Source: Bacteroidia bacterium (GTDB lineage: Bacteria; Bacteroidota; Bacteroidia; Cytophagales; JAAEPT01). Taken from it: DNA of 64,000 nt. Both the position numbers and the translations under genes were made by a program. Location: positions 1 to 64,000 of the forward strand of contig JAUIJC010000003.1 in NCBI GenBank assembly GCA_030431525.1, given 5' to 3'. Shown here piece by piece: positions 1-64,000 of the stretch. The notes beneath the pieces are model-generated. The model was not told the DNA's origin and ran no database searches. It saw only the letters and a list, made by a program, of their open reading frames with translations. Within the stretch, counting starts at the first letter, position 1; every line of letters begins with the position of its first letter.

Positions 1-1
1 G

Positions 2-3000
2 AACGCTTCAAAGACGGCCTTTTCCCAAATCGGCACCGTGCCAGTGAACAGCACCATCACCATGGGTGGCGACAGCCGTAAGCTTTGGATCGTTTTGAAC
101 AAGCGGAAGTGGTATGCCAGCACCGATGGTGGGGCGAATTTTTCTTACCAGAAGACTACAAGTATCTATTACGGCGATCCTTATGACGATATGGAATCGG
201 GTCAGTTCTTCGGAGCCCATCCCGATGATCCGAACATTTTGATTGGTGGTTATGCCCACCCTGTGAGCACAAGGAATGGTGGTCAGACGACCAACCTCGA
301 CGCCAAAAAATACTGGGGAAAATACCAAGGCGCCGTTGGCAACGACCCGAAGGTGCGTAACAACTACCACCCCGATTTGCAGGCCAGCCAGTTCTTCTAT
401 GACAAGGACGGCAAGTTGCTCTCCATCCGTTCGACTGATGGTGGTCTTTTCGTTTCCTACAACGATTGGACAAAAGAGAGCTTCCCGACTTACGCCGACA
501 TGACCGGCGTGTATTACAACATCTCGCTTTACGGGAAACCGACGCAGGAAACCTACCGTGGCGGTTTTATCTACGGCTACCTAAGCCCCGACCACCTTTC
601 CTGTGGTACGCAGGACCAAGGCTGGCAAGATGTGCGTTCCTCAACTTATGGAAACAAGCAACTTTCTTGGGATCAGATTCGAGGTGGTGATGGACCTTGT
701 ATTGTCACTGGAGATGGTAAAATCGGTTGGAAATACAACTACCAAGGAACCGGTGGGTTTGAGCGTTTTGAGCTTTATAATGGAAACACCTTTGTGGGGC
801 AGAATGGTGCAAAAAGTGCCAAAGCTGATTTCTCGTTTACCGGTGGTAGCTACTTTACTCCTTCTGTAGGTGACTGGGACGATGGTAACCGCATCTGGGT
901 GTTGAGCCAATCACTACGTCGTATTGAGTACAATCCAAGTACTGGAACAACGACGGCAAAGGAGGATCTGTTTGGCAGTGGGAATCAGTATATGCAGGGT
1001 ATTGCACAATCTCGTGTGAATCCGAATATCATTTACACCATGCGTAATGGTAACGTTTACAAGTCCACCAACCGTGGTACGAACTGGACGCAGGTTGCTA
1101 ATGCTTCGGCAACAGGAATCTCCGGCACCCACCAAAACCGAGGCATGGGCTGGAGCTCGCCTTTGGATGAAAATATTGTCCTTTTCGCTACCCAATCTGG
1201 TACTGCTGTAAAAACCGTTTTCTCGGAAGATGGAGGCCAGACGTGGCAGAACGTGACGGGAAGCGGTGCCAACTTGTTCCCATCGGCCGAGGTGAACGGC
1301 ATGGCCGGTTCCAAAAATGGCAAGCTCGTTTTCGCTTCTACGAACATGGGTCCTTACGTTTTTGTAGTGGCCGAGAAGAAATGGTACCCGATTGCTACGG
1401 ACGCCGACGTTCCTGTTTTCTGGGGACAGATTGTTTACTGTGTTGACTACGGTGATAAGGAAATCGTGCATTTCTCTACTTGGGGACAGGGCGTTTGGGA
1501 TTTTGTTATCCAAGACGAAGTATTCAATCAGGATGTGGCCGTGGACCAAGTTGAGGTTTCAGGTGGCGGAGAATGTGGTGGCGTAGTGAATCCAGAGGTG
1601 ACCATCACTAATAATGGTCTTCAAACCATCACCAGTGTTTCCCTGAAGGTTTATGTAAATGGTGTATTGCAAAAAACCGTGGCCCATACCACTTCCTTAG
1701 CGGAGCGTAAAAGCGAAACGGTAACCATTTCAGGCATTGTGTTGACCAAAGGTGGCATCAATGACATCAAGGTGGTGGCCGAAGGCCCGAACAACATGGC
1801 CGATGAGAACACCGTGAACAACGAAAAATCAGGGGAGGCCTTGGCCGGTGAGGTGCCGATTTCTGATATGACCCTGATCAGCTTCAGTTCGGATTACAAT
1901 AACGCCATCAATGCGACTTACGATAACGACCCAAGCACCATTTGGCATAACAACTGGGGCGCCAATGCACCAATGCCACATGAGCTGGTCTATGACCTTG
2001 GGAAGGCAACTGAGATTGGCGCGGTGAATTTCTTGAACCGTCAAAATAACAACAACGGTTTCCTTAAGGATGTGGAGTTCTCCACGAGCTCGGACGGAAC
2101 GAATTGGGGTACAGCCCAAGCCGTTGAGTTTGCCAGTACGACGGACTACCAGTTCAAGGAGCTCAGTTTGGAAAGTGGACGTTATGTTAAGATGAAAATC
2201 TTGTCCAACCAGTATGGAAATAATAACGCTTCCTTTGCTGAAATCCGTTTCTACGGTTGTTCCAGCGATGCACTCCAAGCCACCATCACTTCTCCTTCGA
2301 ACAACACGAATTTTGACGAAGGAACTGATGTGAAGGTAACAGCCAATGTGAAGGCTTCCGAGGGCGAGACCATTACGAAAGTCGAGTTCTTGGTGGATGG
2401 CAATGTGGTCGGCACCAAAACGACTTCGCCTTGGGAATACACGCTGACCAACCTTGCTATTGGAACGCACAAGTTGACTGTAGTCGCTTATGAAACTGGT
2501 GGAAATAATGTGACCTCCAATGAGATGACCATCCAGATTGATGAGGTGGTGGACTACGATGTGGCGGTTTCCAACCTAACGGTCAACAAACAGTCCGCTT
2601 GCGGTGGAATGGTTGATCTTTCCTTTGGGTTGGAAAACATTGGTGTGCAAACGCTTTCTGACTACCAATTGGAAATCTACGTGAACGGCAGTTTGGAAAG
2701 TACTTTGGACAAGACCTTGAGCTTGGCTTCTGGTGCTTCGGCTACGGTTGATGTAACTGGTTTTGTGCTGTCACAGAATGGCGCAAATACGGTCAAGGTA
2801 GTGGTGAAGAATCCGAACGGCAATGCCGATCAGAACACCACTGATAACGAAGCTTCAAAAAGCGTGGCCATCATGATGGGCGAGCTTCATCAGTTTGTGA
2901 TCGCATCCCGTTCCGAGAATCCATCATTGAACTTTGAGGTGACGCAAGGCGGTAGCACCGTTGTGGATCTGGCCTCGGCCACAAAATCTACTTCGGGTTC

Positions 3001-6000
3001 AAACACCGTTTATGAGTTCTGCTTGCCAGAAGGATGCTACGATTTGAAGGTGACTGATGCTTTCCAAGGCGGAAGCTGTACCACACCGGCATGGACGTCT
3101 GGACCGGAGTATTGTCTTGGTGAGGAGGTTTCTCACAATGGTAAGCTTTACAGATCTGAATACTGTAATACCAATGAACCGGGTAGTGGACAATATATTG
3201 GTTGGACTTATGTAGAGGATTGTAGTGTTTCCTACGACACCGACACTTATCAGTTGTTGGACAAGGACGCTACCGTTTTGGTTAGCCAAGATGTAGCTGG
3301 TTTCACTTCTCCGAAAACAGATGCTTTCTGTTCCGGAACTCAGACTGCTGTAACGGCTGATTTCTCTGCTAACAAGACGACTGCGTTCAGCTGTTCGGAT
3401 GTGGTATTTACTGCAAACACCACAGGAACCATCACCTCGTATGCATGGAACTTCGGTGCTGACGCTACGCCTGCAACGGCAACTGGCGTGGGACCTCACA
3501 CGGTTTCTTATGCCACTGCCGGAGCGAAGACGGTTTCCTTGACGGTCAATGGAACGGAGACAGAAACAAAAACGAATTATGTGACTGTTTCTCAGGATCC
3601 GAGCCGTACACCAAGCCTCACTGTCAGCTATGATGTGACTGAAATCTGCGAGGGTGGTGAAGTGAAAGCAACTGTTTCAAATGTGCAGTTTGGTGGTGCT
3701 AATCCACAATACCAGTGGAAAGTGAATGACCAAATCACAGCTACCGATGCGAATTTGACGCATACCTTCACTGGCTTGAAAGACGGCGACCAGTTGCGCG
3801 TAACCCTTGTCTCCGATGAGGAATGTGTGACCAATCAATACGCCAGCTCTGCGAATCAGGCGGTAAAAGTGAATGCTGAGGTAACGCCAACAATTGCTAT
3901 CGTTGCTGACCAGTCTGAGATTTGTTCAGGTGAGGAGGTAATCTTTACAGCTACTGCTACTTCCGGTACAGTAACATGGAAATTGAACGGCGCTTCAGTT
4001 GGCACTGGCAACGAGTACAAAACCAGCGGTTTGGCTGATGGCGACAAGGTTGTTGCCGAGTTGGCATCTGATGCAACTTGTGCCACTACAACGAATGTGA
4101 CTTCTAATGAGGAGTCTGTAAAAGTGAATGCTTCTGAAACTCCAACAATCAGCATCGTAGCTGACCAATCAGAAATCTGTTCTGGTGAGGAAGTGACATT
4201 CACGGCTACTGCTACTTCTGGTACGGTAACATGGAAATTGAATGGTGCTTCCGTTGGTACTGGCAACGAGTACAAGTCCAGCGGTTTGGCTGATGGTGAC
4301 AAGGTTGTTGCCGAGTTGACCTCTGATGCTACTTGTGCTACCGTTTCAACGGTGACTTCGAATGAGGAGTCTGTAAAAGTAAATACCGAAGTAACACCAA
4401 CGATTTCTATCGTAGCTGACCAATCAGAAATCTGTTCTGGTGAGGAGGTGACGTTCACAGCTACCGCTACTTCTGGTACGGTAACATGGAAATTGAACGG
4501 CGCTTCAGTTGGCACTGGCAATGAGTACAAGTCCAGCGGTTTGTCTGACGGCGACAAGGTTGTTGCTGAGTTGGTTTCTGATGCGACTTGTGCGACTGTT
4601 TCAACGGTGACTTCGAATGAGGAGTCTGTGACTGTAAACGCTCCTGAAACTCCAACAATCAGCATCGTAGCTGACCAATCAGAAATTTGTTCAGGCGAGG
4701 AAGTGACGTTCACAGCTACTGCTACTTCCGGTACAGTAACATGGAAATTGAACGGTGCTTCAGTTGGTACTGGGAACGAGTACAAGTCCAGCGGATTGGC
4801 TGACGGTGACAAGGTTGTCGCTGAGTTGGCATCCGATGCGACTTGTGCGACTGTTGCAACGGTGACTTCGAATGAAGAGTCTGTAACTGTGAATGCTTTT
4901 GGAACGCCAAGCATTGAAATCATTGCAGACAAATCAGATATCTGCGCTGGCGACATGGTAATGTTCAGCGCTACGGCCACTTCAGGTGTGATCAATTGGA
5001 AACTGAATGGCAACCAAGTTGGCACTGGAGCACAGTACCAGTCATCGACTTTGGCTGATGGCGATAAGGTTGTCGCTGAGGTGGTTTCCGATGAGACTTG
5101 TTCTGCAGGAGCAACGGCAAGCTCAAACGAGGTTTCCATCAATGTGAATTCGGCTGAAACACCATCCATTAATATTGTAGCTGACCAGTCGGAAATCTGT
5201 GCTGGACAGGAGGTAAGCTTCACGGCGAATGCTACTTCAGGAACAATCGATTGGAAAGTAAACGGAGCATCGGTTTCCAGCGGTTTAAGCTTCCAGACTT
5301 CAAGCCTAAACGACGGCGACAAAGTGGAGGCAGTGTTGACTTCCGACGCTTTGTGTGCCACGGCTTCAACTGCTAATTCCAACCAAGTGGTTGTTTCGGT
5401 GAACGCATCGACCACACCTTCGATTAGCATTGTTTCCAACAAGTCGAATGTTTGTCAAGGCGAGATGATTACCTTCTCTGCAACGGCAAGTTCTGGTTCC
5501 ATCGAATGGAAGGTGAACGGTGCAGTTGCTGGTTCAGGTTCTAGCTATGCTTCCTCAAACTTGGTGGACGGCGACATTGTTACCGCCGAGTTGACTTCCG
5601 ATGAGCAATGCCCGACAACGGCTGTGCTTGCTTCCAATGAGGAAAGTATCTCTGCGCAGAAGCCATTGAATCCAAGCGTAGAAGTGGAATTGATGGACGG
5701 CGAGGCATTCCCGCTTTGTTCGGGTACAGAAGCCAAGTTCACTGCTTTGGCTTATGACCAAGGAAGCGCTCCACAGTTCTACTGGAAAGTGAACAATGTG
5801 GTGGTTGCTACAGGTACTGAATACACCACTTCAAGCTTGAAGAATGGTCAAAGCGTAGTGTGTGAGATGATTGTTTCTGAAAGCTGTGTGGTAAGCAGTA
5901 AGGTAAGCTCGCCAGCGGTTCAGGCCGAGATTCTCGACGCCAACGACAGTCAGTGTATCACTTACCTAGATGAGAACGCCTTGGTGGATATGGATATTTA

Positions 6001-6211
6001 TCCAATTCCAGCTTCCGATGTGCTTCATATCCGAGCTAAAGCCATCGAGCAGATTCAGGTACTTGACAATCAGGGCAGGGTCGTGGAAACCATTGCTTTG
6101 AACAAGGAGAATGAATATGCTTTGAACACCATTGACTATAACGCTGGTACTTACTTCTTGAAGATTACTTATCAAGAAGGTCAGCTGATGAAAAAGGTGG
6201 TGAAGGATTAA
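2..6211 (+). CDS. Large multidomain T9SS-secreted protein (Asp-box propeller, CARDB, F5/8C, PKD and Ig repeats), 5' partial
   Basis: The frame is open from base 2, so the true start and signal peptide lie left of the window; the GTG at 38 is only internal. Residues counted from 38: 1-500 carry Asp-box-like motifs (STDGG, STNRGTNW, SEDGGQTW), as in BNR/sortilin-type propellers. CARDB-like domains lie at ~500-600 and ~840-945, a discoidin (F5/8 type C) domain at ~615-745 and a bacterial Ig domain at ~748-840. A Cys/Trp-rich segment (~1014-1062) resembles CBM5/12, and a PKD domain follows at ~1106-1186. Then come Ig-like repeats, seven of them exactly 85 residues apart. The last ~74 residues (YPIPASDVLHI ... 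GTYFLKI ... KKVVKD) are a T9SS type A sorting domain. It is probably exported and surface-anchored, acting as an adhesin or carbohydrate-active protein; no catalytic site was identified in the visible part. Confidence 0.85.
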   Translation, partial: NASKTAFSQIGTVPVNSTITMGGDSRKLWIVLNKRKWYASTDGGANFSYQKTTSIYYGDPYDDMESGQFFGAHPDDPNILIGGYAHPVSTRNGGQTTNLDAKKYWGKYQGAVGNDPKVRNNYHPDLQASQFFYDKDGKLLSIRSTDGGLFVSYNDWTKESFPTYADMTGVYYNISLYGKPTQETYRGGFIYGYLSPDHLSCGTQDQGWQDVRSSTYGNKQLSWDQIRGGDGPCIVTGDGKIGWKYNYQGTGGFERFELYNGNTFVGQNGAKSAKADFSFTGGSYFTPSVGDWDDGNRIWVLSQSLRRIEYNPSTGTTTAKEDLFGSGNQYMQGIAQSRVNPNIIYTMRNGNVYKSTNRGTNWTQVANASATGISGTHQNRGMGWSSPLDENIVLFATQSGTAVKTVFSEDGGQTWQNVTGSGANLFPSAEVNGMAGSKNGKLVFASTNMGPYVFVVAEKKWYPIATDADVPVFWGQIVYCVDYGDKEIVHFSTWGQGVWDFVIQDEVFNQDVAVDQVEVSGGGECGGVVNPEVTITNNGLQTITSVSLKVYVNGVLQKTVAHTTSLAERKSETVTISGIVLTKGGINDIKVVAEGPNNMADENTVNNEKSGEALAGEVPISDMTLISFSSDYNNAINATYDNDPSTIWHNNWGANAPMPHELVYDLGKATEIGAVNFLNRQNNNNGFLKDVEFSTSSDGTNWGTAQAVEFASTTDYQFKELSLESGRYVKMKILSNQYGNNNASFAEIRFYGCSSDALQATITSPSNNTNFDEGTDVKVTANVKASEGETITKVEFLVDGNVVGTKTTSPWEYTLTNLAIGTHKLTVVAYETGGNNVTSNEMTIQIDEVVDYDVAVSNLTVNKQSACGGMVDLSFGLENIGVQTLSDYQLEIYVNGSLESTLDKTLSLASGASATVDVTGFVLSQNGANTVKVVVKNPNGNADQNTTDNEASKSVAIMMGELHQFVIASRSENPSLNFEVTQGGSTVVDLASATKSTSGSNTVYEFCLPEGCYDLKVTDAFQGGSCTTPAWTSGPEYCLGEEVSHNGKLYRSEYCNTNEPGSGQYIGWTYVEDCSVSYDTDTYQLLDKDATVLVSQDVAGFTSPKTDAFCSGTQTAVTADFSANKTTAFSCSDVVFTANTTGTITSYAWNFGADATPATATGVGPHTVSYATAGAKTVSLTVNGTETETKTNYVTVSQDPSRTPSLTVSYDVTEICEGGEVKATVSNVQFGGANPQYQWKVNDQITATDANLTHTFTGLKDGDQLRVTLVSDEECVTNQYASSANQAVKVNAEVTPTIAIVADQSEICSGEEVIFTATATSGTVTWKLNGASVGTGNEYKTSGLADGDKVVAELASDATCATTTNVTSNEESVKVNASETPTISIVADQSEICSGEEVTFTATATSGTVTWKLNGASVGTGNEYKSSGLADGDKVVAELTSDATCATVSTVTSNEESVKVNTEVTPTISIVADQSEICSGEEVTFTATATSGTVTWKLNGASVGTGNEYKSSGLSDGDKVVAELVSDATCATVSTVTSNEESVTVNAPETPTISIVADQSEICSGEEVTFTATATSGTVTWKLNGASVGTGNEYKSSGLADGDKVVAELASDATCATVATVTSNEESVTVNAFGTPSIEIIADKSDICAGDMVMFSATATSGVINWKLNGNQVGTGAQYQSSTLADGDKVVAEVVSDETCSAGATASSNEVSINVNSAETPSINIVADQSEICAGQEVSFTANATSGTIDWKVNGASVSSGLSFQTSSLNDGDKVEAVLTSDALCATASTANSNQVVVSVNASTTPSISIVSNKSNVCQGEMITFSATASSGSIEWKVNGAVAGSGSSYASSNLVDGDIVTAELTSDEQCPTTAVLASNEESISAQKPLNPSVEVELMDGEAFPLCSGTEAKFTALAYDQGSAPQFYWKVNNVVVATGTEYTTSSLKNGQSVVCEMIVSESCVVSSKVSSPAVQAEILDANDSQCITYLDENALVDMDIYPIPASDVLHIRAKAIEQIQVLDNQGRVVETIALNKENEYALNTIDYNAGTYFLKITYQEGQLMKKVVKD
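3905..5689 (+). repeat. Seven in-frame 255-bp tandem repeats (85-residue Ig-like units)
   Basis: The conserved start of each unit (GTAGCTGACCAATCAGAAAT-like) recurs at 3905, 4160, 4415, 4670, 4925, 5180 and 5435, always 255 bp apart. Units 1-4 are nearly identical at nucleotide level; units 5-7 are diverged. A more distant unit lies on each side (about 3610-3870 and 5675-5930). Each unit encodes one Ig-like domain of the form 'ADQSEICSGEEVTFTA ... WKLNG ... DGDKVVAE'. Confidence 0.9.
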
Positions 6212-6236
6212 TCACCATCCTTTTTGAAATAGAAAA

Positions 6237-6269
6237 CCCCTCGCATCGTGATGATGCGAGGGGTTTTTT
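6237..6269 (+). terminator. Rho-independent terminator after the large T9SS gene
   Basis: A perfect 11-bp stem (CCCCTCGCATC, 6237-6247, with GATGCGAGGGG, 6253-6263) has a 5-nt loop and is followed by six T. It lies 25 bp after the stop codon. Confidence 0.95.
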
Positions 6270-6658
6270 ATTGGAAAATAAGTGGGTTTATGTCATGCTG
6301 GAAAAGGTGTTCAAAAACAACAGGATTTTATAACCCCTTCCAGGATCGTAAATTTATTTAAATCAAAAACTTACATGGTGGCTTAGGTGGTTTTTAGTCC
6401 TAAAAAATCAATTCTATTTGAGGGTGGATTATTGGGGCAGGCTATTGTGTCTTCTTGTGTCGAAATAGACGTGATTAGTGACTCTATGATTCTTGTGGAA
6501 GGCACTTGTCCATTGATGTAAAATGAGTCCTTTTGTTACAGGAGGAAGATGCCTGGAAGACTTTTGTGTGGGTTTGAGTTTTGTGGGAGCATTGGATTTA
6601 ACTGCTTAAAAATCAAACTTAAAACATCTCTTTTAATCATTTTAAAATCTTTTACAAC
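6270..6658. other. Intergenic region with no gene seen
   Basis: This ~390-bp gap separates the terminator from the tail-collar gene. It has no convincing coding frame, repeat or strong hairpin. It presumably carries the promoter of the 6659 gene, but no clear TAnnTTTG box was located. Confidence 0.5.
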
Positions 6659-7207
6659 ATGTCAACAGAACCATTTATTGGAGAAGTGAAAATCTTTGGG
6701 TTCCATTATGCACCACGAGGTTATAGTGTTTGTGATGGTCAATTGTTGGCTATTTCCTCAAACACAGCCTTATTCTCCTTGCTTGGAACCAATTTCGGTG
6801 GTGACGGCAGGACCACTTTTGCACTTCCTGACCTTAGGGGACGCATGCCTATTGGCCAACATGCTGGTCCTGGTCTGCCTAATTACAATATCGGGCAGAA
6901 AGGGGGGGCAAACCAGACTTTCCTTAACCAAGACCAATTGCCTGCGCATAGCCATAGTGCGATGCCGATTTCTGTCAATTTGCCAGTATCCAGCAAAGTG
7001 GCTGAAGAGTCGGTGCCTATGGGGAACTATCTGGCGGTTACGTCCTCTGAGACCTATTTCTCGCAAGCTGATGGGGTGGCTGGCAACCTTACCGTTTCTG
7101 GTGATACGGGGGTGACTGGAAATAATTCGCCAGTGGATATCATGAATCCTTATTTGGCCATGAATTACTCTATCGCTTTGCAAGGGATTTTCCCGCCAAG
7201 ACCATAA
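6659..7207 (+). CDS. Phage tail collar domain protein (microcystin-dependent-protein/MdpB-like)
   Basis: This 182-residue protein is typical of stand-alone bacterial tail-collar proteins. The N-terminal collar domain is recognised by 'GEVKIFGFHYAPRGYSVCDG', 'ALFSLLGTNFGGDGRTTFALPDLRGRMP' (conserved G-DGRTTFALPDLRGR core) and 'NQDQLPAHSHSA'. The C-terminus is 'NPYLAMNYSIALQGIFPPR', the usual ending. No signal peptide is visible. The family is related to short tail-fibre proteins of phages, but such genes also occur alone or in small clusters in Bacteroidota and cyanobacteria, with unknown function. No other phage gene is nearby, so a prophage is unlikely. The next gene starts 216 bp downstream behind a long hairpin. 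Confidence 0.85.
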   Translation: MSTEPFIGEVKIFGFHYAPRGYSVCDGQLLAISSNTALFSLLGTNFGGDGRTTFALPDLRGRMPIGQHAGPGLPNYNIGQKGGANQTFLNQDQLPAHSHSAMPISVNLPVSSKVAEESVPMGNYLAVTSSETYFSQADGVAGNLTVSGDTGVTGNNSPVDIMNPYLAMNYSIALQGIFPPRP

Positions 7208-7260
7208 TTAGTTCTTTCCTTTATTCAAGGACTGGAGTTATTCAGAAGTGTTTTTCATAT

Positions 7261-7354
7261 CACCTGCCGACAGCTAAAAGTTTTGGCATTGTGTTATGAA
7301 AAACATTTCAGCAAATGCAATCATACTGCTAATGCCTATAGCTATTGGCAGGTG
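7261..7354 (+). promoter_or_regulatory. Long structured leader upstream of the binding-protein/formyltransferase pair
   Basis: The outer arms CACCTGCCGACAGCTA (7261-7276) and TAGCTATTGGCAGGTG (7339-7354) pair with 14 Watson-Crick pairs, one G-U and one mismatch. Inside, TTGGCATT and AATGCC can form a second helix. No U-tract follows, so it does not look like a terminator. It lies 69 bp before the ATG at 7424. It could be a cis-regulatory RNA or a decayed palindromic repeat; I cannot assign it to a known riboswitch. Confidence 0.45.
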
Positions 7355-7423
7355 AAATGCTCTGTAATTTCGGTCAAGTGACTATCCTCGGAAGGCTGAT
7401 GCTTTTCGAGGGTTTTTCTGTTT

Positions 7424-8578
7424 ATGCAAAAAATTGGCATTCTCTTACCTCGTTCCACTTATTATGGTTCAATCAGTTTTGACTTGTTTGATGGCCTTAA
7501 ACAAGGCTTGAAGCACTTGTGTAGGGATGATGTGATTGTTGTCCATGACAATATTGGTTTCGGGACAGACCAGCAATTGTGCTATCGAGCGACAGAACAA
7601 TTGTTGATGAATGATGAGGTTTCTATTGTGTTTGCCTACGTCAGCCATCGTACAGCCCAATTGCTCAAGCCCTTGTTCATGGCAACGAACAAGCTGTTGG
7701 TGGTGCTGGATAGTGGAGCAAACTTACCTCAAGAATGGCCTCTTTCATCAAACACTATTTATCATTCCCTGCACAATTCATTGGGAAGTTGGCTCTCCGC
7801 CAAGGAAGCGAGTCGGTTTGGCTACGACAAGGCGGTTATGGTGACTGGGTATTATGATGGAGGCTATTTACAAACTCATGCTACCCATTTAGGTTTTTCA
7901 AGTCAGCAGGGCAGAATCGTGAACAATTTTGTTACGGGTTACAAGCGAGAGGAATTTAACTTTTCAAGTTTGTCAACGTGGTATGCCGAACAAGAAGGAA
8001 CCTGCTTTTTGGCCCCGTTTAGTGGGGACTTTGTGCAGTGGTATTTTGAGGAAATCAAGAAGCAATTTTCGGACTCGAGCGTAGCTATTTTTTTGCCTCC
8101 CTTCGGTTTGGAGGAATCGATGTTGGCAGGGGCACCTTATCCAAATCAGGAGGTGCGGGGTGTTGTCTGTTGGTCAAAGCATTTATCCTTGCCGAAGAAC
8201 ACTACTTTTCTTGAGGTGATGGAAAGTGCGGGAAAGCGGGCAAACCTCTTTTCGCTGTTGGGTTGGGAAGCTTCTATTTTGGCAGATAAGGCGCTTGGAT
8301 TGATGGAGGCGAATCGGTTTGATGGCCGTCAAACATGCCGTGACTTATTGGAATTCAGCTTTGAGGGACCACGGGGAACCGTGTATTTCGATGCAGGTAC
8401 TCACACTTCTTTGGCACCGCTTTATCGTGCCTTGCTAAAAGAAAATAAGGAAGGGGGCTGTGCATTGGAAGTGCTGGAAGAGATTCCCGCCGACCAAGTG
8501 CTGGATGCCTATGTGGAAATGTCAGGCGTGCCTTTGGAAAATGCCACTTCGGGTTGGTATAACAGCTACGTGTGTATA
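7424..8578 (+). CDS. Cytosolic type 1 periplasmic-binding-fold protein (AmiC/UrtA-like)
   Basis: This ~385-residue protein resembles ABC-type amino acid/amide/urea substrate-binding proteins of the Leu/Ile/Val family. It opens with 'KIGILLPRSTYYGSIS', has 'FAYVSHRTAQLLKPL' and 'LVVLDSGANLPQEW' in the first lobe, and ends with 'FEGPRGTVYFDAGTHTSLAPLYRA', the usual UrtA/AmiC-type region. It lacks a signal peptide: the N-terminus begins directly with the first beta strand. It is therefore probably a cytoplasmic ligand sensor, as AmiC is, rather than a transporter subunit, and no permease or ATPase gene is adjacent. Its stop codon (TGA, 8579-8581) overlaps the ATG of the formyltransferase at 8578, so the two are translationally coupled. 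The ligand is unknown. Confidence 0.8.
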
Positions 8579-9570
8579 TGATGAGCTTGCCTAAAATAGT
8601 ACTCATGTGTGCAGGCGAGTCTGCTTACCCAACCCTGCAACTGTTGCTTTTGGAGAAGTACCTATCGGCTGTGGTTTGTGTGGGAAAACAGGACGGTTCC
8701 CATGTGGTGCAAGAAGTCTGCGAGGAACAGAAGCTTCCCGTATTCATGCTTTCATCCAAAAAGGAGTTGAATGCCCTCAAGTCTTGGCTGGAAGGTTTGG
8801 ACGCTAATACCATATTTTGTGTGGGCTTTCCGTACCTCTTACCCATGGAAATCCTCACGATTTATGCGGGGAGGTGCTTCAATTTTCACATGGGTGTTCT
8901 GCCTGAATACCGTGGTCCCATGCCCATTTTTGAAACCTTGCGTTCGGCGGAGAAGGAAACTGCCGTGACGGTGCATCAGATGACAGCATCTTTTGATGAG
9001 GGGGATGTGGTCTTTGAAGACCGATTTTACCTTGATGCAGGAGAAACTTTTGGCTCCTTGGCCTTGAAGTTTGCGGAGCGGATTTCTTTGGCCTCACAGA
9101 ATTTGGCGCAGATGCTCTCATTTGGCAATTCTCTTCCGCTCAAAAAGCAAGAAGGGGCGTTTGCCTCTTTTTTCAATTACCCTGACAAATTTGAAACAAC
9201 AATCAAGTGGAAGTCAATGTGTTCCAGTGATGTGGAGCATCTTGTGAATGCTTGTAATCCATGGAATCAAGGCGCGGATACGCTTCTACATGGAAAACCG
9301 TTGAAGTTGGTTTCGGTGCAATTTTCCAAGGAACAACATGATGATGTGGAGGCAGGAACGATTCTGCAACTGGAATTGGGAAAGCCTGTTTTGGTGGCCT
9401 GTTTGGATGGGGAAGTGCTGGCCGTGGATATTGTTTCCAGTGCTTGGGGCATTGAGCCTGCCCAAAAGTTGTTCTCGCGCATTGCGCATGTGGGGGATGT
9501 GCTTGGGGCAAACCAAAAGCTTAATAAAACCAACCGTCTGAAAAATCGAGTCGAATCGACAACTGAGTGA
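8578..9570 (+). CDS. Formyltransferase family protein (methionyl-tRNA formyltransferase-like fold)
   Basis: Counted from the ATG at 8578, 'FNFHMGVLPEYRGPMP' and 'DEGDVVFE' supply the N-10-formyltetrahydrofolate transferase triad Asn102, His104 and Asp143. The order and spacing match E. coli Fmt (N106, H108, D144). The C-terminal ~120 residues resemble the Fmt C-terminal domain ('PWNQGADTLLHGKPLKL ... GEVLAVDIV'). Length (330) is normal for the family. It is probably not the housekeeping Fmt, because it sits in a two-gene operon with a binding-fold protein and its N-terminus is divergent (no canonical GTPxFA). An amino-sugar or small-amine acceptor is possible. ATG codons at 8578 and 8581 overlap the upstream stop, and either could be used. 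Confidence 0.8.
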   Translation: MMSLPKIVLMCAGESAYPTLQLLLLEKYLSAVVCVGKQDGSHVVQEVCEEQKLPVFMLSSKKELNALKSWLEGLDANTIFCVGFPYLLPMEILTIYAGRCFNFHMGVLPEYRGPMPIFETLRSAEKETAVTVHQMTASFDEGDVVFEDRFYLDAGETFGSLALKFAERISLASQNLAQMLSFGNSLPLKKQEGAFASFFNYPDKFETTIKWKSMCSSDVEHLVNACNPWNQGADTLLHGKPLKLVSVQFSKEQHDDVEAGTILQLELGKPVLVACLDGEVLAVDIVSSAWGIEPAQKLFSRIAHVGDVLGANQKLNKTNRLKNRVESTTE

Positions 9571-9604
9571 TAATTTCTTGACCTTTTAACCAAACTTTTG
9601 AATC

Positions 9605-11680
9605 GTGAAAAAACCCTTACTCTTTTCCATGCTAATGGGACTTTGTAGCCTTTCGATGGCCCAAACCCAGTTTTGGTATGATGACTTTGAAAGTGCCACT
9701 TCACCCTCCAGTGGTACGCGTACCCCAGAGAATAATGGTGGTAATTTTGACGCTTACTTCCGCCGTGCCACCAATGCCGATATTGGCCTGAGTACCATTT
9801 CCGATGGTGATTACAGCAATTTTCAGGGAACCTATTTCTGGGCTGGAGAGGACCACGACGGAGCCTTTGGTACAGGCAACGAAGAACAACAAATTACGTG
9901 GACGGGAATTGATATTTCTGGAATGTCAGACCTGAGTTTTAAAGGGCTGTTTGGTGCCCAAAGCACTAACGGAACCTTTGACAATACCGTGTTCGGGAAT
10001 TCACACACGGATTATATCATCGTGGAATACAGCATCGACGGAGGCGCTTATTCCCAGTTGATTGCCTTTTATTCCAAAAACCTGTCAGAGAAATTCTTCT
10101 TCGAGGATACCGATGGCGACCAACTTGGGGATGGCGGGAAATTGACCAAAAGTTTCTCGGAGTTCACCAAGCCAATTTCAGGAACGGGAAACACGCTTTC
10201 GCTCCGTCTGAGGGCGTATTCCAACAATACGTACAGCGAGGAATGGGCTGTGGACAATTTCCGAGTTTTGGGCACCCAAGCCTGCTCCATGTCAGCGTCC
10301 TTCACTTCCCAGACGAATGTGGGTTGTAATGGCAGTAATCAAGGAGCCTTGACTATCCAGCAGTCCAATGGTACAGGCAATTTTAAATATGTTTGGAGTA
10401 ATGGTTCCCAAACCACGAACACCTCTTCGTCCACCAACTCCATCGGAAACTTGTCAGCGGGTACATATTCCTGCATTATCACGGACGCAAATGGCTGTAC
10501 AGCAACAGCCTCAGCGACGATTACCGAGCCAACTGTGTTCTCAGCTTCTGTAGGTTCCCAAACAAACATTTCCTGCAAGGGTGGAGATGACGGCTCCGCT
10601 ACGGTAAATGTGTCTGGTGGAATGAAACCTTACAGTTATTCATGGTCTCCAAGCGGAGGCACTTCAGCAACGGCGTCCAACCTTTCTGCTGGAAACTATA
10701 CCTGCACCATTACGGATGATAATGGCTGTTCGGCCACTCGTTCAGTCACGATTACTGAGCCAACAGTGTTATCAGCTTCTGTAGGTTCCCAGACAAATGT
10801 TTCTTGCCATGGTGGAGATGACGGCTCCGTTACGGTAAATGTGTCTGGCGGAGTGGCTTCATATACTTACGCATGGTCTCCGAGTGTTGATAATTCTTCA
10901 AACTCGGTTGGGAATTTATCCGCTGGAAAATACGTGTGCATCGTAATGGACGCTAATGGTTGCAGTGTCAATAAATCTGTAACTATTACAGAACCTACGG
11001 CGCTTCAGGCAGAGGTGAGCAGTCACTCAAATGTGTCTTGTAATGGTGCCTCTGATGGTGAGGCAACAGTAACCGCTTCAGAGGGCACGGCTCCTTACAC
11101 TTATTCATGGTCACCATTGGGCAAGGGCTCTGTCACGGCCTCTGGGCTTTCAGAAGGCACCTATACTTGCATGGTGACGGACGCCAATGGTTGTAGCGTT
11201 GAAGAATCCGTGACGATTACCGAGCCAGAAGCCATGAATCTTCTTGTCACAGAAAATGAAATGGGTTTGTCCGCAGACCTTCAGGGAGCCGATGCCTATC
11301 AGTGGTTGGACTGTTCAAATGAGTCTGAGGTTGACGGGGAAATTTCAGGCAGTTTTGAGCCAGCTGTTGATGGCATTTACGCCGTTGAAATTACCCTCGA
11401 CGGTTGTGTGGATACATCCAACTGTATTGAATTTGAGAAAAATTTGGTGGCCATTGAGAACCAGTTAGAAGAGAATTCTACATTGAAGGCCTATCCAAAT
11501 CCAATCTCAGAAGGTCAGCTCAACTTCTCTATGCCGTTGCACCAAGTGGTGGTTTACAATGCCTTTGGAGTCGTTGTTCACCAACGTGCAGAGGCAGAGG
11601 CGTTGGAGATTACGAACTTTGAGTCAGGGGTTTATTTTGTGAAAGCAGAGGAAGGCGTGATTCGCTTTGTGGTGAAATGA
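9605..11680 (+). CDS. T9SS-secreted protein with SprB-type repeats
   Basis: The protein has 691 residues and a GTG start. A clear signal peptide (KKPLLFSMLMGLCSLSMAQ) ends near residue 20. Residues ~21-230 form a beta-rich domain ('YDDFESATSPSSG ... WTGIDISGMSDLSFKG'), probably jelly-roll-like. Four SprB-type repeats of ~78 residues follow (~230-545), each with 'SCxGGxDGSxTVxVSGG', 'YxWSP', 'LSAGxYxCxITDxNGC' and 'SVTITEP'. The C-terminus ('KAYPNPISEGQLNFSM ... GVYFVKAEEGVIRFVVK') is a type A T9SS sorting domain. SprB repeats are known from the Flavobacterium gliding adhesin SprB, so surface adhesion is the likely role. The gene lies 34 bp after the formyltransferase and might be partly co-transcribed with it. 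Confidence 0.85.
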   Translation: MKKPLLFSMLMGLCSLSMAQTQFWYDDFESATSPSSGTRTPENNGGNFDAYFRRATNADIGLSTISDGDYSNFQGTYFWAGEDHDGAFGTGNEEQQITWTGIDISGMSDLSFKGLFGAQSTNGTFDNTVFGNSHTDYIIVEYSIDGGAYSQLIAFYSKNLSEKFFFEDTDGDQLGDGGKLTKSFSEFTKPISGTGNTLSLRLRAYSNNTYSEEWAVDNFRVLGTQACSMSASFTSQTNVGCNGSNQGALTIQQSNGTGNFKYVWSNGSQTTNTSSSTNSIGNLSAGTYSCIITDANGCTATASATITEPTVFSASVGSQTNISCKGGDDGSATVNVSGGMKPYSYSWSPSGGTSATASNLSAGNYTCTITDDNGCSATRSVTITEPTVLSASVGSQTNVSCHGGDDGSVTVNVSGGVASYTYAWSPSVDNSSNSVGNLSAGKYVCIVMDANGCSVNKSVTITEPTALQAEVSSHSNVSCNGASDGEATVTASEGTAPYTYSWSPLGKGSVTASGLSEGTYTCMVTDANGCSVEESVTITEPEAMNLLVTENEMGLSADLQGADAYQWLDCSNESEVDGEISGSFEPAVDGIYAVEITLDGCVDTSNCIEFEKNLVAIENQLEENSTLKAYPNPISEGQLNFSMPLHQVVVYNAFGVVVHQRAEAEALEITNFESGVYFVKAEEGVIRFVVK

Positions 11681-11717
11681 TGACTTTCAAGCTGGGAACA
11701 GCCTTGGCTTAACACGC

Positions 11718-11755
11718 AAAACCCCTTGCATTTCTAAAAGTGCAAGGGGTTTTAT
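11718..11755 (+). terminator. Rho-independent terminator after the SprB-repeat gene
   Basis: A 13-bp stem (AAAACCCCTTGCA, 11718-11730, with TGCAAGGGGTTTT, 11741-11753) has a 10-nt loop and runs into TTTATTTTTA. Confidence 0.92.
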
Positions 11756-11800
11756 TTTTAAGATGTAATAGAGAGCTTTTTGAATGGAGTTATTGGAAAG

Positions 11801-11917
11801 GAACCACTGAGAACACAGAGGGGCGGAGGTTTAGGAGGCTCTCATTCTTTGAACAGAATGTGTATTTAAAGCGTAATGCGCCTCCTTTTCTCATTTCCTC
11901 TGTGTTCTCCGTGGTTC
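11801..11917. repeat. Palindromic intergenic repeat, family A, copy 1
   Basis: The left arm GAACCACTGAGAACACAGAG mirrors the right arm CTCTGTGTTCTCCGTGGTTC. An inner 'AGGAGGC ... GCCTCC' pairing also exists, so the whole ~117 nt can fold back on itself. Related copies lie at 13291, 51041 and 53185. Copies 1 and 2 share most of the interior and have the same orientation. Confidence 0.88.
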
Positions 11918-11935
11918 ATTAAACGCTATTCAGTA

Positions 11936-13255
11936 TCAATAAAGCCCTTCCTCCAAGGCTTCCAACAAACTGTCCAACGCCCCATAGTTCGACGGCAACG
12001 TTTTGATTGCCTTTCGCTTTTTCAAGGCTTCCAACATCGCGATGAAATCCAAGGAATCGGTGGCCTGTCCCTCAAAATCGGGAAGTTGGAAACCGTCAAA
12101 ACGGAACAGTTCAATGGCTTTTTCCGAAAGGTTTGCCTCGCGTTTCAGCGCCTCATCCTGCAAGAAAACCTTGTCCCGAAATTCTTGTCCCAGTCGAATG
12201 GCGATGATGCTTTCCGGTTCCTCGAAATCCAGAAGTTCGGTTTGTTCCTCGGAAAGTCCTTCGGTGTTTACCGCCACGGGAACAGAAGCATCGATAGAGG
12301 AAACGTGGATTTCCCCTTCTAAAATAGGCTCGCCCTCTTCATCATAGAGAAGTTCGAGTGGCACGATTTGGCTGTTGGTGATGGGACTGAAAAACGGGTT
12401 GTCCATCCCGCCGATTTTCCATGTATCTCGGTGGATGCCCTCGTAGGTATTGTTGTGTATCAAGGTTTGGATGACCAAGCAATCGCCCTTCTCGGGATCC
12501 ACAAATCCAGAGATCGTCATGGCCCCACAAAACTCGCTGTAGGGAATCCACGAAGGAACCCCGTTGTTGTCGAAATGTTCCTGCAATCGGGTGTAGGACA
12601 AGGAAGGGCCTTTCTTGGCCTTGATTTTTTCGGCTTCCTTAAGCACTTTCTTGACCTCGGGGATTTGGGCGAACTGCTTTTCCCTGAAATCATACAGGGA
12701 TTTGGCGCGTTCATCACCGGCATTCACCTTATCGAGAAACCAAGCTTCGCGCTCCGGCTTCCTTTCCAACCAACTCAAAAAGTAAGGGGTTTTCGCTTTG
12801 TCCTTCGGACGGTCAATCTTGAAAGCCAATTCTGTGGCCTCATCGCCGTTGAGCAGGTATAAGCAATCATGCAAATGTGGTGGACAACTGGAATAACCCT
12901 TGTCTGGGAAGTTGTTGGTCTCATCGACCATCGTCTCCAGCCATGGCATAATTTCCTCGCCATAGCGCTCAGCCAACGCACAAATCAAATCCATTCGGGT
13001 CGGGAAATTCCACGGTTTGCCCATGATAACCTTCAGGAATTCATCGGCGTTATCCAAAGAACACAAGGAGGCGAATACCCGATCGGATTCCGTACAGCAT
13101 TCCTCACCGAAGTGAATCAACTCGCCATTTTCAAAACTTTCAAAACCATCAAGGGTTTGTCTGGCCTCTTCAATGGGAACAAGTCCTCGGTCATCGCGCA
13201 TCTCCTTTTTGTAGAGCGCATAGGACATGACGGTGCTTAAAAAATCTTTGGACAT
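11936..13255 (-). CDS. Hypothetical protein bracketed by palindromic repeats
   Basis: From the ATG at 13255 (MSKDFLSTVMSYAL) the protein has ~439 residues; further upstream the frame runs into a repeat and is not credible. It is acidic and soluble, with no signal peptide or membrane segment. Notable stretches are 'ICALAERYGEEIMPWLETMVDE', 'CPPHLHDCLYLLNGDEATELAFKID', a Lys/Glu-rich helix ('EVKKVLKEAEKIKAKKG') and a C-terminal region with 'VNTEGLSEEQTELLDFEEP'. I do not recognise the family. The gene is flanked on both sides by same-orientation copies of the ~117-bp family A palindrome, so it could have moved or been inserted as a unit. Confidence 0.75.
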   Translation of the reverse strand: MSKDFLSTVMSYALYKKEMRDDRGLVPIEEARQTLDGFESFENGELIHFGEECCTESDRVFASLCSLDNADEFLKVIMGKPWNFPTRMDLICALAERYGEEIMPWLETMVDETNNFPDKGYSSCPPHLHDCLYLLNGDEATELAFKIDRPKDKAKTPYFLSWLERKPEREAWFLDKVNAGDERAKSLYDFREKQFAQIPEVKKVLKEAEKIKAKKGPSLSYTRLQEHFDNNGVPSWIPYSEFCGAMTISGFVDPEKGDCLVIQTLIHNNTYEGIHRDTWKIGGMDNPFFSPITNSQIVPLELLYDEEGEPILEGEIHVSSIDASVPVAVNTEGLSEEQTELLDFEEPESIIAIRLGQEFRDKVFLQDEALKREANLSEKAIELFRFDGFQLPDFEGQATDSLDFIAMLEALKKRKAIKTLPSNYGALDSLLEALEEGLY

Positions 13256-13290
13256 GGGTTTTTGAATTGAGGTTTTTTCAGAAAATAAAA

Positions 13291-13406
13291 TACCACGGAG
13301 AACACAGAGTGACAGAGGTTTTGGAGGCTCCCATTCTTTGAACAGAATGTGCATTTAAAGCATAAATCACCCCCTTTTCTCATTACCTCTGTGTTCTCCG
13401 TGGTTC
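13291..13406. repeat. Palindromic intergenic repeat, family A, copy 2
   Basis: Ends are TACCACGGAGAACACAGAG and CTCTGTGTTCTCCGTGGTT. The interior ('GAGGCTCCCATTCTTTGAAC' and onward) is close to that of copy 1, so the two form ~117-bp direct repeats around the gene at 11936-13255. Confidence 0.88.
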
Positions 13407-13446
13407 CTTTTAACAAGTCCCACAATTTGAGAAAACCGATTCAAAA

Positions 13447-14295
13447 TCAACGGTTTTTCCCGAACCAAAAATCCCATTTTTCTTCGTCCACGCCGTGTTT
13501 TCCCTGCCACCAGTTGGCGGGGTAGAGTACGTCGTCATAATGGATCGGACGGCTTTCCCGTTCGGTAAAGGGGATATAACGGTCGGCAAAGCCCAGATGC
13601 GTTTCGTCATGTAGGATGCCGATCACGCCAAAAATCTCCAAGAGGCTTTCCCTTTCGTAATTGTTTGACTTTTGGAACGCCGTTGAAATCCGTTTTCGCA
13701 GGACGGGAATTCGATCGTCCGGAGCCGAACTTTTGATGATTTTCTTGATCTCGTTTAAGATCTCAACATCCTTTTCAGTGGGTGTCACTTTTGGAAAGTG
13801 GTGGAACTGTTCCAAATCAAAAAGGACTTGGTGGGCGAACTCCATGCTTGCGCCGAATTTATACTTGGAGTAGTTGGAAGCATTGAGGTCAACGCTTTCG
13901 TTCAGCTCATTGCTGTAATATCCCGTATGCAGTCCGCAGATTGAGCAGTAGATGGAATTGGGCTGTTCGCATTTGGTCAGGGGGTGGATGGGAATGACTT
14001 TACCGATGCAATAGCTGGACAAAAACGAGCGGTATTCAATCCTACGGGTGCTCAAACTGTACAAAAAAGCGTTGACCACATCTTCTTTTTTGATCGTTTC
14101 AACCGCCTTTTTTATTCGCACGAAGATTTCATCATGGGAAATGACCATTGGGTCAAACATAGTGCAGTGTCGTTTTGCATAGTCGAAATCCTCGTCGCTG
14201 ATGTAGTTTGAATAGTTTTTAAACCAATTCGCGGGGTCTTTCTTTTGGGCCTTGGCAAAAGTGCTCAGGAGTATTTTGATGGCTTTTTTGTCCAT
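13447..14295 (-). CDS. Hypothetical protein with a Cys cluster
   Basis: This 282-residue soluble protein has no signal peptide. A Cys/His group in the middle ('CIGKVIPIHPLTKCEQP' and 'YCSICGLHTGYY') could bind zinc. The C-terminus 'YDDVLYPANWWQGKHGVDEEKWDFWFGK' is Trp-rich. The sequence 'GVIGILHDETHLGFADRYIPF' looks like a structured core. I do not recognise the family; small-scale context (neighbouring hypotheticals, palindromic repeat just downstream) suggests an accessory gene, possibly of toxin/immunity type, but this is only a guess. Confidence 0.7.
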   Translation of the reverse strand: MDKKAIKILLSTFAKAQKKDPANWFKNYSNYISDEDFDYAKRHCTMFDPMVISHDEIFVRIKKAVETIKKEDVVNAFLYSLSTRRIEYRSFLSSYCIGKVIPIHPLTKCEQPNSIYCSICGLHTGYYSNELNESVDLNASNYSKYKFGASMEFAHQVLFDLEQFHHFPKVTPTEKDVEILNEIKKIIKSSAPDDRIPVLRKRISTAFQKSNNYERESLLEIFGVIGILHDETHLGFADRYIPFTERESRPIHYDDVLYPANWWQGKHGVDEEKWDFWFGKNR

Positions 14296-14435
14296 GGTGA
14301 AAAATCAATAGCTTGAGGTTTTTAGTGCTTAATTAGACATCTTTTTTTCCCCGTTTTTAAAAGTCTTAAAAGGGTAACCGGAAATAAGGATGGAGGCCTC
14401 CTTGATTTCTGATGTTCGGATGCCACATAAAAGTG

Positions 14436-15296
14436 TCATTGTTTTGGTTTAATCTGATAATTAAAGCAAAGTGCCTCTTTTCGCCATAACGATTGAGTGT
14501 GTTCAGCACACACAGTTTTTTCGTCCGTCCAGACAACTAATTGATCTCGGAACGAACGGATATTTTTGGACCAATACTTTTCTTTTGAGTCCTTCAGCAG
14601 GAAGTAAAAGCCTGGGTCACTAAAGTACTTACCAGAAGAGTCAAGAATCAGCTCACCATTTGGTCCGACCCTGGGGGACATGATGACTGTAGCATTGCCT
14701 TTTGGCAAGGGGAATACAGCTTTCACACATTTTTTCCCATCTGGTAACGTGCAGATGCTATATACTCCGGAGAAAATCACTTGACCAGTTGATTTAAACG
14801 TTCTGAACCAAATGGTGTATTTGACTTTTTTTGATTCAGGGTCTGATAGCGTAATGATTTCGCTTTTTATGGCTTCTGAATCTTTTATGCTCTTGGTGGG
14901 GATGTTTAATTGGCCAATGCGGTTGCTGAATAATTTATTGACCAAAACGCCAAATAGTTTGAAGAAGGGGTTCCAGCTTACCGAAAAGCTCAATTGATAA
15001 TCAGACGTGTTTTCATAAAAGTCAATAACTCCAGCAGATAAACGAGCCTGCTCAAGCTCGGATAAGTTTAACAGCTTGATGGATGGGATGAGCCCTTGTG
15101 ATTTGGCGTTCCTTTCGATGGTTAATCCTTCTTCTTTGGCTAATTGAGTTATGAACTCGTCAGAGATTGTTCCTATCTCTCCAAAAGGGCCAATCAACCA
15201 AGGGACATCTTTTGGGTCAATCCTTTTTCCGCATAAGATGACCCATTGCTGAGTAAACCAATCTTGGAACTTTTGCATAGGGTATGCGAAGCTCAT
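14436..15296 (-). CDS. Hypothetical protein
   Basis: This 286-residue soluble protein begins 'MSFAYPMQKFQDWFTQQWVI' and contains 'DVPWLIGPFGEIGTISDEFI' near the start. The middle and C-terminal parts look beta-rich ('YQLSFSVSWNPFFKLFG', 'GNATVIMSPRVGPNGELILDS', 'DPGFYFLLKDSKEKYW'). No signal peptide, membrane span or known catalytic motif is seen. The gene lies 10 bp downstream of the CrtA-like gene and is probably co-transcribed with it. Family unknown. Confidence 0.75.
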   Translation of the reverse strand: MSFAYPMQKFQDWFTQQWVILCGKRIDPKDVPWLIGPFGEIGTISDEFITQLAKEEGLTIERNAKSQGLIPSIKLLNLSELEQARLSAGVIDFYENTSDYQLSFSVSWNPFFKLFGVLVNKLFSNRIGQLNIPTKSIKDSEAIKSEIITLSDPESKKVKYTIWFRTFKSTGQVIFSGVYSICTLPDGKKCVKAVFPLPKGNATVIMSPRVGPNGELILDSSGKYFSDPGFYFLLKDSKEKYWSKNIRSFRDQLVVWTDEKTVCAEHTQSLWRKEALCFNYQIKPKQ

Positions 15297-15306
15297 ATCG
15301 ACTTAG

Positions 15307-16011
15307 TTAGTTGAGGTTTGGGATGATATTACGTTGCCCATTCCATTCACCATATTCTGCAAATGGCTTAAAACGTAGGGTGGTGAATTGAAAATGGAAA
15401 TCTTTTCGATTCCGCTCTTTCATTGCGTTTGAGTGGCGCTTGGGCAGTGGAACAGAACTATGTCCATGAACCATATTGGCCATTTCTTTTGGTGTTTTCC
15501 AGATGGAAAACGTAGAAACTGTACGTGGAAGTCGAATGGATGCTAACGCTAGTAATGTACCGGGGTGGTCTCTCACCAGCTTTTCTACAGGTCTGCCCCA
15601 ATGAATAAATCGTGGGACCTGAGGAAGTTTCATTCGGGCTAATGTAACAGCAACAACCGGAGCCTCAGGATCTTCTAAAGCATGACTTTCTTCTGGAATT
15701 ATAAAACCGTCGATTTTGCCCCATTGCCTTAAGTAGGTCAAACGTATATGCCACCCTTTGGCTAAGGTTTTTCCAAAACGGTCATGTTCTAAAAAGTTGT
15801 CTATTGCCGATTCATCCTCCCATTGTGCAAAGACGGCAACTTGTCTAATCAACATGCGAGAAGGTGAGAAGATGGCAGAGCCTAAGGTCATGGCATTCAT
15901 GCATTCTATATGAATCAAGCCTGGGTTGTTTTTAGGCGTAGGAGGTACTAAAAAGGCTTTAGTGGCTGATATGAAATCTGTTTTGACTAAGTGATAGGTG
16001 AATACACTCAT
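15307..16011 (-). CDS. Spheroidene monooxygenase (CrtA)-like protein
   Basis: From the ATG at 16011 (MSVFTYHLVKTDF) the protein has ~234 residues, like CrtA-family members. The pattern 'GSAIFSPSRMLIRQVAVFAQWEDESAIDNFL' followed by 'FGKTLAKGWHIRLTYLRQWGKIDGF' matches the CrtA layout. There an alpha/beta-barrel strand is followed by a 'WPDE' segment and a phenotype-defining 'GW'. A second half, 'VVAVTLARMKLPQVPRFIHWG' to 'TVSTFSIWKTPKEMANMVHG', repeats the fold. CrtA proper oxidises the acyclic carotenoid spheroidene. No carotenoid genes are nearby, so the substrate is unknown and this may be a related heme-binding-type dimeric alpha/beta-barrel protein. Confidence 0.55.
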   Translation of the reverse strand: MSVFTYHLVKTDFISATKAFLVPPTPKNNPGLIHIECMNAMTLGSAIFSPSRMLIRQVAVFAQWEDESAIDNFLEHDRFGKTLAKGWHIRLTYLRQWGKIDGFIIPEESHALEDPEAPVVAVTLARMKLPQVPRFIHWGRPVEKLVRDHPGTLLALASIRLPRTVSTFSIWKTPKEMANMVHGHSSVPLPKRHSNAMKERNRKDFHFQFTTLRFKPFAEYGEWNGQRNIIPNLN

Positions 16012-16181
16012 AGTTGTTTTATTCTGGATAGCGCTAAGACATGAGATTACCACCCAAGGTTTCAACTGCTAAAATACTTCAATATGAGTTCTAAAAAGTC
16101 ATTATTGATTTTGAGAAATCAAGGCGCAAAGCAGTCCAAGGATAAAGTGATGAGGTATAGAAAAATGCTGAATAAACCGAT

Positions 16182-16229
16182 AAACGCCAATCCCCAGCAT
16201 TCTCAAAAGACAACTGGGGATTGGCGTTT
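16182..16229 (-). terminator. Long hairpin in the 331-bp gap 16012-16342
   Basis: A perfect 16-bp stem (AAACGCCAATCCCCAG, 16182-16197, with CTGGGGATTGGCGTTT, 16214-16229) has a 16-nt loop. T-rich sequence flanks both sides, so it may terminate the channel gene ending at 16343. The rest of the gap 16012-16342 shows no coding frame or repeat that I recognise. Confidence 0.7.
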
Positions 16230-16342
16230 TATTATAGGCTTTAATGGAAGCCTTTGCGCTTAATATTTTATATCAATAGGGCGGGGAAATGGTCGCTGAT
16301 TTGGATTCAGTGTACTTGAGTGACAAAGCCGAAGAAATCGAC

Positions 16343-16978
16343 TTACTGCCTTAACAGCATCCACTTCGGTACCTGCAAATTCCAATGAATGGCGGATGCC
16401 CGAATCAAGAAAGTGATAAAGATGCAACTGGTGGAAATAATGGTGGGAGGGACTTCGGGGAATAATTGAAGCAGAAACAAATAGAGCACCACCCCAAAGG
16501 TCAAGGGCACGGCATAAAGCTCCTTTTTCATCAAAAGCGAAGGGTTGCCGGCAATCACATCTCGGGTGACACCGCCTCCGATCGCCGTGATGACACCCAA
16601 TAGGACCGGTCCGACAGGCATGGCAAAATCCAAATCGATGGCCTTCCGTGCCGATTGGATTAGGAACATGGAAATCCCCACGGCATCCAGATAAAGCATC
16701 AGTTTATAGGTCTTTTTGCCCGTCATCAAGCGGTTGCCATAAAAGGCGATGATGCTGGCAATCAGGGAGACCCAGATATAGTTCAAGTCCTTCGCCCAGA
16801 AAACCTCTACGTCCAAGATCATGTCCCGAATCGTTCCTCCGCCGATGGCCGTAATGATGCCCATCACGCAGGCGCCAAAGAGGTCGATGCCTTTTGGGAT
16901 AACGGCCAGCACGGCCGTGACCGCAAAAGCCACGGTTCCGGCCATGCCAAGAAAGTAGGGGAAGTCATTGAAATCCAT
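16343..16978 (-). CDS. TRIC-type cation channel / UPF0126 family membrane protein
   Basis: This 211-residue protein has about seven hydrophobic helices and two homologous halves. Each half carries the family signature: 'GIITAIGGGTIRDMILD' and 'GVITAIGGGVTRDVIAG'. It belongs to the bacterial UPF0126 (YadS/YicG) group, related to trimeric intracellular cation channels, which conduct monovalent cations such as K+ across the inner membrane. Length and motif spacing are normal. It follows the Ntn-hydrolase gene by 10 bp on the same strand and is probably in one transcript with it. Confidence 0.9.
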   Translation of the reverse strand: MDFNDFPYFLGMAGTVAFAVTAVLAVIPKGIDLFGACVMGIITAIGGGTIRDMILDVEVFWAKDLNYIWVSLIASIIAFYGNRLMTGKKTYKLMLYLDAVGISMFLIQSARKAIDLDFAMPVGPVLLGVITAIGGGVTRDVIAGNPSLLMKKELYAVPLTFGVVLYLFLLQLFPEVPPTIISTSCIFITFLIRASAIHWNLQVPKWMLLRQ

Positions 16979-16988
16979 TTAGCATTGG

Positions 16989-17966
16989 TCAAGCCACTAA
17001 ATAGGAGAACGGCGTCGATGGACTAAAATAGCTGGACACTTCTCCCGCCAGAACTGTAGAAGTTTCCGTTTCAAGGCATAGAATTTCAGCGCCCTCCGTG
17101 AAGTTGACTTTTTTCAAATCTACCCAAAAAACGAACGGCCGTAGGGTGGATTCAAAATACAAATGCAGGTTATCGTGGTCGTGGACCGTCCTCCAAAGCG
17201 TCGAGGAGAGGTTGGGATGATCAGGGTCAGCCAAGCCCAAGGGCACCCCGATGGAGCGCATTTGGGAAAACACTGACGCGATGGCCTTTTTAGGGTCCTC
17301 AAATTTGGGTGAGCTTTCGAGAAAATAGCTTGCCCTCACATACCTATCGGCGGGGTTGGTGGTTCCCGGCAACATGCGGGTTCCCCCGATAAGCTTCCAG
17401 TAGTTGTTGATCGCCAATTGCTCCTCATACACCGGCGAATTGGTCATGACCACATACTCTCTGCTATGGTGAATCACCAGTTTGCCCTCCACAAACTCGA
17501 AGATGGCTGAATCCCCAGAGGCATCCGAAATGGAAAGATGGACCGTCGAGGCCTTGCCATTGGGTAAAACAGGAGAAATCAAGGTCACAGGGTCGGTCTT
17601 CATCTGTTTGACCGCCTCGGCCACAGACTGGAAATTGTCCAAAAAATATTGGGCCCAAGCGCCGATGGACATGGTCGGTTTGCCCCGTTGGTCCTCGTCC
17701 CCATAAACAGACTCAGCCAAGTAGAGCAGATTGGCCACCAAGCCTTTTTCGTTCATGCCGTCCGCAAGGCCAGCATCGTAAAAGGAAACGCCCACCGAAC
17801 CGTATTTTGAGGTCCAGATGATGGGACTTTTTCCCGCTCCGCCGTTGCGTGCAATCCCTCGGGGAAACACCCACAGATTGGATACCGCATCAGGGTCGTT
17901 CCAATCCATACCTCTTCCAGTAATATATTTTCGCTTTCCTGTTTCGTACAAAATCCGTGTGCACAT
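16989..17966 (-). CDS. Linear amide C-N hydrolase (choloylglycine hydrolase/penicillin V acylase family)
   Basis: This 325-residue Ntn-hydrolase of the cholylglycine hydrolase/penicillin V acylase family keeps the active-site set of the fold: nucleophile Cys2, Arg18 and Asp21 ('GRGMDW'), Asn79 ('GLVANLL'), Asn176 ('TNSP') and an Arg at ~208/211. Removal of Met1 exposes Cys2. There is no signal peptide, so it is probably cytoplasmic. Substrates in the family include bile-salt conjugates, penicillin V and N-acyl homoserine lactones. In a likely marine Bacteroidota, N-acyl amides are more plausible than bile salts, but this is inference. Confidence 0.9.
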   Translation of the reverse strand: MCTRILYETGKRKYITGRGMDWNDPDAVSNLWVFPRGIARNGGAGKSPIIWTSKYGSVGVSFYDAGLADGMNEKGLVANLLYLAESVYGDEDQRGKPTMSIGAWAQYFLDNFQSVAEAVKQMKTDPVTLISPVLPNGKASTVHLSISDASGDSAIFEFVEGKLVIHHSREYVVMTNSPVYEEQLAINNYWKLIGGTRMLPGTTNPADRYVRASYFLESSPKFEDPKKAIASVFSQMRSIGVPLGLADPDHPNLSSTLWRTVHDHDNLHLYFESTLRPFVFWVDLKKVNFTEGAEILCLETETSTVLAGEVSSYFSPSTPFSYLVA

Positions 17967-18126
17967 CTTCCTTGAAATTTCTTGAGCTAAGGACGAAATT
18001 TGGCCTTTCCTTGTTGAGTCATACGGCGAATCAGGTGCCGTAATGTTTAGCCAATCATCTCTTTTTTTTACGGCAAAAACAGGGGGGAGTTGGTGGAATG
18101 GTACATTCCAGTTTGTTGCTAGGGTG

Positions 18127-18759
18127 CTATTTTTTCAATTGACGTCTCACCTCGTTTAAAAATTCATCAAGCTCCATCTGTTGGGTCATCCGCCCACGGA
18201 TTACGTAGAGGTGGTCAGTCATTTTACCTCCTTGTTTTTCGATGAGCGCACCAAAGTTGTCAATGTAGCCTTGCTCAAATTTGCTGTTCATGGAGTTGAA
18301 CAAGACGACTGATTTGCCTTCAAAATCATTGACGCGGGCAAATTCCCAAATGGGCGGAGCTGGACTGTACAGCCAAATAGGTGAGCCGATGAAAATGGTG
18401 TCGTAGGCGCTTAGATCTATTTTTTGGGGCCTTATTTGGGCAACGGTGTCCCTAGCATCTTTCAAGGCATTTATCCAACCGCGAAGGCCAATGCGGTAAT
18501 CATCAGATTGAATGGTTAACAGGTTGGTATTTTTTGCCTTGGCTATTTCATGAGCCATCAGTTCGGTATTGCCAGACCGTGAGAAGTAGACCACCAAGGT
18601 TTTGGCTTTGGGCTTGTCAGTGACCTCATGGAGTAGGCTTTTGTTGTGCTTCAACTGAGCGTACTCTATGTATAGAACTCCACCAATAAAAATGCATACC
18701 GCCATAAGTAGTATGCCTAAAAAAATGTAGATCACTTTCTTTTGTTTTAAGACGAACAT
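18127..18759 (-). CDS. Membrane-anchored flavodoxin family protein
   Basis: The protein has 210 residues. One N-terminal transmembrane helix (~10-30, 'YIFLGILLMAVCIFIGGVLY') precedes a flavodoxin-like domain. The FMN phosphate loop is 'YFSRSGNTELMA', and 'DTIFIGSPIWLYSPAPPIW' forms the second flavin-contact region. This arrangement matches the Flavodoxin_4 type, usually annotated as a flavodoxin or NAD(P)H-dependent quinone-type oxidoreductase. The domain could face either side of the membrane; with few Cys and no export partners a cytoplasmic location is the simpler reading. It stands alone on this strand. Confidence 0.85.
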   Translation of the reverse strand: MFVLKQKKVIYIFLGILLMAVCIFIGGVLYIEYAQLKHNKSLLHEVTDKPKAKTLVVYFSRSGNTELMAHEIAKAKNTNLLTIQSDDYRIGLRGWINALKDARDTVAQIRPQKIDLSAYDTIFIGSPIWLYSPAPPIWEFARVNDFEGKSVVLFNSMNSKFEQGYIDNFGALIEKQGGKMTDHLYVIRGRMTQQMELDEFLNEVRRQLKK

Positions 18760-18868
18760 CTACTTCAGTTTTTACTACGGATGAAGGTGGTTAACGTGGC
18801 GCTTTTGTGATTATTATTTATTGATGCTTAGGTCCATAAGAAGTATGAAAAATACATTTTGGGCATTA

Positions 18869-19270
18869 TTAAGAGCTAATTTTTTCAACTGTATAAAGCT
18901 CTTCATCACGTTCTTCGCATCTTACGATGTCCTCGTCTTTGAATTCACCCAGAAGGTCATTCTTGTATTTTTCTATAACGCGGTAGTTTCCATCAGGCAA
19001 GCATTCCCCACTGACTATCATCCATTCCCCGTTCTTGTCTTTGACGTGGATGGAGGTCATGGTGACAAAGCCTGTTGCCCAATGGTCTTCGTTGAGGGTA
19101 TATTCACTAATGTCAAACCCTGCGGGATGGTTGATGAATCCCTTTTTATGGCGTAGCCTTTCAATGGCCATTTCAGCCTCGGCGTGGGTGGAATAGACGC
19201 CGATAAATTTTACTTGTTCTTCACCTTCCAATTCATAGGAATGCTCGAGGAAAAATACCGATTTCATCAT
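18869..19270 (-). CDS. DUF7336 domain protein
   Basis: The credible start is one of two adjacent ATGs at 19270/19267 (MKSVFFLEHSYELEG), giving ~133 residues; the longer upstream frame is AT-rich and unlike coding sequence. The pattern 'VKFIGVYSTHAEAEMAIERLRHKKGF', 'PAGFDISEYTLNEDHWATGFVT' is characteristic of DUF7336 (as I recall it), a small family of unknown function often found near toxin/immunity-type genes. The C-terminus is acidic. No partner gene is evident. Confidence 0.75.
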   Translation of the reverse strand: MMKSVFFLEHSYELEGEEQVKFIGVYSTHAEAEMAIERLRHKKGFINHPAGFDISEYTLNEDHWATGFVTMTSIHVKDKNGEWMIVSGECLPDGNYRVIEKYKNDLLGEFKDEDIVRCEERDEELYTVEKISS

Positions 19271-19404
19271 TTTAGAATGTGGTTCCTGATAAAAATGAAA
19301 AATAATGTTGAAAAGCCCCCGTTCCAGAGGACGTTTCAGCATTTTACTGTAGGAGTAAGTTATCAGGCTTTTGGCTGTTTTTACCTCCCTTAATTTTACT
19401 ATAG

Positions 19405-19436
19405 ACAAAAAAAGCAGGGATGAAATCACCCCTGCT
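19405..19436 (-). terminator. Terminator of the 3-hydroxyacyl-CoA dehydrogenase gene
   Basis: On the minus strand an AGCAGGG.../CCCTGCT stem (19413-19419 with 19430-19436) is followed by a T-run (A-run at 19407-19413). It lies 12 bp after the stop of the gene ending at 19448. Confidence 0.88.
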
Positions 19437-19447
19437 TCATTGTAATA

Positions 19448-20344
19448 TCAGATTTTAAGGAAATCAGGCTCCATGTACTCAGGGTTTGGATAGGTATAAA
19501 AACCTTCACCAGAGAGGGCCCCCATCTTCCCTTTGTCGATAAACTCGGTTTTGAGCTTTTCTGCAACTTCGGCCATGGCAGGGTCAATGGCAGATAGATG
19601 TAGGGAGATATTGTAGCAAACATTTATACCAAAGGAGTCCATATGTCCAAAAGGTCCCATTGCACCAGTTCCACCATTTGCGGCTATCCACACTTTATCA
19701 ACTTCTTTGAAGTCAGCAACTCCGGAAAAGTGAAGTTTTAAAGCAGAGGCTGACCAAGGAATAATCAATGAGTTGGATATATATCCCGCCTGTTCTTTTT
19801 TGATAGGAATAGGCATCATGCCTATGGCATCGGCAAATTCAACAACTTTCTCAAACACTTGAGCGTCGGTTCCGGCGTGACCCATGACCTCTCCAATTTT
19901 GTTGTTCCAGACACCACTCCAGAAGTGAAGGGTAAGAAAGCGCTCAGGCTTGTTGACAGCATCCACAAGCTGGCTTGGCGTGAATGAAGATGTATTGGAG
20001 GTAAGAATAGCGTCAGGTTTACAAATCTCTGAGGCCTTTGACCAAAAGTCATGTTTTATTGCCGGATCCTCAGGAACAGATTCATTGACGATATCAGCAT
20101 TGGCAAAGGCTTCCTCCATGTTACTGGTATAGGAAATGCGTGCTAATGCGGCATCTATTTCTGCTTTTGTTGCTTTGTTTTCATCAACAAAAAGTTGGGC
20201 ATAGGATTGATGTTGTTGCTTTCCTTTTTCCAAACCGGAATCGAAAGCATCATATACCACTACATCAAATCCACTAATAGCACATTGCCATGAAACTTGT
20301 GCGCCCATAACTCCGGCACCTGCGATAGTGACATTTTTTATCAT
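19448..20344 (-). CDS. 3-hydroxyacyl-CoA dehydrogenase family protein
   Basis: This ~298-residue protein is the size of stand-alone 3-hydroxybutyryl-CoA dehydrogenases. The start chosen gives 'MIKNVTIAGAGVMGAQ', the NAD-binding GxGxxG at the N-terminus. 'NADIVNESVPED', 'SNTSSFTPSQL' and 'LHFWSGVWN' (the HFxxP region of the family, here His-Phe-Trp) are followed by 'EVMGHAGTD' and a C-terminal helical domain with 'GPFGHMDSFG'. The replaced Pro after HF suggests a divergent subgroup with a different acyl or hydroxy-acid substrate. It is monocistronic, with its own terminator and a 211-bp gap upstream that contains the terminator of the sulfatase gene. Confidence 0.85.
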   Translation of the reverse strand: MIKNVTIAGAGVMGAQVSWQCAISGFDVVVYDAFDSGLEKGKQQHQSYAQLFVDENKATKAEIDAALARISYTSNMEEAFANADIVNESVPEDPAIKHDFWSKASEICKPDAILTSNTSSFTPSQLVDAVNKPERFLTLHFWSGVWNNKIGEVMGHAGTDAQVFEKVVEFADAIGMMPIPIKKEQAGYISNSLIIPWSASALKLHFSGVADFKEVDKVWIAANGGTGAMGPFGHMDSFGINVCYNISLHLSAIDPAMAEVAEKLKTEFIDKGKMGALSGEGFYTYPNPEYMEPDFLKI

Positions 20345-20509
20345 ATCCATGTTGTAACGTGTATTTTCTTCGTATCCACACAAGGATATTTTGGGGTAAA
20401 AGGTTCACTTTCAGTTTGTTTTTGTGTGTGATCTTATTTCTAAATCATTGTGAAATAGGGTAGTGATAAATAGTTGTGAGCATCTATTTCAAAAGTCTGA
20501 TTCCAGAAA

Positions 20510-20568
20510 AAAATGGAAAAAAAGCAATGCCGAAAAGGCTCCAAAAAGGAAGACCTTTCAGCATTGCT
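20510..20568 (-). terminator. Terminator of the sulfatase gene
   Basis: On the minus strand AGCAATGCTGAAAGGTC pairs with GCCTTTTCGGCATTGCT (20523-20540 and 20552-20568) and is followed by a T-rich tract (A-run just below 20523). Confidence 0.9.
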
Positions 20569-20595
20569 AAGCCATGAAGTAGTTGACCAAAGTCG

Positions 20596-22158
20596 CTATT
20601 GTTTCCCCGACTGCATCTGTTTTATCAACTCTGAAAAATCAAAGGATGCAGCCTTCTGAACAGGGGGATGCTCCATTAATGACTTGATATGTTCGGTGAG
20701 CAATTCCTGAAGGGGCTCATTGATAAACTGCTTCCGTTGGATGATGTCCGACTTGTCCGTCACATTGTCGAATGACTCAAACGGGTCCATACGGATGTTA
20801 TACATGACGGGGAATTTCTGCTTTTCATAGGGAGCGTAATAGTCTTCGCTGGTCTGGAAATGCAGTTTCCATTGGTTGATGCGGATGGCCTTAATGTCCG
20901 ATTCGTAATAGTAGAAATAATGGTTTCGGGCACTTTCCTCCGTTTTTCCCAACCAGTAGTCCAAGTTGTTCACGCCGTCCAGCACTTGGTTTTTTTCATC
21001 CAGGATTTTTTTGTCCACATCCTCAACTCCAGCGGCAGCGGCAAGGGTGGTGAAGATGTCCATGTGTGATTGAATGCCCCTCAGGATTTTACCTTCGGGG
21101 ATTTTGCCTTTCCACATCACCATCATCGGCACCCGTACACCACCTTCATAGGTTGTCATTTTTTCTCCCCGAAACGGCGTCGTTCCTCCATGCGTGCGTG
21201 CACTGTGTTCAGGGCCATTGTCGGTGGAGTAGATGACGATGGTGTTTTCCATTACACCCATTTTTTCGAGCGCGTCCAATAACTCACCAATTTGTTGGTC
21301 ATGCTCCATCATACCACTGCCATATCGGTCATGTTCCGTGGTGATATCGGTCGCCAAATTTTTGCTTTCCTTTTTCAAGTGGGTGAACATGTGCATACGG
21401 CTGGGATTGAACCACACGAAAAAGGGTTTTTTATCCTTCTTGGCCTTCTTCATAAACTTGATGGAAGCATCCATAAACTCCTCATCAATGGTTTCCATCC
21501 GTTCGCGAGACAACGGACCTGTGTCCTTGATGCGTTGTTTGCCTACCTTTCCAAAGCGTGGGTCCTCGGTAATGTCGTCCTTATCGGTTGCATAGGTATG
21601 AAGAACACCTCGTGTGCCAAACTTCTTGAAGAATTCAGGATCCTTTGGATAGTCTAATTGTTGGTATTCCTCCTCGGTGTTCAAGTGGTAAAGGTTACCG
21701 AAGAATTCATCGAATCCATGCACCGTGGGCAAGTGCTCATTGCGGTCGCCCAAATGGTTTTTTCCGAATTGTCCTGTAGCATATCCTTGGGATTTCAACA
21801 CCTCTGCCAAACAGGGGCTTTCCTTCTTTAGACCCAATTCCGCCCCTGGACGACCAACGGTTGTCATCCCACTTCTGATAGGGTATTGACCAGTAATTAA
21901 CGCAGCCCTTCCAGCAGTGCAGGAGGGTTGTGCATAGTGGTCGGTGAACATGATGCCGTTCTCGGCGATACGGTCAATATTGGGGGTGGTGTAGCCCATG
22001 GTGCCAAGTCCATAGGCGCTGACGTTTTGCCAGCCCACATCATCAGGGAATATGACGAGGATGTTGGGCTTGTCCTGTGCAATTGCCGTAATTGACAGGA
22101 GTCCAGATAATACCACTAGGATTACCGTGAGCCTTCGTTGTACTGTATGTTTTATCAT
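20596..22158 (-). CDS. Secreted sulfatase (arylsulfatase-type)
   Basis: This 520-residue protein has a signal peptide (cleavage near 'SITAIAQ', ~28). It has the S1-type sulfatase core: '[12 protein letters not shown]' (metal ligands Asp39/Asp40) and '[14 protein letters not shown]'. Cys80 in C-x-A-x-R is the residue converted to formylglycine by a maturase. Further motifs are '[10 protein letters not shown]' and 'STDNGPEH' (second metal/sulfate site). Length and order fit desulfation of sulfated polysaccharides or aryl sulfates in the periplasm. No sulfatase-maturating enzyme or SusCD pair is in the window. The gene is monocistronic. Confidence 0.92.
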
Positions 22159-22280
22159 GCTCGGTAAGCTTTTTTTTGTTTTACCGAGGCGCGTTGCTTG
22201 ATGTTCAGTTTTGGCCTAAAAAGTCCAAAAATTAGACAGCGTTAAAATTTTCCCAAGCTTGGAGATTTCATACTCGATAT

Positions 22281-22327
22281 AAACAAAAAAGTACCCTGAG
22301 ATTCTCTGAGGATAAAAATCAGGGCAC
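22281..22327 (-). terminator. Terminator of the beta-lactamase-like gene
   Basis: GTACCCTGA (22291-22299) pairs with TCAGGGCAC (22319-22327), with one G-U pair. On the minus strand it is followed by TTTTTTGTTT. Confidence 0.8.
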
Positions 22328-22354
22328 TTAAAAACACTACAATGGAAGTTTTGG

Positions 22355-23170
22355 CTATTCTAAAAACAGGAGAAACCTATTGAAAGCCCTATAGGTCACT
22401 TCCTTCCGAATTTCTGCAAACCTGCTCATATCAAACTTTCCCTTCGGCTCAATGTTCGTCGCGAAAAAATAGGTGCTTTTTCCCGTTTTCAGGTACCCCA
22501 CAAACCAACCGTTGTCTTTTCCGTTTTGGCTGGACCATCCCGTTTTTCCACTGATTTTGTAATCCCCATTGTCCTCCAAAACCATCATCCGTTTCATGAT
22601 GTTTTCAGTACGATTCGAAATAGGAAGCTTGGACTGATAAAACCGCCTTAAAAAGTCGATTTGTTGGAACTGATTGATGCGGGAATCACCCTCCAGCCAA
22701 AAGCGGTCAATGTTGCTGGAATCAACCTTCATGGCTCCATAATCCAGCTTTTCCAGTTGGCTGACCATCCTTTTTGCTCCAATTTTCCTTGCGACCTCCT
22801 GATAACACGGCACACAGGAATAATGAAAAGCGTCTCGAAGTATCAGGTCCTGTTCCCAAGTTTTAAGGCTTCGTTTTTCACCGTTCCATTTGAAAAGCGT
22901 GCTGTCGTTTTCAACTACTCCCGTTTCAAGGGCGATGATTGAATTAGCGATTTTAAAGGTCGAGGCTGGAAGCTGGCCTTTGTTCGCCCATTCAAAATCA
23001 TTTGAATAGTAGGTGTCGTCCTCAAGGTGGTAAATCAATATGGAACCCTGAACATTCGCCGTATCGAGGATGGTTTGAAATTCAGCGACCTCCAGTTTTT
23101 TCGGAGTGTTTTTATTGTTGGAGCAGGCGAAAAATAGGAGGGCTATGGAGGCGAGGAAAAGTTGTTTCAT
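22355..23170 (-). CDS. Class D beta-lactamase (OXA-type) lipoprotein homologue
   Basis: The ATG at 23170 begins a lipoprotein signal (MKQLFLASIALLFFACSNN; lipid-acceptor Cys16). The longer frame to 23323 is less likely because another gene lies just upstream. Counted from 23170, it has Ser70-x-x-Lys73 (STFK), Ser118-x-Val (SCV), Trp158 and Lys-Thr-Gly at 209-211. The usual Tyr-Gly-Asn is Tyr-Gly-Ala at 144-146. Lipobox and class D motifs are clear, so it is a periplasmic serine hydrolase anchored to a membrane. Actual beta-lactam hydrolysis is not shown by sequence alone; BlaR-type sensor domains share this fold. Confidence 0.88.
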   Translation of the reverse strand: MKQLFLASIALLFFACSNNKNTPKKLEVAEFQTILDTANVQGSILIYHLEDDTYYSNDFEWANKGQLPASTFKIANSIIALETGVVENDSTLFKWNGEKRSLKTWEQDLILRDAFHYSCVPCYQEVARKIGAKRMVSQLEKLDYGAMKVDSSNIDRFWLEGDSRINQFQQIDFLRRFYQSKLPISNRTENIMKRMMVLEDNGDYKISGKTGWSSQNGKDNGWFVGYLKTGKSTYFFATNIEPKGKFDMSRFAEIRKEVTYRAFNRFLLFLE

Positions 23171-23223
23171 TTTATAGGAAACCTGTACCGAAAACGGTAG
23201 AGTAGTTGGGTGAAAATCAATAT

Positions 23224-23646
23224 TCAAATCCAGCTCAGTGCTGTCATTAACCCAGTGATGATTAGGCAGATGAGAACCATTACTAGTACAATACCTACAA
23301 GCCTTACATACTTTATATCCCAACCTTCGTTGGGGACCGGAAATGTTTGATTATCAGGTTCCTTTTCCCTGTTTGTTAATTCAACAAAGTCAAAGAAAAA
23401 GTCGCCATTTTCATCTGTCCAGTCAGTATCCAGCTTGGTGAGTTCAGGCTTATTTTCTTTTTGGCTTTGGGACTCAAGACTTGCTTTAAGGAGTTCACAT
23501 GCAAATAACTCAAGCCCTTGGCGGTTTGCCTTCATACAACTTTCATCAATGCCTCCACCATATTGGTAGAATCCGAAATAAGCTTTCTCCTTTTCATTTC
23601 GACTTTCTAATTCTGAGATAATAGTTTTTAGCTTCTCGTCTGTCAT
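23224..23646 (-). CDS. Hypothetical protein with C-terminal membrane helix
   Basis: This 140-residue protein starts 'MTDEKLKTIISELESRNEKEK', has 'YFGFYQYGGGIDESCMKANRQGLELFACELLKA' and ends in one hydrophobic helix ('VRLVGIVLVMVLICLIITGLM'), so it should be tail-anchored in the inner membrane with a cytosolic N-terminus. The composition is AT-rich compared with the sulfatase gene. The family is unknown to me; it resembles small orphan immunity-type proteins in length and isolation. A diverged copy of the 143-bp TIR element lies 76 bp upstream of its start. Confidence 0.65.
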   Translation of the reverse strand: MTDEKLKTIISELESRNEKEKAYFGFYQYGGGIDESCMKANRQGLELFACELLKASLESQSQKENKPELTKLDTDWTDENGDFFFDFVELTNREKEPDNQTFPVPNEGWDIKYVRLVGIVLVMVLICLIITGLMTALSWI

Positions 23647-23721
23647 ATATTTAAAGGAAGAAGAAAGTTAAGTCAACTTGGATACATTTTGATTCTTACA
23701 AGCTCAGTAAACTAAAATCAA

Positions 23722-23823
23722 TTGAAACGGTTGATGGAATTTTGAATGCTTTATATCAGGCTGTTTGGAACATTGGAAATGTTGTTGACAGTTTCGGACG
23801 CTTTTCAAAAGCGCCCGAGTGAA
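23722..23823. repeat. Truncated copy of the 143-bp TIR element (family B)
   Basis: This 102-bp stretch runs from TTGAAACGGTTGATGG to CGCCCGAGTGAA and matches 26902-27004 at about 90% by eye. It keeps the right terminus and its strong hairpin (CGCTTTTCAAAAGCG) but lacks the left inverted end. It finishes 2 bp before the stop codon of the gene at 23825, so it may also act as that gene's terminator. Confidence 0.88.
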
Positions 23824-23824
23824 G

Positions 23825-24403
23825 CTATTCGCTGAGTAGTTTGAAAAGAGTTTTATCTTCTTTTCTTCCTATACAACTGTAAACGGGGTATTTGTTGTTG
23901 TTTCTTCTGTCCCAAATGTAATATCCACATCTAGATGTTAGAGGCCATATTTCTCCTGTTTTTTTATCTACAAAAGTGGATATTACTTCTGTATAGAACA
24001 TTAATACGTAGGGATATTTTTCGACGGGCAAGTTTTTGATAGAATCAATGTTTACAATTAGGTGGTTTTTAGTGTGATGCTTGTTGAATCTTTTGTGTAT
24101 AACTTCCTGAATACCAAAGAAGCAGTTTCCATATTTATAATCACACTCAATTGAAGTAATGGAGTCTAATTTTATGTAGTAATTAATCCATAATAACGAG
24201 CTAAGGCTGTCTACTTGTTTTTCGTTAAGTTTTTCAAAAATTAAGGGGTATTGGTCTAGGTCTGCAGGGAAAAAGTAGTTCTTTATCGTTGTCCAATCCT
24301 TGGAGGTTCTGATTGAGTCATGTGATTCAAAATCACATTGACTATAGGAAATGTTATTCAAAGACGTTAATAATATTGCAATAATAAGATATGCCTTGTT
24401 CAT
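23825..24403 (-). CDS. Hypothetical secreted protein
   Basis: This 192-residue protein has a signal peptide ('NKAYLIIAILLTSLNNISYSQ', ~21). The mature part has several Cys ('CDFESHDS', 'IECDYKYGNCFFG', 'SRCGYYIWDRRNNNKYPVYSCIG') that could form disulfides. Base composition is markedly more AT-rich than in the neighbouring sulfatase and serine hydrolase genes, which suggests recent acquisition. The 3' end abuts a truncated family B repeat. I do not recognise the family. Confidence 0.65.
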   Translation of the reverse strand: MNKAYLIIAILLTSLNNISYSQCDFESHDSIRTSKDWTTIKNYFFPADLDQYPLIFEKLNEKQVDSLSSLLWINYYIKLDSITSIECDYKYGNCFFGIQEVIHKRFNKHHTKNHLIVNIDSIKNLPVEKYPYVLMFYTEVISTFVDKKTGEIWPLTSRCGYYIWDRRNNNKYPVYSCIGRKEDKTLFKLLSE

Positions 24404-24490
24404 GATAGAAGGTTTAGCGGTTTCCCAAATTTGTGTAAGAATTCAGTGTAATGCTTGATGAATTTTTATTCTTATAGAAGTAGTCACCAT

Positions 24491-25678
24491 TCACTCCGAA
24501 AGAATATCATAAATATCATCAGCGATATCCTCAAAAGGGTCAGCGATTTTTGGGGTGATGGAGACGCCTAAATTGATGGCCAAGAAGAAATAGGTGTCAT
24601 TGTCTGTGTAATGTCCTAAGATACAACCAGCTCCAATTCCTCCTCCGGTATGGCCTAATTGTTCACGGCCGTTTATGAATTCCTGACTGATGCCGAGCCC
24701 ATAGCCATCCATGCCATCTGGTTTTGTGGGTACAAAATCCAACATTTCCTCCATGGTTGCTTCGCTCAGGATTTGATTGGTCAGGAGCAGTTCCAAGAAC
24801 GCCATATAATCCGTTGGGGTGGCGATAATCCCATCATCACCGATTAATGAACCAACGTTGATGCGGTGCATTTCAGAGCAATTTTCAATCTTCCCATTGC
24901 TGTACCGGTCCCAATAGGTGTTCACCAATTCAGGGTAGCTCATAAAGCCTTCATTGTGATAGAAGGAGTTATTCAGGCTGTAGGCCTCCAAGATTTCTTC
25001 CCGAATAAATTTCTTGTGATCACCCGTGATTCCATCGGCGATTAAAGCCAGCAAAATGTAGTTGGTGTTCGTGTAACTGTATTCCGATCCAGCAGAAAAC
25101 TTGGCTGGTTTGTCCCTTACATAATCCAAATAATCAGCGGTGGTAAAGGTGTGTAATGGGTGTTGCAAAAGATAGGTGACATAGTTCGCCTTGTCGTTGT
25201 ATTCCGGTATTCCAGAGGTGTGGTTCAAAAGCATCCTTACTGTGGCCACATCTGTATTTTTGATATCGTTCAAAGTGGACGAAGGCAGATACGTCGAAAT
25301 CTTTTCGTCCAAATCGATTTTCCCATCCTCATACAGCATCAAAATCGCAGTGGCCATATAGGTCTTTGCCACGCTTTGCCCAAACTGGAGGTGACAGATT
25401 TCCATGGGGGTTTTGGTCTCTATTTTGGACAGTCCCGAGGCCGAGGCCCATGTGCCGTCAGCATCTTTCAGGGAAAGGACGACCCCAGGTACGCCGAGCG
25501 CCACAATCTGATCGAGCTTTTGTTGAAGGGCCTCTGCCTTGGGGTGGTTGGTATTGATGGTTTCAGTACTTGTACAGCCGACATGCGGTAAATCCATTTC
25601 CATCTTTGAGCATCCCGTCAAGATCACTAATGAGAAAAATACGGAATGTATAACGCGGTTTAATTGCTTCGTTCTCAT
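24491..25678 (-). CDS. Serine hydrolase lipoprotein (class C beta-lactamase/DD-peptidase fold)
   Basis: The protein has 395 residues. The lipobox 'VILTGC' gives acceptor Cys23. The class C beta-lactamase/PBP4*-type fold is seen in the Ser102-x-x-Lys105 motif ('FGQSVAKTY'), 'LLNHTSGIPEY', the Tyr-x-Asn motif in 'YSYTNTNYILLALI' and the late 'LGHTGGGIGAG' triad. Family members act as D-Ala-D-Ala carboxypeptidases, esterases or amidases in the periplasm; the substrate is unknown. It follows the outer-membrane-protein gene by only 2 bp, so the two are one operon. The TTG-rich leader is unremarkable. Confidence 0.88.
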   Translation of the reverse strand: MRTKQLNRVIHSVFFSLVILTGCSKMEMDLPHVGCTSTETINTNHPKAEALQQKLDQIVALGVPGVVLSLKDADGTWASASGLSKIETKTPMEICHLQFGQSVAKTYMATAILMLYEDGKIDLDEKISTYLPSSTLNDIKNTDVATVRMLLNHTSGIPEYNDKANYVTYLLQHPLHTFTTADYLDYVRDKPAKFSAGSEYSYTNTNYILLALIADGITGDHKKFIREEILEAYSLNNSFYHNEGFMSYPELVNTYWDRYSNGKIENCSEMHRINVGSLIGDDGIIATPTDYMAFLELLLTNQILSEATMEEMLDFVPTKPDGMDGYGLGISQEFINGREQLGHTGGGIGAGCILGHYTDNDTYFFLAINLGVSITPKIADPFEDIADDIYDILSE

Positions 25679-25680
25679 CC

Positions 25681-26301
25681 TTATTTCTTTAAAAGTTTCA
25701 CCCTTAAGCCGATCATATAGCTCGTGTAAATGTTCAACGGCAATGTCTTGTTGTAAAAGAATTCGGGGAGTATTTGGTAGGAAATGTATGGCGAAAGCTC
25801 GGCGAAACTGGTGTTAAAGGAATAGGTAAATCCAATGTCCAAGGGGAATCCGAGTTGGGACTTTCCGCCAATGACTTCTTTCCAAGTGCCGTTGTCGTAT
25901 TCATAGGCTTGGGTGGGGTGAAACACCCTGAGGTAATTGAGTCCGGCCTTTAGTTCGCTGTGAAGATTTTTGAGGATGCGTTGGCGGTAAACAAACTGGG
26001 TGCTCACATAAAAACCGTTGCCAATCTCACGGTTCAGGTATCCGCCAAGAGTGGCTTGCTGGACGAGCGTGCCCTTTTGGTTGTAGGAAATCTCCGAGCC
26101 GACAAACAATCCCAAATGTTTGAAGTTGCTTTCCATATCATGGAAGGGGAGTGCGAAGTTCTGGCATTGGATACCTCCAAGGATGGACAGTTTTCGGTAT
26201 TCCCGCTTGGGCTCGTTTTCTTGTGAAAACCCTGTGAGGCTGAGTAGCACCGTAAATGCCAGAAGCATGGCGGTTCTCATATACTTTAATCGGAGCATCA
26301 T
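25681..26301 (-). CDS. Outer-membrane beta-barrel-like protein
   Basis: This 206-residue protein has a signal peptide (best seen from the inner ATG at 26280, 'MRTAMLLAFTVLLSLTGFSQ'; the ATG at 26301 is the alternative). The rest alternates aromatic and small residues in beta strands ('GLFVGSEISYNQKG', 'YVSTQFVYRQRIL', 'LDIGFTYSFNTSF', 'YTSYMIGLRVKLLKK'), fitting an 8-10-stranded barrel that ends in a terminal strand. It is first in a two-gene operon with the serine hydrolase 2 bp downstream. Function unknown; a role in cell-envelope processing with the hydrolase is possible. Confidence 0.75.
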   Translation of the reverse strand: MMLRLKYMRTAMLLAFTVLLSLTGFSQENEPKREYRKLSILGGIQCQNFALPFHDMESNFKHLGLFVGSEISYNQKGTLVQQATLGGYLNREIGNGFYVSTQFVYRQRILKNLHSELKAGLNYLRVFHPTQAYEYDNGTWKEVIGGKSQLGFPLDIGFTYSFNTSFAELSPYISYQILPEFFYNKTLPLNIYTSYMIGLRVKLLKK

Positions 26302-26467
26302 TTTGATTGAGGGTTGGGGGACTTCAATGAGAAAAAATCACGACAGCTAAAAAATGTGTTCGGGCTTAGAAATATAGCTTCCAAGCTGTTTCCTGCCAAT
26401 TTATCTGGGGGAAAGTTTGAGGGCTGGAGGCTTTGGAGTGGGTAGGCGGAAGAGCGTTTTGCTGAGC

Positions 26468-26824
26468 TTACTGCTTCATAAATTCTTCAAGTAGCTCGTA
26501 GAATAGTTTAATGGACTTTTCATGTTGGTCCTTTGTGACCATAGAATCATAGTCTTCCCATTCTATAGTTTTAGGGTCTAAGCCAATCGAAACTGCTAAG
26601 ATCATATTCTGCCATCCTGCGGTTGATTCATTAAAGCCAAGCTTACTTGCTACCCAATCATGAAAGTTTGGCTCTTCATGGTTATCTAATTCATTCAATT
26701 TGTGTTCATGAAGAGCGAATGAATAGCCATCTAAAAAAGTTCTTATGCTTTTTAAAGTCAATTCGCCAGTCCACATGGCAGGACGTGCTTCCATCTTCTT
26801 GAGTAGGGCGTAGTTTTCCATCAT
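26468..26824 (-). CDS. Small hypothetical protein (immunity-like)
   Basis: This 118-residue soluble protein opens 'MMENYALLKKMEARPAMWTGELTLKSIRTFLDGY', continues 'FHDWVASKLGFNESTAGWQNMI' and is acidic. The pattern '(Y)xLLxxMxxRPxMWxGxxxLxxIxxFLxGY ... FxDWVxxKLG' recurs in small orphan proteins of many bacteria and is often linked to polymorphic-toxin immunity; this link is from memory and not proved here. Its start codon is 45 bp below the complete family B element. No toxin gene is adjacent. Confidence 0.7.
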   Translation of the reverse strand: MMENYALLKKMEARPAMWTGELTLKSIRTFLDGYSFALHEHKLNELDNHEEPNFHDWVASKLGFNESTAGWQNMILAVSIGLDPKTIEWEDYDSMVTKDQHEKSIKLFYELLEEFMKQ

Positions 26825-26868
26825 CCTTGAATATTCTTCTCAACCAGTGCTTAATTTGAATGGTTAAC

Positions 26869-27011
26869 AGCCCAGTTCACTCGGGCGAGTTTTTAACTCG
26901 TTTGAAACTGTTGATAGCATTTTGAATGCTTTAATGTCAGGCTGTTTGGGATATTGGAAATGTTGTGGACGGTTTCGGGCGCTTTTCAAAAGCGCCCGAG
27001 TGAAATGGGCT
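26869..27011. mobile_element. Complete 143-bp TIR element (MITE-like), family B
   Basis: The ends AGCCCAGTTCACTCGGGCG (26869-26887) and CGCCCGAGTGAAATGGGCT (26993-27011) are 19-bp inverted repeats with one mismatch. Inside is a 21-nt perfect palindrome (26977-26997, centred on the C at 26987). It carries no coding sequence. A ~102-bp truncated copy lies at 23722-23823. This element fills most of the 304-bp gap 26825-27128, the rest of which is AT-rich and shows no gene. Confidence 0.85.
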
Positions 27012-27128
27012 TTTTATATAACAAATGCGGACCAGAGAATAGTTAATATTACTTTATGTTTTTTTTAAAAATCTTGTTATGCAACTATTTTTACAATTAG
27101 GTAAGTTGTTATGTAGATGTAAAAATCT

Positions 27129-27758
27129 TTATAATATGTCGGTGAAATTTATTTTCTTAATCGATCCGTCTTTTCCCTCTATCATAGCATTTTCGATATT
27201 TTTGTATATTTCTTTATGCTTGTTTTCTGGTATTTCAATTATGTTAAAAGGGTCTATTATGAAATGTTTAGTTATGGTGTTATCTGATTCATTTTTAAAT
27301 GAAACTTTAACAATGTGATTGAGTGAAAGTTGTGTTTTTAAAAAGTCTGGGTGATTGTACGCTTCATGTGCGATTCTTTTATTTTCTTTCAATGAATAGT
27401 CGGAGCTGTAGAGGATGCCAATAGTGTTTTTTGTGTTGTGGGTTCTTATTATTAAGTCGAAATAATCGTAAATTTTAAAATAGGATGTGTCGTTTATTGT
27501 TGATGATTCATAGAATGAATTGACTTCAATTTTTTGATTGTGTAAATGGTGTCCTACGTTTTCAATAGTTATTATTTCAAAATCCCCTTTAAAGTCTCTT
27601 TTTAAGTTAATTATAGGTTGGTGGTCTTTTATTAGATAATCTAATTGCTTCTCGGATGTTAACCAGCTCAAATACGCAACAATAATGGATGCGGAGCCTA
27701 ATAATACGTATGCAAATACCTCAAAGTATATTCTATTGTTTTCTAGATGTTTTTTCAT
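27129..27758 (-). CDS. Hypothetical membrane-anchored protein
   Basis: This 209-residue protein has one N-terminal helix (~12-32, 'YFEVFAYVLLGSASIIVAYLS') followed by a beta-rich domain ('KDHQPIINLKRDFKGDFEIITIENVG', 'KVSFKNESDNTITKHFIIDPFNI'). The gene is very AT-rich compared with the PorP gene beside it and uses few GC-ending codons, suggesting a different origin. The 3' end lies next to the complete family B element. I do not recognise the family. Confidence 0.65.
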   Translation of the reverse strand: MKKHLENNRIYFEVFAYVLLGSASIIVAYLSWLTSEKQLDYLIKDHQPIINLKRDFKGDFEIITIENVGHHLHNQKIEVNSFYESSTINDTSYFKIYDYFDLIIRTHNTKNTIGILYSSDYSLKENKRIAHEAYNHPDFLKTQLSLNHIVKVSFKNESDNTITKHFIIDPFNIIEIPENKHKEIYKNIENAMIEGKDGSIKKINFTDIL

Positions 27759-27825
27759 GGTTGTTTGGGTTTCATCAGAAACAGCAAAGTAATTCTAAAT
27801 ATATAATCCTTCCAAAAAAAAAATA

Positions 27826-28725
27826 TCACCTCCCCCGAAACCTCAACGGCCTTACAAAAGCCAACCCGCGTTTTCCCTTTAGGTTAAAGGCGACCATAAT
27901 GTTGTGGTAGGGGCCGAGGTAGGTGGTTTCGGGATGGAGGTTGTACTCGAAGCCGTAGGCGACTTCCATCTGGGGGAAGCGGTAGCCGATGGCGGAGCTG
28001 GCCCACATGGAGTTGTTGAGGCCGATCTGTAGCCAGAAGCTTTCCATCCAAATCAGTTGGACGAGGCCCTCGTACTGGACAAGGTCGTGGTAGAAATAGT
28101 TGACATAGGCGATGGGCTTGAGCATAAAATTGCGCCCGTTCAGCTCGAAGGTGTACATGGCGTACAGGACGCTGTTGAAGTCCGTGGATTCACGGCTTTC
28201 GAAGATTTCGGGCAGGCTGAGGCCCGCCTCAAACTTGTAGGAAATCAGCGAGATGCCCAGTCCCGCCTTGAGGTTGAGCCCCGAGTTGTAGTCCGAATAA
28301 ATGGTGTTGTCGGTCAGGTCCACTTGGTCGTTGAGCTCGTCCTGTTTCAGGCTGTTGTTGCGGAGGCCACCGTCCATGCCGAAGGAGGCGACGAGGTCCT
28401 TGGTCAGTCGGATTTTATAGGCCAAGGCGATGTCGAAGCTGGTGGTCTCGAAGACGCCCCGCTTGTAGTGCTGGATTTTTCCGCCCACGCCCAGCATGGA
28501 TTTTTTCATGGTGTACTGGAAGGTGCCCAAGTATTTCGCACTGTTCTTTTTGACGGGTCCGCTGGGTAGTTCGCAGGCGAAGTAGGAATGGAAATCGTCC
28601 ACGTAGCCAGCGTTGGCGGGGTTAATCAAATAGGGGTTGACGCTGAAAAAGCGAATGCCCGATTGGCGCTGGGCCATGGCGCTGGTGGCCACCAATAGGA
28701 GTCCGAAGAGGAAGAACACTTTCAT
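27826..28725 (-). CDS. PorP/SprF family outer-membrane protein
   Basis: This 299-residue protein has a signal peptide ('KVFFLFGLLLVATSAMAQ'). It has the PorP/SprF hallmarks: 'FFSVNPYLINPANAGY' at the N-terminus, 'GTFQYTMKKSMLGVGGKIQHY' and a barrel-like C-terminal part ('FNSVLYAMYTFELNGRNFMLKPIAYV'). The family (SprF in Flavobacterium johnsoniae) is needed for secretion or surface attachment of type B T9SS cargo. Its ATG directly follows the stop codon of the type-B-tail gene (no gap), so it is the third gene of the giant-protein operon and the probable partner of that cargo. Confidence 0.92.
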   Translation of the reverse strand: MKVFFLFGLLLVATSAMAQRQSGIRFFSVNPYLINPANAGYVDDFHSYFACELPSGPVKKNSAKYLGTFQYTMKKSMLGVGGKIQHYKRGVFETTSFDIALAYKIRLTKDLVASFGMDGGLRNNSLKQDELNDQVDLTDNTIYSDYNSGLNLKAGLGISLISYKFEAGLSLPEIFESRESTDFNSVLYAMYTFELNGRNFMLKPIAYVNYFYHDLVQYEGLVQLIWMESFWLQIGLNNSMWASSAIGYRFPQMEVAYGFEYNLHPETTYLGPYHNIMVAFNLKGKRGLAFVRPLRFRGR

Positions 28726-29400
28726 TTAGCGGTTTTTTAGGGAGAAGGAACCGTAGAAAATTTTGTCGATGCTGGGGTTCTCGAAGGTGAAATAATAGTC
28801 GCCCAGCGGTAGGGGGTTGCCGTCGTGCGTGCCCGACCAGTCGTTCCCGTAGTCCTCGCTTCTGAAAATCAGAAAGCCCTCCACGGTGTAGATGGTCAGC
28901 ACGAAATCCTCGTAGAGCGCCACATCCCGAATCACCAAATAATCGTTGACGCCGTCGCCGTTTGGTGAGATGTAGTTGTTGTACTTCAGCTCGCCTTCGG
29001 GGTAGAGGTCCGAATCGGAAATCAGGAAGGGTTCTTCGATGGAGCCCACAATGCCGTCGGAATCGAACAGCAAAGTGGTCTGGGCGTTCACGGTCTGGTC
29101 TCTGCTGGCGTCGAACATTTTGAAGGTGATGCTGTCGCCAGCTGGCGAGTTGCTCCCGATTTGAAAAAGCACGGTGCCGTAGCCCGTTTCGTCGTGCAGG
29201 AAGCTAAGCTTGCCCACCCCGCGCAGTTCGTTGCCGACATAGGCGCCCACCCTGTCCGCGCTGTCCACGGAATAGCTTTGGTCGATGACCAAGTGGCAGG
29301 TGATGGACATGCGGTGTTCGTATTGGGCAAGGTTCACTTCCCAATTTTGCGCCTTGGCGGACAGGGCGCACAGGAGCAGGAGCCAAGGAAGGAGTCTCAT
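28726..29400 (-). CDS. Small T9SS type B (gliding-motility-associated C-terminal domain) protein
   Basis: This 224-residue protein has a signal peptide ('MRLLPWLLLLCALSAKA', ~17). Residues ~31-127 form a domain homologous to two domains in the giant protein upstream ('MSITCHLVIDQS', 'GDSITFKMFDASRD', 'IEEPFLISD'). The C-terminus ('YISPNGDGVNDYLVIRD ... VEGFLIFRSEDYGNDWSGTHDG ... YYFTF ... YGSFSLKNR') is a type B T9SS sorting domain, i.e. the CHU_C/gliding-motility-associated type. Its ATG overlaps the giant's TGA (TCAT at 29397-29400), and its stop abuts the PorP gene, so translation of all three is coupled. It is probably an accessory or cap subunit of the surface structure. Confidence 0.9.
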   Translation of the reverse strand: MRLLPWLLLLCALSAKAQNWEVNLAQYEHRMSITCHLVIDQSYSVDSADRVGAYVGNELRGVGKLSFLHDETGYGTVLFQIGSNSPAGDSITFKMFDASRDQTVNAQTTLLFDSDGIVGSIEEPFLISDSDLYPEGELKYNNYISPNGDGVNDYLVIRDVALYEDFVLTIYTVEGFLIFRSEDYGNDWSGTHDGNPLPLGDYYFTFENPSIDKIFYGSFSLKNR

Positions 29401-32400
29401 TGTTTCAGAAGTTTTTGGGTGATGGTCTCGTTTTCGAACCTCAGGTTCAGGTAGTAGACGCCCGTGCTGAGCGATGCGCCACTCGGGTCGATGGTGATTG
29501 CACTCTTTCCGGCATCCTCGGAGCGGATAAAGACGGTTTGCCCGTTGGTGGTGATCAAGGTGATGACCACATCGCCGGTGCGGTCCTCGCCGAGTTCGAT
29601 GGTGAAGGCGTCATTGAACGGGTTAGGCACCACCTTGACGGAGCTTTTCGGGTGACCGATATGGAGCTCCATCGGGGCGCTTAGGGTGCCCGTCCGTTGG
29701 TTGGCCACAAAGCGGATTTCCTCTTGAATCACATAAGGATTGCCCTCGCTGTCATAGAGCTTGAAGGAAATATTGGTGGATTCCTTTCCGGAGATGGTGA
29801 GGAAGAACAGTCCGTTTTCGAGCTGGCTTTCGGTGGCTACGCCCACAATTTCATCGCCTTTGTAGGCGACCAAAGCGCCTCCCGATGACAGTACATAGCT
29901 TTCCATGTCCATCACCTTGGCGATGACCGTCATGTTGTTGCCATAGCGGTCCGGTGAGAAATCCTCCAGTCCGTCCACGGGTGGCAAGGCCTTTTTGGTG
30001 ATGCTGTAGCCCGACAGGCTGGCGTATTTCGGGAAGCTCAACTCATTGTCCTTGGCGCAGTGAATCATGTAGCCCGTGTGAGGCTCCAAGTATTCCAAAC
30101 TGCCGACCCAACCAAGGTTGGCGTCGTACACGGCAAACTGCGTTTGGGCTTTGATCATATCGCCCTCGGTGGCGTCTAATCCAGACAGCGCCTCGTTGAT
30201 TTTCATCTTCGTGCCTCCCACAAAACCAATCCATGTCCATTCATTGGCTTTGATCGGGATGGAAACGGTGGTGGGGTCCGCCAATGGTCCCGAGTAGTTG
30301 ATGACCTTCGGGCTGTTCGCGAAAATCTTGTAGCCCCAGCCGATGTCCAGTCCGGTCTCCTTGTCTGAAAGGTTGTCGCCGGCAAGGTTGCCGTACCATT
30401 TGTTGGAGGCTTTGGTGTAGAGGTCGAATCGGCCAAGGCCGTCCGTAATCAAGTCGCCTTCATTGTTAATCACGCTGTTAAAGAGCGAACTACTGCGTTC
30501 CAGTTTTGTGGAGATGCCGTTGAAGGATACCCATGACCAACCCGATGGAATGCTCAGGCTGTGCATCACCTCGCCGGTGGTGCGGAAGGTGATGGGTTCA
30601 CTGTACGAACCGAGTACCGAACCAGATTGGAAATCAATGGTCTTGGAGGTGTTGCCTTGGAAAATCACATCCGGAAGGTCGTAGATGATGCCCTCGTCGG
30701 CGTCCCAAATTTTGAAGGACACTTCCTCGCCCTGTTTCACATTGCTGTAAACGGTCAGTTTGGCGAACAGCTTGTCGTATTGGCTGATGTAGTCCAAGCT
30801 GGTGCGTCCGCGGATGGTGTTGTTCACCGTGGCGATGAGCAGGTCGTTGGGGTCGTTGGTCAGGAAGCCGTTGATTTCCAATTGGCCGATGACGGTCATG
30901 GAATCCGTGTAGTCGGCGGGGTTGAAGTTGAACTGTTTTGGAAGGGGCTGGAACACCTCCAAGTTCAGGTTCAGCACCTCGTTGAATCCCTCGTTGGCCT
31001 TCAGGTAAATCGGTTCGCTGTACTTGCCTTTCGGCACATCCTTGTGGATGTAGAAGGTCACTTTTTGGACGCTTTTCGGAGAAAGCTCGCCCTCGCTTGG
31101 GATGGCGATTAACCATTCTGGAAGGTCGTGGAGCTCGAAGTCCTGAATCGTTCCGCCCTCGTTTTGGATGTAGGCCTCGAAGCTGAGTTCCTCGCCGACC
31201 TTTTTGCGAAGCGTTTCCTCACGACGGTCCCACACCACTTGGTTCAGGTCGATATAGGCCGACCATGTTACCGGCGAAACCATGCGGTTGCCGTTTTTGT
31301 CGTAGATGTTGCTCACCGTAAAGTCGAGGATGGTGTTCTCTATTTTCGCGGGGTCGTTAACCGACAGGTCAATCAGGATTTGGTCGCCGTTGGCCGAGAA
31401 GTTAAAGTGGACTGGAACAGGGTAAGGGTCGGATTTGATGGTCGGTGATTCCGCCACAATCTGAGTGCCGTTCAGCTGTGCGAATAGGCTGTCCTTGCCC
31501 TCCACAATATTGCCGGAGTGCGGAACCACGGTGCGCAAATACGAGTCGTAATCCTCGAAAGGCAGGTACACGTCCAAGCCTTTTTTGTCATTGCGCAGGC
31601 GCTTGTTCATGTCCCGCTCAATTTGCTGTTGTTTGCGCGCCAATCCCCAAATGCGCAACTCATCAAAGGAACCGTTGAAGTGCTCATCGACGATTTTATT
31701 CGTCAATGAATCGTAATACACCCGTGCACCAAGGTTCACGGCTGGGCCTCCGAAACCGCTCCATGTCATGCCGTATTCGGCCTTGTTCAGTTGGCCGTCG
31801 ATGATGGCCGAGGTGTAACCGTTCCGGTTGACCACTAGTGCAAAGTGGTGCCATTTGTTGTCGAAGAAATTCGAGTCCGTGGCGTTGAATACCAAGCCGT
31901 TGTTGTACACGCGAATCTGTCCGGTTGGCAGGGCTTTGATGGCCCATGAGTCGGCATTGCCCCAAGTGGAATCGCCTTGGGCGGTTTCCCCACGACCGTT
32001 CGAGAACAGGGTGCTCGTCTGATTTGGTTGGTTGCCTTTGAACCAAAAGGCGATGGTGAAGTCGGCCTCGTCAGTGTAGGCCACCGTGCCGGCGTATTCC
32101 AGATAACTGCCGTTGGTTTTCAGGCTCATGGACTCGGGGAGGAGTTGCCATGTGCCGTTGAAGACGGCGTCGCGGTCTTGGGCCTTGTCAATCAGCGATG
32201 CGCCTTGGCCTTCATCCATTGGCCAGTAGCCCAAGAGGTTCACTTCTTTGCCGGTCAGTTTGTTATTGAAGTTGGAGGCGATTTCTATTTCAGATTTTTC
32301 CTTCTTCCAAACCCTTAGGTCGTGGATGTAGCCCGTGAACGGGGATTTCCCACCGTGCTTTCCGCCGAGTACCAAATCGCCTTGGCCCAGATAGATTTCC

Positions 32401-35400
32401 GTGAAGCTGGAAGTGAAGGCGGTGCGTTGTCCGTTGATGTAGAGCGACACCTCATCCGTTTCGGGGTCGAAGCTGAAGGCCACGTGCGTCCAATCGTTCA
32501 GCGGAATGCTGTGGATGGATTCCACGCTGTTGTTGTCGTTCATGCTGAAAAGCAGACGGCCGTTCGAGCCGATGTCCAAGGAGAAGAAAGTTTCCTCACC
32601 GAGGCCGTGACTCAGAATGCGTTGCGGTCCAGAGGAGGAAGTTCGGTTCAGCCAGAGCTCCATGGTGAAGGCATTACCCAGCAGGTTCAGGTCTTGGATG
32701 AAAGTGCTGTCCTTGCCCGTGCTGGAATAGGCGGTGCTGGTGCCGTGTTGCAGGCCTTCGCCGTTCAGGCGACCTTCAACGATGATGTTGTCTTGGCTGA
32801 TTTTTCCGATTTCAATGGACTCGTTGAATTTCAAGAGGACTTCATCGCCGGGCGATAAAACGCCGTCGGCAGGCTGTGGCGCACCAAAAGGATAAGGCGA
32901 TTGCTTGTCGATGACACCCTTGGAAATGGAGGACTGGGATTCGGTGCCGTCCTCGCAGATAAAGTACCAGCGCACGTCATAATCGCCGTTGGTCAGGTCG
33001 TACGGCGTGATGTCCCAGTCATACACGATGTAGTTGTTCCCGATTGGGAAATACTGCCAGTCGTTCTGTTCCACTTCGATGGAATCCCTCGACCAGATTT
33101 CGATGTCCACCCAATCCAAGTCCGAACCGTAGGCGGGCTTGAACTGCAACTTGATTTTGCGGTGGTTGTCGAAGAAGAAGTTGTTTTCCTGAATCTCGCA
33201 GGTCAGCACATTGCCGGAGGCTTTGTTGATGACCCAATTGCTGGATGGGGCGATGACCTGCGCCACGGGACAGGCCGGAATGAAGTACACCGAGATGGTG
33301 TCCACGGCGAAAATGTCCTTCTGGAAATCGAGGTCGGTGCCGAAGTCGAACTGGCATGGAGAGTAGAAATAGGCGACCATGTCCACGTATTCGTACTCGC
33401 CACGGATTGGCCGGACGGTCATTTTCTTGTCCAATTGGTCGCCGGCGCTCATCGGGATTTTGGTGCCCTTGATAAAGCGCTCACCATCCAAGCGCAGGGT
33501 GGCGCCATTACCGTTTGTCCGTTGGTCGAGGATGAATTCGTAATAGCGTGTGCTGTCCTCGTCGTTGTAGTTTTCGAACACCACATCGAAGATGGCGCGC
33601 TGGTCGGCGGGAACGCCCGTCAGGATGCGTGGCTCGATGCGCAGTCCCGGCTGGTCGCGCTGGTAGGAACCACGACTGATTTTGGTGGTGTCGGTATTAG
33701 CTGAATCGACATAGGCGATGTATTTCGGGCTGAATTCTTCCTCGTGCGGACAGGAGGTACGACCGCCTTTGAGCACATACACAGGGTCGTACATGTAGTC
33801 ATTGAAATAATCGTCCGCATTCACCTGAAGGCTATCGAAAGCATCGGGGTCGGCCGTGCCGAAGGCTCCACGCACTGGCGCTAAAGCGTTGGCAAAGGTG
33901 AAATCGACAATCATCTTGGTGCGAAGCACGGACTGCCATGTATCGAAGTTTTCTAAGTCCTCGTCACGTCCGTTTTTTCCCGAAAGGATGACTTCTACGT
34001 TCAGCTTGTCGCCCACATCTTTGTCCTCCAACACATAGCCCACTTTGGCGTTGTCGGTCTGGTTGGTGCTGGACGAAACGCTGGAGGTGGTCACGTTTTT
34101 ATAATCTACACGCAATCGGCTGGTGGCGAACATCTCAAAATAGACATCCAAGTAGCCACCGCCCGAGGCCTTGTAGTTGAAGTTCTCGGTGTTTTGGTTT
34201 GAATTCGACAGGTTGTAGGATTCCTCAATTTTGGCGCCCGCGCCGAAGGAATAGTTCTTACGGGTGTCCGTGGAATTGATGGCCTGAAGCTTTTGGAGTT
34301 CGTTGTGTCCAAGTACCTGTTTCCAGATGTTGATTTGGTTGCGCAGGCGGTTGTATTCAGCCGTGGTGGTGTCGGTGATGTCGCCGATGGTTTTCTCCAA
34401 GGCCTTGACTTCCTGCTCGATTTGCACGGCGGTGTAGGCAAATTCCGTTTCCTCGGCGGTGTTGATGTACACGGCGATGCTCTTGTATTTGCCGATGCGG
34501 TAGGGCACGCTGTGGCCGTTCGGGTAGACCACCTCATCAAGGCAACCGTTCTTGCATTTTTCCTCGGGAATGACGGCCACGTTGCGGGTGACAGGGGTGA
34601 AGATGTTCACGCCTCGGCCCACAAATAGGTCGCTTTGATGGCCGGCGTTTCGTGGTTCCTTGCTGGTTTCAATGCGTCGTTGGGTCTCTACGGTGCGCAC
34701 CGAGGTGGCTGAGCGTTCGTCGGTCCATTGCTGTTCGTACTGGAAACCAACCATGCTTTTTTCCTTGGCCACCAAGGTCAGGAAGAGCAGTTTTTCGAAG
34801 CCGATACCAATACCGATTTCTTCGGAGAACTGGTTGGAGTTGGTGGTCTCGTACTTGGAGGCGAATTCCAGCTTGGTGCCCTTTTCGATATAAGCGTAGC
34901 TCTGGCTTCCTGGCGGGTCGCGCAACACGAAGTCTACCATTTGGAGCGGGTCGTCGTCCTCCTTTTTCACGGTGTAAAAATCCGACTGGCTTTCGGCGAT
35001 GCTTCCCAAGACGTAGCCTCGGAAGATGTCGCCTTTGTAGAGCCAAGCCTGATGGCCTGGACCGAAGAACTGAATGTCCCAAGTGTAGCTCCGCTCAGGG
35101 CGCTTTCGGTTGTAAGTGATGTTCGGGTTGCCCGCTTGGAAAGGGTATTGGAAAAAGCCCAGCGAGTCCCGTGCCTGCTCCTCCAACTTAATCATCTTGT
35201 AATCTTGGGAGATGTTGTTCTCTACTCTGAAATCGCCCTCGGTGACGTCGTTGCTGTACCATGCGCCGTTGTCCACGTTTTGGTATTGCTCGGCGACTTT
35301 GATATTCCAAGTGTACCAATTGTCCTGCTGGAAAACAGGGAAGGCGAAGGAGGAGCTGTCCACAAGAATAATGGCGGATTCTTCGGAGTTTGGGAGCTTG

Positions 35401-38400
35401 ACGTTGATGCGTCTGGCGCCGAATTGCGTTGGGTCGTCGTTGCCCGATTTCACCACGATTTCGGCTGGCTTGCGGTAGATGAAATCCTTGACGTAATGGT
35501 AGTCCACGATGTTGTCCAAAGCGCCGTCTTCAAACTTTTCGCTTTCGGCGGTTTCCTGCAAGAGCAGGGTATCGGAATTCAATGGAATCGTCCCTTCGGT
35601 GAGTGTGCGCAACTCACGGTTTTGTTGGGCCGTTCCGTTCACGCGTTTCAGTTCGGACACGCGGTAAAGGAGTGGGAGCAGTTCCACCTCATATTCTCCC
35701 GTTAGGGAATCGGTATAGACCGTTTCGGTCACACAATCCTTTCCGATGGATTGGAAGGTGATTTTGGTGACACCCAAGTTGTTTTTGGTCCGTCCAAACC
35801 CAGCGAATTTTCCGCCTTCGTTCACGCCACCGACCACTTTGCCGATGATTTTTCGGGTGGTGTTGTCGTAGAATTTCAGGCCGATGACATCGTCTTGGAA
35901 ATCATGCGGGTTTTCATTTGGCCATTGGCCCACGGAGAAGGTGTGATTGTTCTTCAGTACGCTGATGGTGTGCTCGCCAATCGGCACCGCGATTTCGAAA
36001 TAACCGTTGCGGTCGGTTTTGAGCAGGTTGCCGTCTTTGAACAGCGGTTCGCCATCGATGAGGAAAAAGGCGCCTTCCACGCCACAGCCCTCAATGTTGG
36101 GGTCGTTGCGGTCGGTGTAGCCCAATAGCATTGGGTCGTATTGCACCAGTCCTGTGACGAGGAAGGAGGAGAGGTCCTCGAAGTTGACGTTGTTGTTGAC
36201 CAGTGCGCCCTTGCCGATAAACAGCACCGTGTTGGATGGGGCAAATTGGTGCTTGTTGAAAATCGGTGCCACGGTGTAGTTCTGTCCCGTGCCCGAGAAA
36301 GCCACCGCCTCGATGGTGTAATTGCCGTGCTGGTCGGTGTAGCTGGTGTAGGAAAGTTGTTCCGAGACGGGCACCGCGTTGGACCATTTCACATTGCCCG
36401 ATAGTTGTCCGTGGTGCTCGTTGAACTGGATGCCCGTTTGGCTGATGTGGTTGGAGGCGTCGTAGATGGCTTCGCCCACGCCCTCGTTGATGCGCCAATA
36501 GGCGATAAGGTTTTCCTCGCCACTGCCCAAATAGCGTTGGAAATCTTTGTAAACGGTCATCTGGTCTTTGGCCTTTGACCAAATGGAAACCTCGTCCAAG
36601 AGTCCGTCGAAAGGACCGAAGGTGAGTTGTGAGCGTTCGATGGTCGAGAGGTCAATCTGTGCGCTGTCTTTCAATAAACCATTGACAAAAACCTTCAATT
36701 GCCCGCCTTGGTAGGTGAGGTAAAGGTGGTTGTATTCGTTCAGATAGATGCCTTTCAGGTCGATGCTGTTGCCGTTTGGCAGTTGGAAACCGAGCTGGGA
36801 ACGTGGCTTGGTGATGGTGTCGTAGGGGACTTCCACGGTGATGTCCTCCATGCGCTGGGTGATGCTGTACAGCTCAAGGTCGTGGTAGTTCGGGTTTTGC
36901 ACGACCTGATAAATCACGGTGCCGTCTGTTCCTTTGATGTATCCGCTGGCGGGGTCATAGTCATAGGTGTAGGTCTTCTCGACGGTGTAGAACACATTGT
37001 TGTCGGCCATGTAGCCCACCAATAATTCGGGCTCGCTGGCCGAGAAAATCCACGGGCCTTTTTTCAGGTAGCGCAAGGCGCCAAGGTCCAGCACTGAATG
37101 GGAACGGATTTCCGAAGAGAAAACATAACCGGCTTCATTGATTTGGTATAATACCTCGGCGTTGACGTGTGAGGCGATGACCGATTTGGCGCCATCAATA
37201 ATGCCGATTTGCGCGCCTTTGGTGGCCACCACTTTTTTGGAGGAAATGATGTAGCGGGTGGTGATGTTGTCGTCATCAAAGGTGGCGAAGCGGTCGCCTC
37301 GGACGTATTTGTTTGGGGCGATTTTCGACAGGTAATAGAGGTCCTTATTTAAGTAAAGGTGATAAGGCTCGTCCTTGTCGTTGTAGATGGTGTCGCCACG
37401 GAGCACGCCGTAGTAGCTTGGGTCCTGCACATAGCGCAGGGTATCGCCGGTGAAGCGGGCGTAGGGGGCGCCGAGCTCAAAGTTTTTCATCAGCACATTG
37501 GCCTGATAGACCTTGCCGTTTTCGATAATCAACTTAGGCACTTCAGAGGCGTCCGTCTCAAAGATGGTGTCGGTGGCCAAGTAGCCAGCCAATTGGTTCG
37601 GCATAGGGCCGACCACCTGTTTTTTGTCGAAGGCGAAAATCGAATCCCCACGAAGCAAAAAGCTCGGTTTGCCGTTCGTGTTGTAGAGCGTATCATCCTC
37701 CAAAAGCGCATAAGCCACATCCTGCTCATAAAGAATCAAGCTGGAATCTGGCAGGTAGAGTTGCCCGAAAATGGATTGGTCGGAGGCTTTTGAAAATACA
37801 TAAGTTCCTGAGTCCTGCGCCAGAGCCACCAAAGCGGTGCGGTCATAGACGGGCGATTCCTGCGTTTGGCTTTCCGTCAGAATCAGCTGTTCGTCCTGCT
37901 GACTGCCCATGCCGATGCGGAATTGGCCAGAGTTGCCAAGGCTCAATAGGCTTTGGCCGGAAAGGGTGTCCCTCGGATTTATCCAGAACCCCATCGACCA
38001 CTGATCGGATGGGAGCCAGTTATTTCCCTGTTTGTCGAGGAGGGAAGTGGTGAACGTGCCTTCCTTCAGGTCGATGCTGTTGCCTTGGGCGATGTCGTTG
38101 CTGGGCAGGGCGGTGATGCGGACATTCTGCACGGCATTGCCCTCTTGGAAAGTGACCTTGCCGTTGATGACACCGAACTCCGAGCTGAATCCCGTGGCCT
38201 TGTAAACGGTCTCAAATTCTGGGCGGAAATTCTTGTACAGGTCGCAGTCCAAGGCGATGATGGCGTACTCGTACAATTGCCCCGATTCAATGTCTTTGTC
38301 GCTCCAATTTTCCGCTGGCGCGTCGATGTGGTCCACCTCCTGAAAGGCGTTGCTATAGGCCAGTTCCCGTCGGTAGATGATGAATTTGCTCACCGAGCTT

Positions 38401-39941
38401 GTGCCCGTGTAATTCCATGATAGCACCACGCGGTCGGGGTAGAAACCTTTGGAGGCGGTGAACTCCTGAAATTGATTCAGGTTCGGGTTCAGGGCGATAG
38501 GGAGGGGAATTTCCTCGGAGCGCTGTTCGTTGAAGCACTTGCTTTTGACGGCGACCACATAGGCGTATTCTGAGCAGTTCAGCAGGTCGATGTCCGTGAA
38601 GGAGCGCGCCGATGAATCCAATGTGGCAATCAGACTGAAGGAGCCGGATTTCAGTTTTCGGTACAATTGGAACTCCTCGAATTTCCCTCCAAAATGGTCC
38701 CAAGTGATGGTCGCTTGGTCGGGGCTGATCAGTTCGGCCTTGACGTTCTCGGGCTTAAGAGGTATGCCTGGAATCTCGATGTTCAGACTGTTCGAGAGTT
38801 TGGAAACGCCACAGATGTCCACGCCACGCACGCGGTAATAATATCGGGTGTCAAAACTCAGCTCACCCCAGACCGAGTTGTCATCGGTGAACTTGTATTG
38901 GTTGGAGCCGAATTGCTGGACGGCATAGGCGTTAATCTGATGCTGTTTCAGGTCGGCACTGAAATCGGGGGAGAGGCTCCGCTCGATGATGTAAATGTCG
39001 GGTTTCTCAATGGGGTTCACCGTCCATGTCAGCAGGTTTGCGATGTCCGCCTGCGTGGTGGCGCATCCCTGTTGGCTTAGCTCCAGCTCATTGATGCCTG
39101 AAAGTACCTTGATGGGGGTATTCGTGGTTTCAAGGAAGTCGCTGTAGTAGGTATTTCCTGGAATGGACACCTTGGACCGGATTTCATACTTGTAGCCTGA
39201 GGCTTTGTAGGGCACGTTGTCCGTGTAGTCGCTGGCGCTGGAGGCGACATCCGCCACATGCTGGCCATCGCGGTAAATCTGGATGGTGGTTTGGTTACAC
39301 TGCTGGGTAGGGCGGTTCCATTTCAACTTCACACCTCCACAGACAGGCTCGGATTGCAAGGCCGTTGGTTCCGGAAAGTTCGGTGCCGTGAACACAGTGC
39401 TGTAGGTGGAGGTGAAATTGCCCCCGTAGCTTCCGCTCATGGTCACGTTCAGCGACTGCCCGTAGTCCGATTTTTTGATGGGAATCTCCACCTCGGCATA
39501 GAAGGCGATGCAGTTGAATTTACAGGCGCCTAAACATCCACCGCCATTTTCTGGCAGGTTGCCCGTTCCGCTCTTGTTGGTAAAGTTGTAGCCGTTATGG
39601 GCTTTCATGTACAGCCTCCTTCCGGAGCCACACGGGCTGTATCGCACCGAGGAATTCGAGTTGCTCAGCGACTTGCCCACCTCCACGGCGTTCACCCCGT
39701 TGATCTTTATGTAGTTGCCAGAACCGCTGTACTCCCGCCAGTTTTTAATGGAGAGTCCGCAGGCCCCACAGCTGGAAAATTGGGCGACCAGAAACCGCAC
39801 TTTCAGGGTGCCGTTGCATTCGTTGAAACTCACCTCGTGGATGCCTTTGCTCTGCGAAAAAGCTGTCCAACTCAGGGTGGTCATTAGGGCGAGAATCAAC
39901 CAAAAATTTTTGCTGGTCCTCGAAAGTAGCGCCTGCCTCAT
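29397..39941 (-). CDS. Giant LamG/FN3 surface protein with T9SS type A sorting domain (~3,515 residues)
   Basis: The start at 39941 (MRQALLSRTSKNFWLIL) gives a normal signal peptide; the GTG at 40001 would add an unlikely leader. From there: ~30-180 beta domain; ~185-590 FN3-like repeats ('GVKLKWNRPTQQCNQ', 'QATITWDHFGGKFEEFQLYR', 'RVVLSWNYTGTSSVSKFIIYR'); ~630-1160 a LamG domain split by a ~365-residue insert; ~1200-1500 carboxypeptidase-regulatory-like segments ('GYFEIAVPIGEHTI'). About 1500-2200 is unrecognised and includes a coiled coil. LamG domains follow at ~2400-2570 and ~2600-2780, then two copies of a ~100-residue domain (~3010-3120, ~3335-3430) around a 'GWSWVSFN/EWTWIGFV' pair. 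A type A sorting domain ends 'GVYYLNLRF ... TQKLLKQ'. It is likely a cell-surface adhesin or glycan binder. Confidence 0.92.
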   Translation of the reverse strand: MRQALLSRTSKNFWLILALMTTLSWTAFSQSKGIHEVSFNECNGTLKVRFLVAQFSSCGACGLSIKNWREYSGSGNYIKINGVNAVEVGKSLSNSNSSVRYSPCGSGRRLYMKAHNGYNFTNKSGTGNLPENGGGCLGACKFNCIAFYAEVEIPIKKSDYGQSLNVTMSGSYGGNFTSTYSTVFTAPNFPEPTALQSEPVCGGVKLKWNRPTQQCNQTTIQIYRDGQHVADVASSASDYTDNVPYKASGYKYEIRSKVSIPGNTYYSDFLETTNTPIKVLSGINELELSQQGCATTQADIANLLTWTVNPIEKPDIYIIERSLSPDFSADLKQHQINAYAVQQFGSNQYKFTDDNSVWGELSFDTRYYYRVRGVDICGVSKLSNSLNIEIPGIPLKPENVKAELISPDQATITWDHFGGKFEEFQLYRKLKSGSFSLIATLDSSARSFTDIDLLNCSEYAYVVAVKSKCFNEQRSEEIPLPIALNPNLNQFQEFTASKGFYPDRVVLSWNYTGTSSVSKFIIYRRELAYSNAFQEVDHIDAPAENWSDKDIESGQLYEYAIIALDCDLYKNFRPEFETVYKATGFSSEFGVINGKVTFQEGNAVQNVRITALPSNDIAQGNSIDLKEGTFTTSLLDKQGNNWLPSDQWSMGFWINPRDTLSGQSLLSLGNSGQFRIGMGSQQDEQLILTESQTQESPVYDRTALVALAQDSGTYVFSKASDQSIFGQLYLPDSSLILYEQDVAYALLEDDTLYNTNGKPSFLLRGDSIFAFDKKQVVGPMPNQLAGYLATDTIFETDASEVPKLIIENGKVYQANVLMKNFELGAPYARFTGDTLRYVQDPSYYGVLRGDTIYNDKDEPYHLYLNKDLYYLSKIAPNKYVRGDRFATFDDDNITTRYIISSKKVVATKGAQIGIIDGAKSVIASHVNAEVLYQINEAGYVFSSEIRSHSVLDLGALRYLKKGPWIFSASEPELLVGYMADNNVFYTVEKTYTYDYDPASGYIKGTDGTVIYQVVQNPNYHDLELYSITQRMEDITVEVPYDTITKPRSQLGFQLPNGNSIDLKGIYLNEYNHLYLTYQGGQLKVFVNGLLKDSAQIDLSTIERSQLTFGPFDGLLDEVSIWSKAKDQMTVYKDFQRYLGSGEENLIAYWRINEGVGEAIYDASNHISQTGIQFNEHHGQLSGNVKWSNAVPVSEQLSYTSYTDQHGNYTIEAVAFSGTGQNYTVAPIFNKHQFAPSNTVLFIGKGALVNNNVNFEDLSSFLVTGLVQYDPMLLGYTDRNDPNIEGCGVEGAFFLIDGEPLFKDGNLLKTDRNGYFEIAVPIGEHTISVLKNNHTFSVGQWPNENPHDFQDDVIGLKFYDNTTRKIIGKVVGGVNEGGKFAGFGRTKNNLGVTKITFQSIGKDCVTETVYTDSLTGEYEVELLPLLYRVSELKRVNGTAQQNRELRTLTEGTIPLNSDTLLLQETAESEKFEDGALDNIVDYHYVKDFIYRKPAEIVVKSGNDDPTQFGARRINVKLPNSEESAIILVDSSSFAFPVFQQDNWYTWNIKVAEQYQNVDNGAWYSNDVTEGDFRVENNISQDYKMIKLEEQARDSLGFFQYPFQAGNPNITYNRKRPERSYTWDIQFFGPGHQAWLYKGDIFRGYVLGSIAESQSDFYTVKKEDDDPLQMVDFVLRDPPGSQSYAYIEKGTKLEFASKYETTNSNQFSEEIGIGIGFEKLLFLTLVAKEKSMVGFQYEQQWTDERSATSVRTVETQRRIETSKEPRNAGHQSDLFVGRGVNIFTPVTRNVAVIPEEKCKNGCLDEVVYPNGHSVPYRIGKYKSIAVYINTAEETEFAYTAVQIEQEVKALEKTIGDITDTTTAEYNRLRNQINIWKQVLGHNELQKLQAINSTDTRKNYSFGAGAKIEESYNLSNSNQNTENFNYKASGGGYLDVYFEMFATSRLRVDYKNVTTSSVSSSTNQTDNAKVGYVLEDKDVGDKLNVEVILSGKNGRDEDLENFDTWQSVLRTKMIVDFTFANALAPVRGAFGTADPDAFDSLQVNADDYFNDYMYDPVYVLKGGRTSCPHEEEFSPKYIAYVDSANTDTTKISRGSYQRDQPGLRIEPRILTGVPADQRAIFDVVFENYNDEDSTRYYEFILDQRTNGNGATLRLDGERFIKGTKIPMSAGDQLDKKMTVRPIRGEYEYVDMVAYFYSPCQFDFGTDLDFQKDIFAVDTISVYFIPACPVAQVIAPSSNWVINKASGNVLTCEIQENNFFFDNHRKIKLQFKPAYGSDLDWVDIEIWSRDSIEVEQNDWQYFPIGNNYIVYDWDITPYDLTNGDYDVRWYFICEDGTESQSSISKGVIDKQSPYPFGAPQPADGVLSPGDEVLLKFNESIEIGKISQDNIIVEGRLNGEGLQHGTSTAYSSTGKDSTFIQDLNLLGNAFTMELWLNRTSSSGPQRILSHGLGEETFFSLDIGSNGRLLFSMNDNNSVESIHSIPLNDWTHVAFSFDPETDEVSLYINGQRTAFTSSFTEIYLGQGDLVLGGKHGGKSPFTGYIHDLRVWKKEKSEIEIASNFNNKLTGKEVNLLGYWPMDEGQGASLIDKAQDRDAVFNGTWQLLPESMSLKTNGSYLEYAGTVAYTDEADFTIAFWFKGNQPNQTSTLFSNGRGETAQGDSTWGNADSWAIKALPTGQIRVYNNGLVFNATDSNFFDNKWHHFALVVNRNGYTSAIIDGQLNKAEYGMTWSGFGGPAVNLGARVYYDSLTNKIVDEHFNGSFDELRIWGLARKQQQIERDMNKRLRNDKKGLDVYLPFEDYDSYLRTVVPHSGNIVEGKDSLFAQLNGTQIVAESPTIKSDPYPVPVHFNFSANGDQILIDLSVNDPAKIENTILDFTVSNIYDKNGNRMVSPVTWSAYIDLNQVVWDRREETLRKKVGEELSFEAYIQNEGGTIQDFELHDLPEWLIAIPSEGELSPKSVQKVTFYIHKDVPKGKYSEPIYLKANEGFNEVLNLNLEVFQPLPKQFNFNPADYTDSMTVIGQLEINGFLTNDPNDLLIATVNNTIRGRTSLDYISQYDKLFAKLTVYSNVKQGEEVSFKIWDADEGIIYDLPDVIFQGNTSKTIDFQSGSVLGSYSEPITFRTTGEVMHSLSIPSGWSWVSFNGISTKLERSSSLFNSVINNEGDLITDGLGRFDLYTKASNKWYGNLAGDNLSDKETGLDIGWGYKIFANSPKVINYSGPLADPTTVSIPIKANEWTWIGFVGGTKMKINEALSGLDATEGDMIKAQTQFAVYDANLGWVGSLEYLEPHTGYMIHCAKDNELSFPKYASLSGYSITKKALPPVDGLEDFSPDRYGNNMTVIAKVMDMESYVLSSGGALVAYKGDEIVGVATESQLENGLFFLTISGKESTNISFKLYDSEGNPYVIQEEIRFVANQRTGTLSAPMELHIGHPKSSVKVVPNPFNDAFTIELGEDRTGDVVITLITTNGQTVFIRSEDAGKSAITIDPSGASLSTGVYYLNLRFENETITQKLLKQ

Positions 39942-40157
39942 AGCGTGTGATTTTGAGTGCGTCAATGGAGAAAATGGCCTCGTGCGTTTTTCTTCTCGCA
40001 CATGACAAACCTATCTCCTGACCCTCAAAACGCAATTTTTACCACCCCTACAAACACCCTACAGGCGGAAATGATAACCAAAGGTTCACGGAATGATGAT
40101 GTAAGCTTTTCGATTGGATTGTTTGGGGGATGTATGTTGGGACATGGAAAAAATGGG

Positions 40158-40204
40158 GTGGAATCCTCGTCTTCGTCGGTAGGTATAAAACCTACCGCTA
40201 TGGA
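40158..40204. repeat. 47-bp hairpin repeat, family C, copy 1
   Basis: GTGGAATCCTCG precedes CGGTAGGTATAAAACCTACCG, a 7-bp stem-loop, followed by CTATGGA. It is repeated at 40311-40357 with 3 changes in 47 bp and lies 153 bp from it. Confidence 0.85.
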
Positions 40205-40221
40205 TGGGTTGCATTTCTGCT

Positions 40222-40283
40222 GTAGGGGCAGACCTGTGTGTCTGCCCAAAACACCGTGGGCGGACACACGGGTCCGCCCCTAC
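40222..40283. repeat. 62-bp palindrome (GTAGGGGCAGACC type), family D, copy 1
   Basis: GTAGGGGCAGACCTGTGTGT... (40222-40247) mirrors ...ACACGGGTCCGCCCCTAC (40258-40283), 26-bp arms with three G-U-compatible differences. A second 62-bp copy lies at 45605-45666. Confidence 0.9.
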
Positions 40284-40310
40284 ATGCCCCATATGAATCA
40301 AAAAAATATC

Positions 40311-40425
40311 GTGGAATCCTCGTTTTCATCGGTAGGTATAAAACCTACCGCTATGGAGTGCGCACTGCAAGCGTAGGCTGTTTCCATAGCGTCGGGTTTC
40401 ATACCCGACGTTTTCGAAAATCTCA
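40311..40425. repeat. Family C, copy 2 with an inverted, covarying arm
   Basis: The 47-bp repeat (40311-40357) is mirrored by TCCATAGCGTCGGGTTTCAT...CGACGTTTTCG (40383-40418). The mirror arm keeps a hairpin although its bases changed together (GGTAGGT/ACCTACC versus TCGGGT/ACCCGA). The ~30-bp unit that ends here (CCCCATATNNATCAAAAA, 40288 and 40436 regions) is also duplicated just before the next gene. Confidence 0.75.
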
Positions 40426-40462
40426 GCCCCTACATACCCCATATACATCAAAAACAATATCA

Positions 40463-42169
40463 ATGAACCCCCTAAAATTCCTCTTCCTATTCCCCCTTTT
40501 CCTCACCCTTCTCGCCAAGGCCACAACACCACCTGCAGTATCATTAAACCCCACCACCAATCGCTATTGCCTACAAGACCACGCCCTGTTTTTCACCACC
40601 ACCGACAGCCACCTCACCCCAGAACAAGCCTTGCAACACTTAAAGGATTTCAGGCCGATGTCCGAAATCCAAATCCAAAAAAACGAGCTGGATATCTGGG
40701 TGTCTGTTCATGTGGAGAATCCAGAGCAGGCGACGCAGACCATTTTCCTAAACGGACAGCAAATCGACCATTTTTTTCTGTATCAAATCGAGGAGGGGAA
40801 GCCCCGATTGTTGGGGCATTCGGGGCGACTGGTGCCCTTTGATAACAGGCCCGTGAAGGACTGGGGTTCGGTTATTTCCACGGAATTGCATGCAAATTCA
40901 CAGGCGCATTTCCTGCTGTGTTTCCGTTCCACCACGCACAGCTCACGGCAACTACTGGACTACCTCACCGTGCCCTGCATGAAACTCTTCACCGCCAAGG
41001 GCTACCAAGCCACCTACAAACTGTCCAAAAAGCTCCTGTATTTTTTCCTTGGCGCCATCTGCATCATGGCCATTTACAACCTGCTGATTTCCTTTTCCAC
41101 GCAGTATCGGGAATACATGGTGTTTTCCATCTACAATATTATTGTGGCCTTGGTGGGGTTAATCCTGACCGACCAACACATCGAATTGGGATTGGTCACA
41201 GACATTGAGACCGAACGGCATTTCCGCTACCTGCCCATGATCCTGATGGCGCCCATCTATATGGTGTTCACCAGTTTTTACTTGGAGTTGAAAAAGCGCA
41301 TGCCCGTGCTTCATCGGGTTGGGCTGGGGCTGACCCTGCTCTATGTGGTGCCCAGTGTGGCGGTGCTGTTATCTGCTTTTAAATTGGCCTTTTTCGCCTT
41401 CAATATCCTGACCACGGGTGTTGGTCTGCTCACCCTTTATTGTTCCACAAAGCTTGCACTTCAACATAGAAGCGCCCGTTTCTTTTTGGCTGGAAACATC
41501 ATCGTCATGATTATTCCGAGCCTTCAAATCCTCGCTTTTTTTAGTCTGGTGGAAACCAAGTTGATGTCCTACAGCATAATGGCCATTCTTCTCACTGAGA
41601 TTATGATTTTCTCCTTGGCCGTGGCCTACAAGGTGAAGGTGTCTCGAAAGCAGATGATGGAAATGGCGCTGGAGAACCAAAAGCAACGCCTGCATCTGGC
41701 CAGCGAGGAACAAAAACAAAAGGCACTTTCCCTAAAGGTGGAGGCCAAATCACGGGAACTGGTGTCCGCCTCCGTCCATTGGATCAATCTCGGCGACCGC
41801 CTGAACAAACTGGAGGAAAAAATCCTTGACCTCAAGGAGAAGAAGGAGGATTTCAGTCCGCAGGTCATTCTCAAGGAAATCAAGCAAATCAAGGGCTTCG
41901 AGGATGAATGGAGCGTCTTCAAGCTCCACTTCGAGGAAATGCACCCCACCTTTTTCGAGAACATCGAACGGCGCTTCCCACAGCTCAGCCAGAACGACCT
42001 AAAGCTCTGCGCCTTTATGAAAATGAAGCTCTCCAACAACGAAATCGCCATTATCCTCAACGTCACCAAAAAGGCCGTGGAGCAGGCCAAGCGCAGGATG
42101 CGGAAAAAAATGGGATTGGAAAAGGAGGGGAATATTTTGAGGGAAATTACTGAGGCTGAAACTTTGTGA
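40463..42169 (+). CDS. 7TMR-DISM membrane receptor with C-terminal HTH (one-component regulator)
   Basis: The ATG at 40463 starts a signal peptide ('MNPLKFLFLFPLFLTLLAKA'); upstream frame is repeat sequence. About 568 residues. The extracytoplasmic N-terminal half ('IQIQKNELDIWVSVHVENPEQATQTIFLNG') matches the 7TMR-DISMED2 type. It is followed by ~7 helices (7TM diverse intracellular signalling), then a coiled-coil (~390-470, 'EEKILDLKEKKEDF') and a LuxR-type HTH ('LSQNDLKLCAFMKMKLSNNEIAIILNVTKKAVEQAKRRMRKKMGL'). It appears to sense an external ligand and bind DNA directly from the membrane. It is transcribed divergently from the giant-protein operon, a likely target. Confidence 0.85.
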   Translation: MNPLKFLFLFPLFLTLLAKATTPPAVSLNPTTNRYCLQDHALFFTTTDSHLTPEQALQHLKDFRPMSEIQIQKNELDIWVSVHVENPEQATQTIFLNGQQIDHFFLYQIEEGKPRLLGHSGRLVPFDNRPVKDWGSVISTELHANSQAHFLLCFRSTTHSSRQLLDYLTVPCMKLFTAKGYQATYKLSKKLLYFFLGAICIMAIYNLLISFSTQYREYMVFSIYNIIVALVGLILTDQHIELGLVTDIETERHFRYLPMILMAPIYMVFTSFYLELKKRMPVLHRVGLGLTLLYVVPSVAVLLSAFKLAFFAFNILTTGVGLLTLYCSTKLALQHRSARFFLAGNIIVMIIPSLQILAFFSLVETKLMSYSIMAILLTEIMIFSLAVAYKVKVSRKQMMEMALENQKQRLHLASEEQKQKALSLKVEAKSRELVSASVHWINLGDRLNKLEEKILDLKEKKEDFSPQVILKEIKQIKGFEDEWSVFKLHFEEMHPTFFENIERRFPQLSQNDLKLCAFMKMKLSNNEIAIILNVTKKAVEQAKRRMRKKMGLEKEGNILREITEAETL

Positions 42170-42192
42170 TGTTACTGTCTTAATCGCCTGCC

Positions 42193-42852
42193 TTACAATT
42201 TATTTAGTTTGAAATCACTGCCATCTCTCTTTGGGGTAGCATGTCTAAGATTTGCATGATCAAATTTGAATGGAACCTGTTTTTGTATTTGGCCAATATA
42301 TTTCCAAAACTTCTCGTTTGGAGTTCTATAATCAAACCAAAGGTTTGCATTAATCTTTGAGTTCTGTTTGATCCAAACTAAAAATCGGCCTTTTCCAACA
42401 ACGCTTTGATTGTCAGGGTTGAATAGCTTGAAGGTGTAGGATAATACCAAGCTTGGAGTTTCAATCGAGTATTTTTGAAAAGGTTGATTGGCAATCATAA
42501 ACTCAATGAGTTTTTCTGTATCGCGCGTTTCAAAATCATATTCGCCCAATGACATTTCAATCTTTTGTTCCGTTCCAAACAAAGATCCAGTAGGTAGGTT
42601 TTTGCTGATTGGATTGAAATTTTTCAGCAAGTCATCTTTTATTTTAAGTAGGGGAGTGATGTCCTCATGACCATAAAAAGGTTTTTGAATGGAGAAGCTA
42701 ACTGATTCAGGTGAGTAGATATCTGTGTCAGTAAATTTTTCGAGAAAAGTAGATAGCTTTTTTACTGCATTCTCAATTTTTCGAGTATTCATTGATTGGG
42801 TTGTACGAGCCCATGGTGTGTTATATCTGATATGTGGAGACTTGTCATTCAT
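42193..42852 (-). CDS. Hypothetical protein in AT-rich four-gene island
   Basis: This ~219-residue soluble protein has no signal peptide (an inner ATG at 42792, MNTRKIENAVKK, is an equally plausible start). Features: 'IYSPESVSFSIQKPFYGHEDITPLLK', 'GSLFGTEQKIEMSLGEYDFETRDTEKLIEFMI' and 'VGKGRFLVWIKQNSKINANLWFDYRTPNEKFW'. It is convergent with the regulator gene (23 bp) and the last gene of a low-GC cluster running leftwards from 44188. I do not recognise the family; the cluster looks like orphan immunity-type genes. Confidence 0.6.
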   Translation of the reverse strand: MNDKSPHIRYNTPWARTTQSMNTRKIENAVKKLSTFLEKFTDTDIYSPESVSFSIQKPFYGHEDITPLLKIKDDLLKNFNPISKNLPTGSLFGTEQKIEMSLGEYDFETRDTEKLIEFMIANQPFQKYSIETPSLVLSYTFKLFNPDNQSVVGKGRFLVWIKQNSKINANLWFDYRTPNEKFWKYIGQIQKQVPFKFDHANLRHATPKRDGSDFKLNKL

Positions 42853-42940
42853 TGGGTTGAAATGATATTTAGAGAGAAAATTGTGGAGATTGAATGTACA
42901 AGCGCACCATACGTAACTTACAGTTCTTATTGTATCTCGT

Positions 42941-43372
42941 TTATTTTTTGTAATAATTAATGTATCCGCTGAAAGTCAGATTGTTTTGACTTGTTTCAAA
43001 GGCTACTACTTTTTCTATTTGATGTTCGTGTTTAAATATGGTTTTGATATTATTTTTTTCAATGAAAAACCATAATCGGTTTACGTCAAAACCATTAGTT
43101 TCTCCATACTCTCCTAAATCAAAATCTATAATGAATTCTAAGTCCTGATAACTTAATCCAAATCCATGTGGGAAGATTTTAAATCCTTGATTGTTTTTGA
43201 ATTTGTCTTTGTCATATTGGTCTTGACTCCAACCAATCCATTTATCTCTGGTCATTGGAGTTTTCATTTTCCAAAGACTAGTTAGTTGCTTAATGACTTT
43301 ATCTTGTGCTGAGTTAAAGTCACTTAAGATTCTGTAAAATTCTTCTATTTCAATTAATGTAGGAGGAATCAA
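42941..43372 (-). CDS. Hypothetical small protein (possible DUF6896-like)
   Basis: This 143-residue soluble protein has 'DLEFIIDFDLGEYGETNGFDVNRLWFFIEKN' followed by 'EKVVAFETSQNNLTFSGYINYYKK'. The 'GFDVNRLWFF ... FSGYINYY' core resembles a small bacterial family (I recall it as DUF6896) of proteins of unknown function, sometimes found beside polymorphic-toxin remnants. That assignment is from memory. It is AT-rich, 30 bp downstream of the next gene of the cluster, and has no membrane segment. Confidence 0.6.
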   Translation of the reverse strand: MIPPTLIEIEEFYRILSDFNSAQDKVIKQLTSLWKMKTPMTRDKWIGWSQDQYDKDKFKNNQGFKIFPHGFGLSYQDLEFIIDFDLGEYGETNGFDVNRLWFFIEKNNIKTIFKHEHQIEKVVAFETSQNNLTFSGYINYYKK

Positions 43373-43402
43373 GTATGTTGGTTGAATGCTAACCTTGTTT
43401 TC

Positions 43403-43729
43403 TTATTTTGCAGTAATTGAGTCAAAGTTTGGTGGCTTAATGCCAACCTTATTTGCTAATTGTGATATTTCTATTATTTCCTCTTTTTCCATACGAACGC
43501 CTGATTCTATAATGATATATATAAGGTGTTCATAGGCAAGCCCATTTTCATTGTGTTCTATTAATTCGTTAATGATTTGAGCGCCATTAAATATTCCTTT
43601 CTGATTTATCCTAGATTTGATTTCTTTATTGGATATGATTTTAGAATATACGTTGTTGGACCAATACTGAATGGTTTTCGAAGTATTATCCTTTTTGAAT
43701 AGTTGTTTTATTTTGTTCAAGTATTTCAC
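43403..43729 (-). CDS. Hypothetical small helical protein (MafI/immunity-like)
   Basis: This 108-residue soluble, mostly helical protein has 'MKYLNKIKQLFKKDNTSKTI' at the start and 'ENGLAYEHLIYIIIESGVRMEKEEIIEISQLANKVG' in the second half. The 'GLAYEHL...ESG' helix pair is typical of MafI/Imm-type immunity proteins, but the match is weak. AT-rich, spacing of 39 and 30 bp to the neighbouring genes of the same cluster, so co-transcription is likely. Confidence 0.6.
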   Translation of the reverse strand: MKYLNKIKQLFKKDNTSKTIQYWSNNVYSKIISNKEIKSRINQKGIFNGAQIINELIEHNENGLAYEHLIYIIIESGVRMEKEEIIEISQLANKVGIKPPNFDSITAK

Positions 43730-43768
43730 AAGTTGTTGGGTTATATGATTTGTTGTTTTTTTTAGGGG

Positions 43769-44188
43769 TTATTCAAGTCTTAATCTAAGTAATATGGTGT
43801 ATGTGTCTTTTTCGTTAGTATAACTGTTCATGTACACGGAGAATTCAAATTCTTTGCACCAAATGAATTTCTTTAAAGTAAGAAGAGGGAAGTACACCTC
43901 TTTCAATATGTGATTTCGTCTTTCTACCTCTAATTTCGTGTCGTAAATTTTTTCTTTGACAGCATAATAATATTCGCATTGTGAACAGGGGTGGTCATTA
44001 CCATATAAAATTGAAATTGTATCATTTTGTTTAATAGACTCTCTATTAAGGACAATCTCAATGTCTTCAGAAAGTGAGTTGTATTGTCCGATTAGTGAAT
44101 CGTTTAGATATATTGACCAATAATCTAAAGTGTCAGCATAACCAAACAATGGCAATATTGTTAAAAGTATTAAAATGAGCTTTTTCAT
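43769..44188 (-). CDS. Hypothetical secreted protein, first gene of the AT-rich cluster
   Basis: From the ATG at 44188 a signal peptide is clear ('MKKLILILLTILPLFGYA', ~18). The mature ~120 residues have two Cys pairs ('HPCSQCEYYYAVKEK', 'FIWCKEFEF') and beta-strand patterns. The gene is AT-rich like the three downstream ones and leads the four-gene transcript 44188 to 42193. It is unlike any family that I know. Confidence 0.6.
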   Translation of the reverse strand: MKKLILILLTILPLFGYADTLDYWSIYLNDSLIGQYNSLSEDIEIVLNRESIKQNDTISILYGNDHPCSQCEYYYAVKEKIYDTKLEVERRNHILKEVYFPLLTLKKFIWCKEFEFSVYMNSYTNEKDTYTILLRLRLE

Positions 44189-44412
44189 TTCTTTTGAATA
44201 ATTCATCATGGTGGATATCAATCAGACTGATTGATATCCAATGTTATAAGGGCATCCACAAAATAACCCCACTCGGATTAATCCCCAATTTCGGGCTACA
44301 TGGAGACGTTAAGTATTAGGAGCCGATTTAACCATTTCCCACCTAAAAGGAACCATTTCCCCAATATTCCCCCGAAATTTGTCCTTTCCTTGAACCATCA
44401 ACCTTAGAACCC

Positions 44413-45426
44413 ATGAGCACAAAACATATCGCCTATTCCATCTTGGAGCTGGTCCTCGTTCCGGAGGGGCAAGCCCTTCAGCAGACTTATAAGGATTCGT
44501 TGTTGTTGGCGCAGGAGGCGGATAGGCTGGGCTATAAGCGGTTTTGGTTGGCGGAGCACCATAATTCGGTGAGCATTGGGAGTAGTGCGACCACAACCTT
44601 GATGGGCTATATCGCTGGCGGGACGAACACGATTCGGGTAGGGTCGGGGGGCATTATGCTTCCGAACCATTCGCCGTTGGTGGTGGCGGAGCAGTTCGGG
44701 ACCTTGGGTACGCTGTATCCGCACCGCATTGACATGGGCTTGGGGCGTGCGCCCGGCACGGATATGCCGACGGCCAAGGCCATCCGCTCTGATTTTATGG
44801 AGTCGGCGCATTCCTTCCCTCAGGAAATCGAGAAGATTGAACGGTATTTTTCTGTGGAGAACCGGCATTCGGCCATTCGTGCGACGATGGCTGAAGGGGT
44901 GGACGTGCCGATGTATATTTTGGGTTCGAGCACGGAGAGTGCGCATTTGGCCTCCAAGAAAGGCTTGCCATATGCCTTTGCGGGGCATTTCGCTACGGCG
45001 CATCTGGAGGAGGCCTTTGCCATCTACCGAAGGGAGTTTCAGCCTTCCGAGGTGTTAGAGAAGCCTTATACCATGTCGGGGGTGAACATCATCGTGGCGG
45101 ACACTGACGAGGAGGCGGAGCGTATTTCGACTTCGTTTATCCGTCTGTTCCTCGGCATTTTCACTGGCCGAAAGGATTATCTGAAAAAGCCCTCGGAGAT
45201 GTCTCCAGAGTTGAAGGAAATGGCGCAACATCCTACCGTGCAACAGATGCTTAAAAATTCGTTCATCGGTAGCAAAAGCACGGTGAAACGACAGGTGAAG
45301 CAGTTCATCGCTGAGACCAACATTGATGAGCTGATTGTGGCGTCGAATATTTATGATTCGGAGGATCGGATTAAGTCTTATCGGATGCTGGCGGAGATTA
45401 TGGAGGAGATTAATGGGGAGGGGTGA
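44413..45426 (+). CDS. LLM class flavin-dependent oxidoreductase (MsnO8-like)
   Basis: This 337-residue luciferase-like monooxygenase-family protein starts 'MSTKHIAYSILELVLVPEG'. The TIM-barrel motifs are 'GYKRFWLAEHHNS', 'GSGGIMLPNHSPLVVAEQFGTL' and 'IDMGLGRAPGTD'. These match the MsnO8 subgroup, which needs a reduced flavin, probably FMNH2 or F420-like, supplied by a separate reductase. Substrate unknown. No flavin reductase is adjacent. It is monocistronic, followed by two palindromic repeats. Confidence 0.9.
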   Translation: MSTKHIAYSILELVLVPEGQALQQTYKDSLLLAQEADRLGYKRFWLAEHHNSVSIGSSATTTLMGYIAGGTNTIRVGSGGIMLPNHSPLVVAEQFGTLGTLYPHRIDMGLGRAPGTDMPTAKAIRSDFMESAHSFPQEIEKIERYFSVENRHSAIRATMAEGVDVPMYILGSSTESAHLASKKGLPYAFAGHFATAHLEEAFAIYRREFQPSEVLEKPYTMSGVNIIVADTDEEAERISTSFIRLFLGIFTGRKDYLKKPSEMSPELKEMAQHPTVQQMLKNSFIGSKSTVKRQVKQFIAETNIDELIVASNIYDSEDRIKSYRMLAEIMEEINGEG

Positions 45427-45448
45427 GGATTTTAAAAGTGTTTGGGGG

Positions 45449-45580
45449 CAACCCCACCTGTGTCCTCCCTTTAAAAAGGGGAGGAGAATGTTACAGTGAA
45501 TACACTTGCCAATTGTGACTTAAGTTCAGGGCTGATGGTTTCTCCTCACCTTGGATAAGGGGAGGACAGAGGAGGGGTTG
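45449..45580. repeat. 132-bp palindromic repeat, family E
   Basis: The left arm CAACCCCACCTGTGTCCTCC (45449 on) mirrors the right arm GGAGGACAGAGGAGGGGTTG (ending 45580). Inner stretches AGGGGAGGAGA and TCTCCTCACCTT also pair. It is a non-coding element directly after the LLM oxidoreductase gene. Confidence 0.82.
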
Positions 45581-45604
45581 AACCCTCGGATTAATGTCAC
45601 AGCC

Positions 45605-45666
45605 GTAGGTGCAGACCTGTGTGTCTGCCCAGAATATTGCGGTCGGACACGCAGGTCCGCCCCTAC
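45605..45666. repeat. 62-bp palindrome, family D, copy 2
   Basis: GTAGGTGCAGACCTGTGTGT (45605 on) mirrors GCAGGTCCGCCCCTAC (ending 45666). Same length and nearly the same sequence as the copy at 40222-40283. It ends 11 bp before the stop of the membrane-protein gene at 45677. Confidence 0.9.
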
Positions 45667-45676
45667 AATTTGGCCT

Positions 45677-46390
45677 TTATTGGGTCAATTTTGCGATGGT
45701 CAAGGTCAGGATGGAAAGTATTGGAATGAGGCTCAGCCACATCATCCGTTTGGTGCGTTTGTCAACGTTCTTGTTCCGTTGGATGCTCCAAATTCCATAG
45801 CCCATGGCCACCGTAAGTGCTGTTCCTGCAAAGCCTACCAAAATCTTGTTTTCGGCAATGTAAACGGTGCCCATTAAAGCCAGAACGCCAACGACTATTA
45901 ACCATTGTAGACGAACCAGCAAAGGTTTCTTTTCCTGAATGGTGATGGGACAAAGTGTTTCCAGTTCTTGGCGCAGGCCCTCAAAGTTGGCTGTTTGGCT
46001 TGGCACCGTAATGATGTCTTTGGCAGAGGTGAGACTGATGATGACGAGATCCCCGTTATGGGCCTGCGTGATGGATTGTACCTCCGATTTTTCAATGGAG
46101 ATGGTCGGAGTGTTTTGTTGCTCACGGACAATGCTGGTTTCCCCGATGGTCAGCTGGTAACTGTCGTAGAGCTGTTTTTGTTTTTTGAGGCTGATAAAGA
46201 TGCCAAAACCTACCGCCACAATTGCAATTAGGAGAGTTTGGGCAACATTGGAAAGGTCACTGTCCCCACCATAGAATTTGGCTGAAAGAATAACAATGAT
46301 GGGAATTGACAGTGTAGGAATTGCTCGCTGTAGCATTCTTTTGCGGACTTCACTAAATCCGTCTGGGGAGAGTGTGTATTGTTGGTTCAT
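45677..46390 (-). CDS. Hypothetical membrane protein
   Basis: This 237-residue protein has two pairs of hydrophobic helices: residues ~22-40 and ~49-68, then a soluble ~80-residue beta-rich segment ('SYQLTIGETSIVREQQNTPTI', 'KDIITVPSQTANFEGLRQEL'), then helices at ~158-200 and ~215-235. A membrane-embedded signalling or envelope-sensing role is possible. Its ATG overlaps the YARHG gene's TAA by one base (TAATG), so the two are co-translated. Family unknown. Confidence 0.7.
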   Translation of the reverse strand: MNQQYTLSPDGFSEVRKRMLQRAIPTLSIPIIVILSAKFYGGDSDLSNVAQTLLIAIVAVGFGIFISLKKQKQLYDSYQLTIGETSIVREQQNTPTISIEKSEVQSITQAHNGDLVIISLTSAKDIITVPSQTANFEGLRQELETLCPITIQEKKPLLVRLQWLIVVGVLALMGTVYIAENKILVGFAGTALTVAMGYGIWSIQRNKNVDKRTKRMMWLSLIPILSILTLTIAKLTQ

Positions 46391-47094
46391 TATTGCTGTT
46401 CAATTTTTCTGATCAAGGCGATATTTTCTTTTTCTAACTCCGTTAAAAAGAGGTCCACGTTTTTGTGCTGGCTCCGATACCATTCGGTGGATTTGAAGTG
46501 TTTCTGCATTTTTCCACCCTCTCTGAAAATGTATCCGTATCTGGCGAATATCTCATTGCGCATGATTTGCAGTTCGGCTTTGGACATTTTTTGGAGTTCA
46601 GTCTCATTCAGTTTTGTGTAGGAGGCTTCGGGGTATTTACCTGAGAAGAATTTTTCAATGGAATAGGATTGATAGCCGAACTCATAATCCTTGTGGAGGT
46701 CGTTGGTTTCTGTGTTTAATAATTTTAATCCACGTATTGGTTCCCGTCCTTCTTCCTCATAAATGGCGAATTGACCGTTGTATTGGTCTGAGTAGAACCG
46801 ATCGTTTTCAATTCGAACATTGGTTAGAGGCTCATAAACTTGGATCCAAGCTCTTCCGTCATCGGTAAATTCTCCGCTTCGAGTAAATGCATATTGCTTT
46901 TCAGGTGTAACAATGATGACCAATTCATATTCACCTTCTGAAAAACCAAACTTGTAGACATATTGGTATTCTTTCAGGGAAGTTGCTGTCCATTGTTTTA
47001 CAAGTTTGTCATCAATTTCTTCCTCAGCCATGTATTGAGCAAATAGGGGCGTTATGAAGCTAAAAAGTAGGGTGGATAAGATGATGGATTTCAT
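46390..47094 (-). CDS. Secreted YARHG-domain protein
   Basis: The ATG at 47094 (MKSIILSTLLFSFITPLFAQ) opens a signal peptide, giving ~234 residues. Residues ~175-234 are a YARHG domain ('LQIMRNEIFARYGYIFREGGKMQKHF', 'WYRSQHKNVDLFLTELEKENIALIRK'), an extracellular helical domain of unknown function thought to bind cell-wall or surface components. The N-terminal half is beta-rich ('GEYELVIIVTPEKQYAFTRSG'). It is the first gene of a two-gene operon with the membrane protein that overlaps its stop. Confidence 0.88.
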   Translation of the reverse strand: MKSIILSTLLFSFITPLFAQYMAEEEIDDKLVKQWTATSLKEYQYVYKFGFSEGEYELVIIVTPEKQYAFTRSGEFTDDGRAWIQVYEPLTNVRIENDRFYSDQYNGQFAIYEEEGREPIRGLKLLNTETNDLHKDYEFGYQSYSIEKFFSGKYPEASYTKLNETELQKMSKAELQIMRNEIFARYGYIFREGGKMQKHFKSTEWYRSQHKNVDLFLTELEKENIALIRKIEQQ

Positions 47095-47203
47095 TCTTGG
47101 AGACTTTTTGAAATGGGTATTTTCCATGTTTAACAGGAAACTCAATATTAAGTGATTTCTGATTACTGCTTTTCCAAGAATGTAATAAAACTCCTAAAAC
47201 ATG

Positions 47204-47230
47204 AAAAAAGCCCCAATGGTGTTTGGGGCT
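47204..47230 (-). terminator. Terminator of the zinc-type dehydrogenase gene
   Basis: The 8-bp stem AGCCCCAA/TTGGGGCT (47209-47216 and 47223-47230) with a 6-nt loop precedes a T-run on the minus strand (A-run 47204-47209). Confidence 0.85.
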
Positions 47231-47254
47231 TCTTCGTTTCTAATTTCGTTAGCC

Positions 47255-48271
47255 TTAAATCGAACTGACAATCACTTTTACCGACTGGCTACTGTCAGCC
47301 TGCACCTCAAAGGCTTTTGTGAGTTGGTCCAATGGGAACTGGTGGGAAACGATGGGCGTGAGGTCCACTTTTCCGGAGCTGACCAAGTCAATGGCTTCTT
47401 GGAAATCCTCGTTGGCGTAGAACAAGGAACCAACGATTTTCAGGCGTTTATAGACGATGGTGTTCGGATCCAAGGTCATTTCCTGACTGTAAATGGCGAT
47501 GACCGTGAGGTTGCCATCCGGCGCCATCATATCGGCAACTTGTTGAAGGATTGGGCTGATGCCACTGCACTCAAAGGCGGTGTTCAGGTTCGGCAAGTCT
47601 CCTGCGTAGTTCAAGGAAGGGACGGTACCGAATTCATTTTCCAAAAAGACCTTCAGGTCGCCATCCGTTTTGGGGTTGAAGGTGTACTTGGCCCCCATTT
47701 TTTTGGCCAGTTCCAAACGGCGCTCACTAATGTCACTGGCCACGATGTTCGTCACACCTTTACTTTTTAGGGCTGAAATGGTGGATAGCCCGATGGTCCC
47801 ACATCCCGTAACAAGCACGTTGTCCGTGGGTTTGAAGTCAGTGTTATTGATGGCGGATAAGCAAACAGTCAGGGGCTCAATCAGCGACCCTTTTTCGCTG
47901 TTGATGCTCTCAGGAATAGTAAAAATATTGACGTCCTTCCTTGCCTGATCAATCCTGACATAACGGGCAAATCCACCTGGACTGAGCCCAAGACCCACAC
48001 CGTTGTGCATGGGGTTAACTACTACACGGTCACCCACATTGAGGTCCTTCACGTCGTCGCCTTTCTCCACGATTTGACCGCAGAATTCGTGACCTATTAC
48101 GGAGCCTGGAGGGACAAGACCTTCGTGGTAGATGTGTAGATCAGTACCGCAAACACCTGTCATTTCCACTTGGATGATGACACTGTCGTTGGTGATTGTA
48201 GGGGAATCGCGTTCCTCTACGCGGATATCGTGGACTTTATGGAATACGCCTGATGGGTTCTTGGCATTCAT
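47255..48271 (-). CDS. Zinc-dependent alcohol/threonine-type dehydrogenase (MDR family)
   Basis: This 338-residue protein is a medium-chain dehydrogenase. The catalytic zinc set is present: Cys41 ('GVCGTD'), His61-Glu62 ('GHEFCG') and Glu132 ('SLIEPLTVCLSA'). The nucleotide-binding motif is 'VLVTGCGTIGLSTISAL'. The structural-zinc lobe (four Cys about residues 85-110) is absent: the region reads 'VVNPMHNGVGLGLSPGGFARYV' with no Cys. Members without that lobe include some sorbitol-, threonine- and butanediol-type enzymes, so the substrate cannot be named. Monocistronic with its own terminator. Confidence 0.85.
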   Translation of the reverse strand: MNAKNPSGVFHKVHDIRVEERDSPTITNDSVIIQVEMTGVCGTDLHIYHEGLVPPGSVIGHEFCGQIVEKGDDVKDLNVGDRVVVNPMHNGVGLGLSPGGFARYVRIDQARKDVNIFTIPESINSEKGSLIEPLTVCLSAINNTDFKPTDNVLVTGCGTIGLSTISALKSKGVTNIVASDISERRLELAKKMGAKYTFNPKTDGDLKVFLENEFGTVPSLNYAGDLPNLNTAFECSGISPILQQVADMMAPDGNLTVIAIYSQEMTLDPNTIVYKRLKIVGSLFYANEDFQEAIDLVSSGKVDLTPIVSHQFPLDQLTKAFEVQADSSQSVKVIVSSI

Positions 48272-48532
48272 AATGAGTATGATTGAGGGTAGGTATCGAC
48301 ACCAAACCAGTGTAATAATTCACGCTTTAATGAATGGAACGAGCCAACACCTTGGTGCATTGTGTGTGGTGGTATAACGCATATTGAGATCGGGGGCGTT
48401 TGTCCGTTTACTAAGTTGTACCAACCGTTAATGGTTGAATAGGGAATGGGGTGCCTATTATGTGCTGAAAATGCTTTTCTTGCGCCCGAGTTTTAACGCA
48501 TATTTTTTGAATAAAACCGCATTAGGAAAGCG

Positions 48533-51028
48533 ATGGGGACATTGGATGTAGGCCATGGAGCCGAGCGATTACGGGAGTTCAGGGAGAAAGTAATGGCTCT
48601 CGATTTTGATCAGGATATTGCTCAATACCTCAAGGTTTTGGAGGAGTATCAAAGCATTGAACAGCCTGAAAAACCAACGGCTGTTGAGGAAAAGTCAGTC
48701 GAGGTGCCAGCGGAAGGAGTCTATCAAACTCCAGAACAGCTTGTGGCCCGCTTCGCAGAGATTTATAGCCAGACCGAGACCTGCTACCAGTTCGCCTATT
48801 GGGAGTCGGCACTGAAAAGCGTCAAGGAGAATTCCACGGTGGAGGGGATCATGTTCTGTAAACCCATCTATGATTTTCTCTTCGATCATTCTCTGATTAA
48901 GACAGAGGTATTTCGTTTGATTAGCCAATCTTTCCCGTTCAATGACTTTCACCGAACTGATCTTTGGAAGGAGATGATTGCGCATAGCGAAAACTATGTG
49001 TACATCGAAAACCTGTTGGCTCGAGGGAATTTCGGGCTGGATTTGATTTCGGATGCTATGCCAATTGAGCAATATGACCGTGCGCAATTGGACGAGATTT
49101 TACCAAATCTGCTGTATTCCTCGAGATTGGTCCGAAATGAAGATTATATCAATGCCTTCAAGGTATTGAGCAGGATTAATAAGGACATCATGCCTGTGGT
49201 GGGTTGGCAACGCATGCTCAATATACTTTATAAAGCATCCGTGAAGCAGGGGCAGACAGATCCACGGGATATATTCCTGTCCGTGATGGATGATGCCTTG
49301 ATACGTTACCCAAGGGACGAGCACTTGCTTTATCTGAGAGGGGCGTTTCTTATGGCGTTTCATCCAGTAGAGGAAACCAAGGCCTTTTTGATTCAAAACC
49401 TGAAGCATAATCCATTGCATTTCAAGTCGCTCTATTTGCTGGGCAAATGCTATTTGGAGCTAAAAGAATTTGCCGTCGCTCATACAATTTTCGGGAAGCT
49501 GAACAGCGTCAATCCCCAGAACCTGACCTATAGCGCTTATCAGGCGGTTGCCCTGCATGGGATGGTGAATCAACCCGTGCAGGCCGATACCAAGGAGGAA
49601 GAACTTGCGGGATACAAGGTGCGCATGATGCAACTGCTGGACCTGAAGGTGTATGACATGCCTGAGTTTCCAGCGGAGTTTGCGGGAGATGTGGACATCA
49701 AGGCTTTAGGCGTTTATGCCTATTCTGCGTCAAGGCAATTTTACCAAGGTGGCTTGGAGCCGACCTATTTGCCAAGGGATTTGAAGATGGCGCTCCAGCT
49801 TGCCAAGGACCCTGAGGTGAGGCTGTTTATCATCAAAGGGCTGTTGGCTTGTTACCCGAATTTTGATGATTTGGTCAATAACAAGGAAACGGTGCTTCAG
49901 TTTGTGGAGGAGTTTCCTGATGCGGATTCCACAAATTTTGCCTTGGCGGGCCTCTTATATGCCGAGGAAAAATTTGAGCAGGCGTTGACCTATTATGAGC
50001 GTGTTCGGGATTTGAACCCCGCGCATACTTTCAGCTATTTGGGCATTGCCCGATGCGCCGAAAAATTGGAGGATTATCCGAAGGCCATTGAGGCCAGTGG
50101 TGTGTTCCAGCATGCGCGGAAATATGACGGCCGTGGTTTTGACATCATGGGCACCTGCTACTATAACATGGGCAACTATCGGAAGGCCTATGAGAATTTC
50201 CAATGGATGGTGCAGTTGCGGAAGCCAAGTGGCAGAGACCAGTTTATTTTGCTTGCTTCCTTGGGCAATTTGGTGGATGAATTGGATGGAAAAGACTTTC
50301 AATCTGGATGGCTCATGGAGCATGTGGAGGAGGGGCTTGACCTTTTTGATTCTTTCGAGAGAACAGCGGAATTTCAGGAGTATGTCAATGCTCCGTGGGT
50401 CTTCTTGAGGGGAGCTAAGTTGTGTGAGTTTTTGGGAAGGCATGAGCAGGGATTGGAATACATCAACCAAGCCTTTGAGCTGTTATATGCCAAGGGCATG
50501 AACAATTTGCTTGAAGTGGCTTTGGTGCGTGGCCGTTTGATGAATGCGCTGGGGCATTATGGCCATGCCAAGGAGTTCTTGAGTAATTACATCAGCTTTT
50601 TGGAAAGAGAGGACACCGATGAGCAGGAGCTGGAGAGTTTCCGAACGTTGTTGGTGGAAGTGGAGAAAGGGCTTGCCGATGCTGATAATGAATACCTTCA
50701 AGATTTAAGCGTGTTGGTGGAAAGGGCAACCGAGGAGCCAGAAACTTGGCAACCTGTTTTTGTGCAACTGATGCGGAAGGCTATGATGGGACAGGCAAAT
50801 ACGGAAATGGTTGCCATTGGTGGGCGTTATTTCGAGTTCTATCCAACACCTGTACCCGACCATGTTTTCATGGGATTCTGGACGGGGAAAGCCCATTTCC
50901 AACTGGAAGAGGTGGAGAAAAGTATGGGCTATTTCCAGAAGTGTTTGGAGTGGGGCGAGTCGTTCCCGCAACCTTATTACAACCTGCTGACGATGGCTGG
51001 TAATTACATTCGTAACAACCAGTCTTAA
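48533..51028 (+). CDS. Large TPR-repeat protein
   Basis: This 831-residue soluble protein has no signal peptide. The central and C-terminal parts carry tetratricopeptide repeats ('NFALAGLLYAEEKFEQALTYYERVRDLNPA', 'FSYLGIARCAEKLEDYPKAIEASGVF', 'DIMGTCYYNMGNYRKAYENFQWM', 'KAHFQLEEVEKSMGYFQKCLEWG'); the N-terminal ~300 residues are helical but not clear TPRs. It probably acts as a scaffold. It is followed on the same strand by a DUF1266 protein and a membrane protein, with a palindromic repeat in each gap. No catalytic motif seen. Confidence 0.85.
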   Translation: MGTLDVGHGAERLREFREKVMALDFDQDIAQYLKVLEEYQSIEQPEKPTAVEEKSVEVPAEGVYQTPEQLVARFAEIYSQTETCYQFAYWESALKSVKENSTVEGIMFCKPIYDFLFDHSLIKTEVFRLISQSFPFNDFHRTDLWKEMIAHSENYVYIENLLARGNFGLDLISDAMPIEQYDRAQLDEILPNLLYSSRLVRNEDYINAFKVLSRINKDIMPVVGWQRMLNILYKASVKQGQTDPRDIFLSVMDDALIRYPRDEHLLYLRGAFLMAFHPVEETKAFLIQNLKHNPLHFKSLYLLGKCYLELKEFAVAHTIFGKLNSVNPQNLTYSAYQAVALHGMVNQPVQADTKEEELAGYKVRMMQLLDLKVYDMPEFPAEFAGDVDIKALGVYAYSASRQFYQGGLEPTYLPRDLKMALQLAKDPEVRLFIIKGLLACYPNFDDLVNNKETVLQFVEEFPDADSTNFALAGLLYAEEKFEQALTYYERVRDLNPAHTFSYLGIARCAEKLEDYPKAIEASGVFQHARKYDGRGFDIMGTCYYNMGNYRKAYENFQWMVQLRKPSGRDQFILLASLGNLVDELDGKDFQSGWLMEHVEEGLDLFDSFERTAEFQEYVNAPWVFLRGAKLCEFLGRHEQGLEYINQAFELLYAKGMNNLLEVALVRGRLMNALGHYGHAKEFLSNYISFLEREDTDEQELESFRTLLVEVEKGLADADNEYLQDLSVLVERATEEPETWQPVFVQLMRKAMMGQANTEMVAIGGRYFEFYPTPVPDHVFMGFWTGKAHFQLEEVEKSMGYFQKCLEWGESFPQPYYNLLTMAGNYIRNNQS

Positions 51029-51040
51029 TAGCGTTTAGTT

Positions 51041-51148
51041 TACCACAGAGTACACAGAGTACACAGAGGAAAGGAGGTGTTTATTCTGAGAACACCATTT
51101 TGGAGAATAGTTGCCTCTTAGACCTCTATTCCTCTGTGACCTGTGGTT
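51041..51148. repeat. Palindromic intergenic repeat, family A, copy 3
   Basis: TACCACAGAGTACACAGAG at the left mirrors CTCTGTGACCTGTGGT at the right. The interior differs from copies 1 and 2. It fills the gap between the TPR and DUF1266 genes. Confidence 0.85.
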
Positions 51149-51168
51149 TTTGAAAAATCCCAACGAAA

Positions 51169-51834
51169 ATGAGCCACTTTAAATACGAAAATCCCGACCA
51201 GTTATCTGACAAGCAGTTATGGCTGTTGGCCACTTCGGCCATGCTTTCAGAACTGAATAACCAGCGCCATGATACCTTGATGCCCAAAGGCGATTACACG
51301 CATCCTGAATTGATGGAGAACATCCAACATTGTCTGTCCCGTGATTGGGACATCAATAACCTTGAGGGTTTGAGCGAGACCATGCTCTATTTGCATGAGA
51401 AGGTGACCTTCCAGCAGGACCAGAATAACTGGGGAATGGCCAGCGCCGAGGAGTTGAAATTGGCCAGTAGCCTGCCTCAACTGGGTGATCATGCCAATGT
51501 GGTAGATATGGTGCACAACTACCAGTTTGAGTTGGAGGGAAGCGATACTGCTTGGCACTATGGCCGTTGTGCTTGGCTGATTCGGATGTCTGCCTTTTTG
51601 AAGTATATCTCCGAGGAGGAGGCTTGGGCCTTGTTGGAGGAAAATGGCCAACGCATTAAGGCGGTGTTTTCCTCGTGGACGGATTTCGGCATTTCCTATA
51701 TGGTGGGGGCGCAGTACTGGAAGCGTGGAACTTACACGGCGGATGCTGTTCGTCGCTATCAGGAGCAATTCCTTTTCTTGACGACCAATAAGGAATCTCC
51801 TTGGACGCGGGTGGATTGGAATGTGGAGTTGTAG
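51169..51834 (+). CDS. DUF1266 protein
   Basis: This 221-residue protein has the DUF1266 core ('WHYGRCAWLIRMSAFLKYISEEEAWALLEENGQRIKAVFSSWTDFGISYMVGAQYWKRG'), in which 'GRxAWLxR ... YISEEEAW ... SWxDFGxSYxxGxxxW' is conserved. DUF1266 proteins of known strains include E. coli YbeR and YbeU, of unsettled function. It is soluble, without signal. It is in a co-directional trio with the TPR and membrane-protein genes and could act with one or both. Confidence 0.85.
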   Translation: MSHFKYENPDQLSDKQLWLLATSAMLSELNNQRHDTLMPKGDYTHPELMENIQHCLSRDWDINNLEGLSETMLYLHEKVTFQQDQNNWGMASAEELKLASSLPQLGDHANVVDMVHNYQFELEGSDTAWHYGRCAWLIRMSAFLKYISEEEAWALLEENGQRIKAVFSSWTDFGISYMVGAQYWKRGTYTADAVRRYQEQFLFLTTNKESPWTRVDWNVEL

Positions 51835-51842
51835 AATGAAAA

Positions 51843-51912
51843 TTGGACACAGGTAGCAAGTAGCAAGAGCAGTCATGTGTCTTGTGTCCTGCTACTTGAT
51901 ACCCATGTCCAA
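51843..51912. repeat. 70-bp palindromic repeat, family F
   Basis: TTGGACACAGGTAGCAAGTA (51843 on) mirrors TACTTGATACCCATGTCCAA (ending 51912), with a few mismatches. It fills the gap between the DUF1266 and membrane-protein genes. Confidence 0.8.
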
Positions 51913-51926
51913 ACTATAGAATTAAT

Positions 51927-52766
51927 ATGTGGGTAGCGATTTTAAACGTGTTGTTGAGTCCGTTTGGGCTTCTGTTCTTCTTCCTGTTCTCATCCAATCA
52001 GCAGGAACGGTACTTTGTTTCGGCCGGTACCAATACCTCGAAACTTAAGTTTGCGCCTTATGCGGTGTACAATCTGGCATTCACGGGTTTTGTCTTGGGC
52101 ATTACCTACGGTGTAGGCCGATTGTTGGTGGATGATTTCAACCTTTGGGAAACGTATCAGCCACGGTATTTCTGGCTGTCGGCATTGGGTTGGGGGGCGA
52201 CTCTTTTTACCCTTATCACCTATTTCAAGGGAATGGAGGGGAACATCATGGGCTTTATTTTCTTCCCGATGTTGCTGTTGCCCAGCTTGGGCTTATTGAT
52301 TGCGAATGTCATTTCCCTGTTTACGTTTACCATTGACCTTTCCTTGCCTGTAGTTGATGACAGCTACTTTTGGTTGGGCTTTTTGGCTCATGCCTTTATG
52401 CCATTGTATATGGTCGTGGCGATCAACTCGGAGAACAAAAAGGAAAATCAGGAGAGTGTTTTTGTGATTTTGATCTCCATCATGATTCTTCAACTGGTGG
52501 TGTTCGGAGCGAACTGGGCGGTGATTTCCTTGTTTGGAGGTACCATTTCCTTCAGTTCCTTTTTCGGTGAAGGAGCTTCCATCCTGTATTTCCTCCCGAT
52601 GCTTGCAGGCTTCTTTTATTTCCTGATGTATTCCCTTTCAAAAAATGCCTCTGACGAAATGGAGAAAGCCTTGGAGACCTTGTCGGGCTATGCGATGATT
52701 GCCGTGATTGTTTGCTCGTTTTTGCAGGTGGTGAACTACGTGCAGTTTGTGAGAGGGTGTTTTTAG
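51927..52766 (+). CDS. Polytopic membrane protein
   Basis: This 279-residue protein has about seven hydrophobic helices; the start 'MWVAILNVLLSPFGLLFFFLF' is the first. The loops are short and mostly charged on the cytosolic side ('NSENKKENQES'). No transporter signature is visible. It is the last gene of the TPR/DUF1266 cluster. Unknown family. Confidence 0.7.
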   Translation: MWVAILNVLLSPFGLLFFFLFSSNQQERYFVSAGTNTSKLKFAPYAVYNLAFTGFVLGITYGVGRLLVDDFNLWETYQPRYFWLSALGWGATLFTLITYFKGMEGNIMGFIFFPMLLLPSLGLLIANVISLFTFTIDLSLPVVDDSYFWLGFLAHAFMPLYMVVAINSENKKENQESVFVILISIMILQLVVFGANWAVISLFGGTISFSSFFGEGASILYFLPMLAGFFYFLMYSLSKNASDEMEKALETLSGYAMIAVIVCSFLQVVNYVQFVRGCF

Positions 52767-52774
52767 AAAGGCTT

Positions 52775-52813
52775 AAAAAATTTCATCTGTCCCACCAAAT
52801 GGCGGGACAGATG
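52775..52813 (-). terminator. Terminator of the small coiled-coil gene
   Basis: CATCTGTCCCACC (52784-52796) pairs with GGCGGGACAGATG (52801-52813), one mismatch, loop of 4. On the minus strand a T-run follows (A-run 52775-52780). It can also act on the convergent + strand gene. Confidence 0.82.
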
Positions 52814-52855
52814 TTATGCAAGACGATGTTACTTGCAAAGAAGCTTGTTCAGAAA

Positions 52856-53143
52856 TCAGTCAGCAATTTGCACTTCTAACACCGTTCGGATTTGTGCCTT
52901 TTTGCCCTCCTTCTTGGCGGTTTCCAAGATTTGTAGGAGCTCATTTCTTTCTTCAATCAGGCGCTTAACTTCTAATTCTGCCTTATTACAAGAGTCATTA
53001 TGATTCTTCTCCCATTGTTGGAGCTGGGAATCGTTATGGGTCTTGATTTGTGCGTTAATCAACGAACAAATTTGGTCCTTTGCTTCGGTGGAATTGTACT
53101 CGCCTTCTACAATGGTGATTGTTTGAGCTTCTTTAACTAACAT
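52856..53143 (-). CDS. Small coiled-coil hypothetical protein
   Basis: This 95-residue protein carries a long helix with heptad-like spacing from ~50 ('CNKAELEVKRLIEERNELLQILETAKKEGKKAQIRTVLEVQ'). The N-terminal part 'TITIVEGEYNSTEAKDQI' may be a short beta hairpin. No signal or membrane segment. It has its own terminator and stands alone. Similar short proteins are common in Bacteroidota but have no known function. Confidence 0.65.
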   Translation of the reverse strand: MLVKEAQTITIVEGEYNSTEAKDQICSLINAQIKTHNDSQLQQWEKNHNDSCNKAELEVKRLIEERNELLQILETAKKEGKKAQIRTVLEVQIAD

Positions 53144-53184
53144 CGTTCTTATTGTTTTGGTTGAGAGTGTTTCTAAGTGTAAAG

Positions 53185-53299
53185 TACCACAGAGGTCACA
53201 GAGAGAAGGAGTTCTAAGAGGCTCCCATGCTTTAGTCAGATTCGGTACCTGAGAGTAGTAGGCCTCCTAATCTCTTTTCCTCTGTGTTCTCTGTGGTTC
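53185..53299. repeat. Palindromic intergenic repeat, family A, copy 4
   Basis: TACCACAGAGGTCACAGAG at the left mirrors CTCTGTGTTCTCTGTGGTT at the right. The inner 'GGCTCCCATGC' resembles copies 1 and 2. It fills the gap between the coiled-coil gene and the dabA 3' end. Confidence 0.87.
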
Positions 53300-53306
53300 A
53301 TCTATT

Positions 53307-55799
53307 TTAAGCTGGGATACGTTCCCGTTTTGCATCAAGCTTCTTGCGTTCTGGAGCCTCGTTTGTTTTCACTATTGGTTCCCATTTTTTAGCACCGATG
53401 TAACGGTAGGCGATGGTTCCTTGCTCATCCATGGTCAATAGCGAAATCCATCCATTGTCGCAGAGGTTTCTGACTGAATCATGCTTTTCCAAAACCATTC
53501 CAATAGCTTCTTTAGGAGCTTCAATGACCACGTTCAGACGCTGGGGCAAGTGTTGGTAATTCTTGCCATCGTGAACGGACTGCCATGGAAGACCAACCCG
53601 AAGGTCGCCTCCTGCACCTTCCAAAACCCCGATGCCACCAGTGATGTTGTGCAGGGTTTTGTTGCCCGCGCCAAGGCGAAGGTTGTCCACCGTTGAGGCG
53701 AAATACTGTAGGTTAATCCAGCTTGTAACCACCATTGGAGCGGTCATGATGGCCTCCAAAATCTTGAATCCTTGGTCCTGTTTCCAGTCATAGGAGTGTA
53801 GGAAGGATTTTCCGCTGAGGTCAATCCCTTTGGTCCGATGACGAGGTGCAATGACGAAGGCATTACAGCCAGCAAGTCCCCACTCGGGGCGCACCTGAGA
53901 CCAATCACGGCTACGTGCCAATACAGCGCTGTCGGCTTTTTCTTTGTTTTCGATGCCAAAGCGTACAGCACGTTCAGTTCGTGTCACTTGCCCAGCTTGG
54001 GCAAAGGCTTTTTCCAGTTCCTTCAGTTCACTCTGATGGCTTTCTGGAATCTGTTCCCCATGGAAAACCGAGACCTCGTCAAGGCTGGTGTCATGGAGTG
54101 AAGCAACGAAATAGGTGTCCTCAGGAATCAGGATACCGTCTTTGGCAAGCTCGGCTCGAACCTCTGGAGCATTGAGCACTGCGGAAGCCACTTTGGCATT
54201 GGCCTCGCCAGAGCGTCCACCGCATGCACCACAGTCCAATCCTGTCGCATGTGGATTGTTCACCGAGGAAGAACCGTGACCGACGATAAAGACGAGTCGT
54301 GCAAAATCTTTGGTCAACGACATGGCCGAGAGCGCCTTTTTGGCCATTTCTACTTGGTCGGCCAATGGAATGCTTTCCTCAGGGCGAATGACACGATGGT
54401 TGTAGGTGACTTTGTCCAGTCCCTTTTGATCGGGGTGGTCCACAGGGCGCGTCCAACCCATGCTGTCCGTCAAAAGTTTAGGGAGGTAGCTGATGCCCAA
54501 AGGACTTACGAAGCTAAAGCAAGTGACTGCGCCATGGCGAAACTCTTTCCAAATTTTATGGAGCTGATGCGCTTGCTTCCGCTTTTTTATGATCTGATCC
54601 TCTTGGTTAGGAACGGTTTCTTTAACGGTTACTGGAGCAGGAATAAGCGCAGGACATTGGTCCACGCCATGCTCATGCGCCAAAGGCACATAGTTGACAG
54701 GGAAGCCGAAGAAGCCTGCAAAGCCAAGGGTTTCGATGTTTTCATCGACCAATTCGAGGTTCCGACGGTAAACCTCAGAACGCACATCGATGCAGAAAAC
54801 GGCTTGCGCCTTTGGGCGCTCGCTTAAGGATTCGGCCGTTGTTTTCTTGGTAGAGAACTTCTTAGCCAATTTCTTTTGAGCCGAGAGGTCATAAGCTTTT
54901 TGAAGTACCAAACGTCCCTGCAATACAAAATCTGGGGAAAGGGTTTCAAGTTCCTCTTGAAACTTGTATTTCATTTCCCCCCATTTATCGGCAAGACCTT
55001 TCTTTTCAAATTCACGGTACAAGGCAGTTTCCCAGCAAAGCAGAATGGCCAAGAAATCCTTGATGGCCGATGTGTCATTTCCGTAGAGTCGGTCATTCCA
55101 ATCCTGTCCAGCCACATACGATGCCCAGCCACCCACTCGCAACAGAAGGGCGTGGAGGTAAACATCCGCGGAAGCTGAAGGCAGGTTTAAGATGTCCAAG
55201 CATTGTTCAATGGCCCTATCCGCTTGGTTTGGCAATTCGTTGAGCACTCCGTGGAATGCCTTCATTCCCATCACCTTTGGAGTCAAGTCATGAGTAGCGT
55301 CAGTTTTCCATGAGGAAAAGGGGCCTACGGAACGGTCGGTAGTGTGCCAAATCGCTTGGCCCTTGTCAAAATAATCAGAGGCCCAAGAGGTGATTCGGTC
55401 TGTGATGAATTGGCCCCAGTCCTTGCCCAAGTACTTTTGGGCCATGTCCATCAATAATGGTGTGCTGTGGTTTGGAGCAGTATTTATCGAGGAAAAATCT
55501 CGTAGTTGGCTTATTAGGTTTTTCGCTTCTGGCAATTCCCAATCCACGTTTTTTAACGCCTGCTGAACATCCGTGAGCGTGATATCACCTGAATCCACCG
55601 CTTTGAGGTAGAACTCAAGGGGCATGGTCATGTTGATGTTGGCGATACGGTCGAGTAGGGTAGCGGTTTGCTCAAAAGTGTTCTCCGTATGTCCGAGGTA
55701 AGGGTTGACCGCCACAAAGTTCTCCAATGACCAAAGGGGAGCGATTTTGGCGCAAGCCTTTTCAACTGCTTCGTGCTTGTTATAGGAAGTGTTTTCCAT
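53307..55799 (-). CDS. dabA: DabA, inorganic-carbon accumulation subunit (DUF2309/UPF0753)
   Basis: This 830-residue protein has the DabA zinc site of the Halothiobacillus DAB system: Cys336 and Asp338 ('AVFCIDVR'), His508 ('FIVGHGSS') and Cys523 ('LDCGACGG'). Spacing (187 residues from first to last Cys; 15 from His to Cys) equals that of the experimentally studied protein (C351, D353, H524, C539). DabA is a beta-carbonic-anhydrase-like cytosolic subunit that, with DabB, converts CO2 to trapped bicarbonate driven by ion flux. 'VNPYLGHTENTFEQ' opens the protein as in the family. It lies 50 bp downstream of dabB and is surely co-transcribed. Confidence 0.95.
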   Translation of the reverse strand: MENTSYNKHEAVEKACAKIAPLWSLENFVAVNPYLGHTENTFEQTATLLDRIANINMTMPLEFYLKAVDSGDITLTDVQQALKNVDWELPEAKNLISQLRDFSSINTAPNHSTPLLMDMAQKYLGKDWGQFITDRITSWASDYFDKGQAIWHTTDRSVGPFSSWKTDATHDLTPKVMGMKAFHGVLNELPNQADRAIEQCLDILNLPSASADVYLHALLLRVGGWASYVAGQDWNDRLYGNDTSAIKDFLAILLCWETALYREFEKKGLADKWGEMKYKFQEELETLSPDFVLQGRLVLQKAYDLSAQKKLAKKFSTKKTTAESLSERPKAQAVFCIDVRSEVYRRNLELVDENIETLGFAGFFGFPVNYVPLAHEHGVDQCPALIPAPVTVKETVPNQEDQIIKKRKQAHQLHKIWKEFRHGAVTCFSFVSPLGISYLPKLLTDSMGWTRPVDHPDQKGLDKVTYNHRVIRPEESIPLADQVEMAKKALSAMSLTKDFARLVFIVGHGSSSVNNPHATGLDCGACGGRSGEANAKVASAVLNAPEVRAELAKDGILIPEDTYFVASLHDTSLDEVSVFHGEQIPESHQSELKELEKAFAQAGQVTRTERAVRFGIENKEKADSAVLARSRDWSQVRPEWGLAGCNAFVIAPRHRTKGIDLSGKSFLHSYDWKQDQGFKILEAIMTAPMVVTSWINLQYFASTVDNLRLGAGNKTLHNITGGIGVLEGAGGDLRVGLPWQSVHDGKNYQHLPQRLNVVIEAPKEAIGMVLEKHDSVRNLCDNGWISLLTMDEQGTIAYRYIGAKKWEPIVKTNEAPERKKLDAKRERIPA

Positions 55800-55849
55800 G
55801 GTTAAATTCGCTTTGAGATCTTGATGGGAAAAAGAAATCAGCCTTTGGC

Positions 55850-57442
55850 TTAGAGCACTTTGTTTTCCTGTCTTCTGTTTTTGAAAGTGCCGATGAATCG
55901 GTCATAGTAGGCATTGATGTACCATCCGTTACGGAAGTGTACGCCCATTTTTTGCCAGAAAGGGCCAGCCTGAAAACGTGGCGCCATAAGTTGGGCGAGT
56001 GATACCACTCCGAAAGCCAAGATGAGTCCCGCAATGAGTCGTTGGACTGTTTCTGTAGGTGCAATACGAAGCGGGAGCTGGCTACCCAGCAGGTGGTGAA
56101 TGCTACCTTCGAGCAGGAAGAAGGAAGTGGAAACCAGCAGAGAAAGTCCAATGGCTTTCAAGAGCGTGCTGAAAGTTGCTTTTGCATCAAGCGTTGGCGC
56201 AATCACCTGAGACATGCCCATGGTGATGACGGCGCAGGTGGCCAAGAGTCCGAAGTCGCGTTCCAGATCCAAGCCCCAAGCCAGACCAAAGCCTATACTG
56301 ATGGCTAAAGCGAGTAGAATGCCGAGGAAGATTTGAACCAAGCCACCACTTCGTGTTGCAACGGTTAATTTTTTCGAGCGAATTAATTCAACCGTGCTTC
56401 CAGATGAAAGGAAGGAATGCGCCTTGTAGAAGGAATGCCCGATGATGTGCAGGATGGCCGCCGAATACACCCCCATACCACTCATGAGCAAGCTGAAGCC
56501 CATGTGGCCGATGCTTGAATAGCTGAGGGCAGTTTTCACGGAGGACTGTGTAATGTAGGTGATGGACCCAAACAGAGCGGTGAAGCCACCCAAAATGATT
56601 AACAGGATATGAGCCGTTTGGGAACCATCGATGACTATGGCCATGCGAGTGATTAGGAATGGACCTGCATTCAGGATGCCCGCATGAAGCAGAGCTGAAA
56701 CGGGGGTCGGGGCTTCCATAACTTCCACCAACCAGCTGTGAACAGGGAACTGGGCGGATTTGAATAGTGCGGCCAGTACCAAAAAGACTGCTGAAAGCTC
56801 AAGGAGTGTTGGTAGCACTTGTCCAGCAAAGCCTTTCATGCCGGTGAAGATTTCAGCAAGGTTGTCAGTCCCGAAATGTTGTTGGAGGCAAACCATGGCA
56901 GCGATTAGGAATGCATCACTGATTCGGTTCACGATAAACATCTTGCGAGAGGCTGTTCGTGCTTTTGGACGGTTCTTATAGAAAATCAAAAGTGGACGAA
57001 GTGAAAGGCCCGCAAGCAACCAGAAAATGAAAAGTGTAAGTAGGCTTCCAGAGAGCACGAAGAGCTGCACAAGTGCCAAGGTATTGCATAACCGCCCGAT
57101 GAATCGACCATGATTGGCATCACCTGACATGTAGTTGTAGCTGTATTTTAGAATGACAAGACCCAGAATACCAATCATCGCATCCATCAGGAGGCTCAGT
57201 TCATCCATTCTTAGGGATAAACTATAGCCACCAAAATCGAGGGATGGGCTTTGCAAAGTGCCAAACTTATAAACGAGCGCTCCTGCGACCGCAGCCCCGA
57301 TAATTCCTAAGGCTGAAGCCACCAAGCTCAAGCGCATTAGCTTGTTTGGGCGTGAACCAGATTGAAAAAGTGATAAGCCTGCTGTCAGGAATAGTAGCAG
57401 GGGCGAAACTATGACCACTGAGAATAGTAGTTCTTCAATCAT
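55850..57442 (-). CDS. dabB: DabB, NuoL/MrpA-like membrane subunit
   Basis: This 530-residue membrane protein has ~14 predicted helices and the proton-conducting family core ('FPVHSWLVEVMEAPTPVSALLHAGILNAGPFLITR', 'GSITYITQSSVKTALSYSSIGHMGFSLLMSG', 'HSFYKAHSFLSSGS'). It is homologous to NuoL/NDH-5 and MrpA subunits but in a two-gene operon with dabA, as in characterised DAB loci. It probably supplies the cation flux that drives DabA. The gene is first in the operon and starts 128 bp from the divergent LysR-type regulator. Confidence 0.93.
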   Translation of the reverse strand: MIEELLFSVVIVSPLLLFLTAGLSLFQSGSRPNKLMRLSLVASALGIIGAAVAGALVYKFGTLQSPSLDFGGYSLSLRMDELSLLMDAMIGILGLVILKYSYNYMSGDANHGRFIGRLCNTLALVQLFVLSGSLLTLFIFWLLAGLSLRPLLIFYKNRPKARTASRKMFIVNRISDAFLIAAMVCLQQHFGTDNLAEIFTGMKGFAGQVLPTLLELSAVFLVLAALFKSAQFPVHSWLVEVMEAPTPVSALLHAGILNAGPFLITRMAIVIDGSQTAHILLIILGGFTALFGSITYITQSSVKTALSYSSIGHMGFSLLMSGMGVYSAAILHIIGHSFYKAHSFLSSGSTVELIRSKKLTVATRSGGLVQIFLGILLALAISIGFGLAWGLDLERDFGLLATCAVITMGMSQVIAPTLDAKATFSTLLKAIGLSLLVSTSFFLLEGSIHHLLGSQLPLRIAPTETVQRLIAGLILAFGVVSLAQLMAPRFQAGPFWQKMGVHFRNGWYINAYYDRFIGTFKNRRQENKVL

Positions 57443-57538
57443 GTTGTGTTGGCAATTTTTGTATTTCCGATTGTAAGGCGCTGATGTCCTTTGATTTCGG
57501 AATACAAAGTAAATAGAAGTAAGTCATAAGTTTTTATT

Positions 57539-57546
57539 TATATTTG
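57539..57546 (+). promoter_or_regulatory. Candidate -7 box of the LysR gene
   Basis: TATATTTG fits the Bacteroidota -7 consensus TAnnTTTG and lies 24 bp before the ATG at 57571. No matching -33 TTTG was seen at the usual spacing, so this is tentative. Confidence 0.35.
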
Positions 57547-57570
57547 AAATGTAACATATAAGTGAAGTTT

Positions 57571-58479
57571 ATGAACTATACAATCCATCAGCTTCAAGTA
57601 TTCCTGAAAGTCGTTGAGATGGAGAGTGTTACAAAGGCTTCGGAGGAGCTTTTTATGACGCAGCCAGCAGTCTCGATTCAGCTTAAAAAGTTTCAGGAAC
57701 AGTTCTCCATCCCGCTTACAGAAGTGATTGGACGGAAGCTTTATATCACTGACTTTGGTCGTGAGGTAGCGGTGATTGCTCAGCGAGTTCTTGATGAAGT
57801 GGAGCAAATTCGGTTCAAGACCAAAGAGTACGAAGGCGTGCTCAGGGGAAGACTGAAAATTGCATCCGCTTCTACAGGAAAGTATGTCGCACCCTTCTTT
57901 TTGACAGGCTTTTTAGACCAGCATTCTGGCATTGACCTTAAGTTGGATGTCACCAATAAGGCACGTGTTCTTGAAAGTTTGCAGAACAATGAAGTGGACT
58001 TTGCCTTGGTTTCGATTGTCCCAGAAGGAGGGCAGTTCAACGAGGAAAAATTGCTGGACAACAAATTGTATTTGATTGGAAACGCTTCCGATAATATGAC
58101 TCCAGATTCCCCACTGATTTATCGGGAAAAGGGTTCGGCAACCCGTACAGAGATGGAGAGTTATTTCGGAATGAATCCTCAATTGTCTCGAAAAAAGATT
58201 GAACTCACCTCCAATGAGGCGGTAAAACAAGCGGTTTTAGCGGGTATTGGCTACTCCATTCTTCCCCTGATCGGGATTATGCATGAGCTGAAAAATGGGG
58301 ATTTGAAAGTGATTGAGGTGGAGGGCTTGCCGCTGGAAACACAATGGCGACTTATATGGCTCAAGGACAAAAAACTGTCTCCTGTGGCAAAGGCTTATCT
58401 GCAATACATTCGAGCTGATAAAGACGAAATTCTAAAAGAGCATTTTGAGTGGTATATGAATTTTAGCGGGACGCATTGA
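57571..58479 (+). CDS. LysR-family transcriptional regulator (CbbR-like), divergent from dabBA
   Basis: From the ATG at 57571 (MNYTIHQLQVFLKVVEME) the protein has ~302 residues; the GTG at 57562 is an alternative. The N-terminal winged HTH ('SVTKASEELFMTQPAVSIQLKKFQEQF') is followed by a LysR effector domain ('GRLKIASASTGKYVAPFFLTGFLDQH', 'DFALVSIVPEGGQF'). LysR proteins of this type (CbbR) regulate carbon-fixation and inorganic-carbon genes. Divergence from dabBA with 128 bp between them makes dabBA the obvious target. No RuBisCO gene is in the window. Confidence 0.9.
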   Translation: MNYTIHQLQVFLKVVEMESVTKASEELFMTQPAVSIQLKKFQEQFSIPLTEVIGRKLYITDFGREVAVIAQRVLDEVEQIRFKTKEYEGVLRGRLKIASASTGKYVAPFFLTGFLDQHSGIDLKLDVTNKARVLESLQNNEVDFALVSIVPEGGQFNEEKLLDNKLYLIGNASDNMTPDSPLIYREKGSATRTEMESYFGMNPQLSRKKIELTSNEAVKQAVLAGIGYSILPLIGIMHELKNGDLKVIEVEGLPLETQWRLIWLKDKKLSPVAKAYLQYIRADKDEILKEHFEWYMNFSGTH

Positions 58480-58530
58480 TGCTAGTATATTGGAATGGGC
58501 GGGTTCTTTTTTGAACAAATAAAAACCGGT

Positions 58531-58574
58531 GAAAAGGCTGTCAAAAGAAAGATTTTCCATTGAACAGCCTTTTC
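58531..58574. terminator. Bidirectional hairpin terminator between convergent genes
   Basis: GAAAAGGCTGT (58531-58541) pairs with ACAGCCTTTTC (58564-58574), an 11-bp stem with a 22-nt loop. It lies between the LysR gene and the convergent gene ending at 58588. Confidence 0.78.
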
Positions 58575-58587
58575 TAAAAACGATAGA

Positions 58588-59091
58588 CTATTGTTCGCTT
58601 AATTCACTTTGTCGTCTCGTCGCAAATTGGTGTAGTTTGGTGTGTACGCCGTAGTTTTCTGACTTTTCGCCATTCTTAAGAATGAATCCATTACAGAATT
58701 TGAAATTCAAGTTTTCATTCTCCCTACTGAGAATGGCGACGTGTATGGTTTCATTGGAGTTGTTACCTCTCAATTCAATGACTTTTCGGATTGGTCGAAT
58801 AGATGACCACTTGGAGGTGATGGTTGTCTTTCCGCAAATGCCACAACTTCCCTCATCCACAATAATTTCTGTGTCATTGAGCTTTTTGAACTCAAGGAAC
58901 AAGTCCCTTAAAAGCGCCAAGAACTGATACTTTTCTAAACGGCCGATAATTTTTGTATCCTCCACCAAAAGTGGCTCTATTTCCATGATGCCCAGCGTCT
59001 TTACTTTATCGATAAAGTCTTTCTGCAAGGTGAAAGTCTTTTCCTCCTGAATGAAGAGGGTGGTGAGGTCGATGGATTTTGTGAGTGTCAT
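58588..59091 (-). CDS. Hypothetical protein with a CxxC motif
   Basis: This 167-residue soluble protein starts 'MTLTKSIDLTTLFIQEEKTF' and contains 'DEGSCGICGKTTITSKWSSIRP', where the two Cys of CGIC could bind metal or act in redox, then 'GNNSNETIHVAILSRENENLNFKFCNGF'. The C-terminus is charged. It has no signal peptide. I do not recognise the family. It lies 23 bp downstream of the rhomboid gene and may be co-transcribed. Confidence 0.65.
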   Translation of the reverse strand: MTLTKSIDLTTLFIQEEKTFTLQKDFIDKVKTLGIMEIEPLLVEDTKIIGRLEKYQFLALLRDLFLEFKKLNDTEIIVDEGSCGICGKTTITSKWSSIRPIRKVIELRGNNSNETIHVAILSRENENLNFKFCNGFILKNGEKSENYGVHTKLHQFATRRQSELSEQ

Positions 59092-59114
59092 TTAAATCGG
59101 TTTTTGATGAAAAA

Positions 59115-60071
59115 TCATCTTTCAGGTAATCGCTTCAAATTTTCTTTAGCCCATTCGTCGTTTGCGTCAAGTTTTAAAATTTCAAGGTATACTGCTTTTG
59201 CGTTTTCAAACGCTGATTCAGAATGAAATTTATATGCTGTTTGATAGAGCTTGGTCTTTTCTAATTGGGCTAAATTCGTTTTTGCAAATTCATTGTCTGA
59301 GTCTCTTTCCAATATTTTGTTGTAAACAATAATTGCGTCGTCTATTTCTTGGTTATTATGGAGCTGATATGCTTGATAAGAAAGCCAAGAGGTGGAGAAT
59401 GGATTCCATAGAAAGGAAGTTCCTATCGTGAAGAATATGGCGCTTTCAAATACCCATTTCTTTGTGGGTGATTTGTCAAAAAAAGCTATGGAAGCACCCC
59501 AAATTAGTCCTGAAACGTGAGCTGCATTCCCCACCTTCCATATATTTGTTTGGGTTAGAATGATGCAAAGGAATAGCCATATGATAAACACGTTTATGGT
59601 TTCATTACTTAGAAAGTCTTTGTATGCTACGGACCTTTTACTTTTTGTGAAAATGTAGCCAAACAAGGCATATCCAATGCCTGACAATCCAATGCCTGTG
59701 GAGTCTGATAATCCAATTTCAGCGAGTGAGCTTACTAAGGCTGATGAAATGATTAGAAATACATAAAATGGGATAGAGGCTTCAAACTCAATTTTTTTTC
59801 CAAATATCAAGAGCCAGTAGAGGTTAAAGGCAATGTGCCATATTTCTACATGTAAAAAATTAGAGGTGATTAATCCCCAGTAACTTCCGTTGAATATGTC
59901 ATTGATTGATGGAGCTCCCCATTTTTTGTATATCTCCCAGCTTAATGGCGTGTTTTCAAGGTTGATTCCGAGATATAATCCAATACAGACAAGTCCAATG
60001 ATGATTGTGATTATTGGTTTAAACCTTTCGTAGGATGTCTTTTCAGGGGTAGTATTCATTAATTCATCCAT
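59115..60071 (-). CDS. Rhomboid intramembrane serine protease with C-terminal TPR
   Basis: This 318-residue protein has six membrane helices. The catalytic dyad is Ser130 in 'GIGLSGIGYALFGY' (GxSG) and His185 in 'GNAAHVSGLIWG'. 'FLHVEIWHIAFNLYWLL' supplies the HxxxN motif (His79, Asn83). It cleaves membrane-spanning substrates within the bilayer. The C-terminal ~80 residues (~235-318) contain two TPR-like repeats ('IDDAIIVYNKILERDSDNEFAKTNL', 'FENAKAVYLEILKLDANDEWAKENL'), an unusual attachment that may recruit partners. It is AT-rich and followed by the CxxC gene. Confidence 0.88.
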   Translation of the reverse strand: MDELMNTTPEKTSYERFKPIITIIIGLVCIGLYLGINLENTPLSWEIYKKWGAPSINDIFNGSYWGLITSNFLHVEIWHIAFNLYWLLIFGKKIEFEASIPFYVFLIISSALVSSLAEIGLSDSTGIGLSGIGYALFGYIFTKSKRSVAYKDFLSNETINVFIIWLFLCIILTQTNIWKVGNAAHVSGLIWGASIAFFDKSPTKKWVFESAIFFTIGTSFLWNPFSTSWLSYQAYQLHNNQEIDDAIIVYNKILERDSDNEFAKTNLAQLEKTKLYQTAYKFHSESAFENAKAVYLEILKLDANDEWAKENLKRLPER

Positions 60072-60120
60072 TTCAATACTGTTTTATAACTGTCGTTACT
60101 AATCCGTGTTATTACAAAGA

Positions 60121-60162
60121 TAGCCCCTTATGGCAGTTGAATACGACTGTCATAAAGGGCTA
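60121..60162 (-). terminator. Hairpin between the SDR gene and the rhomboid gene
   Basis: TAGCCCCTTATGGCAGT (60121-60137) pairs with ACTGTCATAAAGGGCTA (60146-60162) with two G-U-compatible differences. It lies 37 bp after the SDR stop, though the U-tract is weak. Confidence 0.6.
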
Positions 60163-60199
60163 GCATATGAAATGAGTATAAAACAAATAATTTTTTAAA

Positions 60200-60904
60200 T
60201 CACCACGGATTCGTCGCCCAAACAGAGGCATCAGGAATAAACCCGACATTGTCCATGGCCAGCATGCTGACAATCACATGAGCGATTTCCTTCGGCTTTA
60301 GTTTCTTTTCCGAATCGTTTACCTCCATGCCCGCCTTGGTCAGGAATTCAGTAATGACCTCGCTGGGATTCACCTGCATCACGCGCACATTGAATGGCCG
60401 GAGCTCGGCGCGCCAGCATTCGGTCAGGCCGGTGACTGCAAATTTGCTGGCCACATAGGTGGAACCATGGGCAAACCCCTTTAGCGCCGCAGTGGAGCCG
60501 ATATTAATGATGTTGCCAGACTGCTGTTCCTTGAAATGTTTGGCGGCTTCTCGCCCTGCTAAGAACAGTCCTTTGGTGTTTACCTCCCACACTTTTTGGA
60601 AATCTTCGACCGTAGTTTCGGTTAGCTCCGCAAAATCACCCCCGATGCCGGCATTGTTGACCAAGACATTCAAACCGCCCATCTCTTTGATGGCGAATGC
60701 TACCAAGGCTTTTACATCCGCTTCCTTGCTGACATCAGCTGTAAAGCCGATGACCCCAAGTTCCTTGGCAGCTTTTTCTACTTTTTCTTTGTTTCGGCTG
60801 GCGAGGACTACTTGGGCACCTTTTTCTTTGAGTTGGCGGACAGTTTCATAGCCGATGCCGCTGTTGGCACCTGTGACGATGACTTTTGCTTCGTTGAGGT
60901 TCAT
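60200..60904 (-). CDS. SDR-family oxidoreductase (3-oxoacyl-reductase type)
   Basis: This 234-residue protein is a classical short-chain dehydrogenase. It has 'TGANSGIG' (11-18) for the cofactor, 'NNAG' (83-86), Asn109 and the catalytic Ser137, Tyr150 and Lys154 ('GSTYVASKFA'). Arg at ~37 after the second strand ('ASRN') suggests NADP(H). Substrate unknown; the family includes FabG-like reductases. Monocistronic with a hairpin after its stop. Confidence 0.9.
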   Translation of the reverse strand: MNLNEAKVIVTGANSGIGYETVRQLKEKGAQVVLASRNKEKVEKAAKELGVIGFTADVSKEADVKALVAFAIKEMGGLNVLVNNAGIGGDFAELTETTVEDFQKVWEVNTKGLFLAGREAAKHFKEQQSGNIINIGSTAALKGFAHGSTYVASKFAVTGLTECWRAELRPFNVRVMQVNPSEVITEFLTKAGMEVNDSEKKLKPKEIAHVIVSMLAMDNVGFIPDASVWATNPW

Positions 60905-61000
60905 GATTGAAAGATTTATAAAAATCAGGTTAAATGTGGGAGTGAGGCATTGAAGTTAAGTGAAGGTGAAAGTTCATCCAATCAAATGAGATTTAAAGTG

Positions 61001-61035
61001 AAAAATCGACTGTCCAAGGTTTAGAACAGCCGATT
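61001..61035 (-). terminator. Terminator of the phosphatase/hemopexin gene
   Basis: AATCGACTGT (61004-61013) pairs with ACAGCCGATT (61026-61035), with one G-U pair. On the minus strand a T-run follows (A-run 61001-61005). Confidence 0.8.
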
Positions 61036-61058
61036 CACAATGAGGGTTAAAAGTTGGT

Positions 61059-62888
61059 TTACAAAACACCTGGCCAGGTGCTTCCGTTCACTGGTTTCGG
61101 ATAGCCCGAAACAGCGGCATCAGTAAACTTGTCATACTTGATGTAGGTGTTGTCGTCAAGGAAGAAGTAACAGTACTGGCTGTTCCAGTCCATGGCACTA
61201 GTGATGTGGGTGGCATAAGCGCCCATTCCTGGCCACGTGGAGTTGTTGATTTGTTTTGGGTAGCCAGAATCCATTTGGTCATTAGAGATGCTATAGCGGA
61301 TGTATCGGCCATCGTTCAGGAAGAAGTAAGCCTTGCTGTTGTTCCAGTTAATGGCGGCCACAATTTTATCACCATAGCTGGCCATTCCAGACCAAGTGGA
61401 GTTGTTCACTGCTTTCGGGTAGCCGGATACAGCTTGGTCAGTATTCATGTTATACTTGATGTAGGTACCATCATTCAGGAAGAAGTAGCCGTAGTGGTCA
61501 TGCCATTTGAAGGCGGCTGAAATTTTGTCCTTGTAGCTGTCAAGTCCAGGCCAAGAAGAGCTGGTTATCGGTTTAGGATAACCTGAGTCGGCAGCATCGT
61601 TTCCTTTGTGGTAGCGGATGTACTGGAGGTCCGTGCGGAACAAGTAGCTTCTGTCATTCGTGAAATCATTCCAGTCCAACACCGCATTAATCACATAGTC
61701 GGTAGGAACGTTATATCGACTTACAGAGCCTGTGGCGCCGTTGAGTTCAACGGTGTAAGTGTTTTGGCCAGTTGGTGCATTGGCATCCAAATACCCTCCT
61801 TGGTTGGCAGGTACGGTTGCAATCAACTGCTTGTTGCGGTAAACATTAGCGTTTGCGCTGGATGTGCTGTGCCAGTAAATACTATTCCCGCCAGCGCTCA
61901 TCACTTTTTGAGGCCCATCGTTGCCAATGAGGGGAGCGGAGGATAACTGCCAGTCTGGGTTAATGTTGATATCAAGATGACGAAGGATGGTTGGTGTCAC
62001 TGAGGTCTGTGCAATGTGGCCATATAGTCCTCCGAAGTCAGTGTTTGGAACAGTGCTCACATAATTGTTGAACTCATCATTGCCTGTTTTGTTCATTCCC
62101 ACGAAAATGGTTTTCTCCGAAGTGGTCTGGCTACCATGTGAATAGCCGAAGGTGGACTCTCGGCCATGATCCGTGGCGACAATAATCAACCAGTCCTCGC
62201 CAGTTTGGTTGGCGCGGGTTTCTACCGCCTGCATCAAGGTGCCCAGCTGTTGGTCGGCAGTGGCTATGGAGTTGTTATAGGAGCTTCCCCAACCACTGGA
62301 ATGGCCTTCAACATCCACATAGTCAAGATGGACAAATAGCAAATCAGGATCATTGTTCTGAATTTCGTTCACAGCCCAAGTGACAGCGTGGGCGTCATTG
62401 CCACCATCATAACGACGATCTACGTAGCTCATGTCATTGTCCAGAAACTCATGGATTGGTGACCATGTAGCCACAGAGGCAATTTCTGCTTCAGGGTGAG
62501 CTTCCTTCACATAGGCGAAAAGGCTTTTTGCCTGTGACTTGTAGGTGCCAGAGCTGTTGTTTGGAACAGCATGCTTGTCATACCATACACCTGTTAACAA
62601 GGTAGTCCATCCCGGTCCGCTTGAGGTAGCCTGCTGGCTTGGGGTGCCAGTAATTCCACCTGCGTAAGCTTTACGAATGTTCAAATTGTCGAGGCTTGGT
62701 GTGTTCACTCCGGCAATTTTCTCATACTGTAGGCCGTCAATGCCTACAAAGAGGACGTGTTTGTTGGAATTTGTCGCCAGCTTTGATGATATGTTACTTT
62801 TTGAATCATCAGCGTCATCCTTTCTACATCCGAAAAAGGTGACAGAAGCCACTAACAAAAGGGTTTTGAGTAGGTTTTGTGTTCGCAT
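61059..62888 (-). CDS. Alkaline-phosphatase-family lipoprotein with hemopexin-like repeats
   Basis: This 609-residue protein has a lipobox ('SVTFFGC', acceptor Cys21). Residues ~40-330 match the alkaline-phosphatase/type I phosphodiesterase (nucleotide pyrophosphatase) superfamily: 'LFVGIDGLQYEK' (Asp51), 'SGPGWTTLLTGVW' with the nucleophile Thr near 95, 'HLDYVDVEGHSSGWG' and 'VATDHGRESTFG' as metal ligands. Residues ~410-609 contain four ~50-residue repeats of the type 'YFFLNDGTYIKYNMNTDQAVSGYPKAVNN', a hemopexin-like pattern. It is probably surface-attached and acts on nucleotides or phosphodiesters; the repeats may bind a ligand or surface. Monocistronic. Confidence 0.88.
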   Translation of the reverse strand: MRTQNLLKTLLLVASVTFFGCRKDDADDSKSNISSKLATNSNKHVLFVGIDGLQYEKIAGVNTPSLDNLNIRKAYAGGITGTPSQQATSSGPGWTTLLTGVWYDKHAVPNNSSGTYKSQAKSLFAYVKEAHPEAEIASVATWSPIHEFLDNDMSYVDRRYDGGNDAHAVTWAVNEIQNNDPDLLFVHLDYVDVEGHSSGWGSSYNNSIATADQQLGTLMQAVETRANQTGEDWLIIVATDHGRESTFGYSHGSQTTSEKTIFVGMNKTGNDEFNNYVSTVPNTDFGGLYGHIAQTSVTPTILRHLDININPDWQLSSAPLIGNDGPQKVMSAGGNSIYWHSTSSANANVYRNKQLIATVPANQGGYLDANAPTGQNTYTVELNGATGSVSRYNVPTDYVINAVLDWNDFTNDRSYLFRTDLQYIRYHKGNDAADSGYPKPITSSSWPGLDSYKDKISAAFKWHDHYGYFFLNDGTYIKYNMNTDQAVSGYPKAVNNSTWSGMASYGDKIVAAINWNNSKAYFFLNDGRYIRYSISNDQMDSGYPKQINNSTWPGMGAYATHITSAMDWNSQYCYFFLDDNTYIKYDKFTDAAVSGYPKPVNGSTWPGVL

Positions 62889-63055
62889 CGTTTTTAAAGT
62901 TTGTAAAACAACTGATGCGAGTATAGTTAATGTGTGGAGATAAAAAATGGGTGTAATAAAATGATAATGAAAAGTTTATGCTTCGTTCTTCGTGAAAACA
63001 TTTAAGAGTATGTTTATTTACCAATAGTTAAAATATTTTTTCTAAAAGAGCTCGA

Positions 63056-63092
63056 TGACAGAAGTCCAGGTCTGTTGCCAAGACTTCTGTCA
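63056..63092 (-). terminator. Hairpin terminator after the OYE gene
   Basis: TGACAGAAGTC (63056-63066) pairs with GACTTCTGTCA (63082-63092), 11-bp stem, 47 bp after the stop on the minus strand. T-rich sequence follows. Confidence 0.7.
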
Positions 63093-63138
63093 TGGAGTGA
63101 AAAGCTATTTCTGAATAGGCTTATTTTAATTGGTGTGC

Positions 63139-64000
63139 TTAAGATTTCATAAATGGGTAATCCGTATAGCCCACTCCAGTTCCACCACCAAAAAGGGCAT
63201 GGGTGTTTGTGATTTCATTGAGCTGAGCGTTCTGCCTTACACGTTCAGGATAGTCTGGGTTGGACAGGAATTTCCTTCCAAATCCCACCAAATCCACCAA
63301 GTTTTTATCCAGAAGGTCTTTGGCGATTTCTGGGGTCTTGTTGCCCGTGGCGATAATGGTGTTGGTAAAGGTCTGTCGCAGTTTTACGCGAAAGTCCTCA
63401 GGAATTTTCGGTGCATCGTCCCAATCAGCCTCGCATAGATGCAGGTAGGTGACTCCTATATCATTGATGGATTTTGTGGCAAGCATGATGGTATCCAAAA
63501 TTTCAGGGTCATCCATGTCTTTGAACTTGATAAATGGCGACAGGCGAACTCCCGTTCGTTCTTTCCCTACGGCATCAGCCACGGCTTGAGTGATTTCCGT
63601 GAGCAGGCGGATGCGGTTTTCCTTCGTTCCACCGTATTCATCCATGCGGTGGTTGCAATTGGTTCGTAGGAATTGGTCAATCAGATAGCCGTTGGCTCCA
63701 TGGATTTCCACACCATCAAAACCTGCTTCGATGGCATTTTTTGCTCCTCTGGCAAATTCGTCAATAACCTGTTGAATGTCTTTTGGGTTCATGGCCCTCG
63801 GTTCCTCCACAGGCACAAAAGTGGCATCGCCGTTTGGTGCACCATCAAAAATATAAACGCTGGTGTCCTTGGCCTTGATGGCCGATGGTGCAATGGGCTG
63901 TAGTCCATTGACCTTGGCGTTGCTCACCCTGCCGACATGCCAAAGCTGTAGGAAAATTTTGCTACCGTTTTTATGGACCTCATGGGTGATGCTTTTCCAG
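63139..64000 (-). CDS. Old Yellow Enzyme-family alkene reductase, 5' partial
   Basis: The frame continues to the right window edge. Above the internal GTG at 63927 it still reads 'LQLWHVGRVSNA', the usual N-terminal half of an OYE, so the gene starts outside the window. 'GVEIHGANGYLIDQFLR' carries the His-x-x-Asn pair that binds the enone oxygen, and 'NHRMDEYGG' and 'LVGFGRKFLSNPDYP' are typical of the flavin-binding barrel. The protein is FMN-dependent and reduces activated alkenes with NAD(P)H (N-ethylmaleimide/xenobiotic reductase type). Its own terminator lies downstream. Confidence 0.9.
   Translation of the reverse strand, partial: WKSITHEVHKNGSKIFLQLWHVGRVSNAKVNGLQPIAPSAIKAKDTSVYIFDGAPNGDATFVPVEEPRAMNPKDIQQVIDEFARGAKNAIEAGFDGVEIHGANGYLIDQFLRTNCNHRMDEYGGTKENRIRLLTEITQAVADAVGKERTGVRLSPFIKFKDMDDPEILDTIMLATKSINDIGVTYLHLCEADWDDAPKIPEDFRVKLRQTFTNTIIATGNKTPEIAKDLLDKNLVDLVGFGRKFLSNPDYPERVRQNAQLNEITNTHALFGGGTGVGYTDYPFMKS

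Follow-up and report, generated by a model that had tools for sequence, protein, structure and literature searches.

A domain shared by giant type IX secretion cargo and its neighbouring protein as a candidate surface tether in Bacteroidota

Introduction

It is already known that outer-membrane proteins of the PorP/SprF family serve type IX secretion system (T9SS) cargo bearing a type B sorting tail. In the closest described systems, SprB/SprF of Flavobacterium johnsoniae and PG1035/PorP of Porphyromonas gingivalis, the cargo likewise carries a type B tail and is paired with a PorP/SprF protein, and each cargo has been shown to bind its PorP/SprF protein (PMC9143113). In both, the tail-bearing protein is the surface protein itself, SprB being the adhesin. 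In a further study, type B tails and their shuttles determine the location of the cargo, and type A tails lead to static attachment or release (PMC12618676). The static unit Fjoh_3952/Fjoh_3951/Fjoh_3950 also combines type B cargo with a cognate shuttle, and static anchorage via a PorE-like protein has been proposed for it; the sections consulted describe neither a type A giant partner nor a shared domain for this unit (PMC12618676).

Here we analyse a locus in which the gene for a type B protein lies directly before a PorP/SprF gene, as in SprB/SprF. Unlike SprB, this type B protein is minimal, consisting of one domain (here called D) plus the tail, and a separate giant protein carries a type A tail. 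Two fates are assumed for giant type A cargo, fixation to lipopolysaccharide or release, and to our knowledge the retention of proteins above 300 kDa at the Bacteroidota cell is poorly understood. Our literature searches, which ran mostly outside subscription journals, found no description of a type A giant with a D-bearing anchor protein, nor of domain D.

Results

A three-gene locus with two kinds of sorting tail

The three genes lie on the reverse strand of the window (the whole 64,000-nucleotide stretch of DNA analysed). The first encodes a giant T9SS type A surface protein (29397..39941 (-)) of about 3,514 aa when read from the likely ATG 39941, which sits in the sequence just before a signal-peptide-like stretch; the ORF (29397-40001 (-)) opens at GTG 40001 and comprises 3,534 aa. 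The giant contains FN3, three LamG-like domains and a fixed C-terminal module (Pfam matches Laminin_G_3, 9.6e-51, and Por_Secre_tail, 8.3e-10). Its sorting domain (CTD; 29400..29630 (-), residues 3458-3534) scores 36.6 bits against the curated TIGR04183 cut-off of 23, identifying the giant as T9SS type A cargo, and the CTD model resembles solved T9SS CTDs in structure searches (mirolase CTD, Z 12.2). A SprB-type gliding adhesin has a type B tail on the large adhesin itself; the tail of this giant is type A.

The second gene (28726..29400 (-)) encodes a protein of 224 aa, hereafter the partner, whose ORF comprises a signal peptide, read in the sequence from the hydrophobic N-terminus, a D domain and a type B T9SS sorting domain (CHU_C; 28732..28986 (-); PF13585, 7.7e-17). 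This CTD (residues 139-223) reaches 52.5 bits against the TIGR04131 cut-off of 35, which makes the partner T9SS type B cargo. The third gene (27826..28725 (-)) encodes an outer-membrane protein of the PorP/SprF family (PF11751, 5.8e-26; TIGR03519, 101.5 bits against a curated cut-off of 90.55), presumed to be the cognate shuttle and anchor of the partner.

The stop of the giant and the start of the partner overlap by 4 bases (ATGA), the PorP ATG directly follows the partner TAA, and a search of the interval 27300-29700 gave no terminator-like site. The coupling of the three genes is operon-like. A first-pass annotation of this DNA had described the gene overlap, the abutting PorP/SprF gene and the type A and type B tails of the two secreted proteins; these descriptions hold, both tails lying above curated cut-offs.

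Elsewhere in the window, two inverted pairs of GTAGGGGCRGACC, ~50 bp apart, form REP-like palindromes at 40222-40283 and 45605-45666 (4 matches vs 0.09 expected), and one of the pairs is located just upstream of the giant.

An uncatalogued domain shared by giant and partner

Domain D spans about 115 residues and occurs three times in the locus. The giant carries D1 (30570..30938 (-); HMM 4.7e-41), the proposed docking site of the partner, and D2 (29652..29966 (-); HMM 1.2e-33) near its C-terminus, and the third copy, P (29008..29352 (-); HMM 6.8e-41), lies at the mature N-terminus of the partner. Pairwise BLASTP matches P to D1 at E 2e-07 and to D2 at E 2e-06. Using profiles built from many genomes, profile-profile alignment joins the three segments at 99.93-100% probability (P-D1 100%, hhalign E 3.7e-46; P-D2 99.95%, E 4.7e-38; D1-D2 99.93%), compared with 0.98% for a column-shuffled control. 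These scores rule out a chance resemblance; the three copies are homologous, and the shared domain originally recognised from the translations is borne out. The limits first drawn for the three segments were less exact, starting some 12-15 residues late relative to the HMM boundaries, by which D begins at a W-x-V-N motif. Between D1 and D2 are two GWxW-type repeats (29967..30569 (-); SGWSWVSFN... and NEWTWIGF... in the translation), a region with conserved columns across 53 giants.

AlphaFold2 models of the partner (pLDDT 88.6) and of the giant C-terminal module (pLDDT 91.7, pTM 0.80) predict the same strand order for D1, D2 and P, consistent with a common domain, and structure searches recognise both sorting tails as T9SS C-terminal domains. 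The model of D is a small beta-sandwich with middling structural matches only, among them the PepT2 ectodomain (Z 6.9, the best for partner D) and teneurin (Z 6.8); the best match of D2 is a rhamnogalacturonan lyase domain (Z 8.3). For an Ig/transthyretin-like beta-sandwich, top values of 6.9 and 8.3 are in the range of common arrangements, and PDB structure searches singled out no particular relative of the D fold. D matched no family of Pfam-A or NCBIfam at E <= 0.1, and a profile search of PDB sequences returned nothing better than one match at E 0.14. D is thus a previously uncatalogued domain, absent from Pfam and NCBIfam.

Giants and D proteins are paired across the Bacteroidota

Whole-genome searches found D in 32 of 291 genomes of the window's order and in 11 of 345 genomes of the phylum. 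The sites are giants or genes adjoining a giant (or adjoining a masked block), with a 435-aa type A protein in genome G520 as the sole exception. The window's own genome has two further giants, of which one (C22) is adjoined downstream by a 289-aa D protein and the other (C5) has no D neighbour. Scanning for the conserved giant motif FGxPQP[AS]DG gave 80 further named loci throughout the Bacteroidota and in a few neighbouring phyla, including Flexithrix dorotheae, Pontibacter oryzae and Flavobacterium species.

Our non-duplicate survey comprises 113 giants, 107 of them with more than 600 bp of downstream DNA. Nearly all 113 have two D copies near the C-terminus, at a fixed spacing and with ~500-530 aa to the protein end. 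The next gene encodes D for 83 of the 107, with D starting a median of 113 nt past the giant stop, in a count that is phylogenetically non-independent and, for loci from the motif scan, conditioned on the giant motif. Five loci with a D-type B-PorP pair (L101, L103, L104, L107 and L108) were omitted from this count because the giant is unreadable in the ~9 kb of N upstream. The remaining 24 of the 107 giants are without an adjacent partner; some of their genomes have a partner elsewhere, and in others none is seen. The pairing is conserved, as the dedicated partnership proposed at first sight would have it, and the three-gene order recurs in many genomes, ruling out an arrangement peculiar to the window's genome.

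At some loci other genes accompany the giant. Downstream of partnerless giants in two genomes (L078-L081 and L109) lie strings of ~180-376-aa proteins, several of them coiled-coil-like at the C-terminus; these proteins perhaps represent a different companion system. Proteins of ~300 aa are encoded directly upstream of giants at L073:15693-16643, L075:15833-16726, L076 (several) and L095:17552-19447; the one at L073 contains a phage tail-collar domain (PF07484, 1.3e-14) and the others look alike by eye. A study of colony-spreading genes in F. collinsii (PMC9950754) appeared relevant because the species carries the cassette (L193); it treats pep25 and lbp26, not the cassette genes, and was set aside as a lead.

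The partner domain co-varies with D1

In a mirror-tree analysis we set partner-D distances against those of windows sliding along the C-terminal 1,250 residues of 78 giants. Agreement is strongest at D1 (r 0.64; partial 0.375 once the entire C-terminal region is taken into account) vs r 0.29 and partial 0.03 at D2, with partial correlations near or below zero for the region upstream of D1; these values, like those that follow, are drawn from related genomes and paralogous domains. In the 28 cassettes with a type B partner, the partial correlation is highest for CTD-B/PorP (0.54), which served as the positive control, and second highest for P/D1 (0.35), while the negative controls D1/PorP and D1/CTD-B gave -0.05 and -0.09. 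The paralogues D1 and D2 reach only 0.08, so paralogy alone does not account for the co-variation of P with D1. A faster decay of D1 in partnerless giants was considered and proved not specific, the spacer and the upstream region falling equally; D1 is nearly lost only in L079-L081, three partnerless giants of one genome.

This pattern supports a chain in which giant D1 would contact partner D and the partner tail would contact PorP. For the second link, the co-variation of 0.54 and the gene adjacency described below agree with a PorP that would bind the adjacent type B tail.

The same result bears on two other readings. D could be a module that in both proteins binds one shared third component, such as A-LPS or a polysaccharide of the surface, without any mutual contact. 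Although a small beta-sandwich with middling matches is compatible with ligand binding, and the LamG domains of the giant would fit a glycan-binding system, the same ligand would be expected for D1 and D2, of which the partner copy follows only the first. D is also almost never found alone, which is odd for a portable ligand-binding module, and we regard this reading as unlikely. Quite improbable, in our judgement, is a higher-order assembly in which D1, D2 and P polymerise like to like, giving a surface filament or layer of giants that has the partner as its base or terminator. Two D copies per giant at a fixed distance from its end, and the three to four tandem D copies of some partners, would suit such an array; however, a D1-D2 chain predicts co-variation between these copies, and theirs does not exceed background.

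Partners carry varied, apparently interchangeable anchors

By their tails, the 83 partners, a phylogenetically non-independent set, comprise 28 of type B, 27 of type A and 28 with no recognised tail (six at contig ends). A PorP/SprF gene directly follows all 28 type B partners and none of the other 55, a strict rule. In the window's genome as a whole, 7 of the 22 type B domains over the cut-off have PorP immediately downstream, as read from coordinates. The three-gene unit with PorP/SprF that the first-pass annotation envisaged therefore recurs wherever the partner is of type B. Its further description as a unit with both sorting tails fits the present locus, with its type A giant and type B partner, and is one of at least three versions, the others having a partner with a type A tail and no PorP or a partner with a lipobox signal.

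Ten tail-less partners have a lipobox, read in the sequence, and are therefore probably lipoproteins; about a dozen complete partners lack both a lipobox and any recognised T9SS tail. Long forms are common among type B partners, and the two that were scanned have 7 and 12 cadherin repeats in the interval from D to the tail. At 224 aa and without cadherin repeats, the window partner is among the shortest forms. The partners at L114, L115 and L117 are proteins of 1,690-1,950 aa with four tandem D copies, a type A tail and no PorP, and L095:4358-9166 encodes both partner types serially: first a type A protein with three D copies, next a type B protein with D, and finally PorP.

The PorP protein of the window has no C-terminal extension. 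In many cassettes (L144, L071, L072, L126, L163, L165 and L175) PorP/SprF has a coiled-coil-like stretch and a C-terminal domain, which at L144 is a SPOR domain (PF05036, 6.5e-11); this points to a fusion of PorP with a peptidoglycan anchor of its own. The other extensions look alike by eye, but two that were tested gave no Pfam match. Several cassette relatives, with SPOR in one confirmed case, thus differ from the Fjoh_3952/Fjoh_3951/Fjoh_3950 unit in that PorP itself bears the extension.

The diversity of partners also speaks to a possible role in export, in which partner D would shield or fold the D domains of the giant during secretion and have no function at the surface. Short D-only lipobox partners without a T9SS tail could act in this way, and tight gene coupling suits co-translational partners. 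Against this, a type A or type B tail predicts export of the partner itself, and partners with cadherin repeats resemble surface stalks; we consider such a chaperone very improbable.

An old arrangement with changing anchors

In a tree of all D copies, the nearest neighbour belongs to the same class for 108 of 109 D1 and 104 of 109 D2 sequences, and partner copies mostly cluster together in a largely separate class. Identity between P and D1 is 0.291 within a genome vs 0.277 across genomes, which rules out gene conversion between partner and giant as the source of the co-variation. Given this clustering and the barely higher own-genome identity, the arrangement is old and not the product of repeated local duplication. 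It is scarcely credible that the neighbour is a neutral leftover, a duplicated fragment of the giant that gained a sorting tail and has no conserved role: this would explain the homology and adjacency of D in the two genes but not the separate partner class in the phylum-wide tree, the near-equal identities or the pairing retained at most loci.

The anchor has been exchanged repeatedly: the partner-D tree implies about ten changes of anchor class, and lipobox anchors appear at two points in it. What seems to be constant across relatives is D plus some means of fixing D to the envelope. That D is kept while the anchor swaps suggests that the partner may be a hook holding the giant at the surface.

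Discussion

We propose that the giant, partner and PorP/SprF genes form one surface-assembly unit. The giant, a presumed adhesin with LamG domains, would exit through the T9SS by its type A tail. The partner would be exported by its type B tail, and the PorP/SprF protein that the next gene encodes would then retain it at the outer membrane with D outward. Partner D would dock domain-on-domain with D1, and docking at D1, within the fixed C-terminal module, would tether the giant to the surface. Since the same D is carried in relatives by a cadherin stalk, a type A tail or a lipid anchor, the hook would be the constant part and the anchor interchangeable. Judged from comparative sequence data, it is reasonably probable that partner D docks onto D1 and tethers the giant via interchangeable anchors. 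Because a type A tail is able to attach its protein covalently to the surface unaided, a tether is not strictly needed; in view of the published anchorage of type B cargo by its shuttle, the partner is nevertheless best read as a tether held by PorP/SprF.

The first-pass annotation had imagined the small protein as a partner or cap docking with the giant through like domains. Docking gains indirect support from the co-variation with D1 and not D2 and from a D that stays while anchors swap; nothing in our analysis supports a cap.

In outline, the proposed tether resembles cohesin-dockerin systems, where a small anchored protein holds large surface proteins by a dedicated domain pair. The two differ in that the paired domains proposed here are homologous to each other, as copies of a single domain, and no cohesin or dockerin Pfam match was found at E <= 0.1 in giant or partner. 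Two-component SlaA/SlaB S-layers are also similar, a large surface protein being held there by a second, membrane-anchored protein; however, we found no sequence relation, and SlaA/SlaB appear only among the middling fold matches.

More broadly, we lean slightly towards the view that the Bacteroidota possess a docking-domain system in which two secreted proteins join through paralogous beta-sandwich domains and a small anchor thereby captures a giant adhesin. Evolution would have retained the docking domain in this system and repeatedly replaced the membrane device (type B tail with PorP, type A tail or lipid). A widespread partner with one conserved domain and an exchanged anchor would amount to a general, testable rule for surface retention. 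It would also point to what one recurrent class of type B/PorP gene pairs does, and D could be used as a modular connector in surface display on Bacteroidota.
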